DNA from: Rhizomicrobium palustre
GTDB taxonomy: Bacteria > Pseudomonadota > Alphaproteobacteria > Micropepsales > Micropepsaceae
DNA: 64,000 nt
Assembly (NCBI RefSeq): GCF_011761565.1
Contig: NZ_JAASRM010000001.1
Location: 1,798,139-1,862,138, forward strand
Direction: 5' to 3'
Notes under the pieces: model-generated
Told to the model about the DNA's origin: nothing
Database searches by the model: none
What the model saw: the letters and a program-made list of their open reading frames with translations, nothing else
Part shown: positions 1 through 64,000 of the stretch, in pieces
Numbering within the stretch: position 1 is the stretch's first letter
Layout of the letters: each line of letters begins with the position of its first letter
Made by a program: the position numbers and the translations under genes

Positions 1-887
1 TTGCCATAGCGCCCGCCCCAGCCGCCCCATTCGGGATGTTCGGGATCGGAAAGTCCGCGCGAAATCAGGTTCAGGAAAGAGGGCGTATCGCCTTCCATGA
101 TCCAGATGTGCTGCGGATAGAGCGCGCCCAGCGGGCCTTTGCGGATATGCGCATCGAGCCAGGCATTGGTGACCAGGCGCGTATCGGGGCCGGTCATATG
201 CTCGGCTTTTGGATCGTCATGCACCTCGCTCGAAATGCCGGTCCAGGTCGCGCTTTCATATTGGCTGAAGGCATGGATGGAGGCGATCCAGAACAGTTCG
301 GGAAAATTTGCTCGCGCCCAAGGCCCGGCATCATCCTGATCGGAAATCGAATAGACCCGCAGCTTGGCGATGAAGGCTTTCAGCCGTTCCGGCGTGCGGG
401 TTTTCTTCACCTTGTAAAGCGCTTGGGCCAGATCGGCGCTGCCGCCCCAATTGACCACCCATAAGGGGCGCGGGTCGGGTTTGTCGGCCTGGGCGATGAT
501 CCAGTCGGAGCCCTCGGTATCGAAACCCTCGCCGACATGGGCGATGCCGTAATGCGGTTGGCCGTTTTTGACGAGGGCCATCAGCTTGGCGGCGTCAGGA
601 TAGGCCTTGTCATGGGCGCGCAGATTTTTCAGCACCTTGCCATAGGCCTCGATGCGTTCGCGGAATAATTCGGGATGGATGATGTCGCGCTGCCAGGTGG
701 AGGTGGAGGCGACAAAGCCCTCCGCATCAAGCTGATTGGTATAAAGCAGAAAGCGGACGAAGCTTTCGGAATCATCCGGCTCGTTACCGATATCGGAGAC
801 CACGATCACGCGCGGCTTCACATCCGCCGCCGCCAGCGCCGTTGTGCCGAGCAGCAGCGTCGCAAAAAGTCCGGTTAGTATTTTCAT
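1..887 (-). CDS. DUF1593 (nucleoside-hydrolase-like) secreted protein, 3' end outside window
   Basis: The reading frame starts at the ATG at 887 and runs without a stop off the left window edge, so only the N-terminal ~295 residues are seen. Residues 1-20 form a short basic-hydrophobic signal peptide ending in ALAAA. Directly after it comes VVSDIGNEPDDSESFVRFLL, the hallmark of the DUF1593 family, whose Asp-rich loop resembles the metal-binding site of inosine/uridine nucleoside hydrolases. Members are often exported and sit near carbohydrate-degradation genes. The substrate here is unknown. The family call is firm; any enzymatic role is inference. A strong ribosome site (GGGAGG) lies 6-7 nt upstream of the start, inside a hairpin. 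Confidence 0.85.
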   Translation of the reverse strand, partial: MKILTGLFATLLLGTTALAAADVKPRVIVVSDIGNEPDDSESFVRFLLYTNQLDAEGFVASTSTWQRDIIHPELFRERIEAYGKVLKNLRAHDKAYPDAAKLMALVKNGQPHYGIAHVGEGFDTEGSDWIIAQADKPDPRPLWVVNWGGSADLAQALYKVKKTRTPERLKAFIAKLRVYSISDQDDAGPWARANFPELFWIASIHAFSQYESATWTGISSEVHDDPKAEHMTGPDTRLVTNAWLDAHIRKGPLGALYPQHIWIMEGDTPSFLNLISRGLSDPEHPEWGGWGGRYG

Positions 888-892
888 GATGT

Positions 893-911
893 CCTCCCGC
901 CGAACGGGAGG
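893..911 (-). promoter_or_regulatory. Hairpin enclosing the ribosome-binding site of the DUF1593 gene
   Basis: CCTCCCG (893-899) and CGGGAGG (905-911) are perfect 7-bp complementary arms around a 5-nt loop. Read on the minus strand, the arm nearest the start codon contains the Shine-Dalgarno sequence GGGAGG of the DUF1593 gene. In mRNA this could mask the ribosome site and reduce translation. The structure is visible; the regulatory role is inference. Confidence 0.45.
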
Positions 912-954
912 CATTAGTCACCGGGAAACAGCACAGGGCAAGTCACCAATTCGC

Positions 955-985
955 CGTCATGGCCGGGCTTGACCCGGCCATGACG
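955..985. repeat. REP-like palindrome (CGTCATGGCCGGG type)
   Basis: Perfect 13-bp arms, CGTCATGGCCGGG (955-967) and CCCGGCCATGACG (973-985), flank the loop CTTGA. The same core recurs twice at 6020-6127. It lies just downstream of the helicase gene, in an intergenic gap, as REP-like elements typically do. It might also stop transcription leaving rhlE, though no T-run follows. Confidence 0.75.
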
Positions 986-1000
986 AAACAGGTGTGAAAT

Positions 1001-2404
1001 CTAGTTCGCCGGGCGGCGCTGGGCGCCACTGCGCTGCTGGGGGCGGCCTGAACGCTGCGGTTTGCCCTGGGCGGGCTTTCCTTGCGCGCCGCGGGCTTCG
1101 CTTTTGCCCGCGGGCTTGCCGCCGCGATGGCTGTGCTTGCGCTCGCCCGCATCGCTGCGGCTCTCGCCACGACCTTCGCCGCCGGGTTTGCGCCCGCCAT
1201 GGAAGGGGCGCTTCTTGGCGTAATCGCGCGGCGCCTTGGGTTCGCTCGGCAGCATCTCGCCGCCGGCCACCGTCAGCTTCATCTTGGTCAGCCGTTCGAT
1301 GTCGCGCAGATACTCGTTTTCGGTGGCATCGCAAAAGCTGATCGCCTTGCCCGCATTGCCCGCACGCGCGGTGCGGCCGATACGGTGGACATAGCTTTCC
1401 GCCTCGTTGGGCAGATCGAAATTCACCACATGGGTCACGTCATCGATATCGATGCCGCGCGCGGCGATATCGGTCGCCACCAGCACCCGCACTTCACCGG
1501 CCTTGAAGCGGGAAAGCGCGCGCTGGCGGGCATTCTGCGATTTGTTGCCGTGAATGGCTTCGGACTCGATGCGGTTCTTGCCCAAAAATTCCGCGATGCG
1601 ATTGGCGACATGCTTGGTGCGGGTGAAAACGATCACCCGGCTCATGGCGCTGTCTTTGAGAAGGTTCACCAAGAGCGGGCGCTTATCGGCGGCGGAAACG
1701 AAATGCACCACCTGCTCGATATTTTCCGCGGTGCGCTTGGGCGGGGAAAGATCGATGCGCGCCGGTTGATGCAGCAGCACGCGGCCCAGCTCCTCGATCT
1801 CGCCCGGCATGGTGGCCGAGAAGAGCATGGAATGGCGCTTGGCGGGCAGCATCGCCACGATTTTCTTGATGTCGCGGATAAAGCCCATATCCAGCATGCG
1901 ATCGGCTTCGTCGAGCACCAGATGGCTCACCGTATCGATGCGCACGGTCTTCTGCGACAGGTGGTCGAGAAGCCGGCCCGGTGTGGCGACCAGAATATCG
2001 ACGCCACCGGAAAGTTCCTTGATCTGATTGTTGATCGAGACGCCGCCCACAATCACCGTGGAGCGGATATGCGAGCCTTTGGCATAGGTGCGCACATTGT
2101 CGTGGATCTGGATGGCAAGCTCGCGGGTAGGCGCCAGGATCAGCGCGCGCACCGATCTGGGCTGGCGCGTGCCATGGGCGCGGCTCAGCACCGCCATCAC
2201 GGGCAGGGTAAAGGCGGCGGTCTTGCCGGTGCCGGTCTGTGCCAGCGCCAGCATATCGCGGCCTTTCATGAGTTCGGGGATCGCCGCATTTTGGATCGGG
2301 GTCGGGGTCTGATAGCCCGCGTCGACCAGGGCCTTCAGCAGAATTTGGGGCAGGCCAAAGCTCGCAAAACCAGCCTCTTGGGCCGGGTTCTGTACGTCAG
2401 TCAC
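1001..2404 (-). CDS. rhlE: DEAD-box ATP-dependent RNA helicase, RhlE type
   Basis: 467 residues with the whole superfamily-2 motif set: Q motif near residues 30-38, Walker A AQTGTGKT at 55-62, PTRELA at 92-97, TPGR at 141-144, DEAD at 165-168, SAT at 196-198 and HRIGRTARAG at 340-349. After about residue 395 follows a basic, Gly/Arg/Lys/Gln-rich, low-complexity tail typical of RhlE proteins, which probably binds RNA. The start is GTG at 2404, with AAGGA six bases upstream. Such helicases unwind short RNA duplexes during ribosome assembly or RNA decay and are often cold-linked. The gene appears monocistronic. Confidence 0.93.
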   Translation of the reverse strand: MTDVQNPAQEAGFASFGLPQILLKALVDAGYQTPTPIQNAAIPELMKGRDMLALAQTGTGKTAAFTLPVMAVLSRAHGTRQPRSVRALILAPTRELAIQIHDNVRTYAKGSHIRSTVIVGGVSINNQIKELSGGVDILVATPGRLLDHLSQKTVRIDTVSHLVLDEADRMLDMGFIRDIKKIVAMLPAKRHSMLFSATMPGEIEELGRVLLHQPARIDLSPPKRTAENIEQVVHFVSAADKRPLLVNLLKDSAMSRVIVFTRTKHVANRIAEFLGKNRIESEAIHGNKSQNARQRALSRFKAGEVRVLVATDIAARGIDIDDVTHVVNFDLPNEAESYVHRIGRTARAGNAGKAISFCDATENEYLRDIERLTKMKLTVAGGEMLPSEPKAPRDYAKKRPFHGGRKPGGEGRGESRSDAGERKHSHRGGKPAGKSEARGAQGKPAQGKPQRSGRPQQRSGAQRRPAN

Positions 2405-2638
2405 ACTTCATCCTTCGGGCACATCGGCCAATGCCGCTGCGCCAGTTGCCGTGTCCTATGCACGAAAGGATGAACGGAAGTTTTGGAAAAATCTCCGCGC
2501 CAAGGCTCAAAAAGCCTACGTGCATGCGCGAAAGGTGTGTAGCCTCTACAGCTTTAGGCCGCGCAGGTCAAGTTGGCGGGGGATAGGGGAAACGCTGCGA
2601 CGGAGAATGTTTTAGAGGCGCCAGAACACGACGTTCGC

Positions 2639-2920
2639 CTACCGACGCTCCATCCCTCCTGCGTAGCGGTTCATGTCGTCCAAAGCAGCCGTGAAAGCTT
2701 TACGAATTTCTGTTTGGGAAAAGCGCTGATCCCAGAACTCAGTCATGAGTGCGTTCATCACTTCGATCAGCGCAGTTTCGCTGATCGAAACATTCATCTC
2801 CCTGAGTTGGCGACACTGGGCTGCTAAATCTGCGGCGGTTTTGTACGCGCCGAAGAGGACGCGCTCTTCATTGGTGAGGTCATCGGGCTGTTCAGGCAAC
2901 ATCGGGCGATTTCCGTGCAT
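2639..2920 (-). CDS. Hypothetical protein of about 93 residues
   Basis: A small open frame coding a hydrophilic, probably helical protein with many Glu, Arg and Ala residues; no signal peptide or membrane segment. I do not recognise a family. The ATG at 2920 has no clear ribosome site. An internal ATG at 2902 is preceded by GGAAA at a plausible distance and gives an 87-residue protein starting MLPEQPDD. The gene stands alone between the helicase and the GFA-family gene, same strand as both. Composition looks coding, but independent support is limited. Confidence 0.5.
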   Translation of the reverse strand: MHGNRPMLPEQPDDLTNEERVLFGAYKTAADLAAQCRQLREMNVSISETALIEVMNALMTEFWDQRFSQTEIRKAFTAALDDMNRYAGGMERR

Positions 2921-3031
2921 GTTGAAGGAACCATAGCAGGCCCAGCGCGCATTGCTGCGGGTAATTTGCCCTGTAAAGGGCAACTAATAGCGCATGCCGG
3001 AAATTGCCTTCACCCACTGCGATCCGCGCAC

Positions 3032-3442
3032 CTATTCCGGCACAAAGCGCAGATGGCCCACCACGCGCGTCGTGCCGGTATCGTTGGGGTGATTGACGCC
3101 ATCCACCACCGGGATATCGGGGAAATCGAAGGGGCTCACGCCTTCCAGGCAGGCGACATTGACGCCGAACAGCGCCGAGTTGGAGCGGCGGCGGTGATGG
3201 GTGTAGATGCCGCAATTGGAGCAGAAATAATGCTCCGCCACGCCGGTGTTGAAGCGATAAAGCTTTAGCACCTCCGCCCCCGTAAGGATGGTCAGCTCTT
3301 CGGCCCGCGCCGAGACAGGCGTGCCGCCCCGCATCCGGCAATAAGAGCAGGTACAGCGGCGGATGGAGTTGAACCCGTCGAGCAGCTTGACGCTGAAGCG
3401 CACGCATCCGCAATGACAGGCGCCGTTCAGAAATTCGTTCAT
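3032..3442 (-). CDS. GFA-family (CENP-V/GFA domain) zinc protein
   Basis: 136 residues carrying the zinc-binding pattern of the glutathione-dependent formaldehyde-activating (GFA) fold: Cys9, Cys11 and Cys13 near the N-terminus, a CTCSYC cluster at 30-35, and CSNCG at 74-78. The family is named for binding glutathione and zinc; true formaldehyde-activating activity is proven for few members, so the substrate stays open. Length is normal. A hairpin with arms TTGCCC/GGGCAA lies ~50 nt downstream at 2966-2983 but lacks a T-run. Confidence 0.88.
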   Translation of the reverse strand: MNEFLNGACHCGCVRFSVKLLDGFNSIRRCTCSYCRMRGGTPVSARAEELTILTGAEVLKLYRFNTGVAEHYFCSNCGIYTHHRRRSNSALFGVNVACLEGVSPFDFPDIPVVDGVNHPNDTGTTRVVGHLRFVPE

Positions 3443-3464
3443 AGTTATGCCTTTCAGCTTGCCC

Positions 3465-4691
3465 TTAGCGCCGCGCTTCTTCCAGCGCGCGGTTCAATAT
3501 CACATCGCCCGGGCCGCGCGTTGTGAGATCGATGAGAATGCGCGGCTGCCAGAATTCACGCGGGGTTCCGTCGACGTGATACAGCCGCTCAATCGGAAAA
3601 TGCACCGTGATGCCGCTATGGGGCAGGGTGAAAGGGCCGGTGCCGCCGCGCAAGCCCGCCATGGGCGTGCCAATGCTGGTGGCGTGGCGCAAGGCATCTA
3701 AGCCGATGGTCATGCCTTCGCCCATGCTGCCGGTCCAATGATCGCAGAGCACCACCAGCTTGGCGGTGATGCGGGGCCCGCGCGGGCTGACCATTTTCAG
3801 CCAGGAGTCTTTGGGAAAGCTCTTGCCGGGTCCTGGTTCAAAGACGCGCTGATAGGCTGCGGGTTTCGCGATGAAGCGCCCCAGAATGGGCTCGGCCACA
3901 TCGGTATTGCCGCCGCTCGGCGTATTGCGCAAATCGAGGATCAGCGCGCGGATTTTTCCGAGCTTTTTTACCGCCGCATCGAAGGCCGCGACTGTCTCCG
4001 TATCGCCTAGGCTGTTTTCAATGCGGATATAGCCAATCCCATGCTCAAGCTTTCGCGCGGTGACCGGGGCTTGGCTTTGTAGCGGCGCGTAAGGGGCAAG
4101 GGTGACCTCCTTGCGCGCCCCATTCTGACTGAGGCTGAGGCGGCGCTCGCCCTCATGAGTTCCCGCCAAGAGCACGCGCAAGGTCGCGTTATCGGCGTCG
4201 GGATCGGGCTCGATGAGCGCTTTGGGGGCCGCCGCGCGCACCGCCTCCGTGATGGAAATGCCATTGAGGTTTTCCAACACCGCTCCGGCGCGGATACCGG
4301 CCTTCTCGGCGGGGCTGCCAGGGCGGACCTCGGTGATGATCGCGCGGCCGTTTTGGAGCTCGGCCCAAAGCTCGGCGCCGGTCGGGATCAATTGCGGGGA
4401 GGAGGGGGTGTTGCGGTTGAGGGTGGCATGGGGATCGTGCAGCTCGCCCACCACCTTCTCAATCATATGCAGAAAGTCGTTCCGCCCCGCCGCGCTCTCC
4501 GCCGCGCCGCGATAAAGGGTGCGCAGCTTCTCCAAATCCAGATGGCGCTCGGGCAAATAGGCGTAATGGGAAGCGATCTGATCGATGAGGTAGTCGTAAT
4601 CGGCTAGACGGTCGGCGGGGGTCATCTCCGCACGGATCGGCCCAAACGCCAGAGAAATCGCCAAAAAAGAGAAAATCGCTGCCCGCCGCAT
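3465..4691 (-). CDS. Secreted S41-family (C-terminal-processing-like) peptidase
   Basis: From the ATG at 4691 the protein begins with a signal peptide (MRRAAIFSFLAISLAFG, cut around IRA). An upstream in-frame start at 4724 is less likely, because it would put 11 residues before the leader. A PDZ-like segment (EVRPGSPAEKAGIRAG) lies around residues 120-175. The C-terminal half has the tail-specific protease fold, with ALILDLRNTPSGG and a candidate catalytic Ser in TGSMGEG. These enzymes cleave unfolded or C-terminal substrates in the periplasm. The catalytic motif departs somewhat from Prc/CtpA, as in the broader S41 group. No substrate can be assigned. Its stop codon lies 22 nt from the GFA gene start. 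Confidence 0.85.
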   Translation of the reverse strand: MRRAAIFSFLAISLAFGPIRAEMTPADRLADYDYLIDQIASHYAYLPERHLDLEKLRTLYRGAAESAAGRNDFLHMIEKVVGELHDPHATLNRNTPSSPQLIPTGAELWAELQNGRAIITEVRPGSPAEKAGIRAGAVLENLNGISITEAVRAAAPKALIEPDPDADNATLRVLLAGTHEGERRLSLSQNGARKEVTLAPYAPLQSQAPVTARKLEHGIGYIRIENSLGDTETVAAFDAAVKKLGKIRALILDLRNTPSGGNTDVAEPILGRFIAKPAAYQRVFEPGPGKSFPKDSWLKMVSPRGPRITAKLVVLCDHWTGSMGEGMTIGLDALRHATSIGTPMAGLRGGTGPFTLPHSGITVHFPIERLYHVDGTPREFWQPRILIDLTTRGPGDVILNRALEEARR

Positions 4692-4941
4692 CCTGCCCGC
4701 CCAATATCCTATTCGGGCAGTCAATCACGGAGAGGCTGGTTTTAATCCCGGCGTGCGCAGCATGGCTGGGTTGCGCGCTGCGGCATTCGTGCAGCCTTGA
4801 AGCAACGCTGTCGCACACCCACATCAGGAAGGCTGTAGTTCCGTGGGTATCGCCCGCCAGAAGCTTACCGGTCTCTGGCGGGTGATGCTTTTTTGGAGCC
4901 CCTCAGGGGGAGATTCGCGCTCAACTGCGATTTTCCAACGC

Positions 4942-4967
4942 AAAAAGGCCGCCCAGATGGACGGCCT
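4942..4967 (-). terminator. Rho-independent terminator of rpsU
   Basis: On the minus strand AGGCCG and CGGCCT form a stem around a ~10-nt loop, followed by TTTTT. It lies 28 nt beyond the rpsU stop codon, the expected place for a ribosomal-protein terminator. Confidence 0.75.
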
Positions 4968-4994
4968 AAAGCTCTGCTCAAAGAACAGTCGCGC

Positions 4995-5207
4995 TTATTT
5001 CGGCAGCAAGCCTTCGCGCTGCAGGCGCTTGCGCTGCAGCTTGCGATAACGGCGGATCGCTTCGGCGCGCTCACGGGCCCGCTTCTCGCTCGGCTTCTCG
5101 AAGTGGCCACGCAGTTTCATTTCGCGGAAAATGCCTTCACGCTGCATCTTCTTCTTCAGCGCCTTGAGGGCCTGGTCGATGTTATTGTCGCGAACGATGA
5201 TCTGCAA
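4995..5207 (-). CDS. rpsU: 30S ribosomal protein S21 (bS21), TTG start
   Basis: The 70-residue product ([20 protein letters not shown] onward, ending LQREGLLPK) is unmistakably bS21, a small basic protein of the 30S platform. The start is TTG at 5207 with GGAG nine bases upstream. The frame stays open for 47 more codons upstream, but that extension is not S21-like, so ATG-based start picking would mis-extend the gene. It is followed by a Rho-independent terminator and is divergent from def across 233 bp. Confidence 0.95.
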
Positions 5208-5373
5208 AAGTCTCACTCCGTTTGTTCTTTGAGGGGCGGCTATATATCCGATGCCCAACCCCAAGTCCACATGGTGCCCCCCTTGAATCAACGCATTCGG
5301 GGGCGGATTCTGCCGCAGGGCGTGTGATTTTTGGGTTTGGTGCGCCAAAGCCCGGCTTTCGAGGTTAAAATCT

Positions 5374-5394
5374 TAAATCCCGGGGAAGGATTTA
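5374..5394. promoter_or_regulatory. Palindrome in the rpsU-def intergenic region
   Basis: TAAATCC (5374-5380) and GGATTTA (5388-5394) are perfect inverted arms with a 7-nt loop, 46 bp before the def start. It could be a protein-binding site or a 5'-UTR hairpin. Function unknown. Confidence 0.3.
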
Positions 5395-5440
5395 GGCCCC
5401 AAAATGGCGCCTAAGCCCCGCAAACATCATGGAATTCGCC

Positions 5441-5983
5441 ATGGCCATCTTGAAAATCGCCCGCATGGGCCACCCCGTCCTGATGAAGAAGGCCGAAAGC
5501 GTGGCCGACCCGACCGCGCCCGAGGTCAAACGCCTGGTCGCCGATATGTTCGAGACCATGGTGGATGCCAATGGGGCGGGCCTCGCCGCGCCGCAGGTCC
5601 ATGTCTCGCTCCGGGTGGTGGTGTTCCAGGCCCCGGCCGAGCGCGCCGACAGCCTGACTGATGAAGAACGCTATGAGCAGACCGCCCCGCTCACCGTGCT
5701 GATCAACCCGGAGATCGAAATCCTGGATGAGAAAACGGAACCCGGCTGGGAGGGCTGCTTGTCGGTGCCCGGGCTTCGCGGTCTGGTGGAGCGCCCCGCC
5801 CATATCCGCTATCGCGGCTTTGATCACGAGGGCCATAAAATCGAGCGCGTCGCCAAGGGCTTCCATGCCCGTGTGGTGCAGCATGAGGTCGATCACCTCG
5901 AAGGCATCCTCTACCCCCAGCGCATGAAGGACCTGCGCCCGCTGATTTTCGAAAGCGAAATCCGCCATTGGGTGAAGGGGTAG
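5441..5983 (+). CDS. def: Peptide deformylase
   Basis: Removes the N-formyl group from nascent proteins. All three family motifs are present: GAGLAAPQ at residues 45-52, EGCLSVPG at 104-111 (Cys is a metal ligand) and HEVDH at 148-152 (two His ligands and the catalytic Glu). Length of 180 residues is slightly longer than average. The ATG at 5441 has GGA seven bases upstream and gives the standard MAI- N-terminus. An ATG at 5429 in the same frame is possible but lacks a ribosome site. No fmt follows, which is the common neighbour. Confidence 0.93.
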   Translation: MAILKIARMGHPVLMKKAESVADPTAPEVKRLVADMFETMVDANGAGLAAPQVHVSLRVVVFQAPAERADSLTDEERYEQTAPLTVLINPEIEILDEKTEPGWEGCLSVPGLRGLVERPAHIRYRGFDHEGHKIERVAKGFHARVVQHEVDHLEGILYPQRMKDLRPLIFESEIRHWVKG

Positions 5984-6019
5984 GGGGAGCCCTCGGAGCG
6001 ACACCCTTCCTCTACTTAT

Positions 6020-6127
6020 CGTCATGGCCGGGCTCCGACCCGGCCATCCATTGCTCACCGCAGAAGCCCCTACAGTGGGCTAAGTCCACTCACCGCCTGG
6101 ATGGCCGGGTCAGGCCCGGCCATGACG
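6020..6127. repeat. Composite inverted REP element (two palindromes head to head)
   Basis: Two copies of the ATGGCCGGG...CCCGGCCAT palindrome (6024-6047 and 6101-6123) are themselves arranged as ~30-bp inverted arms (6020-6049 and 6098-6127, about two mismatches) around a 48-bp centre. The ends carry the same CGTCATGGCCGGG seen at 955. The pattern matches bacterial REP-pair structures mobilised by RAYT transposases. The element sits just downstream of def. Confidence 0.75.
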
Positions 6128-6261
6128 GAAATTGTAAGCTCCCATTCGAAAACCATCTCCCCCTATGCGTCCCCTGCGTTGGAGCATCGCGGTTGACGCT
6201 GCTTGCTGGCGGTTGAACTGAGGCGCACACTCGCTTTCGACTCCAAATGGGGGAGGCTGGT

Positions 6262-6873
6262 ATGCGCGTTTCAAAAGCGTGCCTCTGTCTCGCCGCGTCT
6301 GCGCTGGCTCTGGTGCCCAGCGCAATGGCCCGACAACTGGCAGTCGTCAAAGTTACACCTGTCGGTGTTGCCTGCATGTTTTCTCCGAAATGCGGCATCA
6401 CACCCACCGATTCGGTGAGTTACTTCCAACTTCCTGGCAGCGCGGGGCAGGGCAAGCTCCTGGTCCGCACCTATCCCGGGCTTCCTGGCACCAGAGCCGC
6501 GGGGCTGACGGGCTATTCCTTTTTCATTGATATGAGCCGGTCCATGGCGCTCGGTGCACCGAATTGCGTGTCGAAAATGGTGCTCGATACCGGGCCGGTG
6601 GCAACTCTCGAATATGGCTCGCCTGGCGAAGTCTTTGTGGTGGACGGCAATGCCGGCGCCGGACTTTCCCAAGTGAGCCAGACCGGCAATCGGCTAACCT
6701 TCACCTTTGCCAAGGCGATTTGTCCGGGCCGTTCGGGAATGACCGAAAGCCTTTATTTCGGTTTCGCCGCCAAGGGCGGGCCGATTCCGGCTAAGGGCCA
6801 GATCTCTGGATCGGAATCGGGTGTGGTCGATGTTGACGTCAGGGTGCCGCGCCGCACTGGGCCCGATAGCTGA
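6262..6873 (+). CDS. Secreted protein of unknown function
   Basis: The ATG at 6262 follows GGGAGG at good spacing. Residues 1-23 form a signal peptide (MRVSKACLCLAASALALVPS). The mature ~180 residues are Gly/Ser/Val-rich and hydrophilic with four or more Cys, suggesting a beta-rich periplasmic or extracellular protein with disulphides. I recognise no family. It sits between the composite REP element and the COQ9 gene and appears to be a single transcription unit. Confidence 0.7.
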   Translation: MRVSKACLCLAASALALVPSAMARQLAVVKVTPVGVACMFSPKCGITPTDSVSYFQLPGSAGQGKLLVRTYPGLPGTRAAGLTGYSFFIDMSRSMALGAPNCVSKMVLDTGPVATLEYGSPGEVFVVDGNAGAGLSQVSQTGNRLTFTFAKAICPGRSGMTESLYFGFAAKGGPIPAKGQISGSESGVVDVDVRVPRRTGPDS

Positions 6874-6966
6874 TCGTCGCTCAAGAGTTGATTGTATGGG
6901 GCGCTGAGCTTTGGACTTTTGCGCTGGGGGCGGGGATAATCCTCTGCCCCCACCGCAGGAGTTCGC

Positions 6967-7575
6967 ATGCCCGACGCTCTGAATGATGCTTTGAAAGACG
7001 CTGTGCTGGATGGCGTGCTTGCGCATGCCGAGAAAGACGGTTTCACCCCGGCTTCACTTACACGTGTGCTGCGCGAAAGAGGTGCGCCCGATACTCTTTT
7101 TCCGAATGGCATGGCGGGCGTCATCGCCTATTGGTCTGAAAGGACCGATACGATGCTCGCGGAGAACTTGAAGGGTGCGAACCTTCTGCAACTGCCGATG
7201 CGCAAGCGCATCCAAGTGGCGGTGCTTGCGCGTCTTGCGATCCTGAAACCGCACAAGGCCGCGGCACGCAAAGCCGCTCTTCTTCTGGCTTTGCCGCAAC
7301 ATGCGGGCCTGGGGGCCGAACTTGTTTGGCATTCGGCGGATGTGATTTGGCGCGCGGCGGGCGATCTCTCCACCGATTTCAACTATTACAGCAAGCGTGG
7401 AATTCTCGCGGGCGTTTTGTCTTCCACCATGATCGCCTGGTTCGGTGATGACAGCGCAGATCAGGCTGCGACGATTACATTCCTTGAAGCGCGCATCGAC
7501 AACGTTATGCAGTTCGAGAAATTGAAAGCGCGGGTGAAAGACGCCTGCAGCCCCAAAACAGGAACTGCCGCATGA
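6967..7575 (+). CDS. COQ9 family protein (ubiquinone biosynthesis)
   Basis: 202 residues, an alpha-helical TetR-like fold with the COQ9 signature YYSKRGILAGV and a following STMIAWFGD. In mitochondria and alphaproteobacteria COQ9 binds lipid/quinone intermediates and helps COQ7-type hydroxylation in ubiquinone synthesis. A GGAG ribosome site lies seven bases before the ATG at 6967. The stop overlaps the start of the next gene by 4 nt (ATGA), implying co-transcription with the cupin genes. COQ9 near rpsU and def is common in alphaproteobacteria. Confidence 0.88.
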   Translation: MPDALNDALKDAVLDGVLAHAEKDGFTPASLTRVLRERGAPDTLFPNGMAGVIAYWSERTDTMLAENLKGANLLQLPMRKRIQVAVLARLAILKPHKAAARKAALLLALPQHAGLGAELVWHSADVIWRAAGDLSTDFNYYSKRGILAGVLSSTMIAWFGDDSADQAATITFLEARIDNVMQFEKLKARVKDACSPKTGTAA

Positions 7576-8009
7576 AGGCCAAGGCACCGCTATTCGCCAC
7601 TCTCGCGCTCGATCTTATCACCGCTGCGGCTTTCGCGGATGGCTCTCCCTTGGATGGCTCGAAGGTCTATCATCGCGATGATGCGCCCGCGCGCAGTTTT
7701 CCCAATGGCGGCGGGGCGCGTGATCTTATCCTGGGTACACTGAAAACGGGTGAGGCAGTGCGCTTGCACGAATCGATGCAGCCGCAAGGCGCCCCCCCCA
7801 ACCCTGCGCATGCCATCGAGCATTCCGAACTCATCATCGTGGGCGAGGGGCGTCTCGCCTTCATTCACGACGGCGTGACAGAGGAAGCTGGCCCTGGCGA
7901 TGTTCTCTATGTCGCTTATGGTACCAACCATCAGATTCAGAACATCGGGTCCGGCCCGGTGAAATACGCCATCGTCTCGATCGGCGGAGACATCAAGCCG
8001 AAGCCGTAA
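7572..8009 (+). CDS. Secreted small cupin-domain protein
   Basis: 145 residues with a signal peptide (MKAKAPLFATLALDLITAAA) and a single cupin-2 barrel; the metal-site motif is HAIEHSE, and GPGDVLYVAYGTNHQIQNIG is the second cupin motif. It overlaps COQ9 by 4 nt and is followed 19 nt later by a paralogue. Cupins of this size bind metals and may act as dioxygenases or isomerases; no activity can be assigned. Length is normal for a monodomain cupin. Confidence 0.78.
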   Translation: MKAKAPLFATLALDLITAAAFADGSPLDGSKVYHRDDAPARSFPNGGGARDLILGTLKTGEAVRLHESMQPQGAPPNPAHAIEHSELIIVGEGRLAFIHDGVTEEAGPGDVLYVAYGTNHQIQNIGSGPVKYAIVSIGGDIKPKP

Positions 8010-8028
8010 AAAATACAGGGAGACAGGG

Positions 8029-8487
8029 ATGGACAACGCACTCGACCGCCGCGGCCTTTTCGCCGCGCTGGGGATGATCGGCATGGCGGGTGCGTTCGGC
8101 AAAGCCGAGGCGGCGGATGGGGCGTCTCTCACCGAAAGCCGCGTGCTGAAATATGCCGACCTGCCTTTGCGCAAATTCGATAATGGCGGCGAGCAGCGCC
8201 GGGTGATGGCGGGCACGCTGGCAACGGGCGAGTTTGTGGAGATTCACGAGACCATGCTGCCTGCAGGCGAAATGCCTCATCCTCCCCATGCGCATCCCAA
8301 TTCGGAATGGCTTTTCATTCAGACCGGCAGCCTCGAATACATTCATAGCGATGGCAGCCATATTCCCACCGGCCCTGGCGATATCGTCTTCACCGCCTCG
8401 AACAAAACCCATGGCTTGAAGAACATCGGCGCCACACCGGCCACATACATTGTGGTGTCGGTGTCAAAACAACTGCCGGAAGGCTAA
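8029..8487 (+). CDS. Tat-type secreted cupin-domain protein, paralogue of the previous gene
   Basis: 152 residues starting MDNALDRRGLFAALGMIG, with a twin-arginine RRGLF motif before a hydrophobic stretch, so Tat export is likely. The cupin metal site is visible as HPPHAHPNSE, with a second motif GPGDIVFTASNKTHGL. It shares spacing and motifs with the preceding cupin, so the two look like a tandem duplication in which one copy uses a Sec-like and the other a Tat-like leader. Good ribosome site GGGAGACAGGG. A strong hairpin follows the stop. Confidence 0.78.
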   Translation: MDNALDRRGLFAALGMIGMAGAFGKAEAADGASLTESRVLKYADLPLRKFDNGGEQRRVMAGTLATGEFVEIHETMLPAGEMPHPPHAHPNSEWLFIQTGSLEYIHSDGSHIPTGPGDIVFTASNKTHGLKNIGATPATYIVVSVSKQLPEG

Positions 8488-8507
8488 GGGCGGGGAGGCC
8501 CGCCCTT
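8486..8507. terminator. Hairpin between convergent genes
   Basis: AAGGGCGGG (8486-8494) and CCCGCCCTT (8499-8507) are perfect 9-bp arms around a GAGG loop, overlapping the cupin stop codon. It lies between the cupin gene and the convergent membrane-protein gene and could terminate in both directions. No long T-run follows, so it may rely on Rho. Confidence 0.55.
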
Positions 8508-8535
8508 AACGCAGATCATCATCGAGACGAGCAGA

Positions 8536-9300
8536 TTACTGCTGCGGAGGAGCTGCAGGCTCCGTCTGCTGCTCCGGTGATTGCGGCGCCTGTTCTTGCG
8601 GCACTGTCGCGCTCGGCTGTTCGCTGCTCGGCACCGTCGGAGTTGGCGTCGGCGCGACGGTCTCCGGAGCCACCGTTGCAGGCGCTATCGGTGCTGCCGT
8701 GTTCGGGACGGCGGTGCTTGGCGTGGTTTGCACGGCATCACGCGGCACCGCGGGCGCATTGCTTGCCGGGCGGCTTACCGGTTTGGCGGCGCGCGGCTCG
8801 GCTGTGCTTTTGGGCGCATCAGACGCGCTCTTCGGTGTCACTGGTGCGGTATTAGGCGCGGTCGGTTCGCTCGCCTGCTCGCCTGCGATCACGCCTTTGG
8901 GCATATCGCTCGGCTGAGCGGCGCTCTGTTGCGTATTGGCCTGCTCGGCCGGCGCAGACGGCGGAACGGGCTTATCCGGCACATTGGATGCCACATTCTC
9001 GGCCTGGGGCGGTGAATTCCACATGCCTGTTGCGTAGCTGAGCGCGCCACCACCCAAGAGGATGGCAACAAAGGCCGCACCGATCATCAGCTTGGTTTTC
9101 GAGCTTTCCGGATCGCTGTCCGGCATGGGCTCAAAGCCGCGCAAATCATGGCCTGCGAGGTCTTGGGTTATAGCATCTCGCTGTGCCGGGCTCTGGCTGA
9201 GCTGGTGTTCCGGCATAATGCGAATCTCATCCTGCCGCGCATTCGGGCGATAGATGGTCAGATTGTCGGATTCGACATCGTGCTTATGAAAAGCATTCAT
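8536..9300 (-). CDS. Single-pass membrane protein with long Pro/Ala/Thr-rich periplasmic tail
   Basis: The ATG at 9300 has a strong AGGAGA ribosome site; a longer frame to 9327 lacks one. The N-terminal ~65 residues are charged and cytoplasmic, followed by a membrane segment (LMIGAAFVAILLGGGALSYA). About 160 residues of Pro/Ala/Thr/Gln low complexity then run to the end, in the manner of periplasm-spanning linkers in TonB, TolA or FtsN-like proteins, but with no recognisable C-terminal domain. Function unknown; a cell-envelope role is inferred. Confidence 0.7.
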   Translation of the reverse strand: MNAFHKHDVESDNLTIYRPNARQDEIRIMPEHQLSQSPAQRDAITQDLAGHDLRGFEPMPDSDPESSKTKLMIGAAFVAILLGGGALSYATGMWNSPPQAENVASNVPDKPVPPSAPAEQANTQQSAAQPSDMPKGVIAGEQASEPTAPNTAPVTPKSASDAPKSTAEPRAAKPVSRPASNAPAVPRDAVQTTPSTAVPNTAAPIAPATVAPETVAPTPTPTVPSSEQPSATVPQEQAPQSPEQQTEPAAPPQQ

Positions 9301-9747
9301 CTCGGATCTCCTAAAGAGTCTCGCCATCGATGCGAGTTCCTTCTAAGGATCGTCAGCCTTTCTTATTCGGCCATGCCGCCATCAGAAGGATGGTTAGGTA
9401 CGGAGTGCTTTTCCGTACGGGAGTTTTTCTCTTCTCTCATGTCGGGGGTAAGAACGCCGCGAGATTGGTGCGGGTTGCGCGGCCGGGCTGTGCCGAAAAA
9501 GGGCCCCGCAACAAGGCCGCGCTTCAGCCGCGAAGTGGCCATATTGCAAAGATGCACGACTCTGCAGTTGAAGGGACCTCTCGTTGGACATTGGTTAGTT
9601 TGTCGTCAGAGCTTTGATCGAATAGAAAAACTCTGCGTCACTCCCACTTCCCACATTGAGGCTAAAATGTAGGTGAGCCTAGTTTTGTGATTTAGGTCGG
9701 TGGTGGCGAGAAATAAATTTGACGAGTCATAATGTCAATTTAGGTCC
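9301..9747. other. Noncoding or unresolved stretch of ~450 bp
   Basis: Two short overlapping open frames on the plus strand lack ribosome sites, recognisable domains and consistent codon use, so no gene is called. GC content falls toward the right end, into the AT-richer HEPN-like gene. It likely holds the promoter of the membrane-protein gene; no confident -10/-35 pair was seen. Confidence 0.4.
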
Positions 9748-10581
9748 TTACCGCTGAGGCTTTACATCGGGCTCCAAAATTAAACCATACGCAGCGGTGG
9801 CGAGTTGAAGTGTTTGGCAAACTTCTAGAATATCTGCTGGAGAAAAATGTATCGCTGATCCCACAGGTATACGCTTCTCTTTGTCATTTATTTCTACGCG
9901 TGCCGGTGCACCTTCAATATGCTGAGCTTGCACTAGTCCTTTCATGGGGCTGTTTATAACAACGGATTGTGCCTGACCTTCTATCAGTTCAAATTTTGCC
10001 ACCAGCCAGCGAATAACAAGTTCATTGCCGTCTGTGACGTCTCTCGCTCCGACTATGCCTTGTCGATGTGCTAACGAGTTACGAGCTTTGTTATATCCCG
10101 CCAACCTAACTGCCCACCTCGGATCAATCTGGAAGTCTGTAGAGATGACATCCAGCTGGTCCTCAATTCCCATTCTTTCAAATTTCTCCAGGGTGGTCGA
10201 ATAACGGCGGGACGGCTTTATCTTCAAAGCTTCTCGATATAGCTCCATGAGGAAAATAGAGAAGCTCTCGATTAGATCCCTCAGTACACAGCTTGACGCC
10301 CACCTCTGGAATTCAGCGTGTAATGTATCGTTTTTTTGTTCGCTTATGTTCTCAAAGCTATATTCCACATTTTCCAGCGACAGCTTACAATCCGCGTTAG
10401 TCGGTCTAGTCTTCATGCACACAATGTAGTGAAAGCCTGCGAGCTGGATTTCGCTCTGCATTTTGCCAACTGGGTTTGGGAGATATTCGGACATTTGGGC
10501 CTGATTTTTCTGCGGAGAATCTATGCGGCTGCAGAGTGCGTGATCCGGGTTCAAAGAAATATTGTTTTGACGCTCTGGCAT
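9748..10581 (-). CDS. HEPN-like protein of unknown function, AT-richer island gene
   Basis: 277 residues, no signal peptide or membrane segment. A helical central part (VLRDLIESFSIFLMELYREA) leads to YNKARNSLAHRQGIVGARD. The Arg167-x4-His172 spacing with Asn after Arg is the typical active-site signature of HEPN domains, which are RNases or nucleotide-binding modules common in toxin-antitoxin and phage-defence systems. The C-terminal half is beta-rich and unrecognised. AAGG precedes the ATG at 10581. Codon use and GC are lower than in neighbours, suggesting transfer. No partner antitoxin gene is visible next to it. The HEPN assignment is inference from one motif and helix pattern. Confidence 0.55.
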   Translation of the reverse strand: MPERQNNISLNPDHALCSRIDSPQKNQAQMSEYLPNPVGKMQSEIQLAGFHYIVCMKTRPTNADCKLSLENVEYSFENISEQKNDTLHAEFQRWASSCVLRDLIESFSIFLMELYREALKIKPSRRYSTTLEKFERMGIEDQLDVISTDFQIDPRWAVRLAGYNKARNSLAHRQGIVGARDVTDGNELVIRWLVAKFELIEGQAQSVVINSPMKGLVQAQHIEGAPARVEINDKEKRIPVGSAIHFSPADILEVCQTLQLATAAYGLILEPDVKPQR

Positions 10582-10954
10582 ACATCGCCTTAGTGACCTT
10601 GTGGGGCGAAAATCTATTTAATGGCTTGTGAGAGGGCACATTGCTTCCCATATCTATGAAGCTCTTTGATCGCGTCGGGATCGATTTTAGAAAAGCCGCG
10701 AGGGCGCGTCTTCGCTGCGCCCAAACTTTCCGGCGAAAAAGTTTTGCGATCAGCCACTTACGGCGAAAAACGCCGACTGGAACGTAAATTTTCACATTTC
10801 CATATGCGCCACGAATGACGCGTAGCTGGAGGGTCTCCCCCTCCCTTTTCCTCCAAACACGACAAACAAAGATCAAGCGGTTGTGGTTTGGACATAAGCG
10901 CCTAGCCACTCCTTGAGGGTGGTCTATCGCGTTTGGGGTTGCGAGCCCCATCTT
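10582..10954. other. Noncoding stretch upstream of the HEPN-like gene
   Basis: About 370 bp of mixed composition containing a small inverted repeat AAACTTT/AAAGTTT near 10723-10743. A minus-strand open frame crosses it and runs on into the HEPN-like gene in another frame, but its residues are Arg/Lys-heavy and unlike a real protein. It may be a degraded remnant. No gene called. Confidence 0.35.
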
Positions 10955-11097
10955 GTCATCCCGGACGCGCCCGCGATGATCGTGTCATCTGGCATATGGG
11001 CGCGATCCGGGACCCGCTCAGAAATCTGAACATTGTCGAAGTGGATCCCGGCTCTGCGTGCTCTCTGCTTCGCAGCGCGCACTGCGGCCGGGATGAC
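10955..11097. repeat. Dispersed palindromic repeat (GTCATCCCGG type), ~143 bp
   Basis: The element opens with GTCATCCCGGACGCG and closes with the complementary GCGGCCGGGATGAC, with internal complementary blocks (GATCCGGGAC near 11002 and GTGGATCCCGGCT near 11041). It can fold into a long multi-stem structure. Intergenic elements with this opening and closing are widespread in alphaproteobacteria. It differs in sequence from the 955 and 6020 repeats, so two repeat families are present. Confidence 0.65.
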
Positions 11098-11159
11098 AGC
11101 TTGGGTTAATTCACCCAAAAGCAATACCCAGCCCTCAAGGGGAGGGTTGATCTTGTGCT

Positions 11160-12860
11160 CTAGTCCCCCAGCACCACGCCTTCGCGTCTGGGGTCGGCGG
11201 CGCCGATATAGCCGCCCTTCACCTTCTCTACGATATGCAGGCCGGAGGTCTCGGAGGTGGCGTTCTTCACCTCATAGCCCATGGCGGTAAGCTGCGGGGC
11301 CAGCGCGGAAAGTCCCGGGTCTTTTTCAAGCTGCAGCACACCGCCCGTCATCACATGATGGGGCAAAGCGACAGCGGCCTTGGGCGAGAGGCCCCCATCC
11401 AGCATCGCCACCAAGGTGGTGCCGACATAAGGAATGATCGCGGGGCCGCCGGGCGAGCCGATCGCCATCAGGAAACTTCCATCCTTGTTGAAGACAATGG
11501 AGGGCGACATCGAGCTCATCGGCCGCTTGAACGCGGCGGGGGCATTGGCCGTTTTCTTGCCGTTCCATTCGGGCACAAAGGAAAAGTCCGTCAGCTGATT
11601 ATTCAGCACAAAGCCTTTCACCATCATCGCCGAGCCTAAGAAGAACTCGACCGTGGTCGTCATGGAAACGACGCGGCCCTGGTCGTCGACAATCGACATA
11701 TGGCTGGTGGCGGGGATTTCCTCCTGCACCGGCGGGGCGAAACGGGCGTGAAGCTGCGGCGGGGTGCCGGGTTCGGCTTGGCCCATGTCATGGGTCTCAT
11801 CGATCAGCTTGGCGCGGGCAGCAAGATAGCGCCTATCCAGCATGCCTTTTACCGGCACGCGAACGAAACCTGGATCGCCGATGTAAAGATTGCGGTCCGC
11901 GAAGGCGAGTTTGCTCGCCTGGGCATAAAGATGGATTTCGGAAAGCGTGTTCGGCTTCAAGTCTCGCGGGCTGAAGCGTTCCAGCATCCCCAAGGTCGCC
12001 AAGACCGTGATGCCGCCGGAGCTTGGCGGTGCCATGGAGCAGACTTTATAGGTGCGATAGGGCCCGCACACCGCGTCGCGCTCAGCGGGGCGATATTTGG
12101 CGAGGTCCTTCAGCGTCATGCCGCCTGGATTGACCGGGGCGTGCTGCACCTTATCGACAATCGCCGCCGCAATCGGGCCTGTATAGAAGGCGCGGGCGCC
12201 GCCCTTGGCGATTTGGCGGAAGGTTTCGGCGAGTTCGGGGTTCTTCAAGACCTCGCCCGCTTTGACGAAGCTGCCATCGGGTTTGCCAAAATGGCGCTTG
12301 ATGTCGGGCATATTGGCGACTTGGGGAAAGTTCTTGAGAAGGTTCGCCAGCTTCTTGGTCACCGGCACGCCCTTTTCGGCGAGTGCGATGGCCGGTTGGA
12401 AAAGATCGGCCCAGGGAAGTTTGCCGTATTTCTTATGCGCCAGTTCCATCATGGCGAGGACGCCGGGCACGCCGACCGACAGCCCGCCGGGAATGGCGTC
12501 CATATGGTTTCGCGGCTGGCCGTTCGCATCCAGGAACATGGTGGGGCTCGCCGAAGCAGGTGCCGTCTCGCGCCCGTCAAAGCTGGTCAGCTTCTTGGTC
12601 TTGGGATCATAGACCATCATGAAGGCGCCGCCGCCAATGCCAGAGGATTCCGGCTCGACCAGGGTCAGCACCATCTGCGCGGCGATGGCGGCGTCGATGG
12701 CCGAGCCGCCCTTCCTCAGCATTTGTAGCCCGGCTTCGGCAGCGTAAGGATTGGCCGCCGCGATCAGGTGTTTTTGGGCGATCTCCTCAGCCGATGCTTG
12801 CGGCGCAGCGGCGGAATAAAAGGTAAAGGCCGCAAAAAGAACGGGGAGAAATCGCTTCAT
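11160..12860 (-). CDS. ggt: Gamma-glutamyltransferase (periplasmic, self-processing)
   Basis: 566 residues, the usual length. A signal peptide (MKRFLPVLFAAFTFYSAAAP) is followed by the Ntn-hydrolase fold. The self-cleavage site is IPATSHMSIVD, with Thr385 as the new N-terminal nucleophile of the small subunit; the glutamate-binding region shows SGIGGGAFMMVYD and RPMSSMSPSIV. GGT cleaves glutathione and other gamma-glutamyl compounds in the periplasm. It is divergent from the P1-family peptidase gene with only 38 bp between the starts, hinting at shared regulation of peptide salvage. Confidence 0.93.
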   Translation of the reverse strand: MKRFLPVLFAAFTFYSAAAPQASAEEIAQKHLIAAANPYAAEAGLQMLRKGGSAIDAAIAAQMVLTLVEPESSGIGGGAFMMVYDPKTKKLTSFDGRETAPASASPTMFLDANGQPRNHMDAIPGGLSVGVPGVLAMMELAHKKYGKLPWADLFQPAIALAEKGVPVTKKLANLLKNFPQVANMPDIKRHFGKPDGSFVKAGEVLKNPELAETFRQIAKGGARAFYTGPIAAAIVDKVQHAPVNPGGMTLKDLAKYRPAERDAVCGPYRTYKVCSMAPPSSGGITVLATLGMLERFSPRDLKPNTLSEIHLYAQASKLAFADRNLYIGDPGFVRVPVKGMLDRRYLAARAKLIDETHDMGQAEPGTPPQLHARFAPPVQEEIPATSHMSIVDDQGRVVSMTTTVEFFLGSAMMVKGFVLNNQLTDFSFVPEWNGKKTANAPAAFKRPMSSMSPSIVFNKDGSFLMAIGSPGGPAIIPYVGTTLVAMLDGGLSPKAAVALPHHVMTGGVLQLEKDPGLSALAPQLTAMGYEVKNATSETSGLHIVEKVKGGYIGAADPRREGVVLGD

Positions 12861-12898
12861 GCTAAGGCTTTCCGAGAAATCCTCAAAAGGCTAGCCTC

Positions 12899-13915
12899 TT
12901 GAACATGATCCGCCAAGGCGCCCGTAACCTGATCACCGATGTGCCGGGGCTTAAAGTCGGCAATGCCGAGGATTTTGGCGTACGCACCGGCGTGACGGTG
13001 CTGATCGGCGATGTGCCTTCGCCTTGTGCGGTCGATATTCGTGGCGGCGCGCCCGGCACGCGCGATACCGATGCGCTTGATCCGGTCTCGTTGGTGGAAG
13101 GCATCGATGCCTTGGTGCTTTCGGGCGGCTCGGCTTTTGGGCTGGATGCGCCTGCCGGGGTGCAAAGCGTCTTGAAGGCGCAAGGGCGCGGCTATGAGAT
13201 TGCCCCCGGCCTGCCACGCGTGCCGATTGTCTCCGGCGCCATCCTGTTTGATCTGGCGAGTGGCGGAAACAAGGATTGGGGCGATGAAACGCCCTATCGC
13301 CGTTTGGGTCAGAGAGCGGCGGATGCTGCCGGGATTGATTTTGCGCTCGGCAATGCGGGCGCCGGGCTGGGCGCTATCGCAGGTGCTTATAAAGGCGGGC
13401 TCGGCAGTGCTTCGGCGGTTACCGAAGATGAATATACGGTCGGCGCGCTGGTGGCGGTGAATTCGGTCGGCTCGCCGGTGCTGCCGGGCAGTGATGTGTT
13501 CTGGGCTTGGCCTTTCGAGATGGCAGGTGAGTTCGGTGGCAAACGCCCTTCGCCAGAGCTGAAACCTGGGCCACTTTTGCCATTGGACATGAAGGGCGCG
13601 GTGCGGGCCGGTGAGAACACCACCATCGCCATCATCGCGACCGATGCCGCGCTGACCCGTATTGAGCTCAAACGCCTTGCCATCATGGCGGCGGATGGCT
13701 TTGCCCGCGCGCTGCGTCCGGTGCACACGCCGTTTGATGGCGACCTTATCTATGCGCTGTCGACCGGCCGGCGCGCCTTGAAGGAGCCGCGCCCTTTGGA
13801 GGTGATGCGGCTTGGGGTTCTGGCCGCCGATAGCTTGGCCCGCGCCATCGCCCGCGGCGTCTATGAAGCCGAAAGCCTCGGCCCTGTACGGAGTTACCGC
13901 GACACGTTTTTGTGA
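12899..13915 (+). CDS. P1-family (S58, DmpA/BapA-like) aminopeptidase
   Basis: About 338 residues of the self-processing Ntn-type P1 family. Visible blocks are ITDVPGLKVGNAED at the N-terminus, VLSGGSAFGLDA, and ENTTIAIIATDAALT, where the alpha/beta cleavage and catalytic hydroxyl residue are expected. Family members hydrolyse N-terminal L- or D-residues, beta-peptides, esters or amides. No export signal, so cytoplasmic. The start may be TTG at 12899 (AAAAGG eight bases upstream) or ATG at 12905. Together with ggt it forms a divergent pair of self-processing peptidases. Confidence 0.87.
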   Translation: MNMIRQGARNLITDVPGLKVGNAEDFGVRTGVTVLIGDVPSPCAVDIRGGAPGTRDTDALDPVSLVEGIDALVLSGGSAFGLDAPAGVQSVLKAQGRGYEIAPGLPRVPIVSGAILFDLASGGNKDWGDETPYRRLGQRAADAAGIDFALGNAGAGLGAIAGAYKGGLGSASAVTEDEYTVGALVAVNSVGSPVLPGSDVFWAWPFEMAGEFGGKRPSPELKPGPLLPLDMKGAVRAGENTTIAIIATDAALTRIELKRLAIMAADGFARALRPVHTPFDGDLIYALSTGRRALKEPRPLEVMRLGVLAADSLARAIARGVYEAESLGPVRSYRDTFL

Positions 13916-13937
13916 TCACACATTGGGAGACGCTGCC

Positions 13938-14771
13938 ATGACCGATAGACGGGCCTTCATCGCCACCGGACTTGTTTCAGGCTTCACCCTCGCAGCGGGG
14001 CCGATCAACGCTGCCGCCATTCTCACCGATACCGCCGGGCTCGAAGCCGGTGAGGTCTCTATCAAGGTAGGTGATGGGCGGGTTCCCGCCTATCGCGCCC
14101 GGCCCAAGGATAAAACCCATGCGCCGGTCATCCTGGTGGTGCAGGAGATTTTCGGGGTGCATGAGTTCATCAAGGATGTCTGCCGCCGCCTGGCGCATCA
14201 GGGCTATTACGCCGTCGCGCCTGCGCTCTATGCCCGCTATGGCGACCCCGGCAAATACGACATGAACCATATCGAGCAGCTTATTTCCGATGTGGTGAGC
14301 AAGGTGCCCGATAACGAGGTGATGGGCGATCTCGACGCCGCCGTGGCTTTTGCCAAGGGCGAGGGCGCCGATACAGCCAAGCTCGGCATCACCGGCTTTT
14401 GCTGGGGCGGGCGGATCGTCTGGCTTTATGCCGCGCATAATCCCCGGGTGAAGGCTGGTGTGGCTTGGTATGGCCCCTTACGCGGCAAGACCGATGCGCT
14501 TCATCCCAAAACCGCCATCGAACTCGCGCCCCAGATTCACGCCCCTATCCTTGGCAATTACGCGGGCAAGGATATGGGTATCCCGATCGTGGACGTCGCC
14601 GAGATGCGCGAGGCCCTTGCCAAGGGCGGCAATACGAAATCCCGCATCGATATTTTTGAAGCCTCCCAGCACGGTTTCTTCGCCGATTATCGCGGCTCTT
14701 ATAATGAAGCCGATGCCAAGACCGGCTGGGCCCACGCCCTGGCCTGGTTTGCCGAGAACGGTGTGAAATAG
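13938..14771 (+). CDS. Tat-exported dienelactone hydrolase family protein
   Basis: 277 residues from the ATG at 13938 (GGGAGA upstream). The leader MTDRRAFIATGLVSGFTLAA carries a twin-arginine motif, so the protein is probably exported folded. The alpha/beta-hydrolase core has VVQEIFGVHEFI, the nucleophile elbow GFCWGG (Cys155) and catalytic His245 in SQHGF, as in dienelactone hydrolases. Members hydrolyse lactones or esters; the exact substrate is unknown. It starts 22 nt after the P1 peptidase and is probably co-transcribed, ending at a strong terminator. Confidence 0.9.
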   Translation: MTDRRAFIATGLVSGFTLAAGPINAAAILTDTAGLEAGEVSIKVGDGRVPAYRARPKDKTHAPVILVVQEIFGVHEFIKDVCRRLAHQGYYAVAPALYARYGDPGKYDMNHIEQLISDVVSKVPDNEVMGDLDAAVAFAKGEGADTAKLGITGFCWGGRIVWLYAAHNPRVKAGVAWYGPLRGKTDALHPKTAIELAPQIHAPILGNYAGKDMGIPIVDVAEMREALAKGGNTKSRIDIFEASQHGFFADYRGSYNEADAKTGWAHALAWFAENGVK

Positions 14772-14792
14772 GCGTCCGATACACACCAGATA

Positions 14793-14829
14793 CAAAAAAG
14801 GCGGACAGGAAATCCTGCCCGCCTTTCTT
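14793..14829. terminator. Bidirectional Rho-independent terminator
   Basis: AAGGCGG/CCGCCTT plus an inner CAGG/CCTG stem, with AAAAAA on the left and TTTCTTATT on the right, so T-runs follow on both strands. It lies between the convergent hydrolase and lipoprotein genes. Confidence 0.85.
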
Positions 14830-14847
14830 ATTGGTTTGTTGCCCGGC

Positions 14848-16020
14848 TTAGCGGACGAACACCCGCACTTCCGTTGAGGTGGAGGTCGGGTCGGTCTGCG
14901 AGGCAACCGCCAGACGCGCCGCCGGCACGCCCATGTCCGTCATGGAGCGCAGCACATCCTGGGCGTGGCGATGGGCCGTGGTCTGGGCAAGCTGCACCGC
15001 GCTGGTCGTGCCGCGGGTGGGCGACACCGCCACGATGGAGAAGGCCGCGCCGGGGCGTACTTTCAGGGTTTCGGTCAGCGCCGCGTAGAGAATCTGCTGA
15101 TAACTCACGTCCGGCTTATCAAACTTGATCACCACCAGCGGGGTGGAGGAGGCGGGATAGGCCGCGCGCGGGCCGCTTGCCATGGCGGTGCTCAGCATCG
15201 GGGAGCTGAGATCGGCGCCATAGAGCTCGCCATTCTTGATGGCGCTCGCAAGCGTCGTCAGGTTGGCGCGTTCGTTGGCGACGTAGGCGGTCTGGCGCTG
15301 CAGGTCCGCCGAAACATCGCCGAGCAGGCGATCGATCAGCACGATGGACTGGTTGGTCTCATCCTGCAGAACGCGAAGCTGGCGGTGGTCTTCATCGACC
15401 GCGCCGGAGACATTGAAGGTCGCCGCAATCTGGTCGAGGGCATAATGGGCGGTCGAGGCATCGCTTGCCACCGCGCCCGCCAAGGCGTTCAGGGAATTGA
15501 TGTTGCCAGCGAGCTGGTCGAGGGCGGATTGGGCCCGGTTCCATTCGGCGACGAGTTCCGGGTTGCCACGGGTCGTGCCGATCTGGAGGCGGCTGGTGAT
15601 CTTGGCCCGTGATTCGTAATAGGTAGCGGCGGCGCTGGCGCCCGAGCCGCGCAGGTCGTTATAGCGCTGGGCATTCGAGACGAGCGTGCTTTGCAGACCA
15701 GAGACCTGGGCGCGAAGGCTGGCCGCCGTCTTGGAAACGGCCGTGCCGGTATCGGAACCAGGTTCAATGGTTACGGGTGTAATGGTCACAGCCTGCCCCG
15801 AGCTGGCCAATATGGGGGCAGAATTGACCGCCGAAGGGGTCGCCGCAGGCCGGGCGACAACCGGGCTGGCGCTGGCTGTGTCGGGCGCGGAGCCCGAATC
15901 ACCGAACAGCATCGAATCAACATCGGAGCAGCCCGCGAGCCCCACCACCAAGGTCAGGGCACCCAAAATCCGCGTAGAAACGCCAGAAGTCGTTGCCCGC
16001 CCGCGCAATTTCGCCGTCAT
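14848..16020 (-). CDS. Outer-membrane-type lipoprotein with OmpA-like C-terminus
   Basis: 390 residues from the ATG at 16020, preceded by GGAGAG. A lipoprotein signal ends in the lipobox LAGC near residue 31, followed by Ser/Asp/Ala-rich linker. A helical middle region (about 90-260) has heptad-like Leu/Ala spacing, suggesting a coiled coil. The last ~110 residues (VIKFDKPDVSY...HAQDVLRSMTDMGVPAARL) resemble an OmpA-like peptidoglycan-binding fold, but the family is not certain. Likely envelope-structural. It converges on the hydrolase across a terminator. Confidence 0.72.
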   Translation of the reverse strand: MTAKLRGRATTSGVSTRILGALTLVVGLAGCSDVDSMLFGDSGSAPDTASASPVVARPAATPSAVNSAPILASSGQAVTITPVTIEPGSDTGTAVSKTAASLRAQVSGLQSTLVSNAQRYNDLRGSGASAAATYYESRAKITSRLQIGTTRGNPELVAEWNRAQSALDQLAGNINSLNALAGAVASDASTAHYALDQIAATFNVSGAVDEDHRQLRVLQDETNQSIVLIDRLLGDVSADLQRQTAYVANERANLTTLASAIKNGELYGADLSSPMLSTAMASGPRAAYPASSTPLVVIKFDKPDVSYQQILYAALTETLKVRPGAAFSIVAVSPTRGTTSAVQLAQTTAHRHAQDVLRSMTDMGVPAARLAVASQTDPTSTSTEVRVFVR

Positions 16021-16261
16021 TGCCGCTCTCCAAATCCGCTCGCGCTGCTTGGCGCGGCGATATTTCCAGCCCGCTTGCGCCTTCAAGACGCAAGGCCGAG
16101 GGAAGTCTTAACCACCGCTGGCCCTGGGGACAAGGGCCGAAAGTGCGGCTTTCTGGGGAGTTTTCCGGTGGTTACATGGCAAATCGCGACAGAATGCAAA
16201 GTGCGTAACGAGTGCTTGCGTTTCTCATCAGACATGAATAGGTTCCGCGCCCTGTCGCGAT

Positions 16262-16338
16262 GCACCCGTAGCTCAGCTGGATAGAGCACCAGACTACGAA
16301 TCTGGGGGCCAGAGGTTCGAATCCTTTCGGGTGCGCCA
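16262..16338 (+). tRNA. tRNA-Arg (anticodon ACG)
   Basis: 77 nt. Acceptor stem GCACCCG/CGGGTGC, D-arm with AGCTCAGCTGGATAGAGC, anticodon stem CCAGA/TCTGG with loop CTACGAA (ACG, read as ICG for CGN codons), T-loop TTCGAAT, discriminator G and an encoded CCA at 16336-16338. Confidence 0.97.
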
Positions 16339-16370
16339 CGACATCTCCTGAAACAGGACCGACGTGTTTT

Positions 16371-16400
16371 CAGCCCCCGTATGGGGGTGTCGGCTGTTTT
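16371..16400 (+). terminator. Possible terminator after tRNA-Arg
   Basis: CCCCC (16374-16378) and GGGGG (16383-16387) form a tight hairpin with a GTAT loop, and TTTT follows at 16397-16400. The T-run is nine bases from the stem, so termination efficiency is uncertain. Confidence 0.35.
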
Positions 16401-16464
16401 CGGCTGCTTTGATCTCTCCCGGCAAATTAAGGTGCAGCACCGGCGCGGCCGTCTGGGGGCATAT

Positions 16465-17193
16465 TCACGTCTCGAGGGCGTTTCGCGGCCCGTTCTGCCT
16501 GTGGCTGGCGCGAGATCCGGCTCGCCGCCGCACGCGGTAGCTCGGGTATTCGCCCGCCGTGAAGCCTGGAAAAGACAGTAAGGCCTGAATCGCCTGCGCT
16601 TGGCGATTGATGTCCATTTTGCGGAACATGCTCTTCAGCTCGGAGCGGATGGTAGAGATGGTCCGTCCAAGGCTTTGCGATATCTCGGTAACGGATTGGC
16701 CTTGCAGCAGCCGCTCGGCGACCCGCCTCTCGGCTTCGCTGAGGCCGAAGACCGCCTCGGCCTGATCAAGATAATGCTCGGCGCTATAGGCCGTGTCTTT
16801 CAGAATGATCAGAGCCTCGGCTCTTTCGCCATCCGGCGAAATCTGAATCTCCACCGGCAGGATCTGGACGAGCTGGGGGCCCTTGCCATTGCGGCGCGTC
16901 GCCAGCATCAGGAAGGCATCCGATTCATTGGGCGCCTCCCCCCGCACGGCCGCGCCGATCAGCTTTTGGAGTTTTTTATGCTCAGTATGGCGCCCCACGG
17001 CGAGGTGCCCGTCCTTAATAAAAAGGCCGTCCTTTTGCTCCAGAATGGTTTTAGCGGGTTGATTGGTCCACAGCACGCGTCCGCTTACATCCGTCAGGAC
17101 TAGCCCTAGCAGGGTCCTGAGCATCAACGCCTGCCCAACACGCATCTCCAGGTCGGGGCATCGAAGGTGTCGTAATTTATCACTGGATGTCAT
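16465..17193 (-). CDS. LuxR-type helix-turn-helix regulator with PAS-like N-terminus
   Basis: About 242 residues. The N-terminal half (LVLTDVSGRVLWTNQPAKTI) is PAS-like and lacks a receiver Asp; the C-terminal part (FGLSEAERRVAERLLQGQ, then TEISQSLGRTISTIRSELKS) is a LuxR/GerE DNA-binding domain. About 45 residues follow the HTH, longer than usual and basic. The start is uncertain: ATG at 17193 has a poor ribosome site, while an internal ATG at 17124 follows GGGCAGG. It is a sensor-type regulator, possibly linked to the PAS gene upstream on the same strand or to the nearby polysaccharide locus; the target is unknown. Confidence 0.78.
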   Translation of the reverse strand: MTSSDKLRHLRCPDLEMRVGQALMLRTLLGLVLTDVSGRVLWTNQPAKTILEQKDGLFIKDGHLAVGRHTEHKKLQKLIGAAVRGEAPNESDAFLMLATRRNGKGPQLVQILPVEIQISPDGERAEALIILKDTAYSAEHYLDQAEAVFGLSEAERRVAERLLQGQSVTEISQSLGRTISTIRSELKSMFRKMDINRQAQAIQALLSFPGFTAGEYPSYRVRRRAGSRASHRQNGPRNALET

Positions 17194-17519
17194 GCAGCAA
17201 TACGTTCGCGCGGAGAGTGGCAATGCTCCCCAGGTACGGATTTTGACTTCGTCACGGATGTAGGCGCCAACGGAAGTTTGCGATTACGTACTATTGTATA
17301 GTCCTTCAATCTGTGTTTGATAAGCTGTCCTTGGGAATACTGTAATGGCAAGTCGCCGCAACCCGCGACTGCCAATCCTGGTGACTATGTCTAGCGGCGG
17401 TTCGTTCTGTACACGGATGAAATCCGTGCCGCTTGTTCCATAATGGTGCGCAGCGAATATGACGGGGCTGCGCTGCCGCCGATCATCACGCAAAATATCT
17501 CACCCTGAAGAGTATGGTT
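17194..17519. other. Intergenic stretch between PAS gene and LuxR-type gene
   Basis: 326 bp without a supportable gene. It contains the 17-bp palindrome listed at 17412-17428. It probably carries the promoter of the LuxR-type gene on the minus strand, but no convincing -10/-35 pair was seen. Confidence 0.4.
17412..17428. promoter_or_regulatory. 17-bp palindrome, candidate operator
   Basis: CACGGAT and ATCCGTG are perfect arms around GAA. It lies ~220 bp upstream of the LuxR-type gene and ~90 bp beyond the PAS gene stop. A half-like CACGGAT also occurs near 17255. It could be an operator for the adjacent LuxR-type regulator or a weak terminator of the PAS gene (no T-run). Confidence 0.35.
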
Positions 17520-18059
17520 CTAGTGCGGGGCTATCCGCATTCCCATAGGCTGCGCGATAGGTTGAGGAGGGTGCGCGGGGATATCGGTACCATGGATCAG
17601 CCGTTGAGACAGTATATGTCCCGAATAGGAGCGGCGTTGCGGGTTGGTGAAATGCGTGGCCCCGATAAATCGCACTGGCCCCTGATCGCGGAAGGTGAGC
17701 GGGGCGATGATGGTCTCGAGCGGGGCAAAGCCGAGGATCGAATGCTCCGCCCGCGTATGAAGATATAGCGCAGAGCCGATCTCCTGACAGCGCCGTAATA
17801 AGGCCAATACGTTCGGGCGTGACTGGTCATCAAAGCGATCTGTGAAAGCCGTTCCGCGCAACTCCCGTCCATATCGCTCACAAAGCATCGTTCCTGCGAG
17901 GCTATACGTGATACCGACCTCCCCCTGCACATCAAGAAGGAATACCACGGGCAAGATGGATTTAAGCGCCTTCGGCTCGATCGCGTCCCTCGACGGAATT
18001 GTGCCAACTCGGCACAGAGATCGCCAATATTCCAATAAGATCTTGCTCGCCTTCTCCAT
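17520..18059 (-). CDS. PAS-domain protein (PAS_5/PF07310-like)
   Basis: 179 residues consisting of one PAS-like domain. The segment IEPKALKSILPVVFLLDV followed by YSLAGTMLCERYGRELRG is typical of the alphaproteobacterial PAS_5 family, which occurs as stand-alone small proteins. There is no kinase, cyclase or DNA-binding output domain. It may sense a ligand and act through a partner such as the LuxR-type regulator downstream on the same strand. Complete from the ATG at 18059 (AAGG upstream). Confidence 0.75.
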   Translation of the reverse strand: MEKASKILLEYWRSLCRVGTIPSRDAIEPKALKSILPVVFLLDVQGEVGITYSLAGTMLCERYGRELRGTAFTDRFDDQSRPNVLALLRRCQEIGSALYLHTRAEHSILGFAPLETIIAPLTFRDQGPVRFIGATHFTNPQRRSYSGHILSQRLIHGTDIPAHPPQPIAQPMGMRIAPH

Positions 18060-18917
18060 TACGGAAAACCTTGTCTAGAGATGCTCGTGGGACGCCTGCT
18101 TAAAGCTATGTGGGTGCCAATCTTTCGAGGGCTGTGCCTTCCTCACTGAATCCTATTCGCCAAAAAGATCGAGACCTTCTAGAGTAGGGCGATTTCCCGC
18201 CATCAGGCGGAGCATTCATCGGGACAGCACCGACTATACGAATGCTTTGCGTATCAGCGTGATCCACGCGATGTCTTCCGGCCTTCCACCGTCACGACAA
18301 CGTAATATTTGCCAAGGTGGCAATAATCATGAAGGCTACGCTGAGCCTGCTGCATCGTCTGTCAGGTGTAAGACAGAGTTGAGAATATATTTGGCATGGG
18401 AAGAATTCCCTGTGAGCCCGCATTCATTCCGTAGACGGCTCAATTCATCCTGAACCGGATTGTACGGCTGGTTTGGCTTCTGGCCCAACTTTAGTGTTCT
18501 ACTTCTCGCGCTGCTGGAAAACGTTGCACCTGTTCGCCTAATGTTTGAACAACTGCCTATTTTGGCAATGCAATGTCGCCTAGCTTGCGCGCGGAGAGGC
18601 CAGTGCACGACGTTGTGGCTTGCCTAGTTCACTAATTTTTTTCGTCGCCAAGATGACATTGCGTTTTGCGCCAAAATCATCTTGTGGTTGTCGTGCCAGA
18701 AATAATTGCGGCGCAAAGTTTTCCTTCTCTCGCAGCGATTTTTGCTACTTGCGGAGTTTGGATGGGGCGATGAACCGTGTACGGACATCTGCCCATTTGG
18801 ATGAGCGGCAAGGCCATAGATTTGTCGGCTAGACGACGTTGTATCGCGTTTTCCATTTTGACTTAAATCAGAGTTTGTCTATTTGAAGAGACTGCGGGGA
18901 AACCTAGGGGCCAAACT
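18060..18917. other. Long AT-richer intergenic region before the polysaccharide locus
   Basis: About 860 bp. Small open frames in both directions have no ribosome site or recognisable sequence. It includes the inverted repeat at 18649-18684 and a weak promoter-like pair TTGACT (18858) and TATTTG (18880), 16 bp apart, just upstream of the Crp-like gene. It may hold decayed sequence or an unrecognised small RNA. Confidence 0.4.
18649..18684. promoter_or_regulatory. Inverted repeat upstream of the Crp-like regulator
   Basis: CAAGATGA (18649-18656) and TCATCTTG (18677-18684) are perfect 8-bp inverted arms separated by 20 bp. It is about 230 bp before the Crp-like gene and could be a regulatory site or a structured RNA element. 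Function unknown. Confidence 0.3.
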
Positions 18918-19709
18918 TTGTCTCGTAATTTGCTAAGTATCCTGGAGTTGCCGCAAAACCAGCGTCTGTTATCGAGCTTTTATCGTGTTAAAATTCCTAG
19001 CGGCTCGTCTTTAAGCAAAGCGCATACTGTTGAGCCTGTCGTTGCTATTCTTATTTCGGGACAGATTCGCGCGTATTTGAGCGTTGAAGGCCAAGAACTC
19101 ACGATTTTCCGCGCTGTTGAGCGGGGAGAACTGGTTCATCTCAGCGCCGATCTAATCTTGCGCGCCCGGCGCAGCTCCGAACTACTCCTTATGCCGCGCG
19201 AAGCTTTTTTGAAGCTGATGGCGACAGATCCTGATTTCTTCTGGTCGGCCTATCCATGGCTTGAGGCGCGCTTGGCGCAAGCTTTACGCATTATTGTGGA
19301 TATTCGGTTCCTGGATGTCAGGACGCGCGTGATCCGCTTCATCATTGATCTGTGTACCGAGCGCGGAACGAAAGTCTTGGACGGCACATCGATTCCCTTC
19401 GATTTCAAGATCGAGGACGTAGCGAGTATTATTGGCTCTTCCCGCCAATCGGCATCGCAGGTGCTCAATGAACTCATCCGTGAGCGCTTGTTGCGGCGTG
19501 TTTCGCGTACGCAGCTCATTGTGCCGGACGTTGACAAACTGGCGTCACAGTTAACGAGCATAAAGATAGCACGTCACAAACCCGCGACAGGCGGGAGTGA
19601 AAGAGGTGGGCGCTTGACGGTTGGGTGTGGGACAACTGCGCATTCGCCAAGCTCGTCGCACGGATTGCGCCGAGAACCGCGGGGCAAGAGCGCAAGACCA
19701 CAAGTCTAA
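18918..19709 (+). CDS. Crp/Fnr-family transcription regulator, TTG start
   Basis: 263 residues. A cNMP-binding-like beta-roll (about 20-110) is present, but the usual GEFFGE/RxA cyclic-nucleotide signature is not seen, so the ligand is unclear. The central helix leads to a winged HTH (IEDVASIIGSSRQSASQVLN at ~168-187). A ~50-residue Arg/Gly/Ser-rich tail follows the wing and is unusual. There are no Fnr-type Cys clusters. TTG at 18918 follows AGGGG at seven bases. It opens the polysaccharide locus and is a natural candidate regulator for it. Confidence 0.85.
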   Translation: MSRNLLSILELPQNQRLLSSFYRVKIPSGSSLSKAHTVEPVVAILISGQIRAYLSVEGQELTIFRAVERGELVHLSADLILRARRSSELLLMPREAFLKLMATDPDFFWSAYPWLEARLAQALRIIVDIRFLDVRTRVIRFIIDLCTERGTKVLDGTSIPFDFKIEDVASIIGSSRQSASQVLNELIRERLLRRVSRTQLIVPDVDKLASQLTSIKIARHKPATGGSERGGRLTVGCGTTAHSPSSSHGLRREPRGKSARPQV

Positions 19710-19917
19710 GCGGGATCTCTAGTGGGGGCATGAGCCCCTATCTCGCGGTGCTTTGTATTATCTGCCTATCGATGGTTTAGGTAAGCGTAGTCATCACCTT
19801 ATACATGATTGGTCTTGGGAAATATCCGCAGACGATGTTGTCTTCTGTATCGCATGCGATACGCGGTTGATGTGATCGGGATCCCTGGTGCGCCACACTG
19901 GCGAATTAGAGAGTTAA

Positions 19918-20715
19918 ATGCGGGCGGTGAACGGCGACGAACCTCAACGCAAAGACTGGATTACCCGGCTATTTGGTGCTCCTGCGTTGCGCGCCAGGGT
20001 TCCAGACAGCACAGTTGTTTACGCTATCGGGGACGTCCACGGACGTTTCGACCTATTATACCAACTTCTGCTCAAGATTTTCGCGATGCCCAAGGCGGAA
20101 CGCAATGTTCTGATCTTTCTGGGTGATTATATTGATCGTGGTCCATCCTCTCGTGAGGTGATTGAACTTCTCCTCCGTCTTAAGGTGCCGGGCTGGGAAA
20201 TCATCCCGCTGGCGGGCAATCACGAAATCTCGCTGCTCGAGTTTCTGCAGAATCCGGCCATCTATCCCGCATGGAAGACGTATGGCGCAGACCTCACGCT
20301 GCTCAGCTATGGTGTCCGCCCGCCCGTACTATCAAATGACATCGCGCAGGTGCATGCCGAGTTTGTGGCGAAGTTTCCCAAGGGGCATGCAGAGTTTTTA
20401 TCGAGTCTGCAGCATGCACATACTGAGGGGGACTATTTCTTTGTCCATGCTGGCGTGCGTCCGGGCGTGGCGCTGGAAAAGCAAAGCTCTGAAGATTTGC
20501 TTTGGATTCGTGAAGAGTTCTTGGCCTGCGAGCGGAGTTTTGGAAAAGTGATTGTGCACGGGCACACGCCCTGCGAAGCGCCGGTTGTACTTCCCAATCG
20601 CATCGGCATTGATACGGGCGCTTATGCAAGCAATCGGCTCACAGCCATCAAACTGTATGCTGATAAATTGTCGTTTTTGTCGGCTGACGACAATAATTCC
20701 ACGCCCGCCGCCTAG
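19918..20715 (+). CDS. PPP-type metallophosphoesterase (Ser/Thr phosphatase-like)
   Basis: 265 residues with the full metallophosphoesterase motif set: GDVHG at 38-42, GDYIDRG at 69-75, GNHE at 100-103, a later FFVHAG and HGHT at 214-217. These bind two metal ions and define the bacterial PrpA-like phosphatases, close to diadenosine tetraphosphatase ApaH. It lies just before the export gene. A role in dephosphorylating locus components such as the tyrosine autokinase is possible but only inferred from position. Confidence 0.87.
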   Translation: MRAVNGDEPQRKDWITRLFGAPALRARVPDSTVVYAIGDVHGRFDLLYQLLLKIFAMPKAERNVLIFLGDYIDRGPSSREVIELLLRLKVPGWEIIPLAGNHEISLLEFLQNPAIYPAWKTYGADLTLLSYGVRPPVLSNDIAQVHAEFVAKFPKGHAEFLSSLQHAHTEGDYFFVHAGVRPGVALEKQSSEDLLWIREEFLACERSFGKVIVHGHTPCEAPVVLPNRIGIDTGAYASNRLTAIKLYADKLSFLSADDNNSTPAA

Positions 20716-20774
20716 GATTATTGGTAAAGATCGCGCGAAGAGCCAGATGAAAGTATCTCTTGGTGCGGGATAGC

Positions 20775-21422
20775 ATGTCGTCGGTATTTGCCTTGCTTTG
20801 GCGCGTGGTCTTTTGCTTTGCTCTGGCGTCCGCCGTTTTTATGGCGTCGTCAGATGTTGCTTTCTGTCAGGATCTGCCTGGTCCTAGTACGGCCATGCGA
20901 CAACCTGCGGCTCAGGCACAACCGGCTCCAAATGCTTTCAGCGCTGCGGCGCCTATTGTTGACGAACATTACCGTCTTGGCACTGGCGACAAGCTCAAGG
21001 TCACTGTCTATGGCGAGGACGACCTCAGTGGAGAATTCCTCGTGGACGGCTCCGGCCAGGTTCAGCTTCCGCTGATTGGTCAAGTGCGTGCAGCTTCGCT
21101 AACGATCCATGAGTTCGTCAACGAAGTCGCCGGGGCCCTCAAGGGTGGTTATCTGAACGACCCCAAGATTAATGTTGAGGTTCTCAACTATCGCCCATTC
21201 TATATCATCGGCGAGATCAATAAGCCGGGTGAGTATCCTTACGAAAACGGTTTGAATGTGCTCGGTGCGATCGCTCTGGCAGGTGGCTACACCTATCGGG
21301 CCAACGATAAGGACATCTATGTCCGTCGGGCTGGAACCGATCAGGAAGTCGTTCTGAAGGCGAGCACCGCAACCCGCGTTTATCCGGGTGATATCATTCG
21401 TGTTGCTGAGCGCTTGTTCTAG
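20775..21422 (+). CDS. Wza-like outer-membrane polysaccharide export protein
   Basis: About 215 residues from the ATG at 20775; an upstream in-frame TTG at 20760 is less likely. A signal peptide (SSVFALLWRVVFCFALASAV) precedes a polysaccharide-export domain (YRLGTGDKLKVTVYGEDDLS) and one SLBB-type domain (FYIIGEINKPGEYPYENGLN). No lipobox is clear, unlike classical Wza. Short single-SLBB exporters of this kind are common in alphaproteobacteria. It forms the outer-membrane channel together with the kinase/copolymerase encoded at 23,684. Confidence 0.9.
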   Translation: MSSVFALLWRVVFCFALASAVFMASSDVAFCQDLPGPSTAMRQPAAQAQPAPNAFSAAAPIVDEHYRLGTGDKLKVTVYGEDDLSGEFLVDGSGQVQLPLIGQVRAASLTIHEFVNEVAGALKGGYLNDPKINVEVLNYRPFYIIGEINKPGEYPYENGLNVLGAIALAGGYTYRANDKDIYVRRAGTDQEVVLKASTATRVYPGDIIRVAERLF

Positions 21423-21688
21423 CCGTTCGGTTTTCTTTCATCGGCTTGGCGCAGTGGTATGCAGTGCATATCTAAGCGACTTCGCATGAATGCTTGCTTG
21501 TTTTGCTGTGCATTCGCTGTGCACGCTTGGCATAAAACTGAGCAGTTATCTTTATAGAAATTTCATATGTCGCCTTGGCGATGTTTCTTCGAATTGCGGG
21601 TACATCAGAGAGAGCTGCGCTGTTATGTAGTTAATGGGCTCGCGTTTCGCTTTCTGTGGTAGGCGCGATACGATCTGGAGTAACAGCG

Positions 21689-22315
21689 ATGCGTCAAACA
21701 AAACGGAATAAAGCGGTCGCAGTTTTTTCTGCCGGTCTACTGACCGCCGCCGTAGTGGCCTTGCCGGCAACGGCACAAGCGGTGTTCGGAGCCGCGCAGA
21801 TTGCAGCCGTGCAATCGCTGCTGCGCAATGCGCTCAAGCTCGCAAAGACGGAAGATGAGCAGCAGCTTGCCATTGCCGCTGCGCACCGCGAAGCGATTTC
21901 TATCTATGGCCATGAAGCGTCAAGAGCCATTACTTCGGCAATCATCAGCACGGCCGAGAGGGATCAGGTCGGAGAGTGCACGATCGGGCGTGGCCTTGGG
22001 TCGGCCGCGGCGAATGTTGCGCTGACGCGCCCGGCGGTTGCCGGTGAAATTGCGTCCTCTCTGGCTAATGAAGGTAAAGGGTTGGAGCGAAACTGCTTCC
22101 AGCAGAAGGTTCGCGAGCAGGGCTTGGTGGAACTCGCAGAAGTCGCGGCCCAGCCACCCGGCGTGACCGGCAGCACCGGTACAACGGGGGCGACTGGGGG
22201 AATTGGCGGTAGCGGCGGCCGCGGTGGTGCGATCGGTGGCATTGGTGGGGGCTTCTCCGGCGGCGGCACGTCCGGTGGTGGTGGCTGCCTCAACCCGTCC
22301 TGCACCAAGCTCTAA
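21689..22315 (+). CDS. Secreted protein with Gly-rich C-terminus, unknown function
   Basis: 208 residues from the ATG at 21689 (GGAG ten bases upstream). Signal peptide MRQTKRNKAVAVFSAGLLTA, then an Ala-rich helical region, then from about residue 155 a Gly/Ser/Thr tract made of short GGxGG-like repeats, ending GGCLNPSCTKL. There are several Cys, including two near the C-terminus. I recognise no family. Its place between the exporter and the outer-membrane barrel suggests an envelope or matrix protein tied to the polymer. No membrane anchor is visible. Confidence 0.65.
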   Translation: MRQTKRNKAVAVFSAGLLTAAVVALPATAQAVFGAAQIAAVQSLLRNALKLAKTEDEQQLAIAAAHREAISIYGHEASRAITSAIISTAERDQVGECTIGRGLGSAAANVALTRPAVAGEIASSLANEGKGLERNCFQQKVREQGLVELAEVAAQPPGVTGSTGTTGATGGIGGSGGRGGAIGGIGGGFSGGGTSGGGGCLNPSCTKL

Positions 22316-22357
22316 GCTTATAATCGAAACGGATAGATGAGGCGAGTGGGATTTCGG

Positions 22358-23635
22358 ATGAAGTTGGTGGGGCTGAATATTTCGGGCAGCATCGTGGCTT
22401 GCCTTCTCGCTTGTGCGTCTTACGCAAACGCTGCGGCTCCTGATTACGTTGATCTGACGGCGCAAGATGTTGGTGTGATGGAGCGAGCGCGGCCTGCTTA
22501 TGATGCCAAGGGCATCCCGATGGGTGGCTTCCGGCTTTTCCCCAATCTCGATACCAAGTCATCTTACGACGACAACGTTTTTAAAACCTCTTCGCCAGTT
22601 TCGGACTGGTTCTTCACGATCTCTCCGACTCTCCGCCTGCAATCGCAGTGGGGGCGTCATTTCCTAGAGGTCTATGGCGGCTCGAATGTCTATCAATACG
22701 CGACCCAGACGGGCCAAAATTTGGCCGACTGGCGCGTAGGTACGGACGGGCGTGTTGATATCTCGCGCGCCGCCAATGTGAGCATGAATACCTATTACGA
22801 GCATCAGCACGAATTGTGGTCCGCGCCGAACTCCACGGGCTTTCAGGCCGCGCCGAACCAGTACTTCCACGCCCATGCTGAAACTGTTGCGGATTATCAG
22901 CCGAATAGGTTGGGTTTTGGCGCTGGCTTTGCATTCGATAACTACAATTGGCAGACCACGCCGATGATCGGTGGCGGCAAGCTCTTCAATGAGGACCGCA
23001 ATCAGGATGCCTATCACGCCTATGCAAAAGTCTATTACGATTTCTCGCCGGGCTATTCTGGGTATCTGAAGGCTAGCTATGACGAGCGCGATTATGCCAA
23101 TCTCTTCGATCGCACTGGCTCGGACCGTTCTTCGCATGGCTATCGCCTCGATGGCGGTGTGAACGTCAAAATCTCGCATCTGGTGTCGGGCGAGGTGTTC
23201 GTCGGGTATCTGCAGCAGAACTACGCCCAGCATATCGGCGTGCCGCTGAAGGACATCAGCGGGTTCGATTACGGTTTGCAGCTTGATTGGTATCTATCAC
23301 CCAATTTGACCATGCATGTCAGCGGTGAGCGCACCCTGGAAGATGTGGTCCTTGCCGGCATTTCCTCCGCAGATAACCGACGTGTGGCTATGGGCCTGGA
23401 TTACGAATTCCGCCCGAATATCATTCTGCAGCTCGGCGGGGTGTACAACAACGTTGCCTATGCCGGTTCTAATCGAACCGATGAAGTCCCCGGTGTGAAT
23501 GTCGGCATCAAATACCTCATCAATCGTTATGCCAGCCTCAACTTTGCATACGATTATGGCAGCCGGTCATCGAATCTCGGCGCGTTCAACTACCATGATA
23601 ACACCGCGAGTGTTGGCCTCTCTCTGCATATCTGA
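22358..23635 (+). CDS. Outer-membrane beta-barrel protein of the polysaccharide locus
   Basis: 425 residues from the ATG at 22358 (GGGA six bases upstream); an ATG at 22337 in frame is possible. After a signal peptide (KLVGLNISGSIVACLLACAS) the protein shows alternating aromatic/polar beta-strands to the end, terminating in the typical ASVGLSLHI C-terminal strand. It resembles the BBP2_2 (PF10082) porin-like family, often found in exopolysaccharide clusters. It may be a secretion porin or anchor. Function in the locus is inferred. Confidence 0.78.
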   Translation: MKLVGLNISGSIVACLLACASYANAAAPDYVDLTAQDVGVMERARPAYDAKGIPMGGFRLFPNLDTKSSYDDNVFKTSSPVSDWFFTISPTLRLQSQWGRHFLEVYGGSNVYQYATQTGQNLADWRVGTDGRVDISRAANVSMNTYYEHQHELWSAPNSTGFQAAPNQYFHAHAETVADYQPNRLGFGAGFAFDNYNWQTTPMIGGGKLFNEDRNQDAYHAYAKVYYDFSPGYSGYLKASYDERDYANLFDRTGSDRSSHGYRLDGGVNVKISHLVSGEVFVGYLQQNYAQHIGVPLKDISGFDYGLQLDWYLSPNLTMHVSGERTLEDVVLAGISSADNRRVAMGLDYEFRPNIILQLGGVYNNVAYAGSNRTDEVPGVNVGIKYLINRYASLNFAYDYGSRSSNLGAFNYHDNTASVGLSLHI

Positions 23636-23683
23636 CGTTGTTATTCCTGGCGGTAAGTGCCGTCGATCACAGCAGTTTGAGTC

Positions 23684-25918
23684 ATGAACATCCAGACGTC
23701 ATTTGCAGCCACGAACGTGGCCGGTGCACCGCTGCCTTCCGAACCCCGCGAGACGGGAAGTGGGGGGCCAAACCTCCACGATCTCCTGCGCATCGTTCGG
23801 GTGCGCAGAAAGATTATCCTGGGGACGGCTGCCATTGTCGTCGCACTGGTTACTGTGGCGGTGATGGAGATGACGCCGCTCTATACTGCGACGGCTGTTG
23901 TCATGCTGGACCAGCGCAAGCACAATCTCGAAGACAGTGTCGCGCTGTTCTCTGGTCTGCCGGCTGATCAGTCCACCATACAGAACCAGATTCAGATTCT
24001 GACGTCACTGGAACTCGGCGGGCGCGTAGTCGACAAGGAAAAGCTGCGCGACGACCCGGAGTTTAATCCCGCCCGTGGCGCGTTGCCGTCCTTCTTATCA
24101 ACCCTCAATCCCGCGCATTGGTTCGGGATGCGCAAGACAGAAGCGGACGCCCAACAGCTTGATGCCGAGCGATCTGCGGTTATCCATCGTTTCCTGGATC
24201 GTGTTTCGGTATCGCAGATCGGCCTTTCCACGGCCATGAACGTCTCGTTCCGCTCGGATAACCCGCGCAAAGCCGCGCGTCTCGCCGCCGCCATCGCCAA
24301 TGCTTATGTGGAAGATCAGCTAGAGGCGAAATTCCAGGCCACGCAAAAAGCGACGCAGTGGCTATCGGGGCGCATTTCCAACCTCTCCAAGGAAGCCCAG
24401 CTCGCGGACGCAGCGGTTCAGCAATATAAGGCCGAGCATAATATCACTACCACCGCCAATGGTGTTTCCGTGGTCGATCAGCAGATCGCCGATATCAACG
24501 GCAAGCTGGTGGCGGCGCGAACGGAAATGGCGGAATTGCAGGCTAATTACGATCGTCTGCTGGCGCTTGCAAAAAACGGCAAGGCTTCTGACTCCGCCCA
24601 AGTTCTTGCTTCGCCGTTGATCGCAAATTTGCGTGCGCAGGAAACCCAGTTGACAAGCCAGATGGCCAATCTGGCCTCCAAATATGGCCCGCGCCACCCA
24701 AAGATGCTGGATCTCGAAGCGCAGCGCCAAACGCTGAGCGATAAGATCAACGAGGAAATTCAGCGCTTCGTATCTTCCGCGAAAAACGACGTTGATGTTG
24801 CGTCGTCTCACGTCGCCTCGCTCGAAGCCTCGCTCCGCCAAGCTGAGGCGCAGGGAGCTGGCCAGAACCAAGCCAATGTTCAGCTCACCGCCCTGCAATC
24901 GGCTGCGACTTCGGCGCGTGCGATGTATGAGGCATTCCTTGGGCGTTTGAACCAGACCCAGGGACAGGAAGGCATTCAAACGCCGGATGCACGCATCATT
25001 TCCAATCCGGAAGTGCCTGGAGCCCCGAGCTCTCCCAAAAAAGAACTGGCGATTGGCCTTTCGATTCCGGCCGGTCTGGTGCTCGGCTTTATCCTGGCCC
25101 TTATCATCGAACGGCTTGATATCGGTTTCCGCACCACGGCTGAGCTGGAAAGGTTGATGGGGGTGCCGGTACTCGCAACGGTGCCTGAAGTGGAACTGCT
25201 CACTGAAGGCGAGACTCCAGTGAAAGCTGCCGATCTCATCAGCACTAAGCCATTGTCGGCTTTTGCGGAGGCGGTGCGAGGCCTGCAGCTTGGTCTTAGC
25301 CTCTCCAATGTGGATGATTCGCCAAAGGTCATTCTGGTTTCGTCATCTGTACCCGGGGAAGGCAAGACAACTATCTCCCTGAGTTTGGCGAGAAGTGCGG
25401 CACGTGGCGGTCTGACAGCGGTGATCGTTGATGGCGATTTGCGCCGCCCTACGGTCGCAAAGGCTGTCGGGTTGACCGATATCCAGAACGGGATTGTCGA
25501 GACCTTGGCAGGCAAAGCGTCACTCACGGATTGCTTGTATAAAGATCCTCTCTCCAACGCTCTTGTGCTGCCTTGCTCGTCCATCCCGGCCAGCCCAACC
25601 GACGTCTTGTCCTCCAAGGCGATGCAAGGACTGGTTGCCCGGCTACGTGATGCTTTCGATCTCGTCATCATAGATACCGCGCCGCTCCTGCCGGTGAATG
25701 ATGCGCGTATCCTGGGGCCGCTTGCGGACACCTGCTTGCTGGTCGTCCGGTGGGAGAAGACGCCGCGTGAAGCTGCTCTCAATGCTATGCGCCTGATTTC
25801 CGACACGCACACGCCGGTGGCAGGCATCGCGCTTGCCCGTGCAGATAACGAGCGGTTCCGCTATTACAGCTATGGCTATCAGAACTACTACAGCTACAGC
25901 AAATATTACTCTGGCTAA
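23684..25918 (+). CDS. Wzc/ExoP-type polysaccharide copolymerase and tyrosine autokinase
   Basis: 744 residues joining a Wzz domain (about 30-120, TM1 near 45-65), a long periplasmic coiled coil (about 210-430), TM2 near 455-478 and a cytoplasmic BY-kinase. Walker A is SSVPGEGKTT (~res 552-562), Walker A' VIVDGDLRRP (~580) and Walker B LVIIDTAP (~660). The last 20 residues are a Tyr cluster (nine Tyr), the autophosphorylation tail that controls chain length and export. It works with the Wza-like exporter and the polymerase. The tail-coding DNA overlaps the next gene. Confidence 0.93.
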   Translation: MNIQTSFAATNVAGAPLPSEPRETGSGGPNLHDLLRIVRVRRKIILGTAAIVVALVTVAVMEMTPLYTATAVVMLDQRKHNLEDSVALFSGLPADQSTIQNQIQILTSLELGGRVVDKEKLRDDPEFNPARGALPSFLSTLNPAHWFGMRKTEADAQQLDAERSAVIHRFLDRVSVSQIGLSTAMNVSFRSDNPRKAARLAAAIANAYVEDQLEAKFQATQKATQWLSGRISNLSKEAQLADAAVQQYKAEHNITTTANGVSVVDQQIADINGKLVAARTEMAELQANYDRLLALAKNGKASDSAQVLASPLIANLRAQETQLTSQMANLASKYGPRHPKMLDLEAQRQTLSDKINEEIQRFVSSAKNDVDVASSHVASLEASLRQAEAQGAGQNQANVQLTALQSAATSARAMYEAFLGRLNQTQGQEGIQTPDARIISNPEVPGAPSSPKKELAIGLSIPAGLVLGFILALIIERLDIGFRTTAELERLMGVPVLATVPEVELLTEGETPVKAADLISTKPLSAFAEAVRGLQLGLSLSNVDDSPKVILVSSSVPGEGKTTISLSLARSAARGGLTAVIVDGDLRRPTVAKAVGLTDIQNGIVETLAGKASLTDCLYKDPLSNALVLPCSSIPASPTDVLSSKAMQGLVARLRDAFDLVIIDTAPLLPVNDARILGPLADTCLLVVRWEKTPREAALNAMRLISDTHTPVAGIALARADNERFRYYSYGYQNYYSYSKYYSG

Positions 25919-26558
25919 TATAGGCACCAGCCTGTTGCTGTTGGCCGCAGTACTTTTGCTTGCGGCCTGTGGAGTTGTGCATTGGCGGAATGGCGTCGCG
26001 AATGACGGCGCTATTCCCGTGCCGGTCTATATGGTTTCGCAGCGGCCAATGCCGTCATTGGCCTACCGCCATGCCATTGATGCGCTGTCCGCTGCCAATC
26101 CGAAGGACGGGATCGCGGCGATCGCGGCAGCGGAAGCTGCCTTGCGCGCGGGATTGCCGCGTGGCGAGGTGATTTCGAGAGTACGCAAGGGTCTTACCGC
26201 TGAGCCGGCTTCCGCACGTGGCTGGCTTGTTTTGGCGGAGGCCCTCACACCAACCAATAAGCGCATGGCGGCGGAAGCTCTCTCGCAATCTCTTATGCTT
26301 GCGCCACATGAATTCTGGCTGGCTGGACCACAAAGCGTCGATGCTGCCGCGTTATGGCCTGATCTTGATGGCGACACACAGCAAGCCGCGTTGCGAAATG
26401 CCCGCCAGCTTTGGGATTATCCGCCTTTGCGTGAACACTTTTTTGCAGTCGCTGATACGCCTGGCGCGGCGTCGGTTCTCAACCGGGCGTTTTCCGCCGA
26501 CGAAATCCGATACATAAACCGGTGGGGTCTTCTTCACGAAATGGGCCGGGCTCCATGA
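25872..26558 (+). CDS. Membrane- or lipid-anchored protein of unknown function
   Basis: About 228 residues if it starts at the ATG at 25872, which lies inside the Tyr-tail of the kinase gene (47-nt overlap in another frame). A hydrophobic stretch (GTSLLLLAAVLLLAACG) could be a signal anchor or a lipoprotein signal (LAAC). The rest is Ala-rich and helical, weakly TPR-like, with ALRAGLPRGEVISRVRKGL and later a LFE-type helix. Start choice is uncertain; a TTG near 25932 is possible. It overlaps the polymerase gene by 4 nt (ATGA). Confidence 0.6.
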   Translation: MAIRTTTATANITLANIGTSLLLLAAVLLLAACGVVHWRNGVANDGAIPVPVYMVSQRPMPSLAYRHAIDALSAANPKDGIAAIAAAEAALRAGLPRGEVISRVRKGLTAEPASARGWLVLAEALTPTNKRMAAEALSQSLMLAPHEFWLAGPQSVDAAALWPDLDGDTQQAALRNARQLWDYPPLREHFFAVADTPGAASVLNRAFSADEIRYINRWGLLHEMGRAP

Positions 26559-27985
26559 ATGATCGGGCGGCACTGCTGGCAAGCGTGACAGAACGCTTCC
26601 AGTCGTTTTTGCGCGGCACCGCGCTCATCGTTTTCCTGGCTGCGCTTATTTGGGCGCCATTCCCTTTAGGTGGCGCTATCGCTTGGGCTTATGGCGTTCA
26701 AGCTTTGCTTATTGCTTTGAGCGCAGCATTTTGGCTCACAGGCGCGCTTGGCTCCGATGAGTATCTCGTTCGCGGTAATAGAAGCATTTTTCTGCCTTTC
26801 GTGTTGATGCTGGGGACGCTTGCTTGGGCGGTCGTTCAAATTTTGCCCGGTATGCCGCAAGCCTGGATTCATCCGGTCTGGCAAATGGCAGCGGGAGCAC
26901 TGCATCTTTCCCTGGCGGGAACAATTTCGCTTAATCCCTGGCGAGGCGAAGCGGAGATCGTCAAGCTTTCGAGCTATGCTCTTGCTGCTTTTCTCGCTTT
27001 CCGTATGAGTCGCGATGCGCGCTGGGCAGCAATTTTGCTGAATGCCGTGATTGCGATTGGCGCACTCTATGCCGTTTATGCGTTTGCGCTGGATCTGCTC
27101 GGATATCAGCAGGCTAATCTTTTCTACGCGGTGCCATATCAGAGCCAATGGCTTTCCGGACCGTTCATGTCGCATAATTCCTTTGCGACCTTTGAAGCGA
27201 TGGCTGCCATTGCGGCGGTTGTTCGCCTCTTTTCGGTCCTGAGCGAAAAGGCCACGCCGGGGCAGAGCCTGGTCAAGCGCCTAATCTCGGCGCTCCAGTT
27301 TTGTACCGGCCGTGGCGCACCGTTGACCTTCGCCTTCCTTCTCACCTTTGGCGCGGTTGCCGCGTCCGCATCTCGCGGAGGGCTCGCTGCGACCGCGATA
27401 GGTTTTGTGGCTATCGCCATGGCATCGCTGCCTTTTGCGCGTACGCGCGCGGCGCGCCTTGCGTCCATATCCGTGTTCATCTTCACTTTCCTTGTCATGG
27501 GTGCGCTCGTATTTTTTGGGGATAGCCTCGCCGCCCGTCTCGCTGAACCGTTCATTTTTGATGGAGGTGATAACCTCCGCCTCAGCATGTGGGATGCCGC
27601 GCTGCGCATGATCCAGGACGCTCCTATGCTCGGAATGGGGCTCGGAAGTTTCGAAGACGCCTACCCGATGTATGCCGTGCGCTTGTTTCCGGTGGTCATA
27701 GATAAAGCGCATTGCGACTACCTTGAATTCACGGCGGGGTTGGGCATTCCGGCAGCTTGCGCATGGTTTTTAGCTTTGCTGCTGATATTGCTGACCTGTC
27801 TTCGCGCGCTTTTTATCCGCCGCCGCAATCGCAGCTATGCACTTGCCGCTCTCGGTGCGATGTCAGTTGTTGCCGTGCATTCGACCGTAGACTTCAGTCT
27901 TCAGATGCCTGCGGTATCGCTCTTCTTCGCCACACTCATCGGCATTGGCTTGGGTCAAAGCCAGTCCACGCGATCGCGCTATTAG
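26555..27985 (+). CDS. O-antigen ligase/polymerase-like (Wzy) membrane protein
   Basis: 476 residues starting at the ATG overlapping the previous stop (ATGA). About ten to twelve hydrophobic segments are visible. The large periplasmic loop contains the Wzy_C-type hallmark around MGLGSFEDAYPMY and FIFDGGDNLRLSMWD. This family polymerises undecaprenyl-linked repeat units or ligates O-antigen. Given the Wzx flippase and tyrosine kinase in the same locus, polymerase is the likelier role. A second polymerase-like gene lies at 42,817. Confidence 0.85.
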   Translation: MNDRAALLASVTERFQSFLRGTALIVFLAALIWAPFPLGGAIAWAYGVQALLIALSAAFWLTGALGSDEYLVRGNRSIFLPFVLMLGTLAWAVVQILPGMPQAWIHPVWQMAAGALHLSLAGTISLNPWRGEAEIVKLSSYALAAFLAFRMSRDARWAAILLNAVIAIGALYAVYAFALDLLGYQQANLFYAVPYQSQWLSGPFMSHNSFATFEAMAAIAAVVRLFSVLSEKATPGQSLVKRLISALQFCTGRGAPLTFAFLLTFGAVAASASRGGLAATAIGFVAIAMASLPFARTRAARLASISVFIFTFLVMGALVFFGDSLAARLAEPFIFDGGDNLRLSMWDAALRMIQDAPMLGMGLGSFEDAYPMYAVRLFPVVIDKAHCDYLEFTAGLGIPAACAWFLALLLILLTCLRALFIRRRNRSYALAALGAMSVVAVHSTVDFSLQMPAVSLFFATLIGIGLGQSQSTRSRY

Positions 27986-28221
27986 CATACAAAACATTTC
28001 GCACAATGCGCAGGCGTATGCTGCCTTCTCGCGCAATGCTGCCGGTTGCGTGCATTGCAGTGCTGTGACGGCTGTCTGTCAGCAGCGCGAATAATGTCCG
28101 GTAGCTGACGTCGCGCCGAATTAAGCTTCCGTTTACTCAGCGCTCTAGGTCAAAATGAACCTGCGGTTTTCTTGTATTTCTTGATCACTGGCCGGGTCTC
28201 AAAGAGCGGTAAGCGGAGCGG

Positions 28222-29772
28222 ATGGACGCCAAGTTTCGCAATCATATGTCTTCTAGCCCAGACGGCGTAGCAGCCGTTTTAGCAGCGGGCTATTCATCAC
28301 CGGCATATAAGAGCGTAGCGGCGCTGGATCATGTGCTATCCGAACAGGAACACATGCCGCCGCTGCCGGGGCGCAATGGAGTCTCGGCGCGTGAACTAAA
28401 CTCAATACCTCAGTTCTTCGCCGATACGATATTCATTGTTGGGCTGACACTCGCGGTTGGTCTTCTTTGCCGCCCGCTTGGCTTTGAAGCGTCCGTTCCT
28501 TTGGCGAACTTCTCCAAGCTGGGGTTGGCACTTGCTGTCCTGTTTGGCGCTATCAGCCGTATTTCTCGCCAGCGCTTGGATGTTCGCCCGATTTCCGTTT
28601 CGGACCGGGCGAAGCAGGCAATGAAATGCTGGTGGGTTGCAATCACGCTCTTCGTGTTCTTCCTGGTCGCGTTCAAAGCCTCCTTCGGGGCCTCGCAATC
28701 CACACTCGTAGTACTTGGCTTGGTTGGGGCTCCGGTGCTCGCCTTTTGGCATGCTCTGTTGCCGCAACGCATGTCGCGGCTCATGGCAAGGGCGCGCAGC
28801 GGGCGCCAATGCATCATTATCGCGGATGCGGATGATCCATGGGCACGCGAACTCAGCACCGAGCTGCAGGATGCCGGGCAATCCGCCCCGAAAATCATCA
28901 CCGGGCGCACGTCTTGTTCGCCGGCCGATTGGGCCAATGAGCTTCGCCGCATTCTCGATCACGTCACGGATGTGGCGGGCGATCTTGGCCCGGGCGACAT
29001 TTATATCAGCGCGGGGCGTATAGGATCTGAGCGTCTTGCTGCCCTGAGCCGCGGATTAGCCCTCATTCCGCGCGCACTTCTGATCTTCCCACAGCCGCAT
29101 CAGGCGAGCCTGGTGCAATATCAATCCGTTGTGGTTGGTCAGAAACTCGCTGTGGAAGTGCGTCGCGAGCCCTTGGGTGCCGTGCAGCGCGCGGTAAAGC
29201 GCAGCCTTGATATCGTAATTTCTGCCGCGGCGTTGGCCTTCCTGCTGCCTCTGTTTGTGGTCATTGGCATACTTATCGCAATGGACTCGCGCGGGCCGGT
29301 GTTTTTCCGCCAAACCCGTAATGGCTATCAAGGCAAGCCCTTTCGCATCTGGAAATTCCGTTCCATGCGCGTGCATGAGGATGGACCTGAGGTGAAGCAG
29401 GCGGTGCGCGGCGATCCGCGCGTTACCAAGGTGGGCGCTGTACTGCGCAAGACCAGCCTCGATGAGCTGCCGCAACTTATCAATATTCTTACAGGCGACA
29501 TGTCGTTGGTGGGGCCGCGCCCGCATGCGCAAGCGCATGATGAGCTCTATTCCAAGCTCATTAAGCACTACGATATCCGCCAGCATGTGAAACCGGGGCT
29601 AACCGGTTGGGCGCAAGTCAATGGATTGCGCGGCGAGACCTCGAATATCGATCTCATGCGCCGCCGCGTGGAATACGACATTTGGTATGCGACGAATGCA
29701 TCGGTCATCCTCGATCTCGAAATTCTGGTGAAGACCTTCGTCGCCATTTGGTTTCACAAGAATGCGTACTGA
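28222..29772 (+). CDS. Polyprenyl-phosphate sugar-1-phosphate transferase (initiating enzyme)
   Basis: 516 residues. Several N-terminal membrane segments (about 70-190) and a central Rossmann-like part precede the bacterial sugar transferase domain at ~325-516, with KRSLDIVISAAALAFLLPLF, WKFRSMR, TSLDELPQL and KPGLTGWAQVNG. It loads the first sugar (often glucose or galactose) onto undecaprenyl phosphate and so starts each repeat unit at the inner membrane. ATG at 28222 with a GGAG site. A 236-bp gap upstream may carry its own promoter. Confidence 0.92.
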   Translation: MDAKFRNHMSSSPDGVAAVLAAGYSSPAYKSVAALDHVLSEQEHMPPLPGRNGVSARELNSIPQFFADTIFIVGLTLAVGLLCRPLGFEASVPLANFSKLGLALAVLFGAISRISRQRLDVRPISVSDRAKQAMKCWWVAITLFVFFLVAFKASFGASQSTLVVLGLVGAPVLAFWHALLPQRMSRLMARARSGRQCIIIADADDPWARELSTELQDAGQSAPKIITGRTSCSPADWANELRRILDHVTDVAGDLGPGDIYISAGRIGSERLAALSRGLALIPRALLIFPQPHQASLVQYQSVVVGQKLAVEVRREPLGAVQRAVKRSLDIVISAAALAFLLPLFVVIGILIAMDSRGPVFFRQTRNGYQGKPFRIWKFRSMRVHEDGPEVKQAVRGDPRVTKVGAVLRKTSLDELPQLINILTGDMSLVGPRPHAQAHDELYSKLIKHYDIRQHVKPGLTGWAQVNGLRGETSNIDLMRRRVEYDIWYATNASVILDLEILVKTFVAIWFHKNAY

Positions 29773-29975
29773 TGGCTGGTCTCTGAAGATGTGTTGTTTG
29801 CCGCGGTATGCAGGTTGGCTGGGGTAGCCACAGATTACGGTTTTAGCAGGCTCGCTTCTGCGATGCGGAAGTGCGCAGCTTTGTCGAAAGTTGAACACAG
29901 ATCAAACGTCGTTTGTCCCAAATGGCGGAAGGTTGATGGAGTGGAAATGTCGGTCCGCAAGATGGGAATGAGAAC

Positions 29976-31049
29976 GTGACAATCCTTGTGACTGGTTGTG
30001 CCGGATTCATCGGCAGTAATTTTGTGTATTTGTGGGCTGGCGAGACGCGCGAGCAAATCGTCAATGTCGATAATCTCACCTACGCGGGCAATCCTGCCAA
30101 TTTCGAGTCCCTCTCCAAAGATGCGAAGCATGTGTTTGTGCGCGGGGACATCGGCGACAAGGATTTGATCAGCGGCCTCCTTGCGCAATATAAGCCACGC
30201 GCGGTGCTGAACTTCGCCGCGGAATCTCATGTCGACCGCTCCATTCTCGGGCCGGGCCAGTTCATTCAGACCAATATATTGGGGACCTTCAATCTTCTCG
30301 AATGTGTGCGCGCATATTGGGGTGAGCTCGGCGAAGAAGATCGGGCCGCTTTCCGCTTCCTGCATGTCTCCACAGATGAGGTTTATGGCAGTCTCGAGCC
30401 GGAAGATCCGCCTTTCACGGAGGAAACGCCCTATCGGCCGAACTCGCCCTATTCCGCGAGCAAAGCTTCCAGCGATCATCTTGTGCGCGCTTGGTTCGGA
30501 ACTTACGGGCTTCCAGTTCTGACGACCAATTGCAGCAATAACTACGGACCTTATCAGTTCCCAGAAAAGCTCATTCCGCTGGTCATCAATAACGCTCTGA
30601 GCGGCAAGACTCTGCCGATTTACGGCGACGGCCAGCAGGTACGTGACTGGCTTTATGTTGAGGACCACTGCCGGGCCATCATGAAAGTCCTCGCAGAGGG
30701 ACGGCTCGGCGAGACCTATAACATTGGCGGTCGCAACGAAGTCGCCAACCTGACCGTGGTGAAGACGATTTGCGCTATCCTTGATGGCCTACGTCCTCGC
30801 GCGGACGGCAAAAGCTATGCGGAGCAGATCGCCTTCGTGAAGGATCGCCCGGGGCACGACCGGCGTTACGCCATCGATCAGACCAAGATTGAGCGCGAAC
30901 TGGGCTGGAAGCCGCTGGAAAATTTCGAAAGCGGCATGATGAAGACGGTTCGTTGGTATCTCGAGCATGCCTCCTGGGTCGAAGGCGTCACCAGCGGCGC
31001 ATATCGCAAATGGCTCGATCTGCAATACGAGAAGAAATCCAATGTCTGA
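29976..31049 (+). CDS. rfbB: dTDP-glucose 4,6-dehydratase, GTG start
   Basis: 357 residues, first committed dehydration in dTDP-L-rhamnose synthesis. The NAD-binding motif [11 protein letters not shown] opens the protein; STDEVYG (active-site region) and YSASKASSD (catalytic Tyr-x3-Lys) are present, with [12 protein letters not shown] near the C-terminus. The start is GTG at 29976. It leads a tight rfbBDAC group; its stop overlaps the rfbD start by 8 nt. Confidence 0.95.
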
Positions 31050-31944
31050 GCCTGTGATCCTTTTGCTTGGAGCCAATGGCCAGGTTGGTCATGAGCTGCG
31101 CAAAACCCTTCCCGCGTTAGGCAAGGTTGTAGCGCTCGACTTCCCTGATGTGGACTTTACCCAGCCCACCAGCTTGCGCGCATTGGTGCGCGGCTACGCT
31201 CCGTCCATCATCGTCAACGCGGCCGCCTATACCGCAGTTGATAAGGCGGAATCGGAGCCGGCGACGGCCCATCTGATCAACGCAATCTCGCCGGCCGTGC
31301 TGGCAGAGGAAGCCGCTGCACTCGGTGCCACCCTGGTGCACTACTCCACGGATTATGTGTTTGATGGCAGCAAGGAAGGGGCTTACCGCGAAAGCGATGA
31401 GCCGTGCCCCCTGTCGATCTACGGCTGGACCAAATATCTCGGTGAGCGAGAGGTGGCGCGCAGCCCAAAGCATCTGATCTTCCGCACAAGCTGGGTGATC
31501 GGTGCGCATGGTGCAAATTTCGCCAAGACGATCCTACGCCTGGCGGCATCGCGCCAGCGGCTTACCGTGGTTGCTGATCAATTTGGCGCGCCCACCAGTG
31601 CGGCATTGCTAGCGCGCATGACCGCCGCCGCTTTGACGAAAATCGCGGAAGAGGACGGCGCACCGCGTTGGGGCCTTTATCACCTTGTCGCGAGCGGTGG
31701 CGAAAGCTGGAATGGCCTTGCCCGCCACATCGTGCGGCGCGCGCAGGAAGCCGGTGAAGCGCTCGAGCTCGCAGCGGAAGCTATCGAGCCGATCACGACC
31801 GCCGAATATCCGACGGCGGCTCGTCGTCCGGCGAATTCGCGGCTCGATACCAGCAAATTCAGTACAGCGTTCGGCTTATCTCTGCCCGACTGGAAACTGG
31901 GTATCGATGAAGTCTTGGATCAACTCGTGGGGTCACAGGCATGA
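31042..31944 (+). CDS. rfbD: dTDP-4-dehydrorhamnose reductase
   Basis: 300 residues; last step of dTDP-L-rhamnose synthesis. N-terminal [15 protein letters not shown] is the NAD(P)H site; STDYVFDG and YGWTKYLGE carry the catalytic Thr/Tyr/Lys. The ATG at 31042 overlaps the rfbB end, and the stop overlaps rfbA by 4 nt, so translation is probably coupled. Confidence 0.95.
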
Positions 31945-32819
31945 GTACATCGACGCGCAAAGGCATTCTCCTGGCCGGCGGTTCCGGCACGCGCCTTTAT
32001 CCGATCACGCAGTGCATCTCCAAGCAGTTGATGCCTGTCTATAACAAGCCGATGATCTACTACCCGCTCTCCACGCTGATGCTTGCGGGTATCCGGGACA
32101 TCTTGCTGATCTCCACACCTCAGGACACGCCGCGCTTTTCGCAGCTCCTTGGGGATGGTTCCCAGTGGGGCCTGAACATCGAATATGGCGTGCAGGCCGA
32201 GCCCACGGGAATCGCGGAAGCCTTCTTGATCGGGCGGCGCTTCATTGCCGACGATCCATGTGCCCTGGTCCTCGGCGACAACATTTTTTATGGCCATGAC
32301 ATGCCAAAGCTGCTGCAGAGCGCCAGCGACCGCGACGAGGGTGCCAGCGTCTTCGCCTATCATGTCATGGATCCGGAGCGGTATGGCGTTGTTCAGTTTG
32401 ATGCTGATCAACGCGCCGTCGATATCGAAGAAAAGCCGGCTAAGCCGAAATCCAACTATGCGGTCACCGGTCTTTATTTCTACGACAGGAATGTCTGCAA
32501 CATCGCGGCCGCACTCAAGCCATCGCCGCGTGGCGAGCTCGAGATCACCGACGTCAACAAATGCTATCTCGAAATGGGCAAGCTCAATGTCGAGATCATG
32601 GGGCGCGGCTTTGCCTGGCTCGACACAGGAACGCATGAGAGCCTTCTGGAGGCCTCAAGCTTCATCTCCGCGCTCGAAACCCGCCAAGGCTTGATGGTGG
32701 CATGCCCGGAGGAAATCGCCTTCACCAAGCGGTGGATCGACGCCGAGGCTATCAACATCCTGTCGCGTCCGCTTCTGAAGACCGGCTATGGCCAATACCT
32801 TCAGCGCTTGATTGCTTGA
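31941..32819 (+). CDS. rfbA: Glucose-1-phosphate thymidylyltransferase
   Basis: 292 residues; makes dTDP-glucose from glucose-1-phosphate and dTTP. The nucleotidyl-transferase signature [20 protein letters not shown] opens the protein; [10 protein letters not shown] and [20 protein letters not shown] are further family blocks. Overlaps rfbD by 4 nt. A 120-bp gap to rfbC follows. Confidence 0.95.
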
Positions 32820-32939
32820 GCGTGCGAGGGGAACTGCAGGTGCGGCCATCGCGCCCCCATCAACGAGATGTCCGCGCCTGCAGAATTAAAACTGAACTTT
32901 AGCCCTCCGTCTCGAAAGTGGCCGGGGATATCGCAAGGA

Positions 32940-33536
32940 ATGCACATCGTGCCTTTTACCGTTACCGCAACCGAGCTTCCCGAGGTGCTTGTTCTCGAGC
33001 CCAAGGTTTATGGCGATGCGCGCGGTTTCTTCTTTGAGAGCTTCAACGCACGCGACTTCGAAGCTGCTACCGGCGTGAAGCGCAGCTTTGTGCAGGATAA
33101 TCACAGCCGTTCGGTCAAGGGCGTGTTGCGCGGACTGCATTATCAGATCCAAAAACCGCAAGGAAAGCTGGTGCGCGTTGTCGAAGGGGAGGTCTTCGAT
33201 GTCGCGGTGGATCTGCGCGCCAATTCCCCCAAATTCGGCTCTTGGACTGGCGTTCTGTTGAGCGCGGAAAACCACCGCCAGCTTTGGATTCCGGAAGGCT
33301 TTGCGCATGGCTTCCTGGTGCTCAGCGAGTCGGCGGAGTTTCTCTATAAAACAACCGAATTCTGGCACCCGGAACATGAGCGCACTTTGGTGTGGAATGA
33401 TCCGGACGTTGCCATCGCCTGGCCCGAACACGGCGAGCCGCAGCTGGCGGCGAAGGATAAGGCGGGGGCGCTGCTCAAAGATGCAGACCGCTTTGAAGCT
33501 GAAGACAGCACCATTCATAATATGAGGCAAAACTGA
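32940..33536 (+). CDS. rfbC: dTDP-4-dehydrorhamnose 3,5-epimerase
   Basis: 198 residues from the ATG at 32940; an in-frame ATG at 32868 would add 24 unrelated residues. The RmlC cupin fold shows ARGFFFESFN, QDNHSRSVKGVLRGLHYQ (catalytic His region) and IPEGFAHGFLVLSE. It epimerises C3 and C5 of the 4-keto sugar. Its stop shares one base with the next start (TGATG). Confidence 0.95.
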   Translation: MHIVPFTVTATELPEVLVLEPKVYGDARGFFFESFNARDFEAATGVKRSFVQDNHSRSVKGVLRGLHYQIQKPQGKLVRVVEGEVFDVAVDLRANSPKFGSWTGVLLSAENHRQLWIPEGFAHGFLVLSESAEFLYKTTEFWHPEHERTLVWNDPDVAIAWPEHGEPQLAAKDKAGALLKDADRFEAEDSTIHNMRQN

Positions 33537-34456
33537 TGCGAATTTATTTGGCCGGCGTCGGCGGAATGCTGGGCGAGGCGCTTCACAAGGTACTTGGCGA
33601 AAAGCACGAATTGCTGTGCACGGATATCGACGTGAATGCGCCATGGCTGTCCTATAGCGATTTTCGCGACTTCGCCGATTACGAGAAGAATTTCTCGCGC
33701 TTTGAACCAGAAATCCTGATGCATATTGGGGCCCATACGGACCTGGAATACTGCGAGCGCAATCCGGATGACGCCTACCGCACCAATACGCTGTCGGTGA
33801 ACCACGCCATCACGCTCGCGAATGCGCATGGCATTCCGCTGGTCTACATCAGCACGGCCGGCATCTTCGACGGCACCAAGGCGCTGTATGACGATTGGGA
33901 TCAGCCCAATCCGCTCGGCGTCTACGCTCGAGCAAAATATATGGGTGAAGTGGAAGTGCTGGCTCGGGCCAATAAGCACTACATCTTCCGCGCCGGTTGG
34001 ATGATGGGCGGCGGTCCAGCCAAGGACAAGAAGTTCATTTCGAAGCTGATGAAACAGCTTGCCGCCGGGGCGACGACGCTCAACATCGTTGACGACAAGC
34101 TCGGCACACCTACCTACACCATCGACTTCGCGCGCACCCTCGGCGCCATGGTGGAGACGCCCTATTACGGTCTCTACAATATGGTCTGCGGCGGCGAAAC
34201 CGGCCGTCTGGAAGTGGCGGAAGAATTGATCCGCCTTCTGAAGCTCGAGAGCAAGGTTAAAATCAACTCTGTCCAATCCGAGTATTTCTCGTCGGAATAT
34301 TTCGCGCCGCGCCCACCCTGCGAGCGTCTCTACAACTACAAGCTCAAGCTCCGCGGCATGGATTTGATGCGCGATTGGCGCGTGGCCCTGAAGGACTACA
34401 TCGCCACCTATTACGCCGATCACGTCAAGCCATTCGCGCCTGACTACCAGCCCTAA
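33536..34456 (+). CDS. Additional RmlD-like SDR sugar reductase
   Basis: 306 residues related to dTDP-4-dehydrorhamnose reductase: AGVGGMLGEALH at the N-terminus, YISTAGIFDGT and YARAKYMGE (Tyr-x3-Lys) in the middle. It is clearly different from rfbD and is fused into the same operon by a one-base overlap with rfbC. It may make a second deoxysugar nucleotide (for example a talose- or rhamnose-type epimer) or modify another sugar; substrate unknown. Confidence 0.8.
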   Translation: MRIYLAGVGGMLGEALHKVLGEKHELLCTDIDVNAPWLSYSDFRDFADYEKNFSRFEPEILMHIGAHTDLEYCERNPDDAYRTNTLSVNHAITLANAHGIPLVYISTAGIFDGTKALYDDWDQPNPLGVYARAKYMGEVEVLARANKHYIFRAGWMMGGGPAKDKKFISKLMKQLAAGATTLNIVDDKLGTPTYTIDFARTLGAMVETPYYGLYNMVCGGETGRLEVAEELIRLLKLESKVKINSVQSEYFSSEYFAPRPPCERLYNYKLKLRGMDLMRDWRVALKDYIATYYADHVKPFAPDYQP

Positions 34457-34468
34457 AGGAGTATCCGC

Positions 34469-35650
34469 TTGCAGACCCCGCTTCGTATCGCAGCTTTCGG
34501 TTTTCGCAATTTCCCTCCGCGTGAGGGCAGTGCGGGGGCTGATAAATTCGCAATGGAGTTGCTGCCGCGTTTGGCGAAGCGGGGGGCGAGCGTGGTTGCC
34601 TATAACCGGCTCTATCCTGGCATGGCGGGCGATCCGGCTGCCGTTGAAAATATCAGCGGCGTCGAAGTCCGCTCCATCCGCACGGTGCGGAACAAGGGTT
34701 TCGATACACTGCTGCATTCCGCCCGGGTGACTTATGACATCATCCGCAACAACCGCGCCGATGTCGTGCACATCCAAAATGGCGGCAACAGCATTTTCGG
34801 CGCGATTCTGCGCCTGTTCGGAAAGCGTACCTACCTCAGTCAAGATGGCGTGGATTGGGTGCGGGACAAATGGACGTGGTACGCTAAACTATTCCTCTGG
34901 CTGTCGTCCTTCTTGACTGCGCGTGTACATAGCCGGGTGATTTTCGATAACGTGTTTGCCCGCGAAATGTTTGAAACCCGCTTCAAGCGGAAATATGATT
35001 TCATTCCCTTCGGCGCAGATGTCGCCTACGACCTTGCTTCAGAACGGGTTCTCGATGAACTTGGGCTAAAAGCGGGAAGCTATTTCCTGTTTGTTGGCCG
35101 GTTCATTCCTGACAAGGGCCTGCATTGGCTGGTTCCAGCTTTTGAGCGCCTTTCGACGGATAAGAAGCTTGTTCTCGTCGGTGGTTCGCCCAACCCGTCC
35201 GACTACGAATCCCGCATTCGCGATACCAAGGACGAAAGAGTTCTGTTCGCCGGATTTCGCTATGGCACGGAAGTACATGCACTGATGCGCAATGCCTATG
35301 CTTATGTCCAGCCATCCGCCATCGAAGGGCTGTCGCCGGTTATCCTGGAAGCAGCGTATCTCGGTGCGCCGATCATTTGCAGCGACATCCCGCAGAACCA
35401 ATATGGCATGCGCGAGCACGCCACTTACTTTTCCAATGGCTCGACGGATGACCTCGAAGCCAAGCTCTCCTGGGCACTCGAAAACAGCGATGCTCTTGCG
35501 GCCAAGGGTGCCGAGGGCGCCGATCATGTGGCACGTACCTTTAGCTGGGATAGCGTCACGGATCAGCATATTGCCCTTTTTCGGGGTGATGAAGCGTCCG
35601 AGGCCAGCAAAACGGGCGTCGGCGCACCCAGCGCAGCGGTGAGAAGTTGA
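34469..35650 (+). CDS. Family-4 glycosyltransferase, TTG start
   Basis: 393 residues, GT-B fold. N-terminal FGFRNFPPREGSAGADKFA is typical of rhamnosyl-type GT4 enzymes; the C-terminal donor site shows FVGRFIPDKGLHWLVPAF and the EX7E motif EGLSPVILEAAYLG. The start is TTG at 34469 with AAAGGAG at good spacing, one of the strongest ribosome sites in the locus. Acts at the cytoplasmic face, adding a sugar to the lipid-linked repeat unit. Confidence 0.88.
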   Translation: MQTPLRIAAFGFRNFPPREGSAGADKFAMELLPRLAKRGASVVAYNRLYPGMAGDPAAVENISGVEVRSIRTVRNKGFDTLLHSARVTYDIIRNNRADVVHIQNGGNSIFGAILRLFGKRTYLSQDGVDWVRDKWTWYAKLFLWLSSFLTARVHSRVIFDNVFAREMFETRFKRKYDFIPFGADVAYDLASERVLDELGLKAGSYFLFVGRFIPDKGLHWLVPAFERLSTDKKLVLVGGSPNPSDYESRIRDTKDERVLFAGFRYGTEVHALMRNAYAYVQPSAIEGLSPVILEAAYLGAPIICSDIPQNQYGMREHATYFSNGSTDDLEAKLSWALENSDALAAKGAEGADHVARTFSWDSVTDQHIALFRGDEASEASKTGVGAPSAAVRS

Positions 35651-36927
35651 GCCTGGCATCAGCATCTTTGCCGGAGAAGCAGATTGTGCTGGGCGCCGCG
35701 AGCGGCCCGGCACGGCAGCTGCTATCCATCAATGCCTTTCACTATCGCCGGGGTGGAGCAGATAACGTCTATCTCGACCATGCGCGTCTGATGGGGGAAC
35801 GCGGCTGGGCGACATCTTTCTTTGCCACACGTCACCCTGAAAATCTGCCTAGCGCCGATTCGCAATATTTTGCCGAAGAGAGTGATTTTGCTCTGGGTGG
35901 CTCACTTTCTCAGCGACTGATTCAATCAAGCAGGATCATCTATTCCTTCGAGGCTCGGAGAAAATTGGCGCGCATGCTGGATGCGGTGCCGGTCGATCTT
36001 GCCCATGTCCACAATATTTATCACCACCAATCCCCTTCTATACTTGTGGAGCTGAAACGCCGCGGCATTCCCGTGGTGCTGACGGCCCACGATCTGAAAT
36101 TGGCTTGCCCCGCCTACACCATGTTGAATAGTTCTGGCATTTGCGAAAGCTGCAAGGGTGGGCGGTATTGGAATGTGGTGCGCAATCGCTGCATCAAGGG
36201 CAGTCTGCCGGCCAGCACCGTCATTATGCTGGAAATGATGCTGCATAGAACGCTCGATATCTATGCAAGGCATGTCGACAGAATCGTGGTGCCAAGCCGC
36301 TTTTACCGCGACAAGCTGATTTCCTGGGGTGTCGATGCTGCAAAGCTCGTCTATATCCCAAACTTTATTCGCCCAGTTCACGGGCTCAAGGCACAAACGG
36401 GCGGACGGCACATCCTTTATTTCGGCCGGTTGTCGAAAGAAAAAGGGGTGATGACACTCATCCGCGCGGCAGCGAACGCTGGCGTCGAAGTCCAAATCGC
36501 GGGGCGTGGACCGCAGGAAGCGGAGTTACGCGCCGAAGCTGAAGCTCTAAACGCGCCGGTTCGCTTTCTTGGCTTCCGGACCGGTGCGGATCTTGTCGAG
36601 ATCATCGATGCCGCGCGTGCCATCGTCTTGCCGTCTGAATGGTACGAGAACAGCCCGTTGAGCGCGCTCGAGGCACTTCAACGGGGCAAACCGCTGATTG
36701 GCGCGCGCATTGGAGGCATTCCGGAGCTGATCGAGGAGAACAGAACTGGCTGGCTGTTCGAGAGCGGCAATGTTTCAGCGCTCGCCACTGTGCTGGCGGA
36801 CGTTTCCGCGCTTCCCGAAACCCGTCTTTCGGATATGGCGGCTGAGTGCAGGGCCTTTATTTCCCGCAACCATTCAGAGGATGGTTATTTCGAAGCCATG
36901 CAGGCGCTCTATCGGAGCTTGCTGTAA
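35647..36927 (+). CDS. Family-4 glycosyltransferase with Cys-rich insert
   Basis: 426 residues, GT-B. HNIYHHQSPSILVELKRRGI and LTAHDLKLACPAYTM are followed by a Cys cluster (GICESCKGGRYW then NRC) that may hold zinc, as in a subset of GT4 enzymes. The donor domain has YFGRLSKEKGVMTLIRAA and the EX7E motif ENSPLSALEALQRG. The start appears to be TTG overlapping the previous stop (TTGA). Confidence 0.86.
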   Translation: MSLASASLPEKQIVLGAASGPARQLLSINAFHYRRGGADNVYLDHARLMGERGWATSFFATRHPENLPSADSQYFAEESDFALGGSLSQRLIQSSRIIYSFEARRKLARMLDAVPVDLAHVHNIYHHQSPSILVELKRRGIPVVLTAHDLKLACPAYTMLNSSGICESCKGGRYWNVVRNRCIKGSLPASTVIMLEMMLHRTLDIYARHVDRIVVPSRFYRDKLISWGVDAAKLVYIPNFIRPVHGLKAQTGGRHILYFGRLSKEKGVMTLIRAAANAGVEVQIAGRGPQEAELRAEAEALNAPVRFLGFRTGADLVEIIDAARAIVLPSEWYENSPLSALEALQRGKPLIGARIGGIPELIEENRTGWLFESGNVSALATVLADVSALPETRLSDMAAECRAFISRNHSEDGYFEAMQALYRSLL

Positions 36928-37956
36928 ATGGGCTCGGATAAGAAACTGGTCCTCTGCGATTTTTGGTATGCAGATGAACTCCCCGCACTGACCGTCCCGT
37001 TCGAGCCCTATGCGCGCGAACGGTTAGGCCATTGGGCTGTCCCGTTTCTGAAAATCCCGCCGTTGCGCGCCATGGCTTTGCTGTGGCTGGGGCGGAAATT
37101 TGACGCGGTCGCGCCGAACTGGTATCGCGGCGGCAGGTTTGCGTGTTTCCTGCAGTCATTGACTGGGCGCAAATGCCTTATCCTTCTCGAATGCATAGAT
37201 TACGGCGTGGAGGCAAAAGGACCGCTCACGCGCTTCCTCTATCGCATTCTGTTCCAACCATTCATGGGCGCAGCGTTGCGCCGGTCGGTCGCCGGTCTGC
37301 AGGTGTTGACCTGCAGAGAGCGTGATCTTTTCAAGACGCGCTATGGGCTTAGCGCGCAAGCGATCACCCTCATCACTTGGCCCCTCAAGGGCTGGCTTAA
37401 GCCCCAAGCCGCAGTCAAACCTGCGCAAGGCTACTATGTCTTCTCGTCGGGCCGGTCCGCCTGTGATTGGGAAACATTGTTCAAAGCTGCTGAAATAGGC
37501 GGGTGGGCATTGAAGATCGCCTGCTCCACCAAGGATCTTGGCCTAGTGAAGGCTCTGAATGCGCGCGGCACGGTGGATGTGCAGTGCGAGGTAAGCCTTG
37601 CCGAGCATGATGCTTATGTCGCGGGGGCGCAGCTCTACGTGCTCTGCCTGCAAGAACAATACAAAAGCTCCGGGCAGGTCCGTCTGGCCGCGTGTATCGA
37701 AGCGGGTGTCCCGGTAGTGGCTTCGGATGTGCGCGGGCTTGAAGGCTATCTCGTTGACGGGGTTTCGGCTGCGGTTGTACCTCCCAAGAACCCGGAAGCT
37801 TTGGCAAAGCGTGTAGCGGCTTTGCTGGCGGATCCAGAAGCACGTGCTGACCTCACTCGGCGAGCCCGGGAATACGCCGACGGATATACGCGGGCGGATT
37901 ACTTTCGCGCTGTGGAGGGGTTCGTGCGAGATGCATTAGCCCGAGCCGAACCATGA
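36928..37956 (+). CDS. Glycosyltransferase (GT4/GT1-like)
   Basis: 342 residues. The N-terminal acceptor domain is divergent; the C-terminal donor domain is recognisable at KSSGQVRLAACIEAGVPVVA and VPPKNPEALAKRVAALLADP. The ATG immediately follows the previous stop (no gap) and the end overlaps the next gene by 4 nt. It probably adds another sugar to the repeat unit. Confidence 0.78.
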   Translation: MGSDKKLVLCDFWYADELPALTVPFEPYARERLGHWAVPFLKIPPLRAMALLWLGRKFDAVAPNWYRGGRFACFLQSLTGRKCLILLECIDYGVEAKGPLTRFLYRILFQPFMGAALRRSVAGLQVLTCRERDLFKTRYGLSAQAITLITWPLKGWLKPQAAVKPAQGYYVFSSGRSACDWETLFKAAEIGGWALKIACSTKDLGLVKALNARGTVDVQCEVSLAEHDAYVAGAQLYVLCLQEQYKSSGQVRLAACIEAGVPVVASDVRGLEGYLVDGVSAAVVPPKNPEALAKRVAALLADPEARADLTRRAREYADGYTRADYFRAVEGFVRDALARAEP

Positions 37957-39110
37957 AAATTTGCTTTCAGACCAAGACATGGGGCGAGGGCACCGGCTGG
38001 TTTGCTCAGGAGCTTGCTTCCGCACTCGCTGAAAATGGAGCTGATGTCATCTACGTCGCGCCTAAGGCTGTGCCCGCCGAGCGCGACCCCAAACATCCGC
38101 GCGTCACGCGTTATGTTTCCCGGCGCGAATTGGGCAACGGGCCGTTACTGCCGCGCGTCTTAAGTTCGCTCGCGCGGGTGCGTGACGGGATCTTTGGCTG
38201 TTTATCGGCGCGCCTTCAGACAAATACCTATCTCTTTTCTATTCCGGATCCGATGCCATTTTTCCTGCCGCTTCAAGCAATGCTGCGGCTACTTGGAGCG
38301 CGGGTCTATCTCATCGTGCATGATGCGACGCCCCACGCCTGGGCGGGCAGGGCAAGGCCGCCGTTTTGGGGTCGCTTGGCGCTCATTCTGAGCTACCGCT
38401 TGTCTTCCCATCTTATCGCAACCACGCGCGATTGCCGCGATGAGATGATCTATCGTTATAACCTTTCTCCCGCGCGGATTTCGGTGCTGCCGCATGGCTT
38501 GTTCGCGCTCGGTGCGCCGCGCGACTTGCCTGGCAACGGCAATCTTCTGGTGTTTGGCAGCTTGCGCCGTAACAAGCAGGTTCTGGAATCCATCCGCGCG
38601 GTTCAGGCATGCCGGGCGCAAGGTCTAAAGGTTACGCTCACGATCGCTGGTGCGCCGGATCGTGCGGATCCCTCCTATTGGGCGGATTGCCAAGCCGAGA
38701 TCGCCCGCGCACCTGATGGCATAGCCTGCGATATCGGTTTTGTTCCGGATGACGCACTAGAGGACCTTATCGCACAGAGCGATGCGGTCTTGCTGCCCTA
38801 TCGCGGATTTTCCTCGGCAAGCGGGGTCGCCATTCTGATGGCGCTGTCACAGCGCCCGCTTATCGCATCCGCCACCGGCGGCATTCGTGATCTCTTCGAC
38901 ACTGGTATGACGGGGATTGCGCTTTCCGCAGATGCCGGGGCTGAGGATATCGCTGCCGCCATATCGCAATTCTGCGCCAAGCCGCCAGCCATCTGGCAGC
39001 AAGAGGCACAGAAAGCGAGGGCAATCCTGTTGAAAGCTCTGTCCTGGCACGAGATCGCCAAAGGGTACCTCGCCGTGATTAACCAACGCGGCGCGGTGCC
39101 CGGAACGTAA
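37953..39110 (+). CDS. Family-4 glycosyltransferase
   Basis: 385 residues, GT-B fold. MKICFQTKTWGEGTGWFAQE at the N-terminus; LIVHDATPHAWAGRA in the acceptor half; LLVFGSLRRNKQVLESIRAV and SSASGVAILMALSQRPLIAS in the donor half. The EX7E motif is degenerate. Overlaps the previous gene by 4 nt (ATGA). Fourth glycosyltransferase, so with the initiating enzyme a five-sugar repeat is plausible. Confidence 0.84.
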   Translation: MKICFQTKTWGEGTGWFAQELASALAENGADVIYVAPKAVPAERDPKHPRVTRYVSRRELGNGPLLPRVLSSLARVRDGIFGCLSARLQTNTYLFSIPDPMPFFLPLQAMLRLLGARVYLIVHDATPHAWAGRARPPFWGRLALILSYRLSSHLIATTRDCRDEMIYRYNLSPARISVLPHGLFALGAPRDLPGNGNLLVFGSLRRNKQVLESIRAVQACRAQGLKVTLTIAGAPDRADPSYWADCQAEIARAPDGIACDIGFVPDDALEDLIAQSDAVLLPYRGFSSASGVAILMALSQRPLIASATGGIRDLFDTGMTGIALSADAGAEDIAAAISQFCAKPPAIWQQEAQKARAILLKALSWHEIAKGYLAVINQRGAVPGT

Positions 39111-39123
39111 TTAGATATATTTG

Positions 39124-40566
39124 ATGGGTAACAGCGTGCTTCCTCAGTTGTGTCAAAAGCTGCTCTCCAGCCGGTTACGGAGCGCCATCTTCGGGTCGGG
39201 CGCGCGCGTTTTCGCGCTGGGCTCGCAGTTCCTGGTGCTCATCCTGATGAACAGGCTGATGCCCAAGGACGCTTTTGGCGAGCTGATGATCGTTTTCACG
39301 ATTTATCGGCTGATCAATCTTGGCCTTGGCTCGAGTTTCGGAAGCATCGTGCTCTATCATGTGAGCCGTCATTCGGGGGACCATGTTCTTGATGTGCAGC
39401 TGATGCGCTGCATGTACCTCTTCGGTGGTGCCGTCAGCCTGGCCGTTCTGGGCGGCGCAGTGGCCTTCGCCCCGCAAATCGCCGGGCTCTTCGCAAAACC
39501 GGGTATGGTGGAGTGGCTGGTGAACCTTTCGCCGATGATCGTCTTCGGCACGCTTCTTCAAATCACCGCGAGCTCCTTTGACGGCCGATCACAGGTACCG
39601 CGCTCGATCATGGTCACGGAGGTGATGCCCAACGCGATCCGTATGACGGGATTTGTTTTGGCCTGGCTTCTTGGCGCCCCAGCCTATTGGGTGGCGGTCA
39701 TTCTCTGGGTCGGCCCGGCGCTGCCTTGGTGTGTTGACGTTGTGCGCGTGCTCAGCCCTACAATCAAAGGTATTGGAAAGCTCACCTGGTGGGATTTGCG
39801 CTATGGCGGCTGGCTCGGCTCCTATTCAATGCTCGGCCAGCAGTTGCAGGGCATCGATATGCTGTTGGTCGGCACCTTCTTTTCATCCACCATCGCAGCG
39901 GATTATTCGATCGCCTCGCGGCTCGCCTCTTTTTACCCCTTCCTGCTGCAGATCGTTATGCGCACGGTGATGCCGAAAGTTGGTCCGCTGTTTCACGCTG
40001 GTGATATTTCCGGCGTGAATACGCTTCTTAGCGAGCTCAGCCGTATCGCGCTGCCCATGGTTGCGGGCTTGGCGGGTGTAATCATTGGCGTGGCACCTTT
40101 TGTCGTCCATATGTCAGGAGACTATATCCCGGCTCTGCCGATCATGGTCGCTCTGGTGGTTGCGCCGCTGATCGGAACGATGTTTGTCGGTGTTGAGGCG
40201 GTACTGCGCATGAGCGGTCAAGGTGCCATTATTGCGATGGTGTCCGGATCATCCTCACTCATCCTTTGCCTTGGCAGCTTCGCTCTGCACAAGGTGCTCG
40301 GCATCTATGCGTTGCCGGCGTCGATGGCGCTTTCGACGGCACTCGTGAATTACTCTGTCACTCTGCGTGTTCGTCGCATGAGAATTACACTTTTCAACTC
40401 TCAGCGTCTTGTGATGCTTGTTCCTCTCTGCATCACTTTGGTAACTTTCGTAATCTGTTTGCCATCTCTCGTTTGCGCGATTTTGAGTGCGGTACTTCTT
40501 CTCGCGGCTGCTGGTTTTCTGGTGCTCCCGCGCTATCAGGCAAGGTATTTGGGGCTTTTTCAGTGA
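39124..40566 (+). CDS. Wzx-type lipid-linked oligosaccharide flippase
   Basis: 480 residues with about 12 to 14 membrane segments, matching the MOP/PST (Wzx) family. SQFLVLILMNRLMPKDAFGE is the typical first-helix to loop pattern; later blocks include YSMLGQQLQGIDMLLVGTFF. It moves the undecaprenyl-linked repeat unit to the periplasmic side for polymerisation. ATG at 39124 (a TTG sits one codon upstream). Shares one base with the next start (TGATG). Confidence 0.88.
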   Translation: MGNSVLPQLCQKLLSSRLRSAIFGSGARVFALGSQFLVLILMNRLMPKDAFGELMIVFTIYRLINLGLGSSFGSIVLYHVSRHSGDHVLDVQLMRCMYLFGGAVSLAVLGGAVAFAPQIAGLFAKPGMVEWLVNLSPMIVFGTLLQITASSFDGRSQVPRSIMVTEVMPNAIRMTGFVLAWLLGAPAYWVAVILWVGPALPWCVDVVRVLSPTIKGIGKLTWWDLRYGGWLGSYSMLGQQLQGIDMLLVGTFFSSTIAADYSIASRLASFYPFLLQIVMRTVMPKVGPLFHAGDISGVNTLLSELSRIALPMVAGLAGVIIGVAPFVVHMSGDYIPALPIMVALVVAPLIGTMFVGVEAVLRMSGQGAIIAMVSGSSSLILCLGSFALHKVLGIYALPASMALSTALVNYSVTLRVRRMRITLFNSQRLVMLVPLCITLVTFVICLPSLVCAILSAVLLLAAAGFLVLPRYQARYLGLFQ

Positions 40567-41579
40567 TGGGCTTAACCGCTGTTGCAAAGACAATACTGCC
40601 TAAGCCGTTCCGTAATTGGTTGAAGGGGCTGAATTCAACGCGGCTCCTGGCGCAATATTCGGTGTACGATTTCAATCGCTTTCATCGGCATTCGTCCGCG
40701 GGCGGGCTTCGTGGAAGTCTGGCGCATGAAGATGCCGAGATGACGAAGACCTATCACGCGATTGAAAAGGGATTGTCGCTGCCGGTTCCGCGGCCGGGAT
40801 TCGGGGCAATCGTTGTAAGCCGTCTTGCCAATACGCTTGCAAGGCGCATCCGGAACAACGGTCCTTGGACGCCCGCTTGCGCACACAGCCTGAATGCTCT
40901 TAGTGCCTACCTCCGTCACGCCCGCGAAGGCAGTGCTGCCATACCTAAAGGGGTTGAAGAGGTTCTTTCTTTGGCTGCGGAGCGCGGGCTCGAGATCTCA
41001 GGGAAACCAACAAAGCCTATACGCCGTGAAGATGTCGAAGCGGCGACATCGTTTGATGCGGAACGCTTCTTCTGGTCGCGCCATTCAGTGCGGCAGTTTT
41101 CGGACGAAGCTTTGGAGGCAGCTTTCCTCTTGAAGGCCATTGATATGGCTCGGTCCACTCCCTCGGTATGCAATCGCCAGTCCGGCCGTGTGCATATCTT
41201 CATGAAGCCCGAGGACAAGGAGAGGATACTGCGCCACCAAAACGGAAATCGCGGGTTTGGCGATACAGCTGGTGCGATTCTGGTCGTCACATCCGATCTA
41301 TCCGCATTTGTCGATCCAAGTGAGCGCTATCAGGCATGGATCGATGGCGGCATGTTCGCCATGACCATTACGCTGGCCTTGCATGCCTTGGGTCTTGGCT
41401 CCTGCTGTCTGAATTGGTCTTCTCCACCGCAACTGGATAAAGCGTTGCACCGCGATGGAAGCATTCCTGCCGGTGAGACCGTGATCATGTTGCTCGCGGT
41501 GGGGCGCCTGCGGGAGAGCTTTGCCGTAGCAACCTCCGACCGCTTGCCCGTTTCTGAAATCGCCAGAGTGATTCAATGA
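40566..41579 (+). CDS. Nitroreductase-fold protein embedded in the polysaccharide operon
   Basis: 337 residues. An N-terminal ~165-residue region (KTYHAIEKGLSLPVPRPGFG) has no assigned domain; from ~170 the nitroreductase/FMN fold begins, with SRHSVRQFSDEALEAAFLLK, NRQSGRVHIF and LHALGLGSCCLNWSS. The gene is translationally linked at both ends: one-base overlap with the flippase and 4-nt overlap with the pyruvyl transferase. That suggests a dedicated redox or cofactor role in polymer modification rather than detoxification. No activity can be named. Confidence 0.82.
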   Translation: MGLTAVAKTILPKPFRNWLKGLNSTRLLAQYSVYDFNRFHRHSSAGGLRGSLAHEDAEMTKTYHAIEKGLSLPVPRPGFGAIVVSRLANTLARRIRNNGPWTPACAHSLNALSAYLRHAREGSAAIPKGVEEVLSLAAERGLEISGKPTKPIRREDVEAATSFDAERFFWSRHSVRQFSDEALEAAFLLKAIDMARSTPSVCNRQSGRVHIFMKPEDKERILRHQNGNRGFGDTAGAILVVTSDLSAFVDPSERYQAWIDGGMFAMTITLALHALGLGSCCLNWSSPPQLDKALHRDGSIPAGETVIMLLAVGRLRESFAVATSDRLPVSEIARVIQ

Positions 41580-42823
41580 CATCGCATCCAAAAGTCATAT
41601 ATTTTGCGGGCCAGTGGTCCTTCGGAAATCGCGGGTGCGAGGCGCTGATTCGTTCCAACACAAAGCTGCTGCGTGAACGCTTTGCGGATATTCAGCTTAT
41701 CTGTCCCTCCACCGACATAGAGCTCGATCGCAAGCAATGGCCGAATGCGGTATCGCAAGGGATCACCTTTGTGCCCGCCCCTAAGGTTCCACTGCGCCTT
41801 AAGCTTTGGAACCGGGCCTATACGCGGATGCCGAATGTCCATCGCTTAGGCATGCCGCCAGTGGGGGTGGATCCGGAAACCTCGAGGCAACTTGCTGGTG
41901 CTGATGCACTGATCATGACGGGCGGCGATATCATCTCGCTCGATTACGACCTGCTCAGTCTTTATTACTGGGTTGGCGTGGTGGAGGCTGCGCGAAAGCT
42001 CGGTAAGCCAACCCACCTTGTTGCGGCTTCGGTTGGTCCTTTCACCAAGCGCCCCGCGGTGGAACGCCAGATGACCCGCCATCTTGCGGGCTATACGTCC
42101 ATCACCGTGCGAGAGACAGCGAGCTTCGGATATCTAAAAGGTTTGGGGCTGACGAATGTGCAGCTTGTTGCGGACCCCGCTTTTGTGATGGATTCGGAAC
42201 CATGGGATACCAGCGCTGTCTTGGTGCCGGAGCGCAGCTATCTTGGGATCAATTTCAGCCCGCTGGTGCGTGGCTATCGTCCAACCGAAGATCTGCGCCG
42301 AGCTTTCGATCGCGAGATTGTGGAATTCTTTCACTGGGTGCTTGCCGAGACAGCCATGGACATCATGCTGGTGCCGCATGTCTGGCCCCTCGCCGGCGTC
42401 GATAACAACAGCGATTGGCACTATTTGCAGGGGCTGATGAACATGGCGGGCGATACTTCTGGGCGCATTCGCCTCCTGCCGGATGGGCTCAATACCGCGC
42501 AACTGAAATATGCTCTGGGGCTGTGCCGCTATTTCATCGGCGCGCGCACCCATGGCACGATCGGTGCGATATCCCAATCGGTGCCCACCTTGTCGATCGC
42601 CTACAGTATCAAGGCGATCGGCATCAATAACGACCTCTTTGGCTCGACAGACTATGTCCTGCCCACACCCGATGTAACGCGACAAAGCTTGTCCGCCGGG
42701 CTGCAACGTCTGATCGTGGACGAGAGTGCCATCAAGACACTTCTGGCCGCCAAACTGCCAGAATGGAAAAGCAGGGCGCGCAAAATTCCCGATGTTTTCG
42801 TAACCTCAGGTTCCGCATGCTAG
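41576..42823 (+). CDS. Polysaccharide pyruvyl transferase family protein
   Basis: 415 residues. N-terminal WSFGNRGCEALIRSNTKLLR, MTGGDIISLDYDLLSL, and the C-terminal GARTHGTIGAISQSVPTLSI match the PS_pyruv_trans family, which adds ketal-linked pyruvate from PEP to sugars (relatives include CsaB, WcaK and ExoV). Pyruvylation gives the polymer negative charge and gelling capacity. Overlaps the nitroreductase-like gene by 4 nt and the second polymerase-like gene by 7 nt. Confidence 0.88.
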   Translation: MTSHPKVIYFAGQWSFGNRGCEALIRSNTKLLRERFADIQLICPSTDIELDRKQWPNAVSQGITFVPAPKVPLRLKLWNRAYTRMPNVHRLGMPPVGVDPETSRQLAGADALIMTGGDIISLDYDLLSLYYWVGVVEAARKLGKPTHLVAASVGPFTKRPAVERQMTRHLAGYTSITVRETASFGYLKGLGLTNVQLVADPAFVMDSEPWDTSAVLVPERSYLGINFSPLVRGYRPTEDLRRAFDREIVEFFHWVLAETAMDIMLVPHVWPLAGVDNNSDWHYLQGLMNMAGDTSGRIRLLPDGLNTAQLKYALGLCRYFIGARTHGTIGAISQSVPTLSIAYSIKAIGINNDLFGSTDYVLPTPDVTRQSLSAGLQRLIVDESAIKTLLAAKLPEWKSRARKIPDVFVTSGSAC

Positions 42824-44205
42824 GATCATTTGGTCAGATCGGGCGAAACGCGTTTTTGCGAGCAAGCGCTTGGCAGGGCGGTCTTGGCCCGGCTGTAGCG
42901 CTGGGGATCTATTTCTCAATTCATTATATGATCTTGATGGCTCAAAGTTCGTATGGGCCATCGCCACTGGACGAAACCGCGGTCACGCTGATTGCTCTGC
43001 CGGCACTCTATTATCTTACGCGTTCCGGCGACTGGACCATTGCGGTCTATTGCGGTTACATCTTTTGCCTGCTCGTAGGTCCATTGGCGCATAATTACGG
43101 CGGCGTGCCCCAGCCGATATCGTCCATCAAGGCGGCGGTTCTCGATCTGAAATTGCCTTTTGTCGTCTTGGCGGCTTCGTTTGCCTTTTCTGCCACGCGC
43201 GACGTCAAAAAGATCTTCACCTCCATGTATCTGGTGTTCATGGGCTTTGCCTTTTTGAATATCCCTTTTGTTTTCTATGACCTTGCGGCGGGGCACACGA
43301 TTTTCGACCGCGAATTGGCGAGCAAGGGCTCCTATTTACAGCCTTTGGCGCTTTGCGGTTCAGCGGCTGAACTGGCTTGGCTCAATTGTCTTGCGTGTTT
43401 CGGGGCGCTGGCCCGTGGCGCTGAGCGGCGCAACGTCTGGTACACAGTGAGTGCAATTCTGTTCGCGTTGATGGTGGTGATCACCGCCTCCATCAAGGAG
43501 ATTGCCGCACTCGTTTTGGGGGCATACCTAATCACTCAGCATCGCCAAGGCGGCTTGTTCAAGAACATGCTCCTCCTGGGGGCGGCGGCTGCCGTTTTGA
43601 TTCCCCTATTCGCGTTCACCGGCGTGGGCGAATCCATGCTGGGCCACCTTAATATGTTCGTCGGTGCAGATGCCATTCCGACCGTGCGCGCGGGGATGAT
43701 GAATGCCTCCTTCCAAATCGGGATAGATCATTTCCCATTTGGAACGGGCGGCGGCACCTTCGGCAGCGCCCCGTCTTATCAAGATGGCTATAGCAACGTT
43801 TATTACGCCTATGGCATCAGCATGCTGAATGGTGGCGGCCCCACTTTCGCGGCCTTCTTGCAGGACGTTTTCTGGGCAAAGATCATCGGCGAAGCGGGAT
43901 TTCTCGGGGCAATCTGCTACGTGATCTATATCGCGACATTCGCGCTGCGCTGCTATCGCGCTATGCGCTATTCGGGTGGGCGCGCCGACGTCGCCACGCG
44001 ATATAGCCTCGCGGTGCAGGTGATGCTGTTTCTTGTATCTCTGGCATCATCGCCTTACACCAATGAGCTCTTGCTTGTGGTTGCCGGTGTAACGATGGCC
44101 TATGGTGCACGCAGCGAAGCGCTCTATGTTCCAGCCCCGCGTAGCCGGTACATCGCCCCGTCTCCACGCCCGTTTGTTAGTCCCCATGCCAAGCTCCCCA
44201 AATAG
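42817..44205 (+). CDS. Second polymerase-like multi-spanning membrane protein
   Basis: 462 residues, about ten hydrophobic segments; a long loop around GTGGGTFGSAPSYQDGYSNV faces the periplasm as in Wzy/WaaL proteins. It is divergent from the Wzy-like protein at 26,555. One of the two may polymerise the repeat and the other ligate or modify it, or there may be two polymer products. The ATG at 42817 overlaps the pyruvyl transferase stop, with AGG five bases upstream. Assignment is by topology and context. Confidence 0.68.
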   Translation: MLGSFGQIGRNAFLRASAWQGGLGPAVALGIYFSIHYMILMAQSSYGPSPLDETAVTLIALPALYYLTRSGDWTIAVYCGYIFCLLVGPLAHNYGGVPQPISSIKAAVLDLKLPFVVLAASFAFSATRDVKKIFTSMYLVFMGFAFLNIPFVFYDLAAGHTIFDRELASKGSYLQPLALCGSAAELAWLNCLACFGALARGAERRNVWYTVSAILFALMVVITASIKEIAALVLGAYLITQHRQGGLFKNMLLLGAAAAVLIPLFAFTGVGESMLGHLNMFVGADAIPTVRAGMMNASFQIGIDHFPFGTGGGTFGSAPSYQDGYSNVYYAYGISMLNGGGPTFAAFLQDVFWAKIIGEAGFLGAICYVIYIATFALRCYRAMRYSGGRADVATRYSLAVQVMLFLVSLASSPYTNELLLVVAGVTMAYGARSEALYVPAPRSRYIAPSPRPFVSPHAKLPK

Positions 44206-46177
44206 CGTCTCGCGACGTCTGTTCCTGGCGAGCTCCGCGGCAGTTGCCTCGGCGACGAGTGCTGACGCATTGCCCTCGGCAATAGGCACTACACTTGGGC
44301 TGGGCACTGTTCTTCAGGCAAAAGGCGCGCAGATTTCAGCCGATGTCGCCGCGCTCCAGGTTTCGGGGTACGCAACGGCGGGGGATGGTGGGGATACAAT
44401 CTACCGGCGTGTTGCGGCAAAGCCTTCTCACAGTGCCGCGTTTCGCTCGGCGGATGGCGCGTGGTGGGAGTTGGCGGGCGATAGCTTTCGCCTTTTCGTG
44501 TTTCACAATGATGCTGCCACAGCGCTGATCATCGCGGAAAGCTATTTCAACGCCAAGGGCGCTGGTCGGCTTCTGTTGCCGCCTTGCGATGTTCCTGTAT
44601 CCAAAACGATCTATCTGCCCATTGGCTCCTCGCTGATCGGCGTGCCATGGCGGACCAGGTTATTGACCACCGCCGAGGCTGCTTACGACGACAACGTTCT
44701 CTTCCGGCTGAATGTGGGCGGCGATGGCAAATGGGAGCAGGGTTTTCCCGGCCCGCGCGCCGGGTTCATCGAAGATATCCGCTTTGTGAACAACGCCAAT
44801 CGCGATGTACGGGCATTCGATCTCGGCGGCGGCTATAGCTTGAAGCGCGTGGCGGCGGAGAACTTCTGCCAGCTTGCGCATATGGCGCCTGATTATGTGG
44901 ATCAGGTGAGCTTCGAGCAATGCCTGTTGTTTTGGCGCAAGCCGCCTTCCTCTTGGCCCGCGCGGCACCAGCAGGGAATCTCGAGCGGGGCGTTTGGTGA
45001 TGGTCTGCGCATCGATGGCTGTCACATCATGCCTTTTGTCGGTGACAAGGCGGAAGGCATGGCGGAATACGTTGGTATCTCGCTATCGGCTTGCCGCGGC
45101 GGGACCATCGCCAACCACATCAACGGCAAAATCCAGTTCACCGATTGTGCCGCGCTCGCCGTCACTGGCGGGCATTTCGAGCTTGGCGGGCTCGAGCTTT
45201 TGCGCTCCCAGATAGCCGTCAAGAGCACTATATTTTTTAATCGTGGGTTGCTCGGCCGTACGCCAATCGACGTTCTTCCGGCTCCGAGCGAAAGCTGCAA
45301 CAGCCTCGATTTGGAAGACGTGCGGTTTGAAATCCTGGAAAACTTTGGTGGTGTGGTCACGGGTGCAGATGTGAAGCTGGCGCGCGGCAGTCGGTTGACC
45401 ACGCGGGGCAGCTTTCGCCGTTTCGGGCGGAACGGAAATCTTTCGCTTCAATGCCTGTTCGGATTCATCCTGGCGGATGAGCGAGGTTTTCCGTTGCCGG
45501 ATTGGATATCGAAGGCCGCCGCGTGTTCCATGGACGGATCGGTTGAAGCCGATGGCACGATCTCGACTCCCATAACTGCTTCGACGCCGCGCGCGAATGC
45601 GCTATCACTGCGGACCGACAATGTGGCGGGGCCTTTCACGGCGCCGTCGTCCACATATTATTATACCTATCAGCTTTTCTACGACATGCAGCGCCTCATC
45701 GGTCATGAGGTGGATGCTGCGCCGGTGTCACTTCGCCTGCAACAAGGTAAGGCAGGCGCTGTCCTTTTGCCTTCACGCGTGGTTGGCGTCACTTTGCGGG
45801 TATATCGGGGCACCGAGCCGGGCCGGTATCGCTGGATGGCAGATGTGCCGGTCGTCGCTGCGAATGAACTTTATGATTTTGGCAGACATCTTTCAGGTTT
45901 TGCCTGGCAGGCCCGCTCGCCGGGCCCAACTGTCGCGCTTTCGCTTCCCGGATTTTTCGGAACAGTGTCGTGGCGGGGCGGCTTGGTCGATGCGACTGCG
46001 CGCGCGAGCTTGGCCAGCCCATTTCCTGTTTCGGGGCAATGGCGTGCAGGTGACCGGCTTAGCTTTGCTCATCCCCTACGTCAGAGCGACGGACGTGATG
46101 CCATTGGCCTGATCTGCAGCGCGGATACCCAAACCAAGGTTCAGCGCGCCGATTTTCGGCTTCTTATCGCGAGCTGA
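44186..46177 (+). CDS. Secreted beta-helix (pectate-lyase-like) protein ending the locus
   Basis: About 663 residues from the ATG at 44186, with a twin-arginine-like leader (SVSRRLFLASSAAVASATSA). The body from about 65 onward has regular short beta-strand blocks, DGGDTIYRRVAAKP and GHFELGGLELLRSQIAVKST, consistent with a right-handed parallel beta-helix; the last ~200 residues are beta-rich and separate. Such proteins at the end of polysaccharide operons are often lyases or hydrolases that trim the polymer. No catalytic residues are assigned. Overlaps the previous gene by 20 nt. Confidence 0.66.
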   Translation: MPSSPNSVSRRLFLASSAAVASATSADALPSAIGTTLGLGTVLQAKGAQISADVAALQVSGYATAGDGGDTIYRRVAAKPSHSAAFRSADGAWWELAGDSFRLFVFHNDAATALIIAESYFNAKGAGRLLLPPCDVPVSKTIYLPIGSSLIGVPWRTRLLTTAEAAYDDNVLFRLNVGGDGKWEQGFPGPRAGFIEDIRFVNNANRDVRAFDLGGGYSLKRVAAENFCQLAHMAPDYVDQVSFEQCLLFWRKPPSSWPARHQQGISSGAFGDGLRIDGCHIMPFVGDKAEGMAEYVGISLSACRGGTIANHINGKIQFTDCAALAVTGGHFELGGLELLRSQIAVKSTIFFNRGLLGRTPIDVLPAPSESCNSLDLEDVRFEILENFGGVVTGADVKLARGSRLTTRGSFRRFGRNGNLSLQCLFGFILADERGFPLPDWISKAAACSMDGSVEADGTISTPITASTPRANALSLRTDNVAGPFTAPSSTYYYTYQLFYDMQRLIGHEVDAAPVSLRLQQGKAGAVLLPSRVVGVTLRVYRGTEPGRYRWMADVPVVAANELYDFGRHLSGFAWQARSPGPTVALSLPGFFGTVSWRGGLVDATARASLASPFPVSGQWRAGDRLSFAHPLRQSDGRDAIGLICSADTQTKVQRADFRLLIAS

Positions 46178-46187
46178 AATCTTCCGT

Positions 46188-46217
46188 AGAATTTTGTAGC
46201 GCTCGTTACAGAATTCT
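46188..46217. promoter_or_regulatory. 30-bp palindrome, TetR-type operator copy 1 (downstream of tetR)
   Basis: The core is TGTAGCGCTCGTTACA (46195-46210), flanked by AGAATTT and GAATTCT which extend the palindrome. The same core occurs twice in the tetR-pump promoter region. It lies between the polysaccharide operon and the tetR stop codon, so the repressor could also affect transcription leaving the polysaccharide locus, or bind a promoter not yet recognised. Confidence 0.65.
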
Positions 46218-46250
46218 GCTACTGAATGCTCACCCCAATCTGGCGATCTG

Positions 46251-46868
46251 TCAGGCGTTCTCCCGGGCCGTTGAACGCTTGGCGGCTTTGCCAGGCTGGG
46301 GCAACCCGTTCACGGCCATGGCCGCGATGTTGCGCAAATCCTCACGGCTCGCGCCGTTGACGGCTTGCACACACAGGCCTGAGCCAATGGCCATAATATA
46401 ACGTGCGAGTTCGGCGGGCTTGGCCTCTTCGGGCAAGTCGCCGCTGCGTTTGGCGCATTCAAAGCGTTCACGCAAAGCCAGTTCGTTCGCCATTTTGTGG
46501 CGGGAAATCTGTTCGGCGACTTCGCCTTCCACGGTGGAAAGGCCCGCCTTGACCAGAAGGCATCCCGGCGGATGCTTTTTGTCGGTAGCGTAATCGGCAA
46601 TGGCGCTGAGATATCTAAGCGCCACGTCGCGTGCAGTGGGCTCGTCGATGATCTTGAGCAGTACCTTTTCGCGTGCCGCATCGTAATGTTCGAGAACGGC
46701 GCGAAACAAACCCTGCTTGGAGCCGAAGGCCGCATAAAGGCTCGGCGAGTTGATGCCCATGGCTTCGGTCAGATCGCTGATGGAAGCGGCCTCATAGCCC
46801 TTCAGCCAGAACACATTTCGGGCGGCGTTCAGGGCTTCTTCCAGGTCAAAGGCGCGATGCCGCCCCAT
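46251..46868 (-). CDS. TetR/AcrR-family repressor of the adjacent RND pump
   Basis: 205 residues from the ATG at 46868 (GGAGG upstream). The N-terminal HTH is clear: ALNAARNVFWLKGYEAASIS then DLTEAMGINSPSLYAAFGSK. The C-terminal ligand domain is typical in length, with GCLLVKAG. It is divergent from the RND membrane-fusion gene, the standard layout for a local pump repressor. Upstream codons in the same frame to 47048 are not protein-like and cover the operator. Likely autoregulated through the palindromes at 46893 and 46944. Confidence 0.9.
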   Translation of the reverse strand: MGRHRAFDLEEALNAARNVFWLKGYEAASISDLTEAMGINSPSLYAAFGSKQGLFRAVLEHYDAAREKVLLKIIDEPTARDVALRYLSAIADYATDKKHPPGCLLVKAGLSTVEGEVAEQISRHKMANELALRERFECAKRSGDLPEEAKPAELARYIMAIGSGLCVQAVNGASREDLRNIAAMAVNGLPQPGKAAKRSTARENA

Positions 46869-46892
46869 AAATAATGTCCTCCAGCAAAATTT

Positions 46893-46908
46893 TGTGTCGA
46901 TCGTTACA
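46893..46908. promoter_or_regulatory. TetR-type operator copy 2
   Basis: TGTGTCGATCGTTACA, related to the 46195 core, with the half-site CGTTACA intact, and flanking AAAATT and GAATT as in copy 1. It is 25 bp upstream of the tetR start and so suits autoregulation. Confidence 0.6.
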
Positions 46909-46943
46909 GAATTACCCTTGAAGGTGTTCAGTAGCGACCTATC

Positions 46944-46959
46944 TGTAACGCTCACTACA
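46944..46959. promoter_or_regulatory. TetR-type operator copy 3
   Basis: TGTAACGCTCACTACA, the inverted relative of copies 1 and 2 (half-site TGTAACG), 18 bp before the pump operon start. Together with copy 2 it would let one repressor control both divergent promoters. Confidence 0.6.
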
Positions 46960-46977
46960 AAATAGTGGAGCGGCACC

Positions 46978-48144
46978 ATGGTTTCAAGTTTCGTACGTAA
47001 ACACCCCAGAATTCTCCTTGCCGGCGTATTGGCTGTGCTGGTCGCCACCCCGGTAGTGATGACCTATCGCGCGTCGGCCGGCCCGGCCCAGGCCGCGGCG
47101 CAAGCCATTCCGGTCGGTACGCGCACCATTGCGCCCCGCCAAGTCCAGCTTTGGGCTGAGTTTTCCGGCAGGTTGACGGCCGTCGACGCGGCGGAGATTC
47201 GCCCGGAAGTGGCAGGCCGTATCACCGAAATCCGCTTCAAGGATGGCCAGAAGGTAAACGCCGGTGATGTGCTCCTCGTCATCGATCCGCGCCCCTTCGA
47301 AGCGGCCCGCGCCAAGGCTGAGGCTGATCTTGCCTCCGCGAAGGCCAGCGCCGCCTATGCCCGCACCGATCTGCAGCGCGCGGAAGGTTTGATCAAAGCC
47401 AACGCTATCGCGCGCAGCCAATATGATCAGCGGGTCAGTGCGGATCGCGTGGCCGAGGCAAGCGTGGCCGTTGCTCAGGCTGCGCTACGCCAGGCGCAGA
47501 TCGATGTCGACCACGCCTATGTCAAAGCGCCGATTTCTGGCCGCATCAGCCGTCCAGAGTTGACACTGGGCAATCTAGTGCAGGCCGCGCCCAACGCGCC
47601 GCTTTTGGCGACGATTGTTTCGGATAATGGCATCTATGCCGATTTTGATGTCGATGAGCACACCTATGTCGATACCGTGCGCGCGGAAGCCGACAGCCAC
47701 GAGGCCGAGCAGCATCTGCCAGTTGCCATGACTGTGCAGGGCACCAACAGCGGCGGCGCCTATCACGGCACGATCTATAGCTTCGACAACAAGATCGATA
47801 GCGCATCAGGCACGATCCGCGCCCGCGCCAAGTTCGATAATAAAGACGGCAGTCTCGTGCCCGGCATGTTCGTCTCTGTGCGGCTTGGCTCTGGTTCCAC
47901 GCGTGCTGCACTTCTGGTGCCCGAACGCGCGGTGCAGTCCGACCTCAACAAGAAGTTCGTCTATGTGGTTGGCCGTGGCGACAAGGCTGAAATGCGCGAG
48001 GTTAAGCTTGGTGCCAGTGTGGAAGGTGAGCGCATCGTGCTCTCCGGCCTCAAGACTGGCGATCGTGTGATTGTGGATGGTGTGCAGCATGTCGCCCAAG
48101 GCGCACCCGTGATGATCGAGAAGAAGCTCGCTCTGGCGCGCTGA
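46978..48144 (+). CDS. RND efflux membrane-fusion (periplasmic adaptor) protein
   Basis: 388 residues. N-terminal hydrophobic segment (PRILLAGVLAVLVATPVVMT), then lipoyl halves (AEIRPEVAGRITEIRFKDGQ and VKAPISGRISRPELTLGNLV), a helical hairpin and a beta-barrel domain. The AcrA/MexE-type family links the inner-membrane pump to an outer-membrane channel. ATG at 46978 with GGAG. The pump gene follows after 25 nt. No outer-membrane factor gene lies in the cluster, so a TolC encoded elsewhere is probably used. Confidence 0.92.
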   Translation: MVSSFVRKHPRILLAGVLAVLVATPVVMTYRASAGPAQAAAQAIPVGTRTIAPRQVQLWAEFSGRLTAVDAAEIRPEVAGRITEIRFKDGQKVNAGDVLLVIDPRPFEAARAKAEADLASAKASAAYARTDLQRAEGLIKANAIARSQYDQRVSADRVAEASVAVAQAALRQAQIDVDHAYVKAPISGRISRPELTLGNLVQAAPNAPLLATIVSDNGIYADFDVDEHTYVDTVRAEADSHEAEQHLPVAMTVQGTNSGGAYHGTIYSFDNKIDSASGTIRARAKFDNKDGSLVPGMFVSVRLGSGSTRAALLVPERAVQSDLNKKFVYVVGRGDKAEMREVKLGASVEGERIVLSGLKTGDRVIVDGVQHVAQGAPVMIEKKLALAR

Positions 48145-48169
48145 TCTAAAAAGATTTGGAGAACCGGCG

Positions 48170-51100
48170 ATGAATCTGTCGCGCTTTTTTGTAGACCGGC
48201 CGATTTTCGCCGGTGTGATTTCGGCCATCATTTTTCTGGCTGGGTTGATCGCTCTTTTCCAACTGCCGATTTCGGAATATCCCGAAGTCGTGCCGCCCTC
48301 GGTGGTGGTGAAGGCGCAGTTTCCCGGCGCCAATCCGAAAGTCATCGCCGAGACGGTTGCCACGCCCTTGGAAGAACAGATCCAGGGCGTGGAGAACATG
48401 CTCTATATGTCGAGCCAGGCTGCCTCTGATGGCACGCTCACCCTGACGGTGGTGTTCAAGCTCGGCACGGATGCCAATCTCGCCCAGCAGCTTGTGCAAA
48501 ACCGCGTCAACCAAGCATTACCGCGCTTGCCGGAAGTGACGCGTAGCCTAGGCGTGACCACAGTGAAAAGCTCGCCTGACCTGACCATGGTCGTGCATCT
48601 GGTCTCGCCCAATAACCGGTACGACATGTTGTACCTGCGCAATTACGCGGTGCTGAATGTCAAAGATCAGCTCGCCAAGATTGAAGGCGTGGGTTCGGTG
48701 CAGCTCTTCGGCTCGGGCGATTACGCCATGCGCCTTTGGCTCAACCCGGAAAAGCTCGCGGCCCGTAATCTCACCGCCAATGATCTGGTGCAGGCTGTTC
48801 GCCGTCAGAACGTTCAGGTCGCCGCGGGCGTGATCAATGGCCCGCCTTATAGCGCCAAAGGCGAATTGCAGCTTCCCATCAATGCGCAAGGTCGTCTGAC
48901 CGATCCAGAGCAGTTCAATGAGATCATCATCAAGCAGGAAAACGGTGTCGTCACCCGGCTGAAGGATGTCGCGCGAGTGGAGATCGATGCCTCTCAATAT
49001 GGGCTTCGTTCGCTCTTGGATAACCAGCAGGCGGTCGCGATCCCGATTTTCCAGGCGCCTGGTTCAAACGCCATCGCGATCTCAGATCAGGTGCGCGCCA
49101 CGATGAAGGGGCTCTCGGCGAATTTTCCGCCGGGGCTGGAATACCGCATCGTCTATGATCCGACCGTGTTCGTGCGCGGCTCTATCGAGGCGGTGGTGCA
49201 TACCCTGCTCGAAGCCGTGGCATTGGTCGTGCTGGTCGTGGTGCTGTTCCTGCAGACCTGGCGTGCCTCCATCATTCCGCTTCTTGCCGTTCCGGTTTCG
49301 ATCATCGGCACCTTCGCGGCCATGTATATCTTCGGCTTTTCCATCAATGCGCTATCGCTGTTCGGGCTTGTGCTCGCCATCGGTATCGTGGTGGACGACG
49401 CCATCGTGGTGGTCGAAAATGTTCAGCGCGGTATCGAGGAAGGTTTGTCGCCCCGCGATGCCACCTTGCGCGCCATGCGCGAGGTGACAGGGCCGATCAT
49501 TGCCATCGCGCTGGTGCTGTGCGCGGTGTTCGTGCCGGTCGCCTTCATCTCGGGCCTGACGGGCGAATTCTATCGTCAGTTTGCGCTTACCATTGCCTTC
49601 TCAACCATCATCTCCGCCTTCAATTCGCTCACCCTTTCGCCCGCGCTGGCGGCCCTGCTGTTGAAATCCCCCCGCGCGCCCAAGGACGGGTTAACCCGTG
49701 TGATGGATCGCTGGTTCGGCGGTGTGTTTTCCCGCTTCAATCGATTCTTCCTCAGCTCCTCCGAGCGCTATGCCTCAGGCACGCGCAAGCTGGTGCACCA
49801 CAAGACGCGGGCACTGCTGGTCTATGGCGTTCTTCTCGCGCTGACCTATGTCGGCTTCAATCTGGTGCCGCCGGGCTTTGTGCCGCTGCAGGATAAGCAA
49901 TATCTCGTTAGCTTCGCGCAGTTGCCACAAGGCGCCACGCTGGATCGTACCGAAAAGGTCATCCGCGAGATGTCGGAAATCGCCTTGAAGCAGCCCGGCG
50001 TTGATCACGCCGTGTCGTTCCCGGGCCTTTCGATCAACGGTTTTATCAATAGTCCTTCCGCTGGCATTGTCTTTGTTACGCTGAAACCCTTCGAGGAACG
50101 CAAATCCGCGGAGCTCTCCGGCATGGCGATCTCTCAGGCTCTGCAGAAGAAGTATATGGCGATCAAGGATGCTAATATCGCCATCTTCCCGCCGCCGCCT
50201 GTGCAGGGGCTCGGCACTATTGGCGGCTTCAAGCTGCAAGTCGAAGACCGCAACGACGCTGGCTACGAAGCGCTCAACGACGCCATGGTGGCGGTGCAGA
50301 TGAAGGCACGCCAGGCACCGGAGTTGGCGGGCGCCTTCTCCAACTACTCCATCGGTGTGCCGCAGTTGAATGCCGACCTCGACCGCACGCGCGCCATGCA
50401 GCTCGGTGTGGATGTGCAGGATGTCTTCGACACCATGCAGATCTATCTTGGCTCGATCTACGTCAACGATTTTAACAAATTCGGTCGCACCTATCAGGTG
50501 ATCGCGCAGGCCGACACCCAGTTCAGGTCCAACCCGCACGACATCTTAAATCTGAAAACCCGCAATGCCGCAGGCGAGATGGTGCCGCTTGGCTCTGTAC
50601 TTCGCCTCACCGAAACCATCGGGCCGGATAGTGCGACCCGCTATAACGGCTTCCGCTCGGCGGATTTGAACGGTGCTCCGGCGCCGGGCTATTCCTCCGG
50701 CCAAGCCCAGGCAGCCATTACCAAGATTCTGGAAGAGACCTTGCCCAAGGGCATGCGCTTCGAATGGACAGAGCTCACCTATCAGCAGATCCTGGCAGGC
50801 AACACGGCGCTGCTTGTCTTCCCACTCTGCGTGCTCCTGGTCTTTCTGGTGCTGGCGGCACAGTATGAAAGCCTGGTGCTGCCGCTGGCCATCATCCTGA
50901 TCGTGCCGTTATGCTTGTTCTCGGCCATCTTCGGTGTCTGGATGACGGGCGGTGACAACAACGTCTTCACCCAGATCGGCCTCTTCGTGCTGATAGGCCT
51001 TGCTTCGAAGAATGCGATTCTGATCGTGGAATTTGCCCGCGAGCTGGAGATGCATGGCCGCTCGACTATAGCGGCGGCGATCGAGGCTGCGCGGCTGCGG

Positions 51101-51349
51101 CTTCGTCCCATCCTGATGACGTCCTTCGCGTTCATCATGGGTGTGGTGCCGCTGGTGCTCTCGAGTGGCGCGGGCGCCGAGATGCGCCACGCCATGGGTG
51201 TCGCCGTGTTCTTTGGCATGCTCGGGGTGACCTTCTTCGGTCTCTTCCTGACACCTGTATTTTATGTGCTGCTGCGGCTCCTGGAGCAGCGCATTACCTC
51301 TAAAACGCCGCGCCAGATCCCGGACGGGGCGGTTTCTCCAGCCGAATAG
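48170..51349 (+). CDS. RND efflux pump inner-membrane transporter (HAE1 family)
   Basis: 1059 residues, the normal length of AcrB/MexF proteins, with MNLSRFFVDRPIFAGVISAI at the start, twelve membrane segments in two repeats, and the proton-relay region VLAIGIVVDDAIVVVENVQR of TM4. Uses proton motive force to export hydrophobic drugs or solvents; the actual substrate is unknown. A GGAG site precedes the ATG. The operon ends at a strong terminator. Confidence 0.95.
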   Translation: MNLSRFFVDRPIFAGVISAIIFLAGLIALFQLPISEYPEVVPPSVVVKAQFPGANPKVIAETVATPLEEQIQGVENMLYMSSQAASDGTLTLTVVFKLGTDANLAQQLVQNRVNQALPRLPEVTRSLGVTTVKSSPDLTMVVHLVSPNNRYDMLYLRNYAVLNVKDQLAKIEGVGSVQLFGSGDYAMRLWLNPEKLAARNLTANDLVQAVRRQNVQVAAGVINGPPYSAKGELQLPINAQGRLTDPEQFNEIIIKQENGVVTRLKDVARVEIDASQYGLRSLLDNQQAVAIPIFQAPGSNAIAISDQVRATMKGLSANFPPGLEYRIVYDPTVFVRGSIEAVVHTLLEAVALVVLVVVLFLQTWRASIIPLLAVPVSIIGTFAAMYIFGFSINALSLFGLVLAIGIVVDDAIVVVENVQRGIEEGLSPRDATLRAMREVTGPIIAIALVLCAVFVPVAFISGLTGEFYRQFALTIAFSTIISAFNSLTLSPALAALLLKSPRAPKDGLTRVMDRWFGGVFSRFNRFFLSSSERYASGTRKLVHHKTRALLVYGVLLALTYVGFNLVPPGFVPLQDKQYLVSFAQLPQGATLDRTEKVIREMSEIALKQPGVDHAVSFPGLSINGFINSPSAGIVFVTLKPFEERKSAELSGMAISQALQKKYMAIKDANIAIFPPPPVQGLGTIGGFKLQVEDRNDAGYEALNDAMVAVQMKARQAPELAGAFSNYSIGVPQLNADLDRTRAMQLGVDVQDVFDTMQIYLGSIYVNDFNKFGRTYQVIAQADTQFRSNPHDILNLKTRNAAGEMVPLGSVLRLTETIGPDSATRYNGFRSADLNGAPAPGYSSGQAQAAITKILEETLPKGMRFEWTELTYQQILAGNTALLVFPLCVLLVFLVLAAQYESLVLPLAIILIVPLCLFSAIFGVWMTGGDNNVFTQIGLFVLIGLASKNAILIVEFARELEMHGRSTIAAAIEAARLRLRPILMTSFAFIMGVVPLVLSSGAGAEMRHAMGVAVFFGMLGVTFFGLFLTPVFYVLLRLLEQRITSKTPRQIPDGAVSPAE

Positions 51350-51371
51350 GCACCATCCCTGAAAACGAAAG

Positions 51372-51407
51372 GGGCGGCATCGCGTTGGCAATGCCGCCCT
51401 TTTTTTT
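51372..51407 (+). terminator. Rho-independent terminator of the RND operon
   Basis: GGGCGGCAT (51372-51380) and ATGCCGCCC (51391-51399) form a perfect 9-bp stem, directly followed by eight T residues. Confidence 0.95.
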
Positions 51408-51428
51408 ATGCGTTACGCCGGATGGCTT

Positions 51429-51683
51429 CTATCGTGCTGCGGCAGTCTTCATCGCATGGGCGGCGAGGGCCACCTGAGTCCGGTTGCGCACATTCAGTTT
51501 GCGCATCAGCACGGTCATATGGGCCTTTACCGTCGTTTCGGCGATGCCAAGATCAAAAGCGATTTGCTTGTTCAACAGCCCGGACTGTACCCGGTCGAGA
51601 ATTTTCATCTGCATGGGCGTAAGCGCAATAGAGGGTTCCGGACAGATGCCGACGCTCCCCTCGCGGATATTTTGCATTTCCAC
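51429..51683 (-). CDS. Orphan LuxR-type HTH protein without sensor domain
   Basis: 84 residues if started at GTG 51683, which has AGGGAG six bases upstream; the frame is open further to 51758 (ATG) and 51764 (TTG) but those lack ribosome sites. Almost the whole protein is a GerE/LuxR DNA-binding domain (LTPMQMKILDRVQSGLLNKQ, then IAETTVKAHMTVLMRKLNVR). The receiver or ligand domain is absent. Stand-alone HTH proteins of this kind (GerE type) exist. It is divergent from the gluconate operon and could regulate it or be a truncated response regulator. Confidence 0.75.
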   Translation of the reverse strand: MEMQNIREGSVGICPEPSIALTPMQMKILDRVQSGLLNKQIAFDLGIAETTVKAHMTVLMRKLNVRNRTQVALAAHAMKTAAAR

Positions 51684-51835
51684 GGACTTCTCCCTGTCGC
51701 GGGCATTTGAGTGCCCAATAGTTGAGGCGCTTTCTTGGTGAAGCTCTGTTCGGATCATAGGCAAATTTGTTGGACAACTTCAAGCAAATGTGTTGCTCAA
51801 AAGACCAATTGTGGCTGAATGTTGCAAACACCCCC

Positions 51836-51852
51836 TATAATCTGTCATACAG
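51836..51852 (+). promoter_or_regulatory. Candidate gluconate-operon -10 box with overlapping GntR-type operator
   Basis: A perfect TATAAT at 51836-51841 is immediately followed by the palindrome CTGTCATACAG (51842-51852), where transcription would start; the -35 is weak. GT-N3-AC spacing fits FadR-subfamily operators. A related TCATACCGCA block occurs upstream of the TonB receptor at 54,644. A repressor here would block transcription initiation. Confidence 0.5.
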
Positions 51853-51912
51853 CAGCACAAGCAGTGGCTGTAGCTCGGCAGAGAGACCGGGTAACTGTCG
51901 GGAGGGGCGAGG

Positions 51913-51972
51913 ATGACCAAGCGTTACGCTCGAGTTTTCTGTCCGAAGCGGCTGTTTCATGCTCACGGCTGA
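51913..51972 (+). CDS. Possible 19-codon leader peptide overlapping gntP
   Basis: ATG at 51913 follows an excellent GGAGGGGCGAGG ribosome site and encodes MTKRYARVFCPKRLFHAHG, then TGA. It overlaps the gntP start (ATG at 51959) by 14 nt in another frame, while gntP itself has no clear ribosome site. This arrangement fits translational coupling, in which terminating ribosomes restart at gntP. No attenuator hairpin is visible. It could also be chance. Confidence 0.4.
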   Translation: MTKRYARVFCPKRLFHAHG

Positions 51973-53299
51973 CGTGCAACTCGCGCTAGCAGCAGTTTTC
52001 GGAGTGGCTCTGGCGATTCTGATGATCGTGCGCGGGCGCTTTCATCCTTTTGTGGCGTTGCTCTGTGGCGCGTTCGTCATTGGGCCTCTCAGCGGGCTTT
52101 CGCTGATCGATACCGAAAAGGCGATTCAAAAAGGCGCCGGCGATGTTCTCGGAAGCATCGGCTTGGTAGTGGCGTTGGGCCTTGCTTTGGGCACCATGCT
52201 GCAGATTTCCGGTGGCGCATCCGCTCTGGCGCGCTGGATGATTGGCCGGCCCGAAGCGCGCCGGGCGCCATGGATGAGCTTGGCGGTTGCGCTGATTATC
52301 GGTTTGCCGTTGTTCTTCGAGACCGGGCTTGTACTGCTGTTGCCGATTATCGCGGGCGCTGTCGCGGCATTGCCCCAAGGCGAAAAGCGCGATTACCTGC
52401 TTTTGACCATAACGCTTTCCGCGCTCACCGGGCTTTCGGTCACGCATGCTTTGATTGTGCCCCATCCCGGCCCGCTTCTTGCGGTGGCCACACTGCACGC
52501 GGATGTGGGGCGCACCATGCTCCTTGGCATGCTCGTTGCGCTGCCTACCGCGATACTCGCAGGCCCCTTGCTTTCGCTCTTCACCGCGAAAGGTCTGCGT
52601 CTCTCCATGCCGACGCTGGTCGCCCAAGCAGAAACTATCGCCGCGCCGCCAACCATTCGTGCGCTGATTGTTGTGCTGCTGCCGGTTGTTTTGATCGCGA
52701 GCGGGCAGCTTCACGCCATTTTTCCGAAGAGCGCCTTCGCGGCTTGGGTCTCGGCGGCGTCCAATCCGGTGTTCGCGCTGCTGCTCGCCTGTCTTGTCGC
52801 CCTGCCACTTCTCTTCGGGCGGCAGTTGCGCAAGGCCCAGCTACATGAGCTGATCTGGTCTGAAACCATGAAGCCGGTGGGGACCATCCTGCTCTCGATC
52901 GCGGCGGGTGGCGCGTTGAAACAGGTGCTGGTGAGCGCCGGCATGTCCGATGTGCTGGCCCGCTTGGCCGCCCAGGGATCGCTTTCGCCCATCATCTTGG
53001 CGTGGGCTATCGCGGTAGCCATTCGCTTGGCTACAGGCTCGGCGACGGTGGCCACCATCACCGCAGCGGGTGTTATGCCGGGCGTCGTGGTCTCAACGGG
53101 CGTGTCGCCAGAATGGGTGGTGCTCGCCATCGGTTCCGGCTCGGTGTTTTTCTCTCATGTCAACGATCCTGGCTTCTGGCTGGTGAAGAGTTATCTTGGC
53201 ACTTCCACGCCAGCGACCTTTCGAACTTGGTCTGTGCTTGAAACGGTGATCTCGCTATGCGGACTAGCTTTGGTACTGGTGTTCAGCCGGCTCATCTGA
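51959..53299 (+). CDS. gntP: GntP-family gluconate:proton symporter
   Basis: 446 residues with about 12 membrane segments; RGRFHPFVALLCGAFVIGPL and VVALGLALGTMLQISGGASA near the N-terminus, LSVTHALIVPHPGPLLAVAT in the middle and FFSHVNDPGFWLVKSYLG near the end are GntP-family blocks. Imports gluconate or a related aldonate. It heads a gntP-gntR unit with gntK convergent beyond. Start may be coupled to the leader frame. Confidence 0.92.
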   Translation: MLTADVQLALAAVFGVALAILMIVRGRFHPFVALLCGAFVIGPLSGLSLIDTEKAIQKGAGDVLGSIGLVVALGLALGTMLQISGGASALARWMIGRPEARRAPWMSLAVALIIGLPLFFETGLVLLLPIIAGAVAALPQGEKRDYLLLTITLSALTGLSVTHALIVPHPGPLLAVATLHADVGRTMLLGMLVALPTAILAGPLLSLFTAKGLRLSMPTLVAQAETIAAPPTIRALIVVLLPVVLIASGQLHAIFPKSAFAAWVSAASNPVFALLLACLVALPLLFGRQLRKAQLHELIWSETMKPVGTILLSIAAGGALKQVLVSAGMSDVLARLAAQGSLSPIILAWAIAVAIRLATGSATVATITAAGVMPGVVVSTGVSPEWVVLAIGSGSVFFSHVNDPGFWLVKSYLGTSTPATFRTWSVLETVISLCGLALVLVFSRLI

Positions 53300-53313
53300 A
53301 TCGGGGACTTGCA

Positions 53314-53985
53314 ATGAGCGGAAGACGCCTTGCAGATCAGGCCTATTCAGGGATTGTCGAGTACATCACCTCGCAGAAAATGTCGGTGGGTGATCGCTTG
53401 CCTGCTGAAACACAGCTGGCGGAAATGTTCGGAATCTCGCGCACCATCGTGCGGGAGGCGCTGGTGCGCCTGGCTTCCGACGGCATTACCGAAGCTCGTC
53501 GTGGCTCGGGTTCTTTTGTCAAGAATAAGCCCTCTGACCGGCTGATCGCCTATACAGGTAATCTCTCGGCGGCCTTGGGTACCTATGAAGTGCGCTTCGT
53601 CCTCGAAACCGAAGCCGCGCGTCTCGCCGCCATGCGCCGCTCCGAACATGACATGATGAATATCGAAGAAAGTATGGGGCGCTTGCGGCATGCGCTGATG
53701 ACCAACGCTCCCGCCCATCATGAGGATATGGAGTTACACCGCCAGATTGCGCTTGCTACCGCCAATCCCACCTTCATGATTGCGCTCGATGCACTGCGCG
53801 AGCAGGTGGATAAGATCATGCAAGCCGGTGTCGATATTTCCCGCTCCCGTTCCCCTGACATTATCGGCGCGATGCTGCGCGAGCACGAGGCTATTGTCGA
53901 CGCTATCCGGGTGCGCGATGCCGATAGTGCCGCGCTTGCCATGCGCTGGCATCTGGCAGAAGGGCGAAAAAGGCTGATGCCGTAG
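53314..53985 (+). CDS. GntR/FadR-subfamily regulator (FCD domain)
   Basis: 223 residues from the ATG at 53314 (GGGGA upstream). N-terminal winged HTH: LPAETQLAEMFGISRTIVRE, ALVRLASDGITEARRGSGSF. The C-terminal FCD ligand domain shows RFVLETEAARLAAMR and three His that could hold a metal (ELHRQIAL, EHEAIVD, MRWHLAEG). Follows gntP after 14 nt and is the expected local gluconate regulator. Candidate operators: 51842 and 54644. Confidence 0.9.
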   Translation: MSGRRLADQAYSGIVEYITSQKMSVGDRLPAETQLAEMFGISRTIVREALVRLASDGITEARRGSGSFVKNKPSDRLIAYTGNLSAALGTYEVRFVLETEAARLAAMRRSEHDMMNIEESMGRLRHALMTNAPAHHEDMELHRQIALATANPTFMIALDALREQVDKIMQAGVDISRSRSPDIIGAMLREHEAIVDAIRVRDADSAALAMRWHLAEGRKRLMP

Positions 53986-53986
53986 A

Positions 53987-54589
53987 TTATTTGGTGCCGT
54001 TTGGCGGAAGGGCTTGGATCCAGGCGATGATGTCCTGGCAAATTGCCTCGGGTGGCTTCTGGCCATCCAGGGTGAGAACGCCTTCCTCCGGTGCCGGGCG
54101 CTCGAGAGTGTCAAGCTGGCTGCCCAGAAGGCTTGCCGGCATATAGTGGCTTTTGCGTTCAGAGAGCCGGCGCAGCAATTCCTCGCGTGAGCTATCCAGC
54201 AGAACAAAGCATACGGGCGACGTAATCGCGTGGCGCAGCCGATCGCGATAGGCGTGTTTTAAGGCTGAGCAAGACGCAACGCCAATACCATGCTCGGCAA
54301 TGGTGCTATTTACCGCCTCACCAATCCTGTCCAGCCATGGCCAGCGGTCGTCATCATTCAAGGCAATGCCTGCCGCCATTTTCGCAATGGATGCAGGCGC
54401 GTGATAGAGATCGCCTTCGATCTGCGGGCAACCAATAAGCTCCGCCAAGGCCTTGCTAACAGTCGTTTTCCCGCTGCCGCTGACACCGATGACAAAGATC
54501 GCGAACGGCCGCGCGACAGCCGGAATGTTACCCATACGGTTTGCCGACTCCATGTTTTGCGCGGTGTTGTGCTGTTCGATTGTGTGCAT
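53987..54589 (-). CDS. gntK: Gluconokinase (GntK type)
   Basis: 200 residues. Walker A GVSGSGKTT at 35-43, CPQIEGDLYHAPASIAKM (substrate region) and ALKHAYRDRLRHA match the shikimate-kinase-like gluconokinases. Phosphorylates gluconate to 6-phosphogluconate, feeding the Entner-Doudoroff or pentose-phosphate route. Convergent with the GntR-family gene, 1 bp between stops, and divergent from the TonB receptor across the palindromes at 54,609-54,656. The start could be Met19. Confidence 0.92.
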   Translation of the reverse strand: MHTIEQHNTAQNMESANRMGNIPAVARPFAIFVIGVSGSGKTTVSKALAELIGCPQIEGDLYHAPASIAKMAAGIALNDDDRWPWLDRIGEAVNSTIAEHGIGVASCSALKHAYRDRLRHAITSPVCFVLLDSSREELLRRLSERKSHYMPASLLGSQLDTLERPAPEEGVLTLDGQKPPEAICQDIIAWIQALPPNGTK

Positions 54590-54608
54590 CGCAAATGAAT
54601 TTGAAACT

Positions 54609-54656
54609 ACGACTTAGGTCGTGGATGTCACGCGGGGCATCCCCGGTATCATACCG
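54609..54656. promoter_or_regulatory. Divergent control region of gntK and the TonB receptor with two palindromes
   Basis: ACGAC/GTCGT arms around TTAG (54609-54622) and a 13-bp palindrome CGGTATCATACCG (54644-54656). The right half of the second, TCATACCGCA, differs by one base from TCATACAGCA at the gntP promoter, suggesting a common regulator. Confidence 0.45.
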
Positions 54657-54749
54657 CAATGCTGAAGCCCGAATGGGTCTGCTGGCGCATTGAGCGGTGT
54701 GCCCACCAAAGAGGGCGATACATCAGGACTACGCGGGGAGTGTAAAGCC

Positions 54750-57692
54750 ATGAAACATTGCGATCAAGCAACCCAAAAATGGAAACGGGATGCGATTTTC
54801 CGCGCCTGTCTGGCATCGGCGAGCTATGTGGCAATACTCGCGGCGGTCCCAGCCGCGGCACAATCGGCAGGCGGTGCTGACACACTTGAAACCATCGTCG
54901 TTACCGGAACGCGTATTCAGGCGAGCGGATTCACCGCGCCAACGCCGACTCAAGTGATCGGAACAGAGCAGATCGAGAAGAATGCTCAGCCCAACATCTT
55001 CACCACGATCGCTCAATTGCCATCGCTGCAGGGCTCGTCTGGTACAGCGGTCAATACCTTCTCCACGTCCTCCGGGCAGCAGGGACTTAGCTCCTTTTCA
55101 TTACGCGGCCTGACGCCTATCCGCACCTTGACCCTTCTTGACGGTCAGCGTGTGGTGGGCGCAAACGTCACCGGCGTGCCCGACATCAGCTTGTTTCCAC
55201 AGCTTTTGGTGCAGCGTGTCGATGTCGTGACGGGCGGTGCCTCAGCGTCTTACGGCTCGGACGCGGTGGGCGGCGTGGTCAACTTCATCACCGATAAGCG
55301 TTTCACGGGCATCAAAGCTAATGTTCAAGGCGGCATCACCACCTATGGTGACAACGCGCAATATCTCTTGCAGGCGGCGGTTGGACATAATTTCCTCAAT
55401 GACCGGCTGCATGTCCAAGTTTCGGGCGAATATGATCATGAAGACGGCATTCCGCCGGGCGGCTTTGGCGAAAATGCTCCGAATGGGCGGAGCTGGTATC
55501 ACGCCACCACACTGGTCAACACGGGCATCACCAATAACGGTTCTCCGCAATATCTCTTGCGCGATCACGCGCAAGCCACCGGCTATTCGAAATACGGTCT
55601 GATCTCCGCCGGGCCTCTGCAGGGCACAGCTTTTGATGCCAACGGCCAGCCCTTCTCATTTCTCTACGGCTCCAATGGCGTGCCCGCCAAGGATGCCAGC
55701 GGCAATGTCACTGGCTGCTATATCGGTTTTTGTCTCGGTGGGGATCGCTCCGGCGCTGTCGGTATCGGGGCATCGCTTCAGTCAGGCATCAAGCGCCTCG
55801 ATGGCTACACGCGTATCGGATTCGATCTCGATTCCAACAACGAGATTTACGCTACCTTCAATATGGCCCGGGTTACCTCCAACAATCAGCCCAATCCCGG
55901 TGCCCAGAAATCGGGCCTGACGATGTCCTGTTCGAACCCCTATGTTCCGACGTTGATTCAGCAGGCCTGCACCGCCAACAACATCACGAGCTTCAAATAC
56001 GGCACCGACAACGCCATGTTGCCGAACATCCATGTCAACACATCACGCCGTCAAATGCGCGCGGTGTTCGGTGCGGATGGCAAGCTCTCTCTGGGTGATA
56101 CGTCCTGGCGCTATGACGCCTATTACGAGCATGGCGAGGAAATCACGGATATTCGCGTCCGCAACATCCTGCTGACAAATCGCTATAACGCGGCGATCAA
56201 TGCCACTCTGCTGAATGGTCAGATCGTTTGCGCCGATGCGACCGCGCGCGCCAATGGCTGTCAGCCGCTCAACATTTTCGGCGGCCTGGCGCCAAGCCCC
56301 TCTGCGCTTTCCTATATCGTTCCGGATAAAGGACCTTTCCAGCACACCCATCAGCAGCAGGATGTGGTGAGCCTGAACCTCAACGGCGAGCCTTTCGCCT
56401 TATGGGCAGGGGATGTTTCGGTGGCGTTTGGCGGTGAATACCGGCGTGAGAATTATCGCGTCAACGCCGATCCCTATGGCGCGGGCATCACGGCGACCAA
56501 CACCTATAACAGCACCTATCCCGCAGATCCCGTTTTGGCGACCGCTGGCAGCAACTGGTTTGCGGGCAATTACCACGACGGCACCGGCACATATGATGTG
56601 AAGGAAGCCTATCTCGAAATCAACGCCCCCTTCCTCAACTCGCCGCAATTTGGCAAAGCCAGTCTCAACGTGGCGGGCCGCTGGACCGATTACTCCACCT
56701 CCGGCACGGTCTACACCTGGAAGATTGGTGGTACCTGGGATACGCCGCTGGAAGCGGTGCGCCTGCGCGCGGTAATGTCGAACGACGTGCGCGCGCCCAA
56801 CCTGTCGGAGCTCTTCGCCGCGCCCACAACGACGACGGTGCCGAGCTTCACCAATCCCTTCAACAAGACCTCGGTCACTATTCTGCAGAACACGATCGGC
56901 AATTCGGCTCTGAAGCCTGAAATCGCCCGTAATATCGAGGCAGGTATCGTTCTGTCGCAACCGAGCTGGCTGCCAGGCTTCTCCGCTTCCTTTGATTACT
57001 ACCGCATCAAGCTGACCAAGGGTATTTCGAGCCTCACCGCGGATCAGATCGTTAATTTCTGTTTCAACGGTATCAATCAGACCTGCGGCGCATTCAATTT
57101 CAATCCGGCCTCCGGCCTTCCTTTTGTGAATGTGCAGCAGTTCAATCTGGCATCGATCTTCACCGAGGGCTTCGACTTGGAGGGCAGTTACCAGTTCGAT
57201 CTGCCCGATATGGTGCCTGGCCACTTCACTCTGCGCGGGCTCGCGACGAACATCGGCACCTTCCTCACCGATCCTGGCATTCCGGGCACCATTCCGCAGC
57301 AAACCGCGGGCACCAACTCTGGCGCAACCCCGCATTGGAAATTCCTGATGACCCAAAGCTGGGATAACGGCGTCTTCAGCTTCAATCTGCAGGAACGCTG
57401 GTTTACCGATGGCGTAATCGACCGCAAATATGTGGTCTGCCAGACGGGCTGTCCGGTTTCGACAGGTAATAACCCGACACTCGATAACAATTTCATGAGC
57501 GGGGCGTTCTATCTCGATGTCGGTGGTACCTACAGCTTCACCGATTCCATGACGGCCTACTTCAAGATCGACAATTTGTTCGATCGTGATCCGACGCCGT
57601 CACCACAGACCAATACCGGCCTCGATACCAATCCAGCGCTTTATGACATTGCCGGCCGGACGTTCCGGGTCGGCGTGCGGTTCAGCATGTAA
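54750..57692 (+). CDS. TonB-dependent receptor, likely carbohydrate/glucan uptake
   Basis: 980 residues from the ATG at 54750. A Sec signal region (about 1-38) is followed by a TonB box-like ETIVVTGTRI, the plug domain (FTTIAQLPSLQGSSG, LRGLTPIRTLTLLDGQRVV, YGSDAVGGVVNFIT) and a long beta-barrel ending in the aromatic strand RTFRVGVRFSM. Actively brings large ligands across the outer membrane with TonB-ExbBD energy. It is 8 nt before the beta-helix/propeller gene, so the two form an operon and probably a substrate-specific uptake system. Confidence 0.92.
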   Translation: MKHCDQATQKWKRDAIFRACLASASYVAILAAVPAAAQSAGGADTLETIVVTGTRIQASGFTAPTPTQVIGTEQIEKNAQPNIFTTIAQLPSLQGSSGTAVNTFSTSSGQQGLSSFSLRGLTPIRTLTLLDGQRVVGANVTGVPDISLFPQLLVQRVDVVTGGASASYGSDAVGGVVNFITDKRFTGIKANVQGGITTYGDNAQYLLQAAVGHNFLNDRLHVQVSGEYDHEDGIPPGGFGENAPNGRSWYHATTLVNTGITNNGSPQYLLRDHAQATGYSKYGLISAGPLQGTAFDANGQPFSFLYGSNGVPAKDASGNVTGCYIGFCLGGDRSGAVGIGASLQSGIKRLDGYTRIGFDLDSNNEIYATFNMARVTSNNQPNPGAQKSGLTMSCSNPYVPTLIQQACTANNITSFKYGTDNAMLPNIHVNTSRRQMRAVFGADGKLSLGDTSWRYDAYYEHGEEITDIRVRNILLTNRYNAAINATLLNGQIVCADATARANGCQPLNIFGGLAPSPSALSYIVPDKGPFQHTHQQQDVVSLNLNGEPFALWAGDVSVAFGGEYRRENYRVNADPYGAGITATNTYNSTYPADPVLATAGSNWFAGNYHDGTGTYDVKEAYLEINAPFLNSPQFGKASLNVAGRWTDYSTSGTVYTWKIGGTWDTPLEAVRLRAVMSNDVRAPNLSELFAAPTTTTVPSFTNPFNKTSVTILQNTIGNSALKPEIARNIEAGIVLSQPSWLPGFSASFDYYRIKLTKGISSLTADQIVNFCFNGINQTCGAFNFNPASGLPFVNVQQFNLASIFTEGFDLEGSYQFDLPDMVPGHFTLRGLATNIGTFLTDPGIPGTIPQQTAGTNSGATPHWKFLMTQSWDNGVFSFNLQERWFTDGVIDRKYVVCQTGCPVSTGNNPTLDNNFMSGAFYLDVGGTYSFTDSMTAYFKIDNLFDRDPTPSPQTNTGLDTNPALYDIAGRTFRVGVRFSM

Positions 57693-57700
57693 GTGGGGGA

Positions 57701-60700
57701 ATGACGGTGTTGCGCGCGATACTTCTTGGCTGTGTCCTGGCTCTTGGTTTGGTTCAAACCGCACAGGCGCAAGCATCCCCGTCATCCACCTCCGTTTTTC
57801 AATCGGCGCCGCCTGAACCTGGCGCCATCACCGTGACCGGGAAGGGTGATGGGCAAGCCGACGATACGGCCGCGCTCCAAGCGGCCATAGATAAAGCAGC
57901 CGACGGCGGCGGTATCGTCTTTCTCCCCCCTGGGCGATACCGCATCAGCCGCACGATCCTTGTATGGCCGGGCGTCAGGATCTATGGCGTCGGCGCGTCG
58001 CGCCCGGTCCTTTTTTTAGGGCCTAATACGCCGGGTTTTCAGCGCGGCGTGGCCAACATGGTCGTCTTCACCGGTGCCAAGCGCGGCGCCATAGAGCATG
58101 TGCCCTTTCCGCCGCCCAGCGTCGTGCCGTTTGATCCAAAGGTGGCGGATGCTAATTCCTCCACTTTCTATTCCGCCATCAGCAATGTGGATGTGGAGAT
58201 CGGAGAGGGCAATCCTGCCGCGGCCGGAGTGCGCTTGCGCATCGCGCAGCACGCGTTTCTTACCCATATGGATTTTCATCTCGGCTCCGGCTTCGCGGGC
58301 ATATATCAAGCGGGAAATCTGGTCCGCGATGTGCGCTTCTTCGGTGGCCGCTATGGCATTGTCAGCGAGAAAACCTCACCAGCGTGGCAGTTCACCATTC
58401 TGGATTCGGTTTTCGAAGGCCAGAAGAACGCCGCGATCCGCGAGCATGAGCTAAGCCTGACGCTCGTCAATGTCACCATGCGCAATACGCCCGTCGGCAT
58501 CGAGATTGATCCCGGCTATAGCGACCGCTTATGGGGCAAGGATGTCCGCTTCGAAGGCGTACGCCAAAGCGCAGTTCTTATCTCGGAAGAGAAGAACGTC
58601 CAGACACAGATTGGTTTTGAAAATGCGTTGGCCGCCGATACGCCAGTCTTCGCGCGCTTCCGGGAGAGCGGCAAAAGCGTAGCGGGCAAGGGGCGCTATT
58701 ACCGCGTCACAGATTTCAGCCATGGGCTTGCGGTGCCCGGTCTTGGCCAGATGGGCAAGATCAACACCAAAGCTGATATCACTGGGCTCGATAGTCTACC
58801 GCCGCCGCGCGCCGATGCGGTGCGTGCCCTGCCGCCAGTATCTGAATGGGTCAGTGTGAAAAGCCTGGGCGCCAAGGGCGATGGGCAGGCCGACGATACC
58901 GCTGCGCTGCAGAAGGCTGTCGATAGTCATCGCGTGGTCTTTCTACCGATGGGCAATTACAGTGTGAACACCACTCTGCATTTGAAGTCCGATACGGTTT
59001 TGATCGGCCTGCATCCCAACCTCACTCAGATTTTTCTCCCCGAAGAGACGCCCGCCTATAAAGGCGTGGGCGGCCCCAAGGCGCTGATCCAATCGGCCGA
59101 GGGAGGTGACGCGATCGTCTCGGGCATCGGCATCTTCACCGGCGGCATCAACCCGCGAGCCACGGGGCTACTGTGGATGGCGGGCGAGCATTCGCTGGTC
59201 GACGATGTGAAATTTCAGCTCGCACTCAAAAACGAGTTCTTCAGCGGTGCGCGGCCCACGCCTTTCACCGCCGCCCAGACCGCCATGAATGTGCCTTATC
59301 AGATTTTCGGCACCAAGCCTGAGCCGCGCTGGGATGGTCAATATCCAAGCCTTTGGGTGACCAAGGGCGGAGGTGGCACTTTCGTTGGCTGCTGGACGCC
59401 GAACACGCTGGCGGGCGCAGGTTTCTATATCTCCGATACCTCCACGCCCGGTCATGCCTATGAAATGTCGGTAGAGCATCACGTCCGCAACGAGATCGTG
59501 CTGGAACGGGTTTCCAATTGGGAGTTTCTCGCGCCGCAGACCGAAGAGGAATATCGCGAAAGCGGCAATGCGGTGTCGCTCGAGATTCGCGATTCCCACG
59601 ACATTCTGGTCGCGAATTATCACGCCTATCGTGTCACACGTACCCAGCTTCCCGCGCCCGCGGCGGTCCGGCTTTATAATGCGCGCAATATCCGCTTCCG
59701 GAATGTGCAGGTGAATGCCGAGAGTGGCTACACGAGCTGTGAGGGCACGGATTGCATTACCTATCTGCGCGCCAATAAGTACCCCTTCGAGAATGCGATT
59801 GAAGACACGACCTCTGGGCGGAAGCTGCGTGAACGGGAATTCGCCAGCCTCGACATAGGGGCGACGCCAACACCGGCTTCGACGTCTGGGCAAGAGGTGA
59901 AAAAGCTCGCTGATGGCTTCTTCGCACTCGGCGGCGGTGCGGTGGATGCTCAAGGCAACCTCTACTTCATCGACCGCAGCTTCCAGCGCATCTATAGCTG
60001 GTCGAGGGATCGCGGGCTCCAGATCGTGAACAGCCATCCTTTGGACGCAGTGAACCTTGCGGTGGATCGTTCGGGAAATCTCTTGGTGCTATCTTCAGCG
60101 GGCTATGCGGGGGCGGTGTTCTCGCTCGCCCCCAATGGAGAGAGCCTCGTGCCGCTCTCTTCCCAGGCCGTGAACGCTTCCGCCAAAGCGGCTTTCGCTC
60201 TGCCGACCAATTGGTGGGTGAATGGCGAGTTCAAGGATCAATATGTCCCCGCTAAGGACCATTTTGTCACCTTGGCTGAGATGTTCGCTAAAACGGTTTC
60301 GACGGCGCCTGGCAAAGCCTATGTATCACCCGACGGCAGCCTGATTTTGCCTGCCTATCGCACCGTGCATCAGGGACCGCCCGATAATCGCGGCTGGCGC
60401 TTCTCGCCGTCGCTTGACACCTATGGCTTCACCGTCGCCGAACCCGGGGCGCGCATATATATCAGTAATGAATCCGAGGCCCGGACCTACAGCGCGCGGG
60501 TGACGAAGAACGGCACGCTCGCTGATCTTAAGGTTTTCGCCGATCGTGGCGGAGAGAGCGTGGCGACCGATGCTTCGGGAAAGGTCTATCTCGCCAACGG
60601 ACAGATCTTCGTGCATGGGCCTGAAGGTCAAGAACTTGGCCGGATTGATGTCCCTGAGCGCCCGATTCAGTTGGTGCGCGGCAAGGGGATGCTCTTTATC

Positions 60701-60748
60701 CTCACCCATCACAGCCTCTATGCGCTCGGCCTTCCTGGGGCAGAATAA
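57701..60748 (+). CDS. Fusion of two pectate-lyase-like beta-helices and an SMP-30/NHL-like propeller
   Basis: 1015 residues with signal peptide (MTVLRAILLGCVLALGLVQT). Two near-identical openings, GKGDGQADDTAALQAAIDKA at ~47 and AKGDGQADDTAALQKAVDSH at ~393, each start a right-handed beta-helix (about 45-350 and 385-700) of the Pect-lyase-3 type, as in tandem-helix GH55 exo-1,3-glucanases. From ~732 a propeller follows with AVDAQGNLYFIDRSFQRIYS, VNLAVDRSGNLLVLSSAGYA and VATDASGKVYLANGQIFVHG, like SMP-30/gluconolactonase or NHL repeats. Predicted secreted or periplasmic. Catalytic residues cannot be confirmed. The combination with a gluconate regulon is unusual. Confidence 0.82.
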   Translation: MTVLRAILLGCVLALGLVQTAQAQASPSSTSVFQSAPPEPGAITVTGKGDGQADDTAALQAAIDKAADGGGIVFLPPGRYRISRTILVWPGVRIYGVGASRPVLFLGPNTPGFQRGVANMVVFTGAKRGAIEHVPFPPPSVVPFDPKVADANSSTFYSAISNVDVEIGEGNPAAAGVRLRIAQHAFLTHMDFHLGSGFAGIYQAGNLVRDVRFFGGRYGIVSEKTSPAWQFTILDSVFEGQKNAAIREHELSLTLVNVTMRNTPVGIEIDPGYSDRLWGKDVRFEGVRQSAVLISEEKNVQTQIGFENALAADTPVFARFRESGKSVAGKGRYYRVTDFSHGLAVPGLGQMGKINTKADITGLDSLPPPRADAVRALPPVSEWVSVKSLGAKGDGQADDTAALQKAVDSHRVVFLPMGNYSVNTTLHLKSDTVLIGLHPNLTQIFLPEETPAYKGVGGPKALIQSAEGGDAIVSGIGIFTGGINPRATGLLWMAGEHSLVDDVKFQLALKNEFFSGARPTPFTAAQTAMNVPYQIFGTKPEPRWDGQYPSLWVTKGGGGTFVGCWTPNTLAGAGFYISDTSTPGHAYEMSVEHHVRNEIVLERVSNWEFLAPQTEEEYRESGNAVSLEIRDSHDILVANYHAYRVTRTQLPAPAAVRLYNARNIRFRNVQVNAESGYTSCEGTDCITYLRANKYPFENAIEDTTSGRKLREREFASLDIGATPTPASTSGQEVKKLADGFFALGGGAVDAQGNLYFIDRSFQRIYSWSRDRGLQIVNSHPLDAVNLAVDRSGNLLVLSSAGYAGAVFSLAPNGESLVPLSSQAVNASAKAAFALPTNWWVNGEFKDQYVPAKDHFVTLAEMFAKTVSTAPGKAYVSPDGSLILPAYRTVHQGPPDNRGWRFSPSLDTYGFTVAEPGARIYISNESEARTYSARVTKNGTLADLKVFADRGGESVATDASGKVYLANGQIFVHGPEGQELGRIDVPERPIQLVRGKGMLFILTHHSLYALGLPGAE

Positions 60749-61167
60749 AGGTCGGGTGGCGAATCTCCGTATTATCCCTTATGTGTTTGAAGCCTCAATC
60801 TGCGCAGCTCTGTGGAAGAGAGAATCATTTTCTACCAGAGCTTCGCGGATGATTGCGCTACCAATGTTATTGATCACCATAATACGCATACAGACGAAGC
60901 TGATAGCGCTTTCCCGATAATCTGATTCGTTGCGCAGTGAATCGCAGTCACGCTGAAGAATTGGAGGCGAAGCGGCAGCACGCGGTGGCGGCACTCTTGC
61001 AACAAGCATTCGTATTCAGAACACAATCTCGCCATGAATACGTATGCAACAGGTTGGCATATTTTCGCCACAGGGTAATCCTCCCCCCGAAACAAGTGGC
61101 CGGAATACCGGCTACGAAAAAGCCCCGGCGCATAGCGCTGCAGGGCATATATGGGGAGGCTTAGAGT
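60749..61167. other. Intergenic region between the fusion gene and the second TonB receptor
   Basis: About 420 bp, AT-rich in the middle (60,840-60,930). Contains a small palindrome GCCGG-AATA-CCGGC at 61099-61112 before the TonB-receptor start. Short open frames here have no ribosome site or family match. It likely holds the promoter of the second receptor. Confidence 0.4.
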
Positions 61168-64000
61168 ATGACTTCACGCATTTCGCGCGCGCGGCCGGCA
61201 TCAGTGCGCCATACCGTTCTGGCGTCTACCGCAACGAGCTTCGCCGTACTTGCCCTAGCGACGAGTGGTGCGTTTGCGCAGGAGCAAATGGAATCGGTTA
61301 CGGTTACGGGTTTCCGTGCCAGCTTGGAAAACACCATCGTCCTTAAGAAAGAGTCGACCCAGATCGTTGAAGCGATTTCGGCCGAAGACATCGGCAAACT
61401 GCCGGATGCCTCGATCGGTGAAGCGATTTCCCGCCTGCCGGGCCTTGCCACCCAGCGCACCAACGGCCGCGCCTCGGACATCTCCATTCGCGGTACCTCG
61501 CCGGACTTCTCGACCACGCTTTTGAACGGCCGCGAGCAGGTCTCGACCAATGACAATCGCTCCGTTCAATTCGACCAGTACCCGGCCGAACTGATGAGCG
61601 GCGTTGTGATCTACAAGACCCCTTCGGCGGACCTCGTCGGCGCAGGTCTGTCGGGCACCATCGACATGCGCACTACCCGCCCGCTCGAATACGATCATCG
61701 AGTTATCTCGTTGAACGTTCGCGGCCAGACCAACTCGCTCGGCGAGCTGAACCCCAAGGAAGGCCAGTATGGCTGGCGTCTCGGCGGCACCTACATCGAT
61801 CAATTTTCCGGCGGCAAGCTCGGCCTGGTGGTCGGTGTCTCGCTGATGGATGACCTCAATCCGTACCAGGAATACGCCTCCTGGGGGTATCCGAATGGCG
61901 GTTGGTGCCGTTCAGCCGCTCCGTGCCCCCCTGCAACTCCCGTTGTTCCGAGCAATGTCGTGGTCCCCGGCGGCGCGAAATTCAACTCGGTCGTGGACGG
62001 CCTCAAGCGCAATGCTGCCCTTGCCACCTTGCAATACCGCCCCAACGAGCATTTTGAATCCACGCTCGACTTCTTCGGTTCGACCTTCCGGGATGACTGG
62101 CGGGTGACCCGCGTCGAAGCGCCGATGTACAACTGGGGCAGTCAGGACCTTCTGCCGGGCTATACAGTCAACAATGGCTATGTCACCGGCGGCACTTTTA
62201 CGCCGGGGGTGCATCAGATCGGTCGCGAAGAATCTGATCGCAAAGACAACGACCTTTGGGCGATCGGTTGGAAGAACACCTACACCAACGGTCCTTGGTC
62301 GGCGATGCTCGATGCCGGATATTCCAGTGTGCAGCGTCATTCGCGCCTGCTCGAAAACTATGCCGGGACGAGCTATGGCGGTGGCGGTGGCGCGGTCGAT
62401 CCAATGCCGTTCACGCTGGACAGCAACATGGTCATGCATGTCGCCCCGAAGCTCGATTACGGCAACTACAGCAACATGCTGCTGGCCGATTCCGGGTGCT
62501 GGGGTAATGTCAATGGTCTAAATTGCGCTCAGCAGGGCTATCTCAAATACGACAAGGTCCATGACCACATGGCGACCTTGAAACTGGAGCTGCAGCGCGA
62601 CCTGGGTGCTGGCTTCTTCAAGGGTGTCACCGCCGGTCTCTATTTCACCAATCGTACCAAGACAAAGTCGACCGACGAATACTTCCTGGTCGTCAAGTCG
62701 GTGTGGGCCGACGCCAACACCTATTACGCGGCGCATGGCAATAGCTATGCGGGTTACACCTTGCCGGTCGGCACGCCGATCCCGGATCAATACCGCACCG
62801 GTGTATCTTCGGGCCTGTCCTACTTCGGCATTCCCGGCTTCGCCTCCTGGAATGCAGACGCGGCCTTTGACGGCGGCTTCTATTCTGCCATTCATAACAC
62901 GGGGCCCTGGGCCTATCAGAAGGGCTACGACGTCAACGAAGCGGTCTATACCGGCTATATCAAGACCGACATTGATACGCTCTTGGCCAATCACGCCCTT
63001 ACCGGCAACATCGGCCTGCAGTTCGTTTATACCCATCAGACATCGGCTGGTTTCGGTGTCTCGTTCCCCAGCAACGCACCTCCAATTGTCATCCCGCTCA
63101 CCGGCGGCTTGAACTACGGCCAGTTGTTGCCGAGCATGAACTTGTCATTCGAAATCAACGACTCCAGCAAGATCCGCCTCGGCGGGGCACGCGAACTGGT
63201 GCGCGCCCGCATGGACCAGATGGTCAACGTCAATTCCTATAGCTTCGGCACCTCCGGCTTCGACCCGGTGACGCTCGCGGATAGTTGCCCGGCCGCAAAT
63301 TGGATGAACTGCAGTCATTGGAGCGGTGACGTAGGCAATCCCAAATTGAAGCCCTGGATCGCGGATGCGGTGGACCTCTCCTATGAATACTATCACGGCA
63401 AGGACACCTATCTGGCGATCGCGGGCTTCTACAAGAATCTCGAAAGCTACATCTACAAACAGACCACGCCGTTCGATTTTACCGGCTATCTCACTCCGAC
63501 CGGGTACAAGCCGAACAGCTACATGGGTTATGTCTCACAAGATGTGAACGGTTCCGGTGGCAACATCGCAGGCATCGAGGTGAGCGGTGCGTTTTCAGGC
63601 AGCGCGCTCTCCGGCTGGCTTGAGGGTTTCGGCCTGACCGGCAACATCTCCTACACCGACTCGAGCATGAAGGGTGTCTCGAATTCGGGCACTGCTACGC
63701 CGCTGCCCGGCCTATCGAAACTCGTCTATAACGGCACGATGTACTACGACAACGAAGGCTTCTCGGCGCGCGTGAACTACAATTTCCGGTCACGTTACTA
63801 CGCCCAGATCAAAGGCTTCGATAACACCTACACAAACAACGAGTTCAAGGCCCAGGCGTGGCTTGGGGCACAGATCGGCTACACCTTCCAGGAAGGCACT
63901 GCCAAAGGTCTGAACATCAGCTTGCAAGCCGACAACCTGCTGCACGCAAAGCAGATGATGTACCATTTCGATGCCGATCCGAATGATACGCGCAACAACC
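61168..64000 (+). CDS. TonB-dependent receptor (Caulobacter/Xanthomonas type), 3' end outside window
   Basis: Starts at the ATG at 61168 (GGGGAGG upstream) and runs off the window after 944 codons with no stop. A signal region with VLASTATSFAVLALATSGAF precedes ESVTVTGFRASLENTIVLKK, the plug with DIGKLPDASIGEAISRLPG and TQRTNGRASDISIRGTSPDF, and the barrel strands. The plug motifs match the TIGR01782-like receptors that carry sugars or plant polymers. Paired with the receptor at 54,750, it points to uptake of a complex carbohydrate. Complete N-terminus, truncated C-terminus. Confidence 0.92.
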   Translation, partial: MTSRISRARPASVRHTVLASTATSFAVLALATSGAFAQEQMESVTVTGFRASLENTIVLKKESTQIVEAISAEDIGKLPDASIGEAISRLPGLATQRTNGRASDISIRGTSPDFSTTLLNGREQVSTNDNRSVQFDQYPAELMSGVVIYKTPSADLVGAGLSGTIDMRTTRPLEYDHRVISLNVRGQTNSLGELNPKEGQYGWRLGGTYIDQFSGGKLGLVVGVSLMDDLNPYQEYASWGYPNGGWCRSAAPCPPATPVVPSNVVVPGGAKFNSVVDGLKRNAALATLQYRPNEHFESTLDFFGSTFRDDWRVTRVEAPMYNWGSQDLLPGYTVNNGYVTGGTFTPGVHQIGREESDRKDNDLWAIGWKNTYTNGPWSAMLDAGYSSVQRHSRLLENYAGTSYGGGGGAVDPMPFTLDSNMVMHVAPKLDYGNYSNMLLADSGCWGNVNGLNCAQQGYLKYDKVHDHMATLKLELQRDLGAGFFKGVTAGLYFTNRTKTKSTDEYFLVVKSVWADANTYYAAHGNSYAGYTLPVGTPIPDQYRTGVSSGLSYFGIPGFASWNADAAFDGGFYSAIHNTGPWAYQKGYDVNEAVYTGYIKTDIDTLLANHALTGNIGLQFVYTHQTSAGFGVSFPSNAPPIVIPLTGGLNYGQLLPSMNLSFEINDSSKIRLGGARELVRARMDQMVNVNSYSFGTSGFDPVTLADSCPAANWMNCSHWSGDVGNPKLKPWIADAVDLSYEYYHGKDTYLAIAGFYKNLESYIYKQTTPFDFTGYLTPTGYKPNSYMGYVSQDVNGSGGNIAGIEVSGAFSGSALSGWLEGFGLTGNISYTDSSMKGVSNSGTATPLPGLSKLVYNGTMYYDNEGFSARVNYNFRSRYYAQIKGFDNTYTNNEFKAQAWLGAQIGYTFQEGTAKGLNISLQADNLLHAKQMMYHFDADPNDTRNN

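Follow-up and report, generated by a model that had tools for sequence, protein, structure and literature searches.

A predicted GH55-type hydrolase fused to an SMP-30-type propeller and encoded beside gluconate genes: a possible link between oxidised glucan fragments and gluconate catabolism

Analysis of a 64,000-nt stretch of the Rhizomicrobium palustre genome (contig NZ_JAASRM010000001.1; hereinafter the window, within which all positions are counted) revealed a gene for a protein that combines a GH55-type double β-helix with an SMP-30-type β-propeller and lies among genes for gluconate uptake and phosphorylation (Table 1). The reading that we favor, with a probability of roughly 0.4, is that of an exported GH55-related hydrolase that supplies gluconate, perhaps from aldonate-ended β-gluco-oligosaccharides, and carries a propeller that is not a lactonase. 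The open reading frame and its three domains are genuine and the architecture recurs above chance: it is present over the full length in all 57 sequences of an alignment (A1) spanning Alphaproteobacteria, Betaproteobacteria and Acidobacteriota, which comprises the window protein and 56 relatives covering at least query residues 60-980 at BLAST E<=1e-100, with split or truncated copies (L036, L046, L048 and L050, for example) excluded. The literature searched, to which most subscription journals and preprints do not belong, yielded no description of a GH55-propeller fusion, nothing joining GH55, gluconate and TonB, and nothing on a glycoside hydrolase-gluconolactonase fusion with gluconate and TonB; GH55 with gluconate led to a Trichoderma transcriptome, and gluconolactonase with PUL and β-propeller to a Zobellia transcriptome.

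Table 1. Features of the fusion gene and its neighborhood (positions within the 64,000-nt window)
Feature	Position	Strand	Basis or remark
Fusion gene	57701..60748	+	1015 aa, ATG start; GH55-type double β-helix plus SMP-30-type propeller
Probable Sec signal peptide, residues 1-23	57701..57769	+	by-eye call from the sequence
N-terminal β-helix of the GH55-type unit, residues about 33-363	57797..58789	+	PF12708, model, structural matches
Q183, aligned with the GH55 relay Gln (Gln-172 of MnLam55A)	58247..58249	+	57/57; putative role from alignment with 3eqn and 5m5z
C-terminal β-helix of the GH55-type unit, residues about 381-720	58841..59860	+	second PF12708 stretch, model, structural matches
E592-H593, aligned with Glu-591/His-592 of MnLam55A	59474..59479	+	invariant 57/57; alignment
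E615, aligned with the general acid Glu-614 of MnLam55A	59543..59545	+	invariant 57/57; alignment
SMP-30-type β-propeller, residues about 727-1014, without classical metal ligands	59879..60742	+	profile, alignment, structural matches
TonB-dependent receptor	54690..57692	+	same strand; stop 8 bases before the fusion ATG
Gluconokinase	53987..54589	-	TIGR01313, 169.6 bits, over cut-off
GntR/FadR-type (FCD) regulator	53257..53985	+	profile match
GntP gluconate:H+ symporter	51959..53299	+	TIGR00791, 337.6 bits, over cut-off
Candidate operator CTGTCATACAG, upstream of GntP	51842..51852	.	11-mer seen by eye, then counted; putative role
Fragment matching a small LuxR-type HTH protein	51465..51635	-	79% over 57 aa; protein conserved beside the locus

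Domain architecture and fold

The predicted model of the full-length protein (pLDDT 88.7, pTM 0.90) shows a helix at residues 3-21, of low confidence, in the signal-peptide region. PF12708 matches the protein in two stretches (8.2e-37, Pfam), and the two β-helices open with identical 12-mers, GDGQADDTAALQ (residues 49-60 and 393-404), which bears out the two near-identical openings of the original prediction. The best sequence matches of the fusion are GH55 chains (3eqn, 5.9e-13; 5m5z, 1.7e-11), with a profile match to 5m5z of 3e-23. Structural alignment of the model by VIA-align matched residues 33-720 to 3eqn over 596 residues (Z 31.8, rmsd 2.7), with Z-scores of 31.6 for 5m5z, 30.7 for 8jhh (580-598 residues across these three structures) and 22.9 for 4pew, as against about 16 for single β-helix proteins. 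A study of MnLam55A (PMC10637969) describes the two helices of GH55 enzymes as halves of one unit with a single active site at their interface. Because GH55 chains align over both halves as one unit, a reading of the fusion as two separate enzymes, one per helix, was rejected, and residues 33-720 are predicted by the model to form one GH55-type rib-cage unit whose two β-helices share one active site. Thus, the tandem helices originally likened to those of GH55 are supported by sequence, profile and structure matches, with the refinement that they constitute two halves around one active site rather than two independent modules.

A phage tail-spike identity was also considered and rejected, the PHROGs matches, among those listed, lying mainly on the 40-60-residue opening of each helix. 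A viral_contigs scan bearing on viral origin returned 151 pattern matches, of which 0 were confirmed as relatives of the fusion; the phage-filed matches examined appear to be Bacteroidota polysaccharide-locus DNA.

Active-site and subsite residues

In MnLam55A, according to the same study (PMC10637969), Glu-614 is the general acid, Gln-172 and Ser-203 form the relay and Tyr-617 orients the acid; the chain index in our profile alignment agrees with the numbering of the paper for Glu-614. The fusion proteins retain the GH55 motif E-H ... Q-T-E in full, with E615 as the conserved acid that the resemblance to GH55 had led one to expect, and E592, H593 and E615 are kept even in three distant relatives of 34-35% identity. 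We consider it likely that the fusion is a GH55-type hydrolase. Several other positions are altered. The relay Ser is absent (column 204 is V25/A24/I8, non-Ser in 57/57), and the orienting Tyr, present in the window protein as Y618, is Tyr in just 5 of the 57 sequences. Two profile alignments place Asp-557 of MnLam55A differently, and the window protein is non-Asp either way: in the 5m5z alignment the subsite -1 Asp and the second Trp of the aromatic block are lost, falling in a shortened loop after W565; in the 8jhh alignment the subsite -1 Asp is at column 555, which is D in 30/57 and K in the window protein. Given the loss of these subsite residues, a substrate other than laminarin is probable. 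R630 and N257 are found in 42/42 rows of the gluconate-linked clade described below and in 0/15 others, and would be candidates for reading a carboxylate if the enzyme were aldonate-specific.

The SMP-30-type propeller

The SGL profile (PF08450, Pfam) scores 20.8 bits on the whole window protein and 25.9 bits on the propeller alone, the latter just under the cut-off of 26.3, and it matches all 57 members of the alignment at E<=0.01 (best 3.9e-20). The propeller of the model aligns structurally with 3e5z (Z 17.5, 212 aligned, rmsd 3.1), and the solved structures nearest to it include gluconolactonases and xylonolactonase. Profile and structure therefore agree with the SMP-30-type propeller of the original prediction; a lactonase working through the Glu/Asn/Asp metal site is not supported. 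The column of the ligand Glu (744) is S33/G19/A5, with Glu in 0/57; that of Asn (908) is Y33/N11/H7/F4/L1/S1, with Y in the window protein; and that of Asp (952) is Glu in 57/57, a conservative change. Classical SGL proteins (21, being those of 24 loci minus 3 proteins of at least 420 aa) keep the Glu in 19/21 and the Asn in 21/21. Among more distant relatives, L147a has Glu at column 744, and the column of E952 is Phe in L147a, Tyr in L147b and Arg in L148. Given an SMP-30 fold without this site, the propeller would most likely serve in substrate binding or in building the cleft, and it is likely not a classical metal lactonase. Two findings had been named at the outset as jointly adverse: a propeller without a metal site is indeed seen as far as the classical ligands go, and helices devoid of every catalytic acid are not.

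Gene neighborhoods and regulation

Profile matches confirm the neighbors first called by motif in the window, namely the TonB receptor, gluconokinase, GntP and the GntR/FCD regulator; the listed TTG start of the receptor is probably too early. The genome has no TIGR01313 match over cut-off other than this gluconokinase and no PF02447 match (E<=1e-20) other than this GntP, and a profile search of the window locus turned up no uronate genes. The association with gluconate is conserved: of the 28 proteobacterial loci, 24 have gluconokinase next to the fusion gene, and three of the remaining four are contigs under 5 kb. Among the 24 loci with gluconokinase, a TonB receptor is present in 24/24 and GntP in 16/24; gluconate genes also lie beside the fusion in three annotated plasmid loci. 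Across Alphaproteobacteria and Betaproteobacteria the gene order is shuffled but the gluconate gene content is kept, and all gluconate-linked rows group within a single clade of 43 rows (40 labelled and 3 unlabelled; SH-aLRT 100), Oxalobacteraceae included. Gluconokinase is found in 0/19 acidobacterial loci, several of them on short contigs, and a second Rhizomicrobium-clade group of fusions lacks a gluconate link; therefore, the product may be something other than gluconate in part of the family.

Other neighbors bear on the substrate. A GH30-cluster gene is directly upstream of the fusion in 4 acidobacterial loci, and the one protein of this cluster that was tested has as its best match 5ngk (4.6e-83), an endo-1,6-β-glucanase according to PMC5481569. 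A GH5/CBM4_9 gene adjoins the fusion in locus L144, and L145 has an 85% homologue; these GH30 and GH5/CBM4_9 neighbors hint at β-glucan. A GH3-type β-glucosidase homologue occurs in one locus (L013) and one plasmid region, and in L043 the gene after the fusion is of the GH28 type. The surroundings of Bacteroidota-like relatives include GH2, alginate-lyase and GH88 genes, a hint of other substrates; in Bacteroidia, a search at E<=1e-60, run without a positive control, found distant-branch members in 0/395 genomes.

As for regulation, the 11-mer CTGTCATACAG occurs in 6/28 loci, in every case in the gap that separates the small LuxR gene from GntP/GntR, and is absent from 22/28, a count made without a chance control. 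The operator consensus of FadR-type GntR regulators, TNGTNNNACNA, is matched at 2 places in the window where 4.81 would be expected, and is thus not enriched.

Proposed function and alternatives

We propose that the fusion protein is exported and that its two β-helices pack as a GH55 rib cage with the active site between them. By analogy with GH55 enzymes, E615 would protonate the leaving group and a water positioned by E592 and Q183 would attack the sugar. The gene content of the gluconate-linked proteobacterial clade suggests that the neighboring TonB receptor would carry oligosaccharides to the periplasm, where the hydrolase would cut them, and that the gluconate would enter through GntP and be phosphorylated by GntK. 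The likeliest substrates would be gluconate-ended β-gluco-oligosaccharides, such as oxidised fragments of fungal or plant β-glucan; oxidised glucan fragments are products of oxidative enzymes in soil and plants. That the substrate is aldonate-ended is a tentative prediction. We hold as rather doubtful the more specific version in which a new specificity has arisen in the GH55 fold, with a periplasmic exo-hydrolase acting on oxidised β-gluco-oligosaccharides, gluconate passing to GntP/GntK and the propeller being the aldonate-binding part. The position of the fusion beside gluconate uptake genes points to a putative way of feeding on glucan-bound sugar acids.

The GH55 chemistry, the GH30 and GH5/CBM neighbors, the scattered GH3-type homologues and the acidobacterial loci without gluconate genes would also fit an ordinary β-1,3/1,6-glucan exo-hydrolase that frees glucose or gentiobiose, the gluconate genes being co-regulated for the use of free fungal or plant gluconate and not of its product. 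We regard this as unlikely, as the glucose-specific subsite residues are incompletely kept and the adjoining cytoplasmic uptake and kinase genes are, in the window and the loci examined, of the gluconate type, with their content maintained across both proteobacterial classes. It is less probable again that the protein works in a relay, whereby glucose released by the GH55 half is turned into gluconolactone by a separate periplasmic dehydrogenase, and the propeller opens the lactone to gluconate for GntP/GntK. Such a relay could draw on the SMP-30 fold with lactonases among its nearest relatives, on the invariance of E952 and on the Glu of L147a, but departures from the ligands of classical SGL proteins at the Glu and Asn columns speak against it, as do the diverse residues replacing E952 in distant relatives. 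The dehydrogenase evidence is likewise divided: in four loci, from four genomes of another clade (the second Rhizomicrobium-clade group), the fusion has a PQQ dehydrogenase within 3-6 kb, which fits glucose oxidation instead, and three GSDH matches over cut-off make a soluble aldose dehydrogenase possible in this genome; yet the membrane glucose dehydrogenase (PQQ_membr_DH) has no match over cut-off here, only a weak one of 18.5 bits, and at E<=1e-50 is absent from 4/5 genomes with gluconokinase beside the fusion (3/4 besides this genome).

Two further readings concern the helices themselves. They might act by hydrolysis or as a lyase on a different glycan, such as a polymer of uronic acids or galactan, their GH55 likeness reflecting ancestry only; the altered subsite residues, the Bacteroidota-like relative with its GH2, alginate-lyase and GH88 neighbors and the GH28-type gene would be in keeping with this, but the intact E-H ... 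Q-T-E motif and the lack of uronate genes around the fusion in the window make it improbable. Phage tail and adhesin proteins among the many β-helix matches could suggest a non-catalytic surface or binding protein, which we judge very improbable: these matches lie mainly on the 50-residue GDG-DD opening, those of GH55 chains by contrast extend over both helices, and the catalytic positions are invariant.

If the protein is indeed a gluconate-supplying hydrolase, it would tie a GH55-type glucanase to gluconate catabolism, provide a defined locus through which bacteria use oxidised fragments of glucans, and show that an SMP-30 propeller devoid of the classical metal site has been reused within a glycoside hydrolase. 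Relatives of Sphingomonas, Caulobacter and Massilia that can be cultured carry this compact locus.

Comparison with known systems

The Bacteroides 1,6-β-glucan PUL, with the GH30_3 enzyme BT3312 and a GH3, resembles some acidobacterial fusion loci in having a GH30 relative and a TonB receptor, although the passages of its description (PMC5481569) that were examined mention neither a GH55-propeller protein nor gluconate genes. Three annotated homologues of the fusion bear the NCBI label 'glycosyl hydrolase family 28-related protein', which reflects the PF12708 opening only, whereas fold and residues indicate GH55 and not GH28. With the SMP-30/gluconolactonase/LRE family (PF08450; 3e5z, 3dr2, 7plb) the fusion shares the propeller fold, but it has S/G/A, mostly Tyr, and Glu in place of the ligands Glu, Asn and Asp, and its propeller is joined to a glycoside hydrolase. 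GH55 enzymes (PcLam55A, 3eqn; CtLam55, 5m5z; MnLam55A, 8jhh; SacteLam55A, 4pew) have in common with residues 33-720 the rib cage, the catalytic general acid and the Glu-His pair; the fusion differs from them in the lost relay Ser, in the orienting Tyr lost from most members, in the subsite Asp absent from the window protein, in its genetic setting and in the added C-terminal propeller.

The double helix as one GH55-type unit

Searches of the fusion protein against solved structures returned GH55 enzymes as the top sequence matches, and a profile of 57 sequences (the window protein and 56 full-length homologues) strengthened the match. The proposed ORF with paired openings is borne out, residues 49-60 and 393-404 being identical over all 12 positions. 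In a full-length AlphaFold2 model (pLDDT 88.7, pTM 0.90), residues 33-720 superimpose on the GH55 structures 3eqn, 5m5z and 8jhh with Z-scores of 30.7-31.8 over 580-598 aligned residues; the bacterial GH55 structure 4pew scores 22.9 and single-helix proteins only ~16. On sequence and model, both helices together are one GH55-type unit: the GH55 likeness of the original prediction holds, but its tandem helices become a single unit spanning residues 33-720.

Chain indices in the 8jhh profile alignment match the numbering of PMC10637969, which gives Glu-614 as the general acid of MnLam55A (8jhh). In this alignment E615 of the fusion protein falls on Glu-614, while E592-H593 pair with Glu-591/His-592. 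None of these three residues varies (57/57), so the conserved GH55 catalytic acid that had been looked for is present; Q183 (aligned to the relay Gln), W552 and W565 are likewise invariant, and three distant relatives (34-35% identity) retain them too. The column of the GH55 relay Ser is occupied by V/A/I, the acid-orienting Tyr is found in only 5/57 sequences, the window protein among them, and the subsite -1 Asp is absent from the window protein in both profile alignments. The column of this Asp is uncertain because the two alignments disagree, one losing it in the loop following W565 and the other placing it at column 555 (D in 30/57, K in the window protein). Given that the relay Ser, the orienting Tyr and the window's subsite Asp are not kept, we describe the protein as a GH55-related hydrolase whose specificity has probably shifted, and do not claim beta-1,3-glucanase activity as proven.

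The propeller

In the full-length model, residues 727-1014 resemble SMP-30 propellers, aligning with 3e5z at Z 17.5 (212 residues, rmsd 3.1); the propeller compared alone gives Z 17.4. DFPase and NHL propellers score within ~1 Z unit of this match, so the fold by itself cannot pick the function. Aligning its profile to that of 21 SGL proteins (probability 99.3%) places the SGL Glu (19/21 SGL proteins), Asn (21/21) and Asp (21/21), which, like the original prediction, we take to be the metal ligands, on fusion columns 744 (S33/G19/A5), 908 (Y33/N11/H7/F4/L1/S1) and 952 (E57). Hence the SMP-30/gluconolactonase-like fold stands, but its Glu and Asp ligands are replaced throughout and its Asn in all but 11 of the 57 sequences. 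The propeller has invariant residues of its own in the 57-sequence alignment (W839, D878, R987 and G950-G951-E952), so it may possess a second activity; however, the distant relatives lack E952 and H1003 although they retain the GH55 residues.

Distant full-length relatives (34-35%) lie on contigs from human faeces that are recorded as unverified 'Bacteriophage sp.'. They follow SusD- or SusC/SusD-type genes, and L148 also has GH2 and alginate-lyase/GH88 genes. These contigs resemble DNA of Bacteroidota rather than of a phage.

Fusion genes and associated features (window coordinates unless a locus or genome is given)
Feature	Position	Strand	Remarks
Fusion ORF	57701-60748	+	1015 aa; two PF12708 stretches, weak SGL match
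Second TonB receptor	61168 (start)		extends beyond window end
Small LuxR-type HTH match	51465-51635	-	57 residues; 79% identity to protein recurring at homologous loci
Single PF12708 opening, window genome	G000:C1:2766179-2766361	-	
Single PF12708 opening, window genome	G000:C1:2468705-2468854	-	
Distant relatives	L147:5242-11288		
Distant relative	L148:6219-9194		
Homologue divided over two ORFs	L036:4980-8002		possible frame change or assembly error
Homologue divided over two ORFs	L046:9986-12980		possible frame change or assembly error
Homologue divided over two ORFs	L094:1483-4840		possible frame change or assembly error

Conservation of the gluconate locus

In the window, the stop of a same-strand TonB receptor gene lies 8 bases ahead of the fusion start; upstream come a gluconokinase gene on the opposite strand and the genes for a GntR/FCD regulator and for a GntP symporter. 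The proposed gluconate context is corroborated among 28 proteobacterial loci with homologues of the whole fusion or its pieces: 24 have a gluconokinase homologue, all 24 of these a TonB receptor, 16 GntP and 13 a GntR-type regulator. Of the other four, L008, L029 and L050 are contigs 3.5-4.7 kb long, and L028 extends ~9.7 kb upstream but scarcely at all downstream. Two Massilia loci have a LacI-type regulator (>50% identity) and changed gene order, and three annotated plasmid regions carry the same neighbor genes with a fusion homologue; a fourth plasmid hit is unannotated. The small LuxR-type HTH protein beside the locus is strongly conserved: 18 of the 24 loci with gluconokinase carry it at 65-85% identity.

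Among 96 genomes of the source order, gluconokinase exceeds the cut-off in 12/13 that match the fusion strongly (E<=1e-200) versus 11/83 others (p 2.5e-8), and GntP in 10/13 versus 10/83 (p 3.3e-6), by Fisher tests that ignore genome kinship. Only 5 of those 12 genomes have gluconokinase near the fusion on the same contig; in the window genome gluconokinase and GntP are each single and at the fusion locus.

In a tree built by a quick method with midpoint root, gluconate-linked rows fall in one 43-row clade (40 labelled, 3 not; SH-aLRT 100), within which Oxalobacteraceae are nested. Column 257 is N and column 630 R in 42/42 rows of this clade, with R/H and D/S/A/N/V, respectively, elsewhere (0/15 sharing either residue), a split that clade history alone could explain. 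Fifteen of the 24 gluconokinase-linked loci have two fusion genes (L009-L012, L014-L016, L018-L020, L022, L031, L033, L042, L047); the paired copies sit in separate parts of the tree, which suggests that they differ in substrate.

Substrate and source of gluconate

Elsewhere the gene neighborhood is different. Gluconokinase is absent from all 19 acidobacterial loci, several of them short contigs. At four acidobacterial loci the gene immediately upstream of the fusion homologue belongs to a single cluster; the one member examined (L043) is a GH30 protein with top match 5ngk (4.6e-83; runner-up 7.2e-50), identified in PMC5481569 as the endo-1,6-beta-glucanase BT3312. A GH5/CBM4_9 gene adjoins the fusion in L144, with a homologue at 85% in L145. 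A second Rhizomicrobium-clade group lacks gluconokinase at the locus but in four genomes has a PQQ dehydrogenase 3-6 kb off (521-536 bits, below the TIGR03074 cut-off of 832.65), a GntR regulator and an amidohydrolase weakly resembling L-fuconolactonase (L143). Some 300-700-aa neighbors of the fusion paralogue near PQQ dehydrogenase in L140-L143 have no Pfam match. In light of the GH30 and GH5/CBM4_9 neighbors and these varied settings, beta-glucan is the best-supported broad substrate class, though not uniform across loci.

We propose that the TonB receptor would supply oligosaccharides, which the GH55-type cleft would cleave. As the adjoining uptake and kinase genes serve gluconate, this sugar acid is probably what the gluconate-linked clade gains as useful product. 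Its formation through glucose oxidation by a membrane PQQ enzyme is unlikely at the window locus, because the window genome has no match over the cut-off and four of five gluconate-linked genomes have none at E<=1e-50 (G051 has one). A soluble aldose dehydrogenase may offer a route, with three GSDH matches over the cut-off in the window genome. With gluconate the probable product and PQQ oxidation unlikely, we favor substrates that already carry gluconate.

Relation to known systems

Annotated homologues bear only the label 'glycosyl hydrolase family 28-related protein', and our searches of open-licence literature found no description of the GH55-propeller combination, its residue changes or the gluconate setting. 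The fold and chemistry of the fusion protein are themselves already known.
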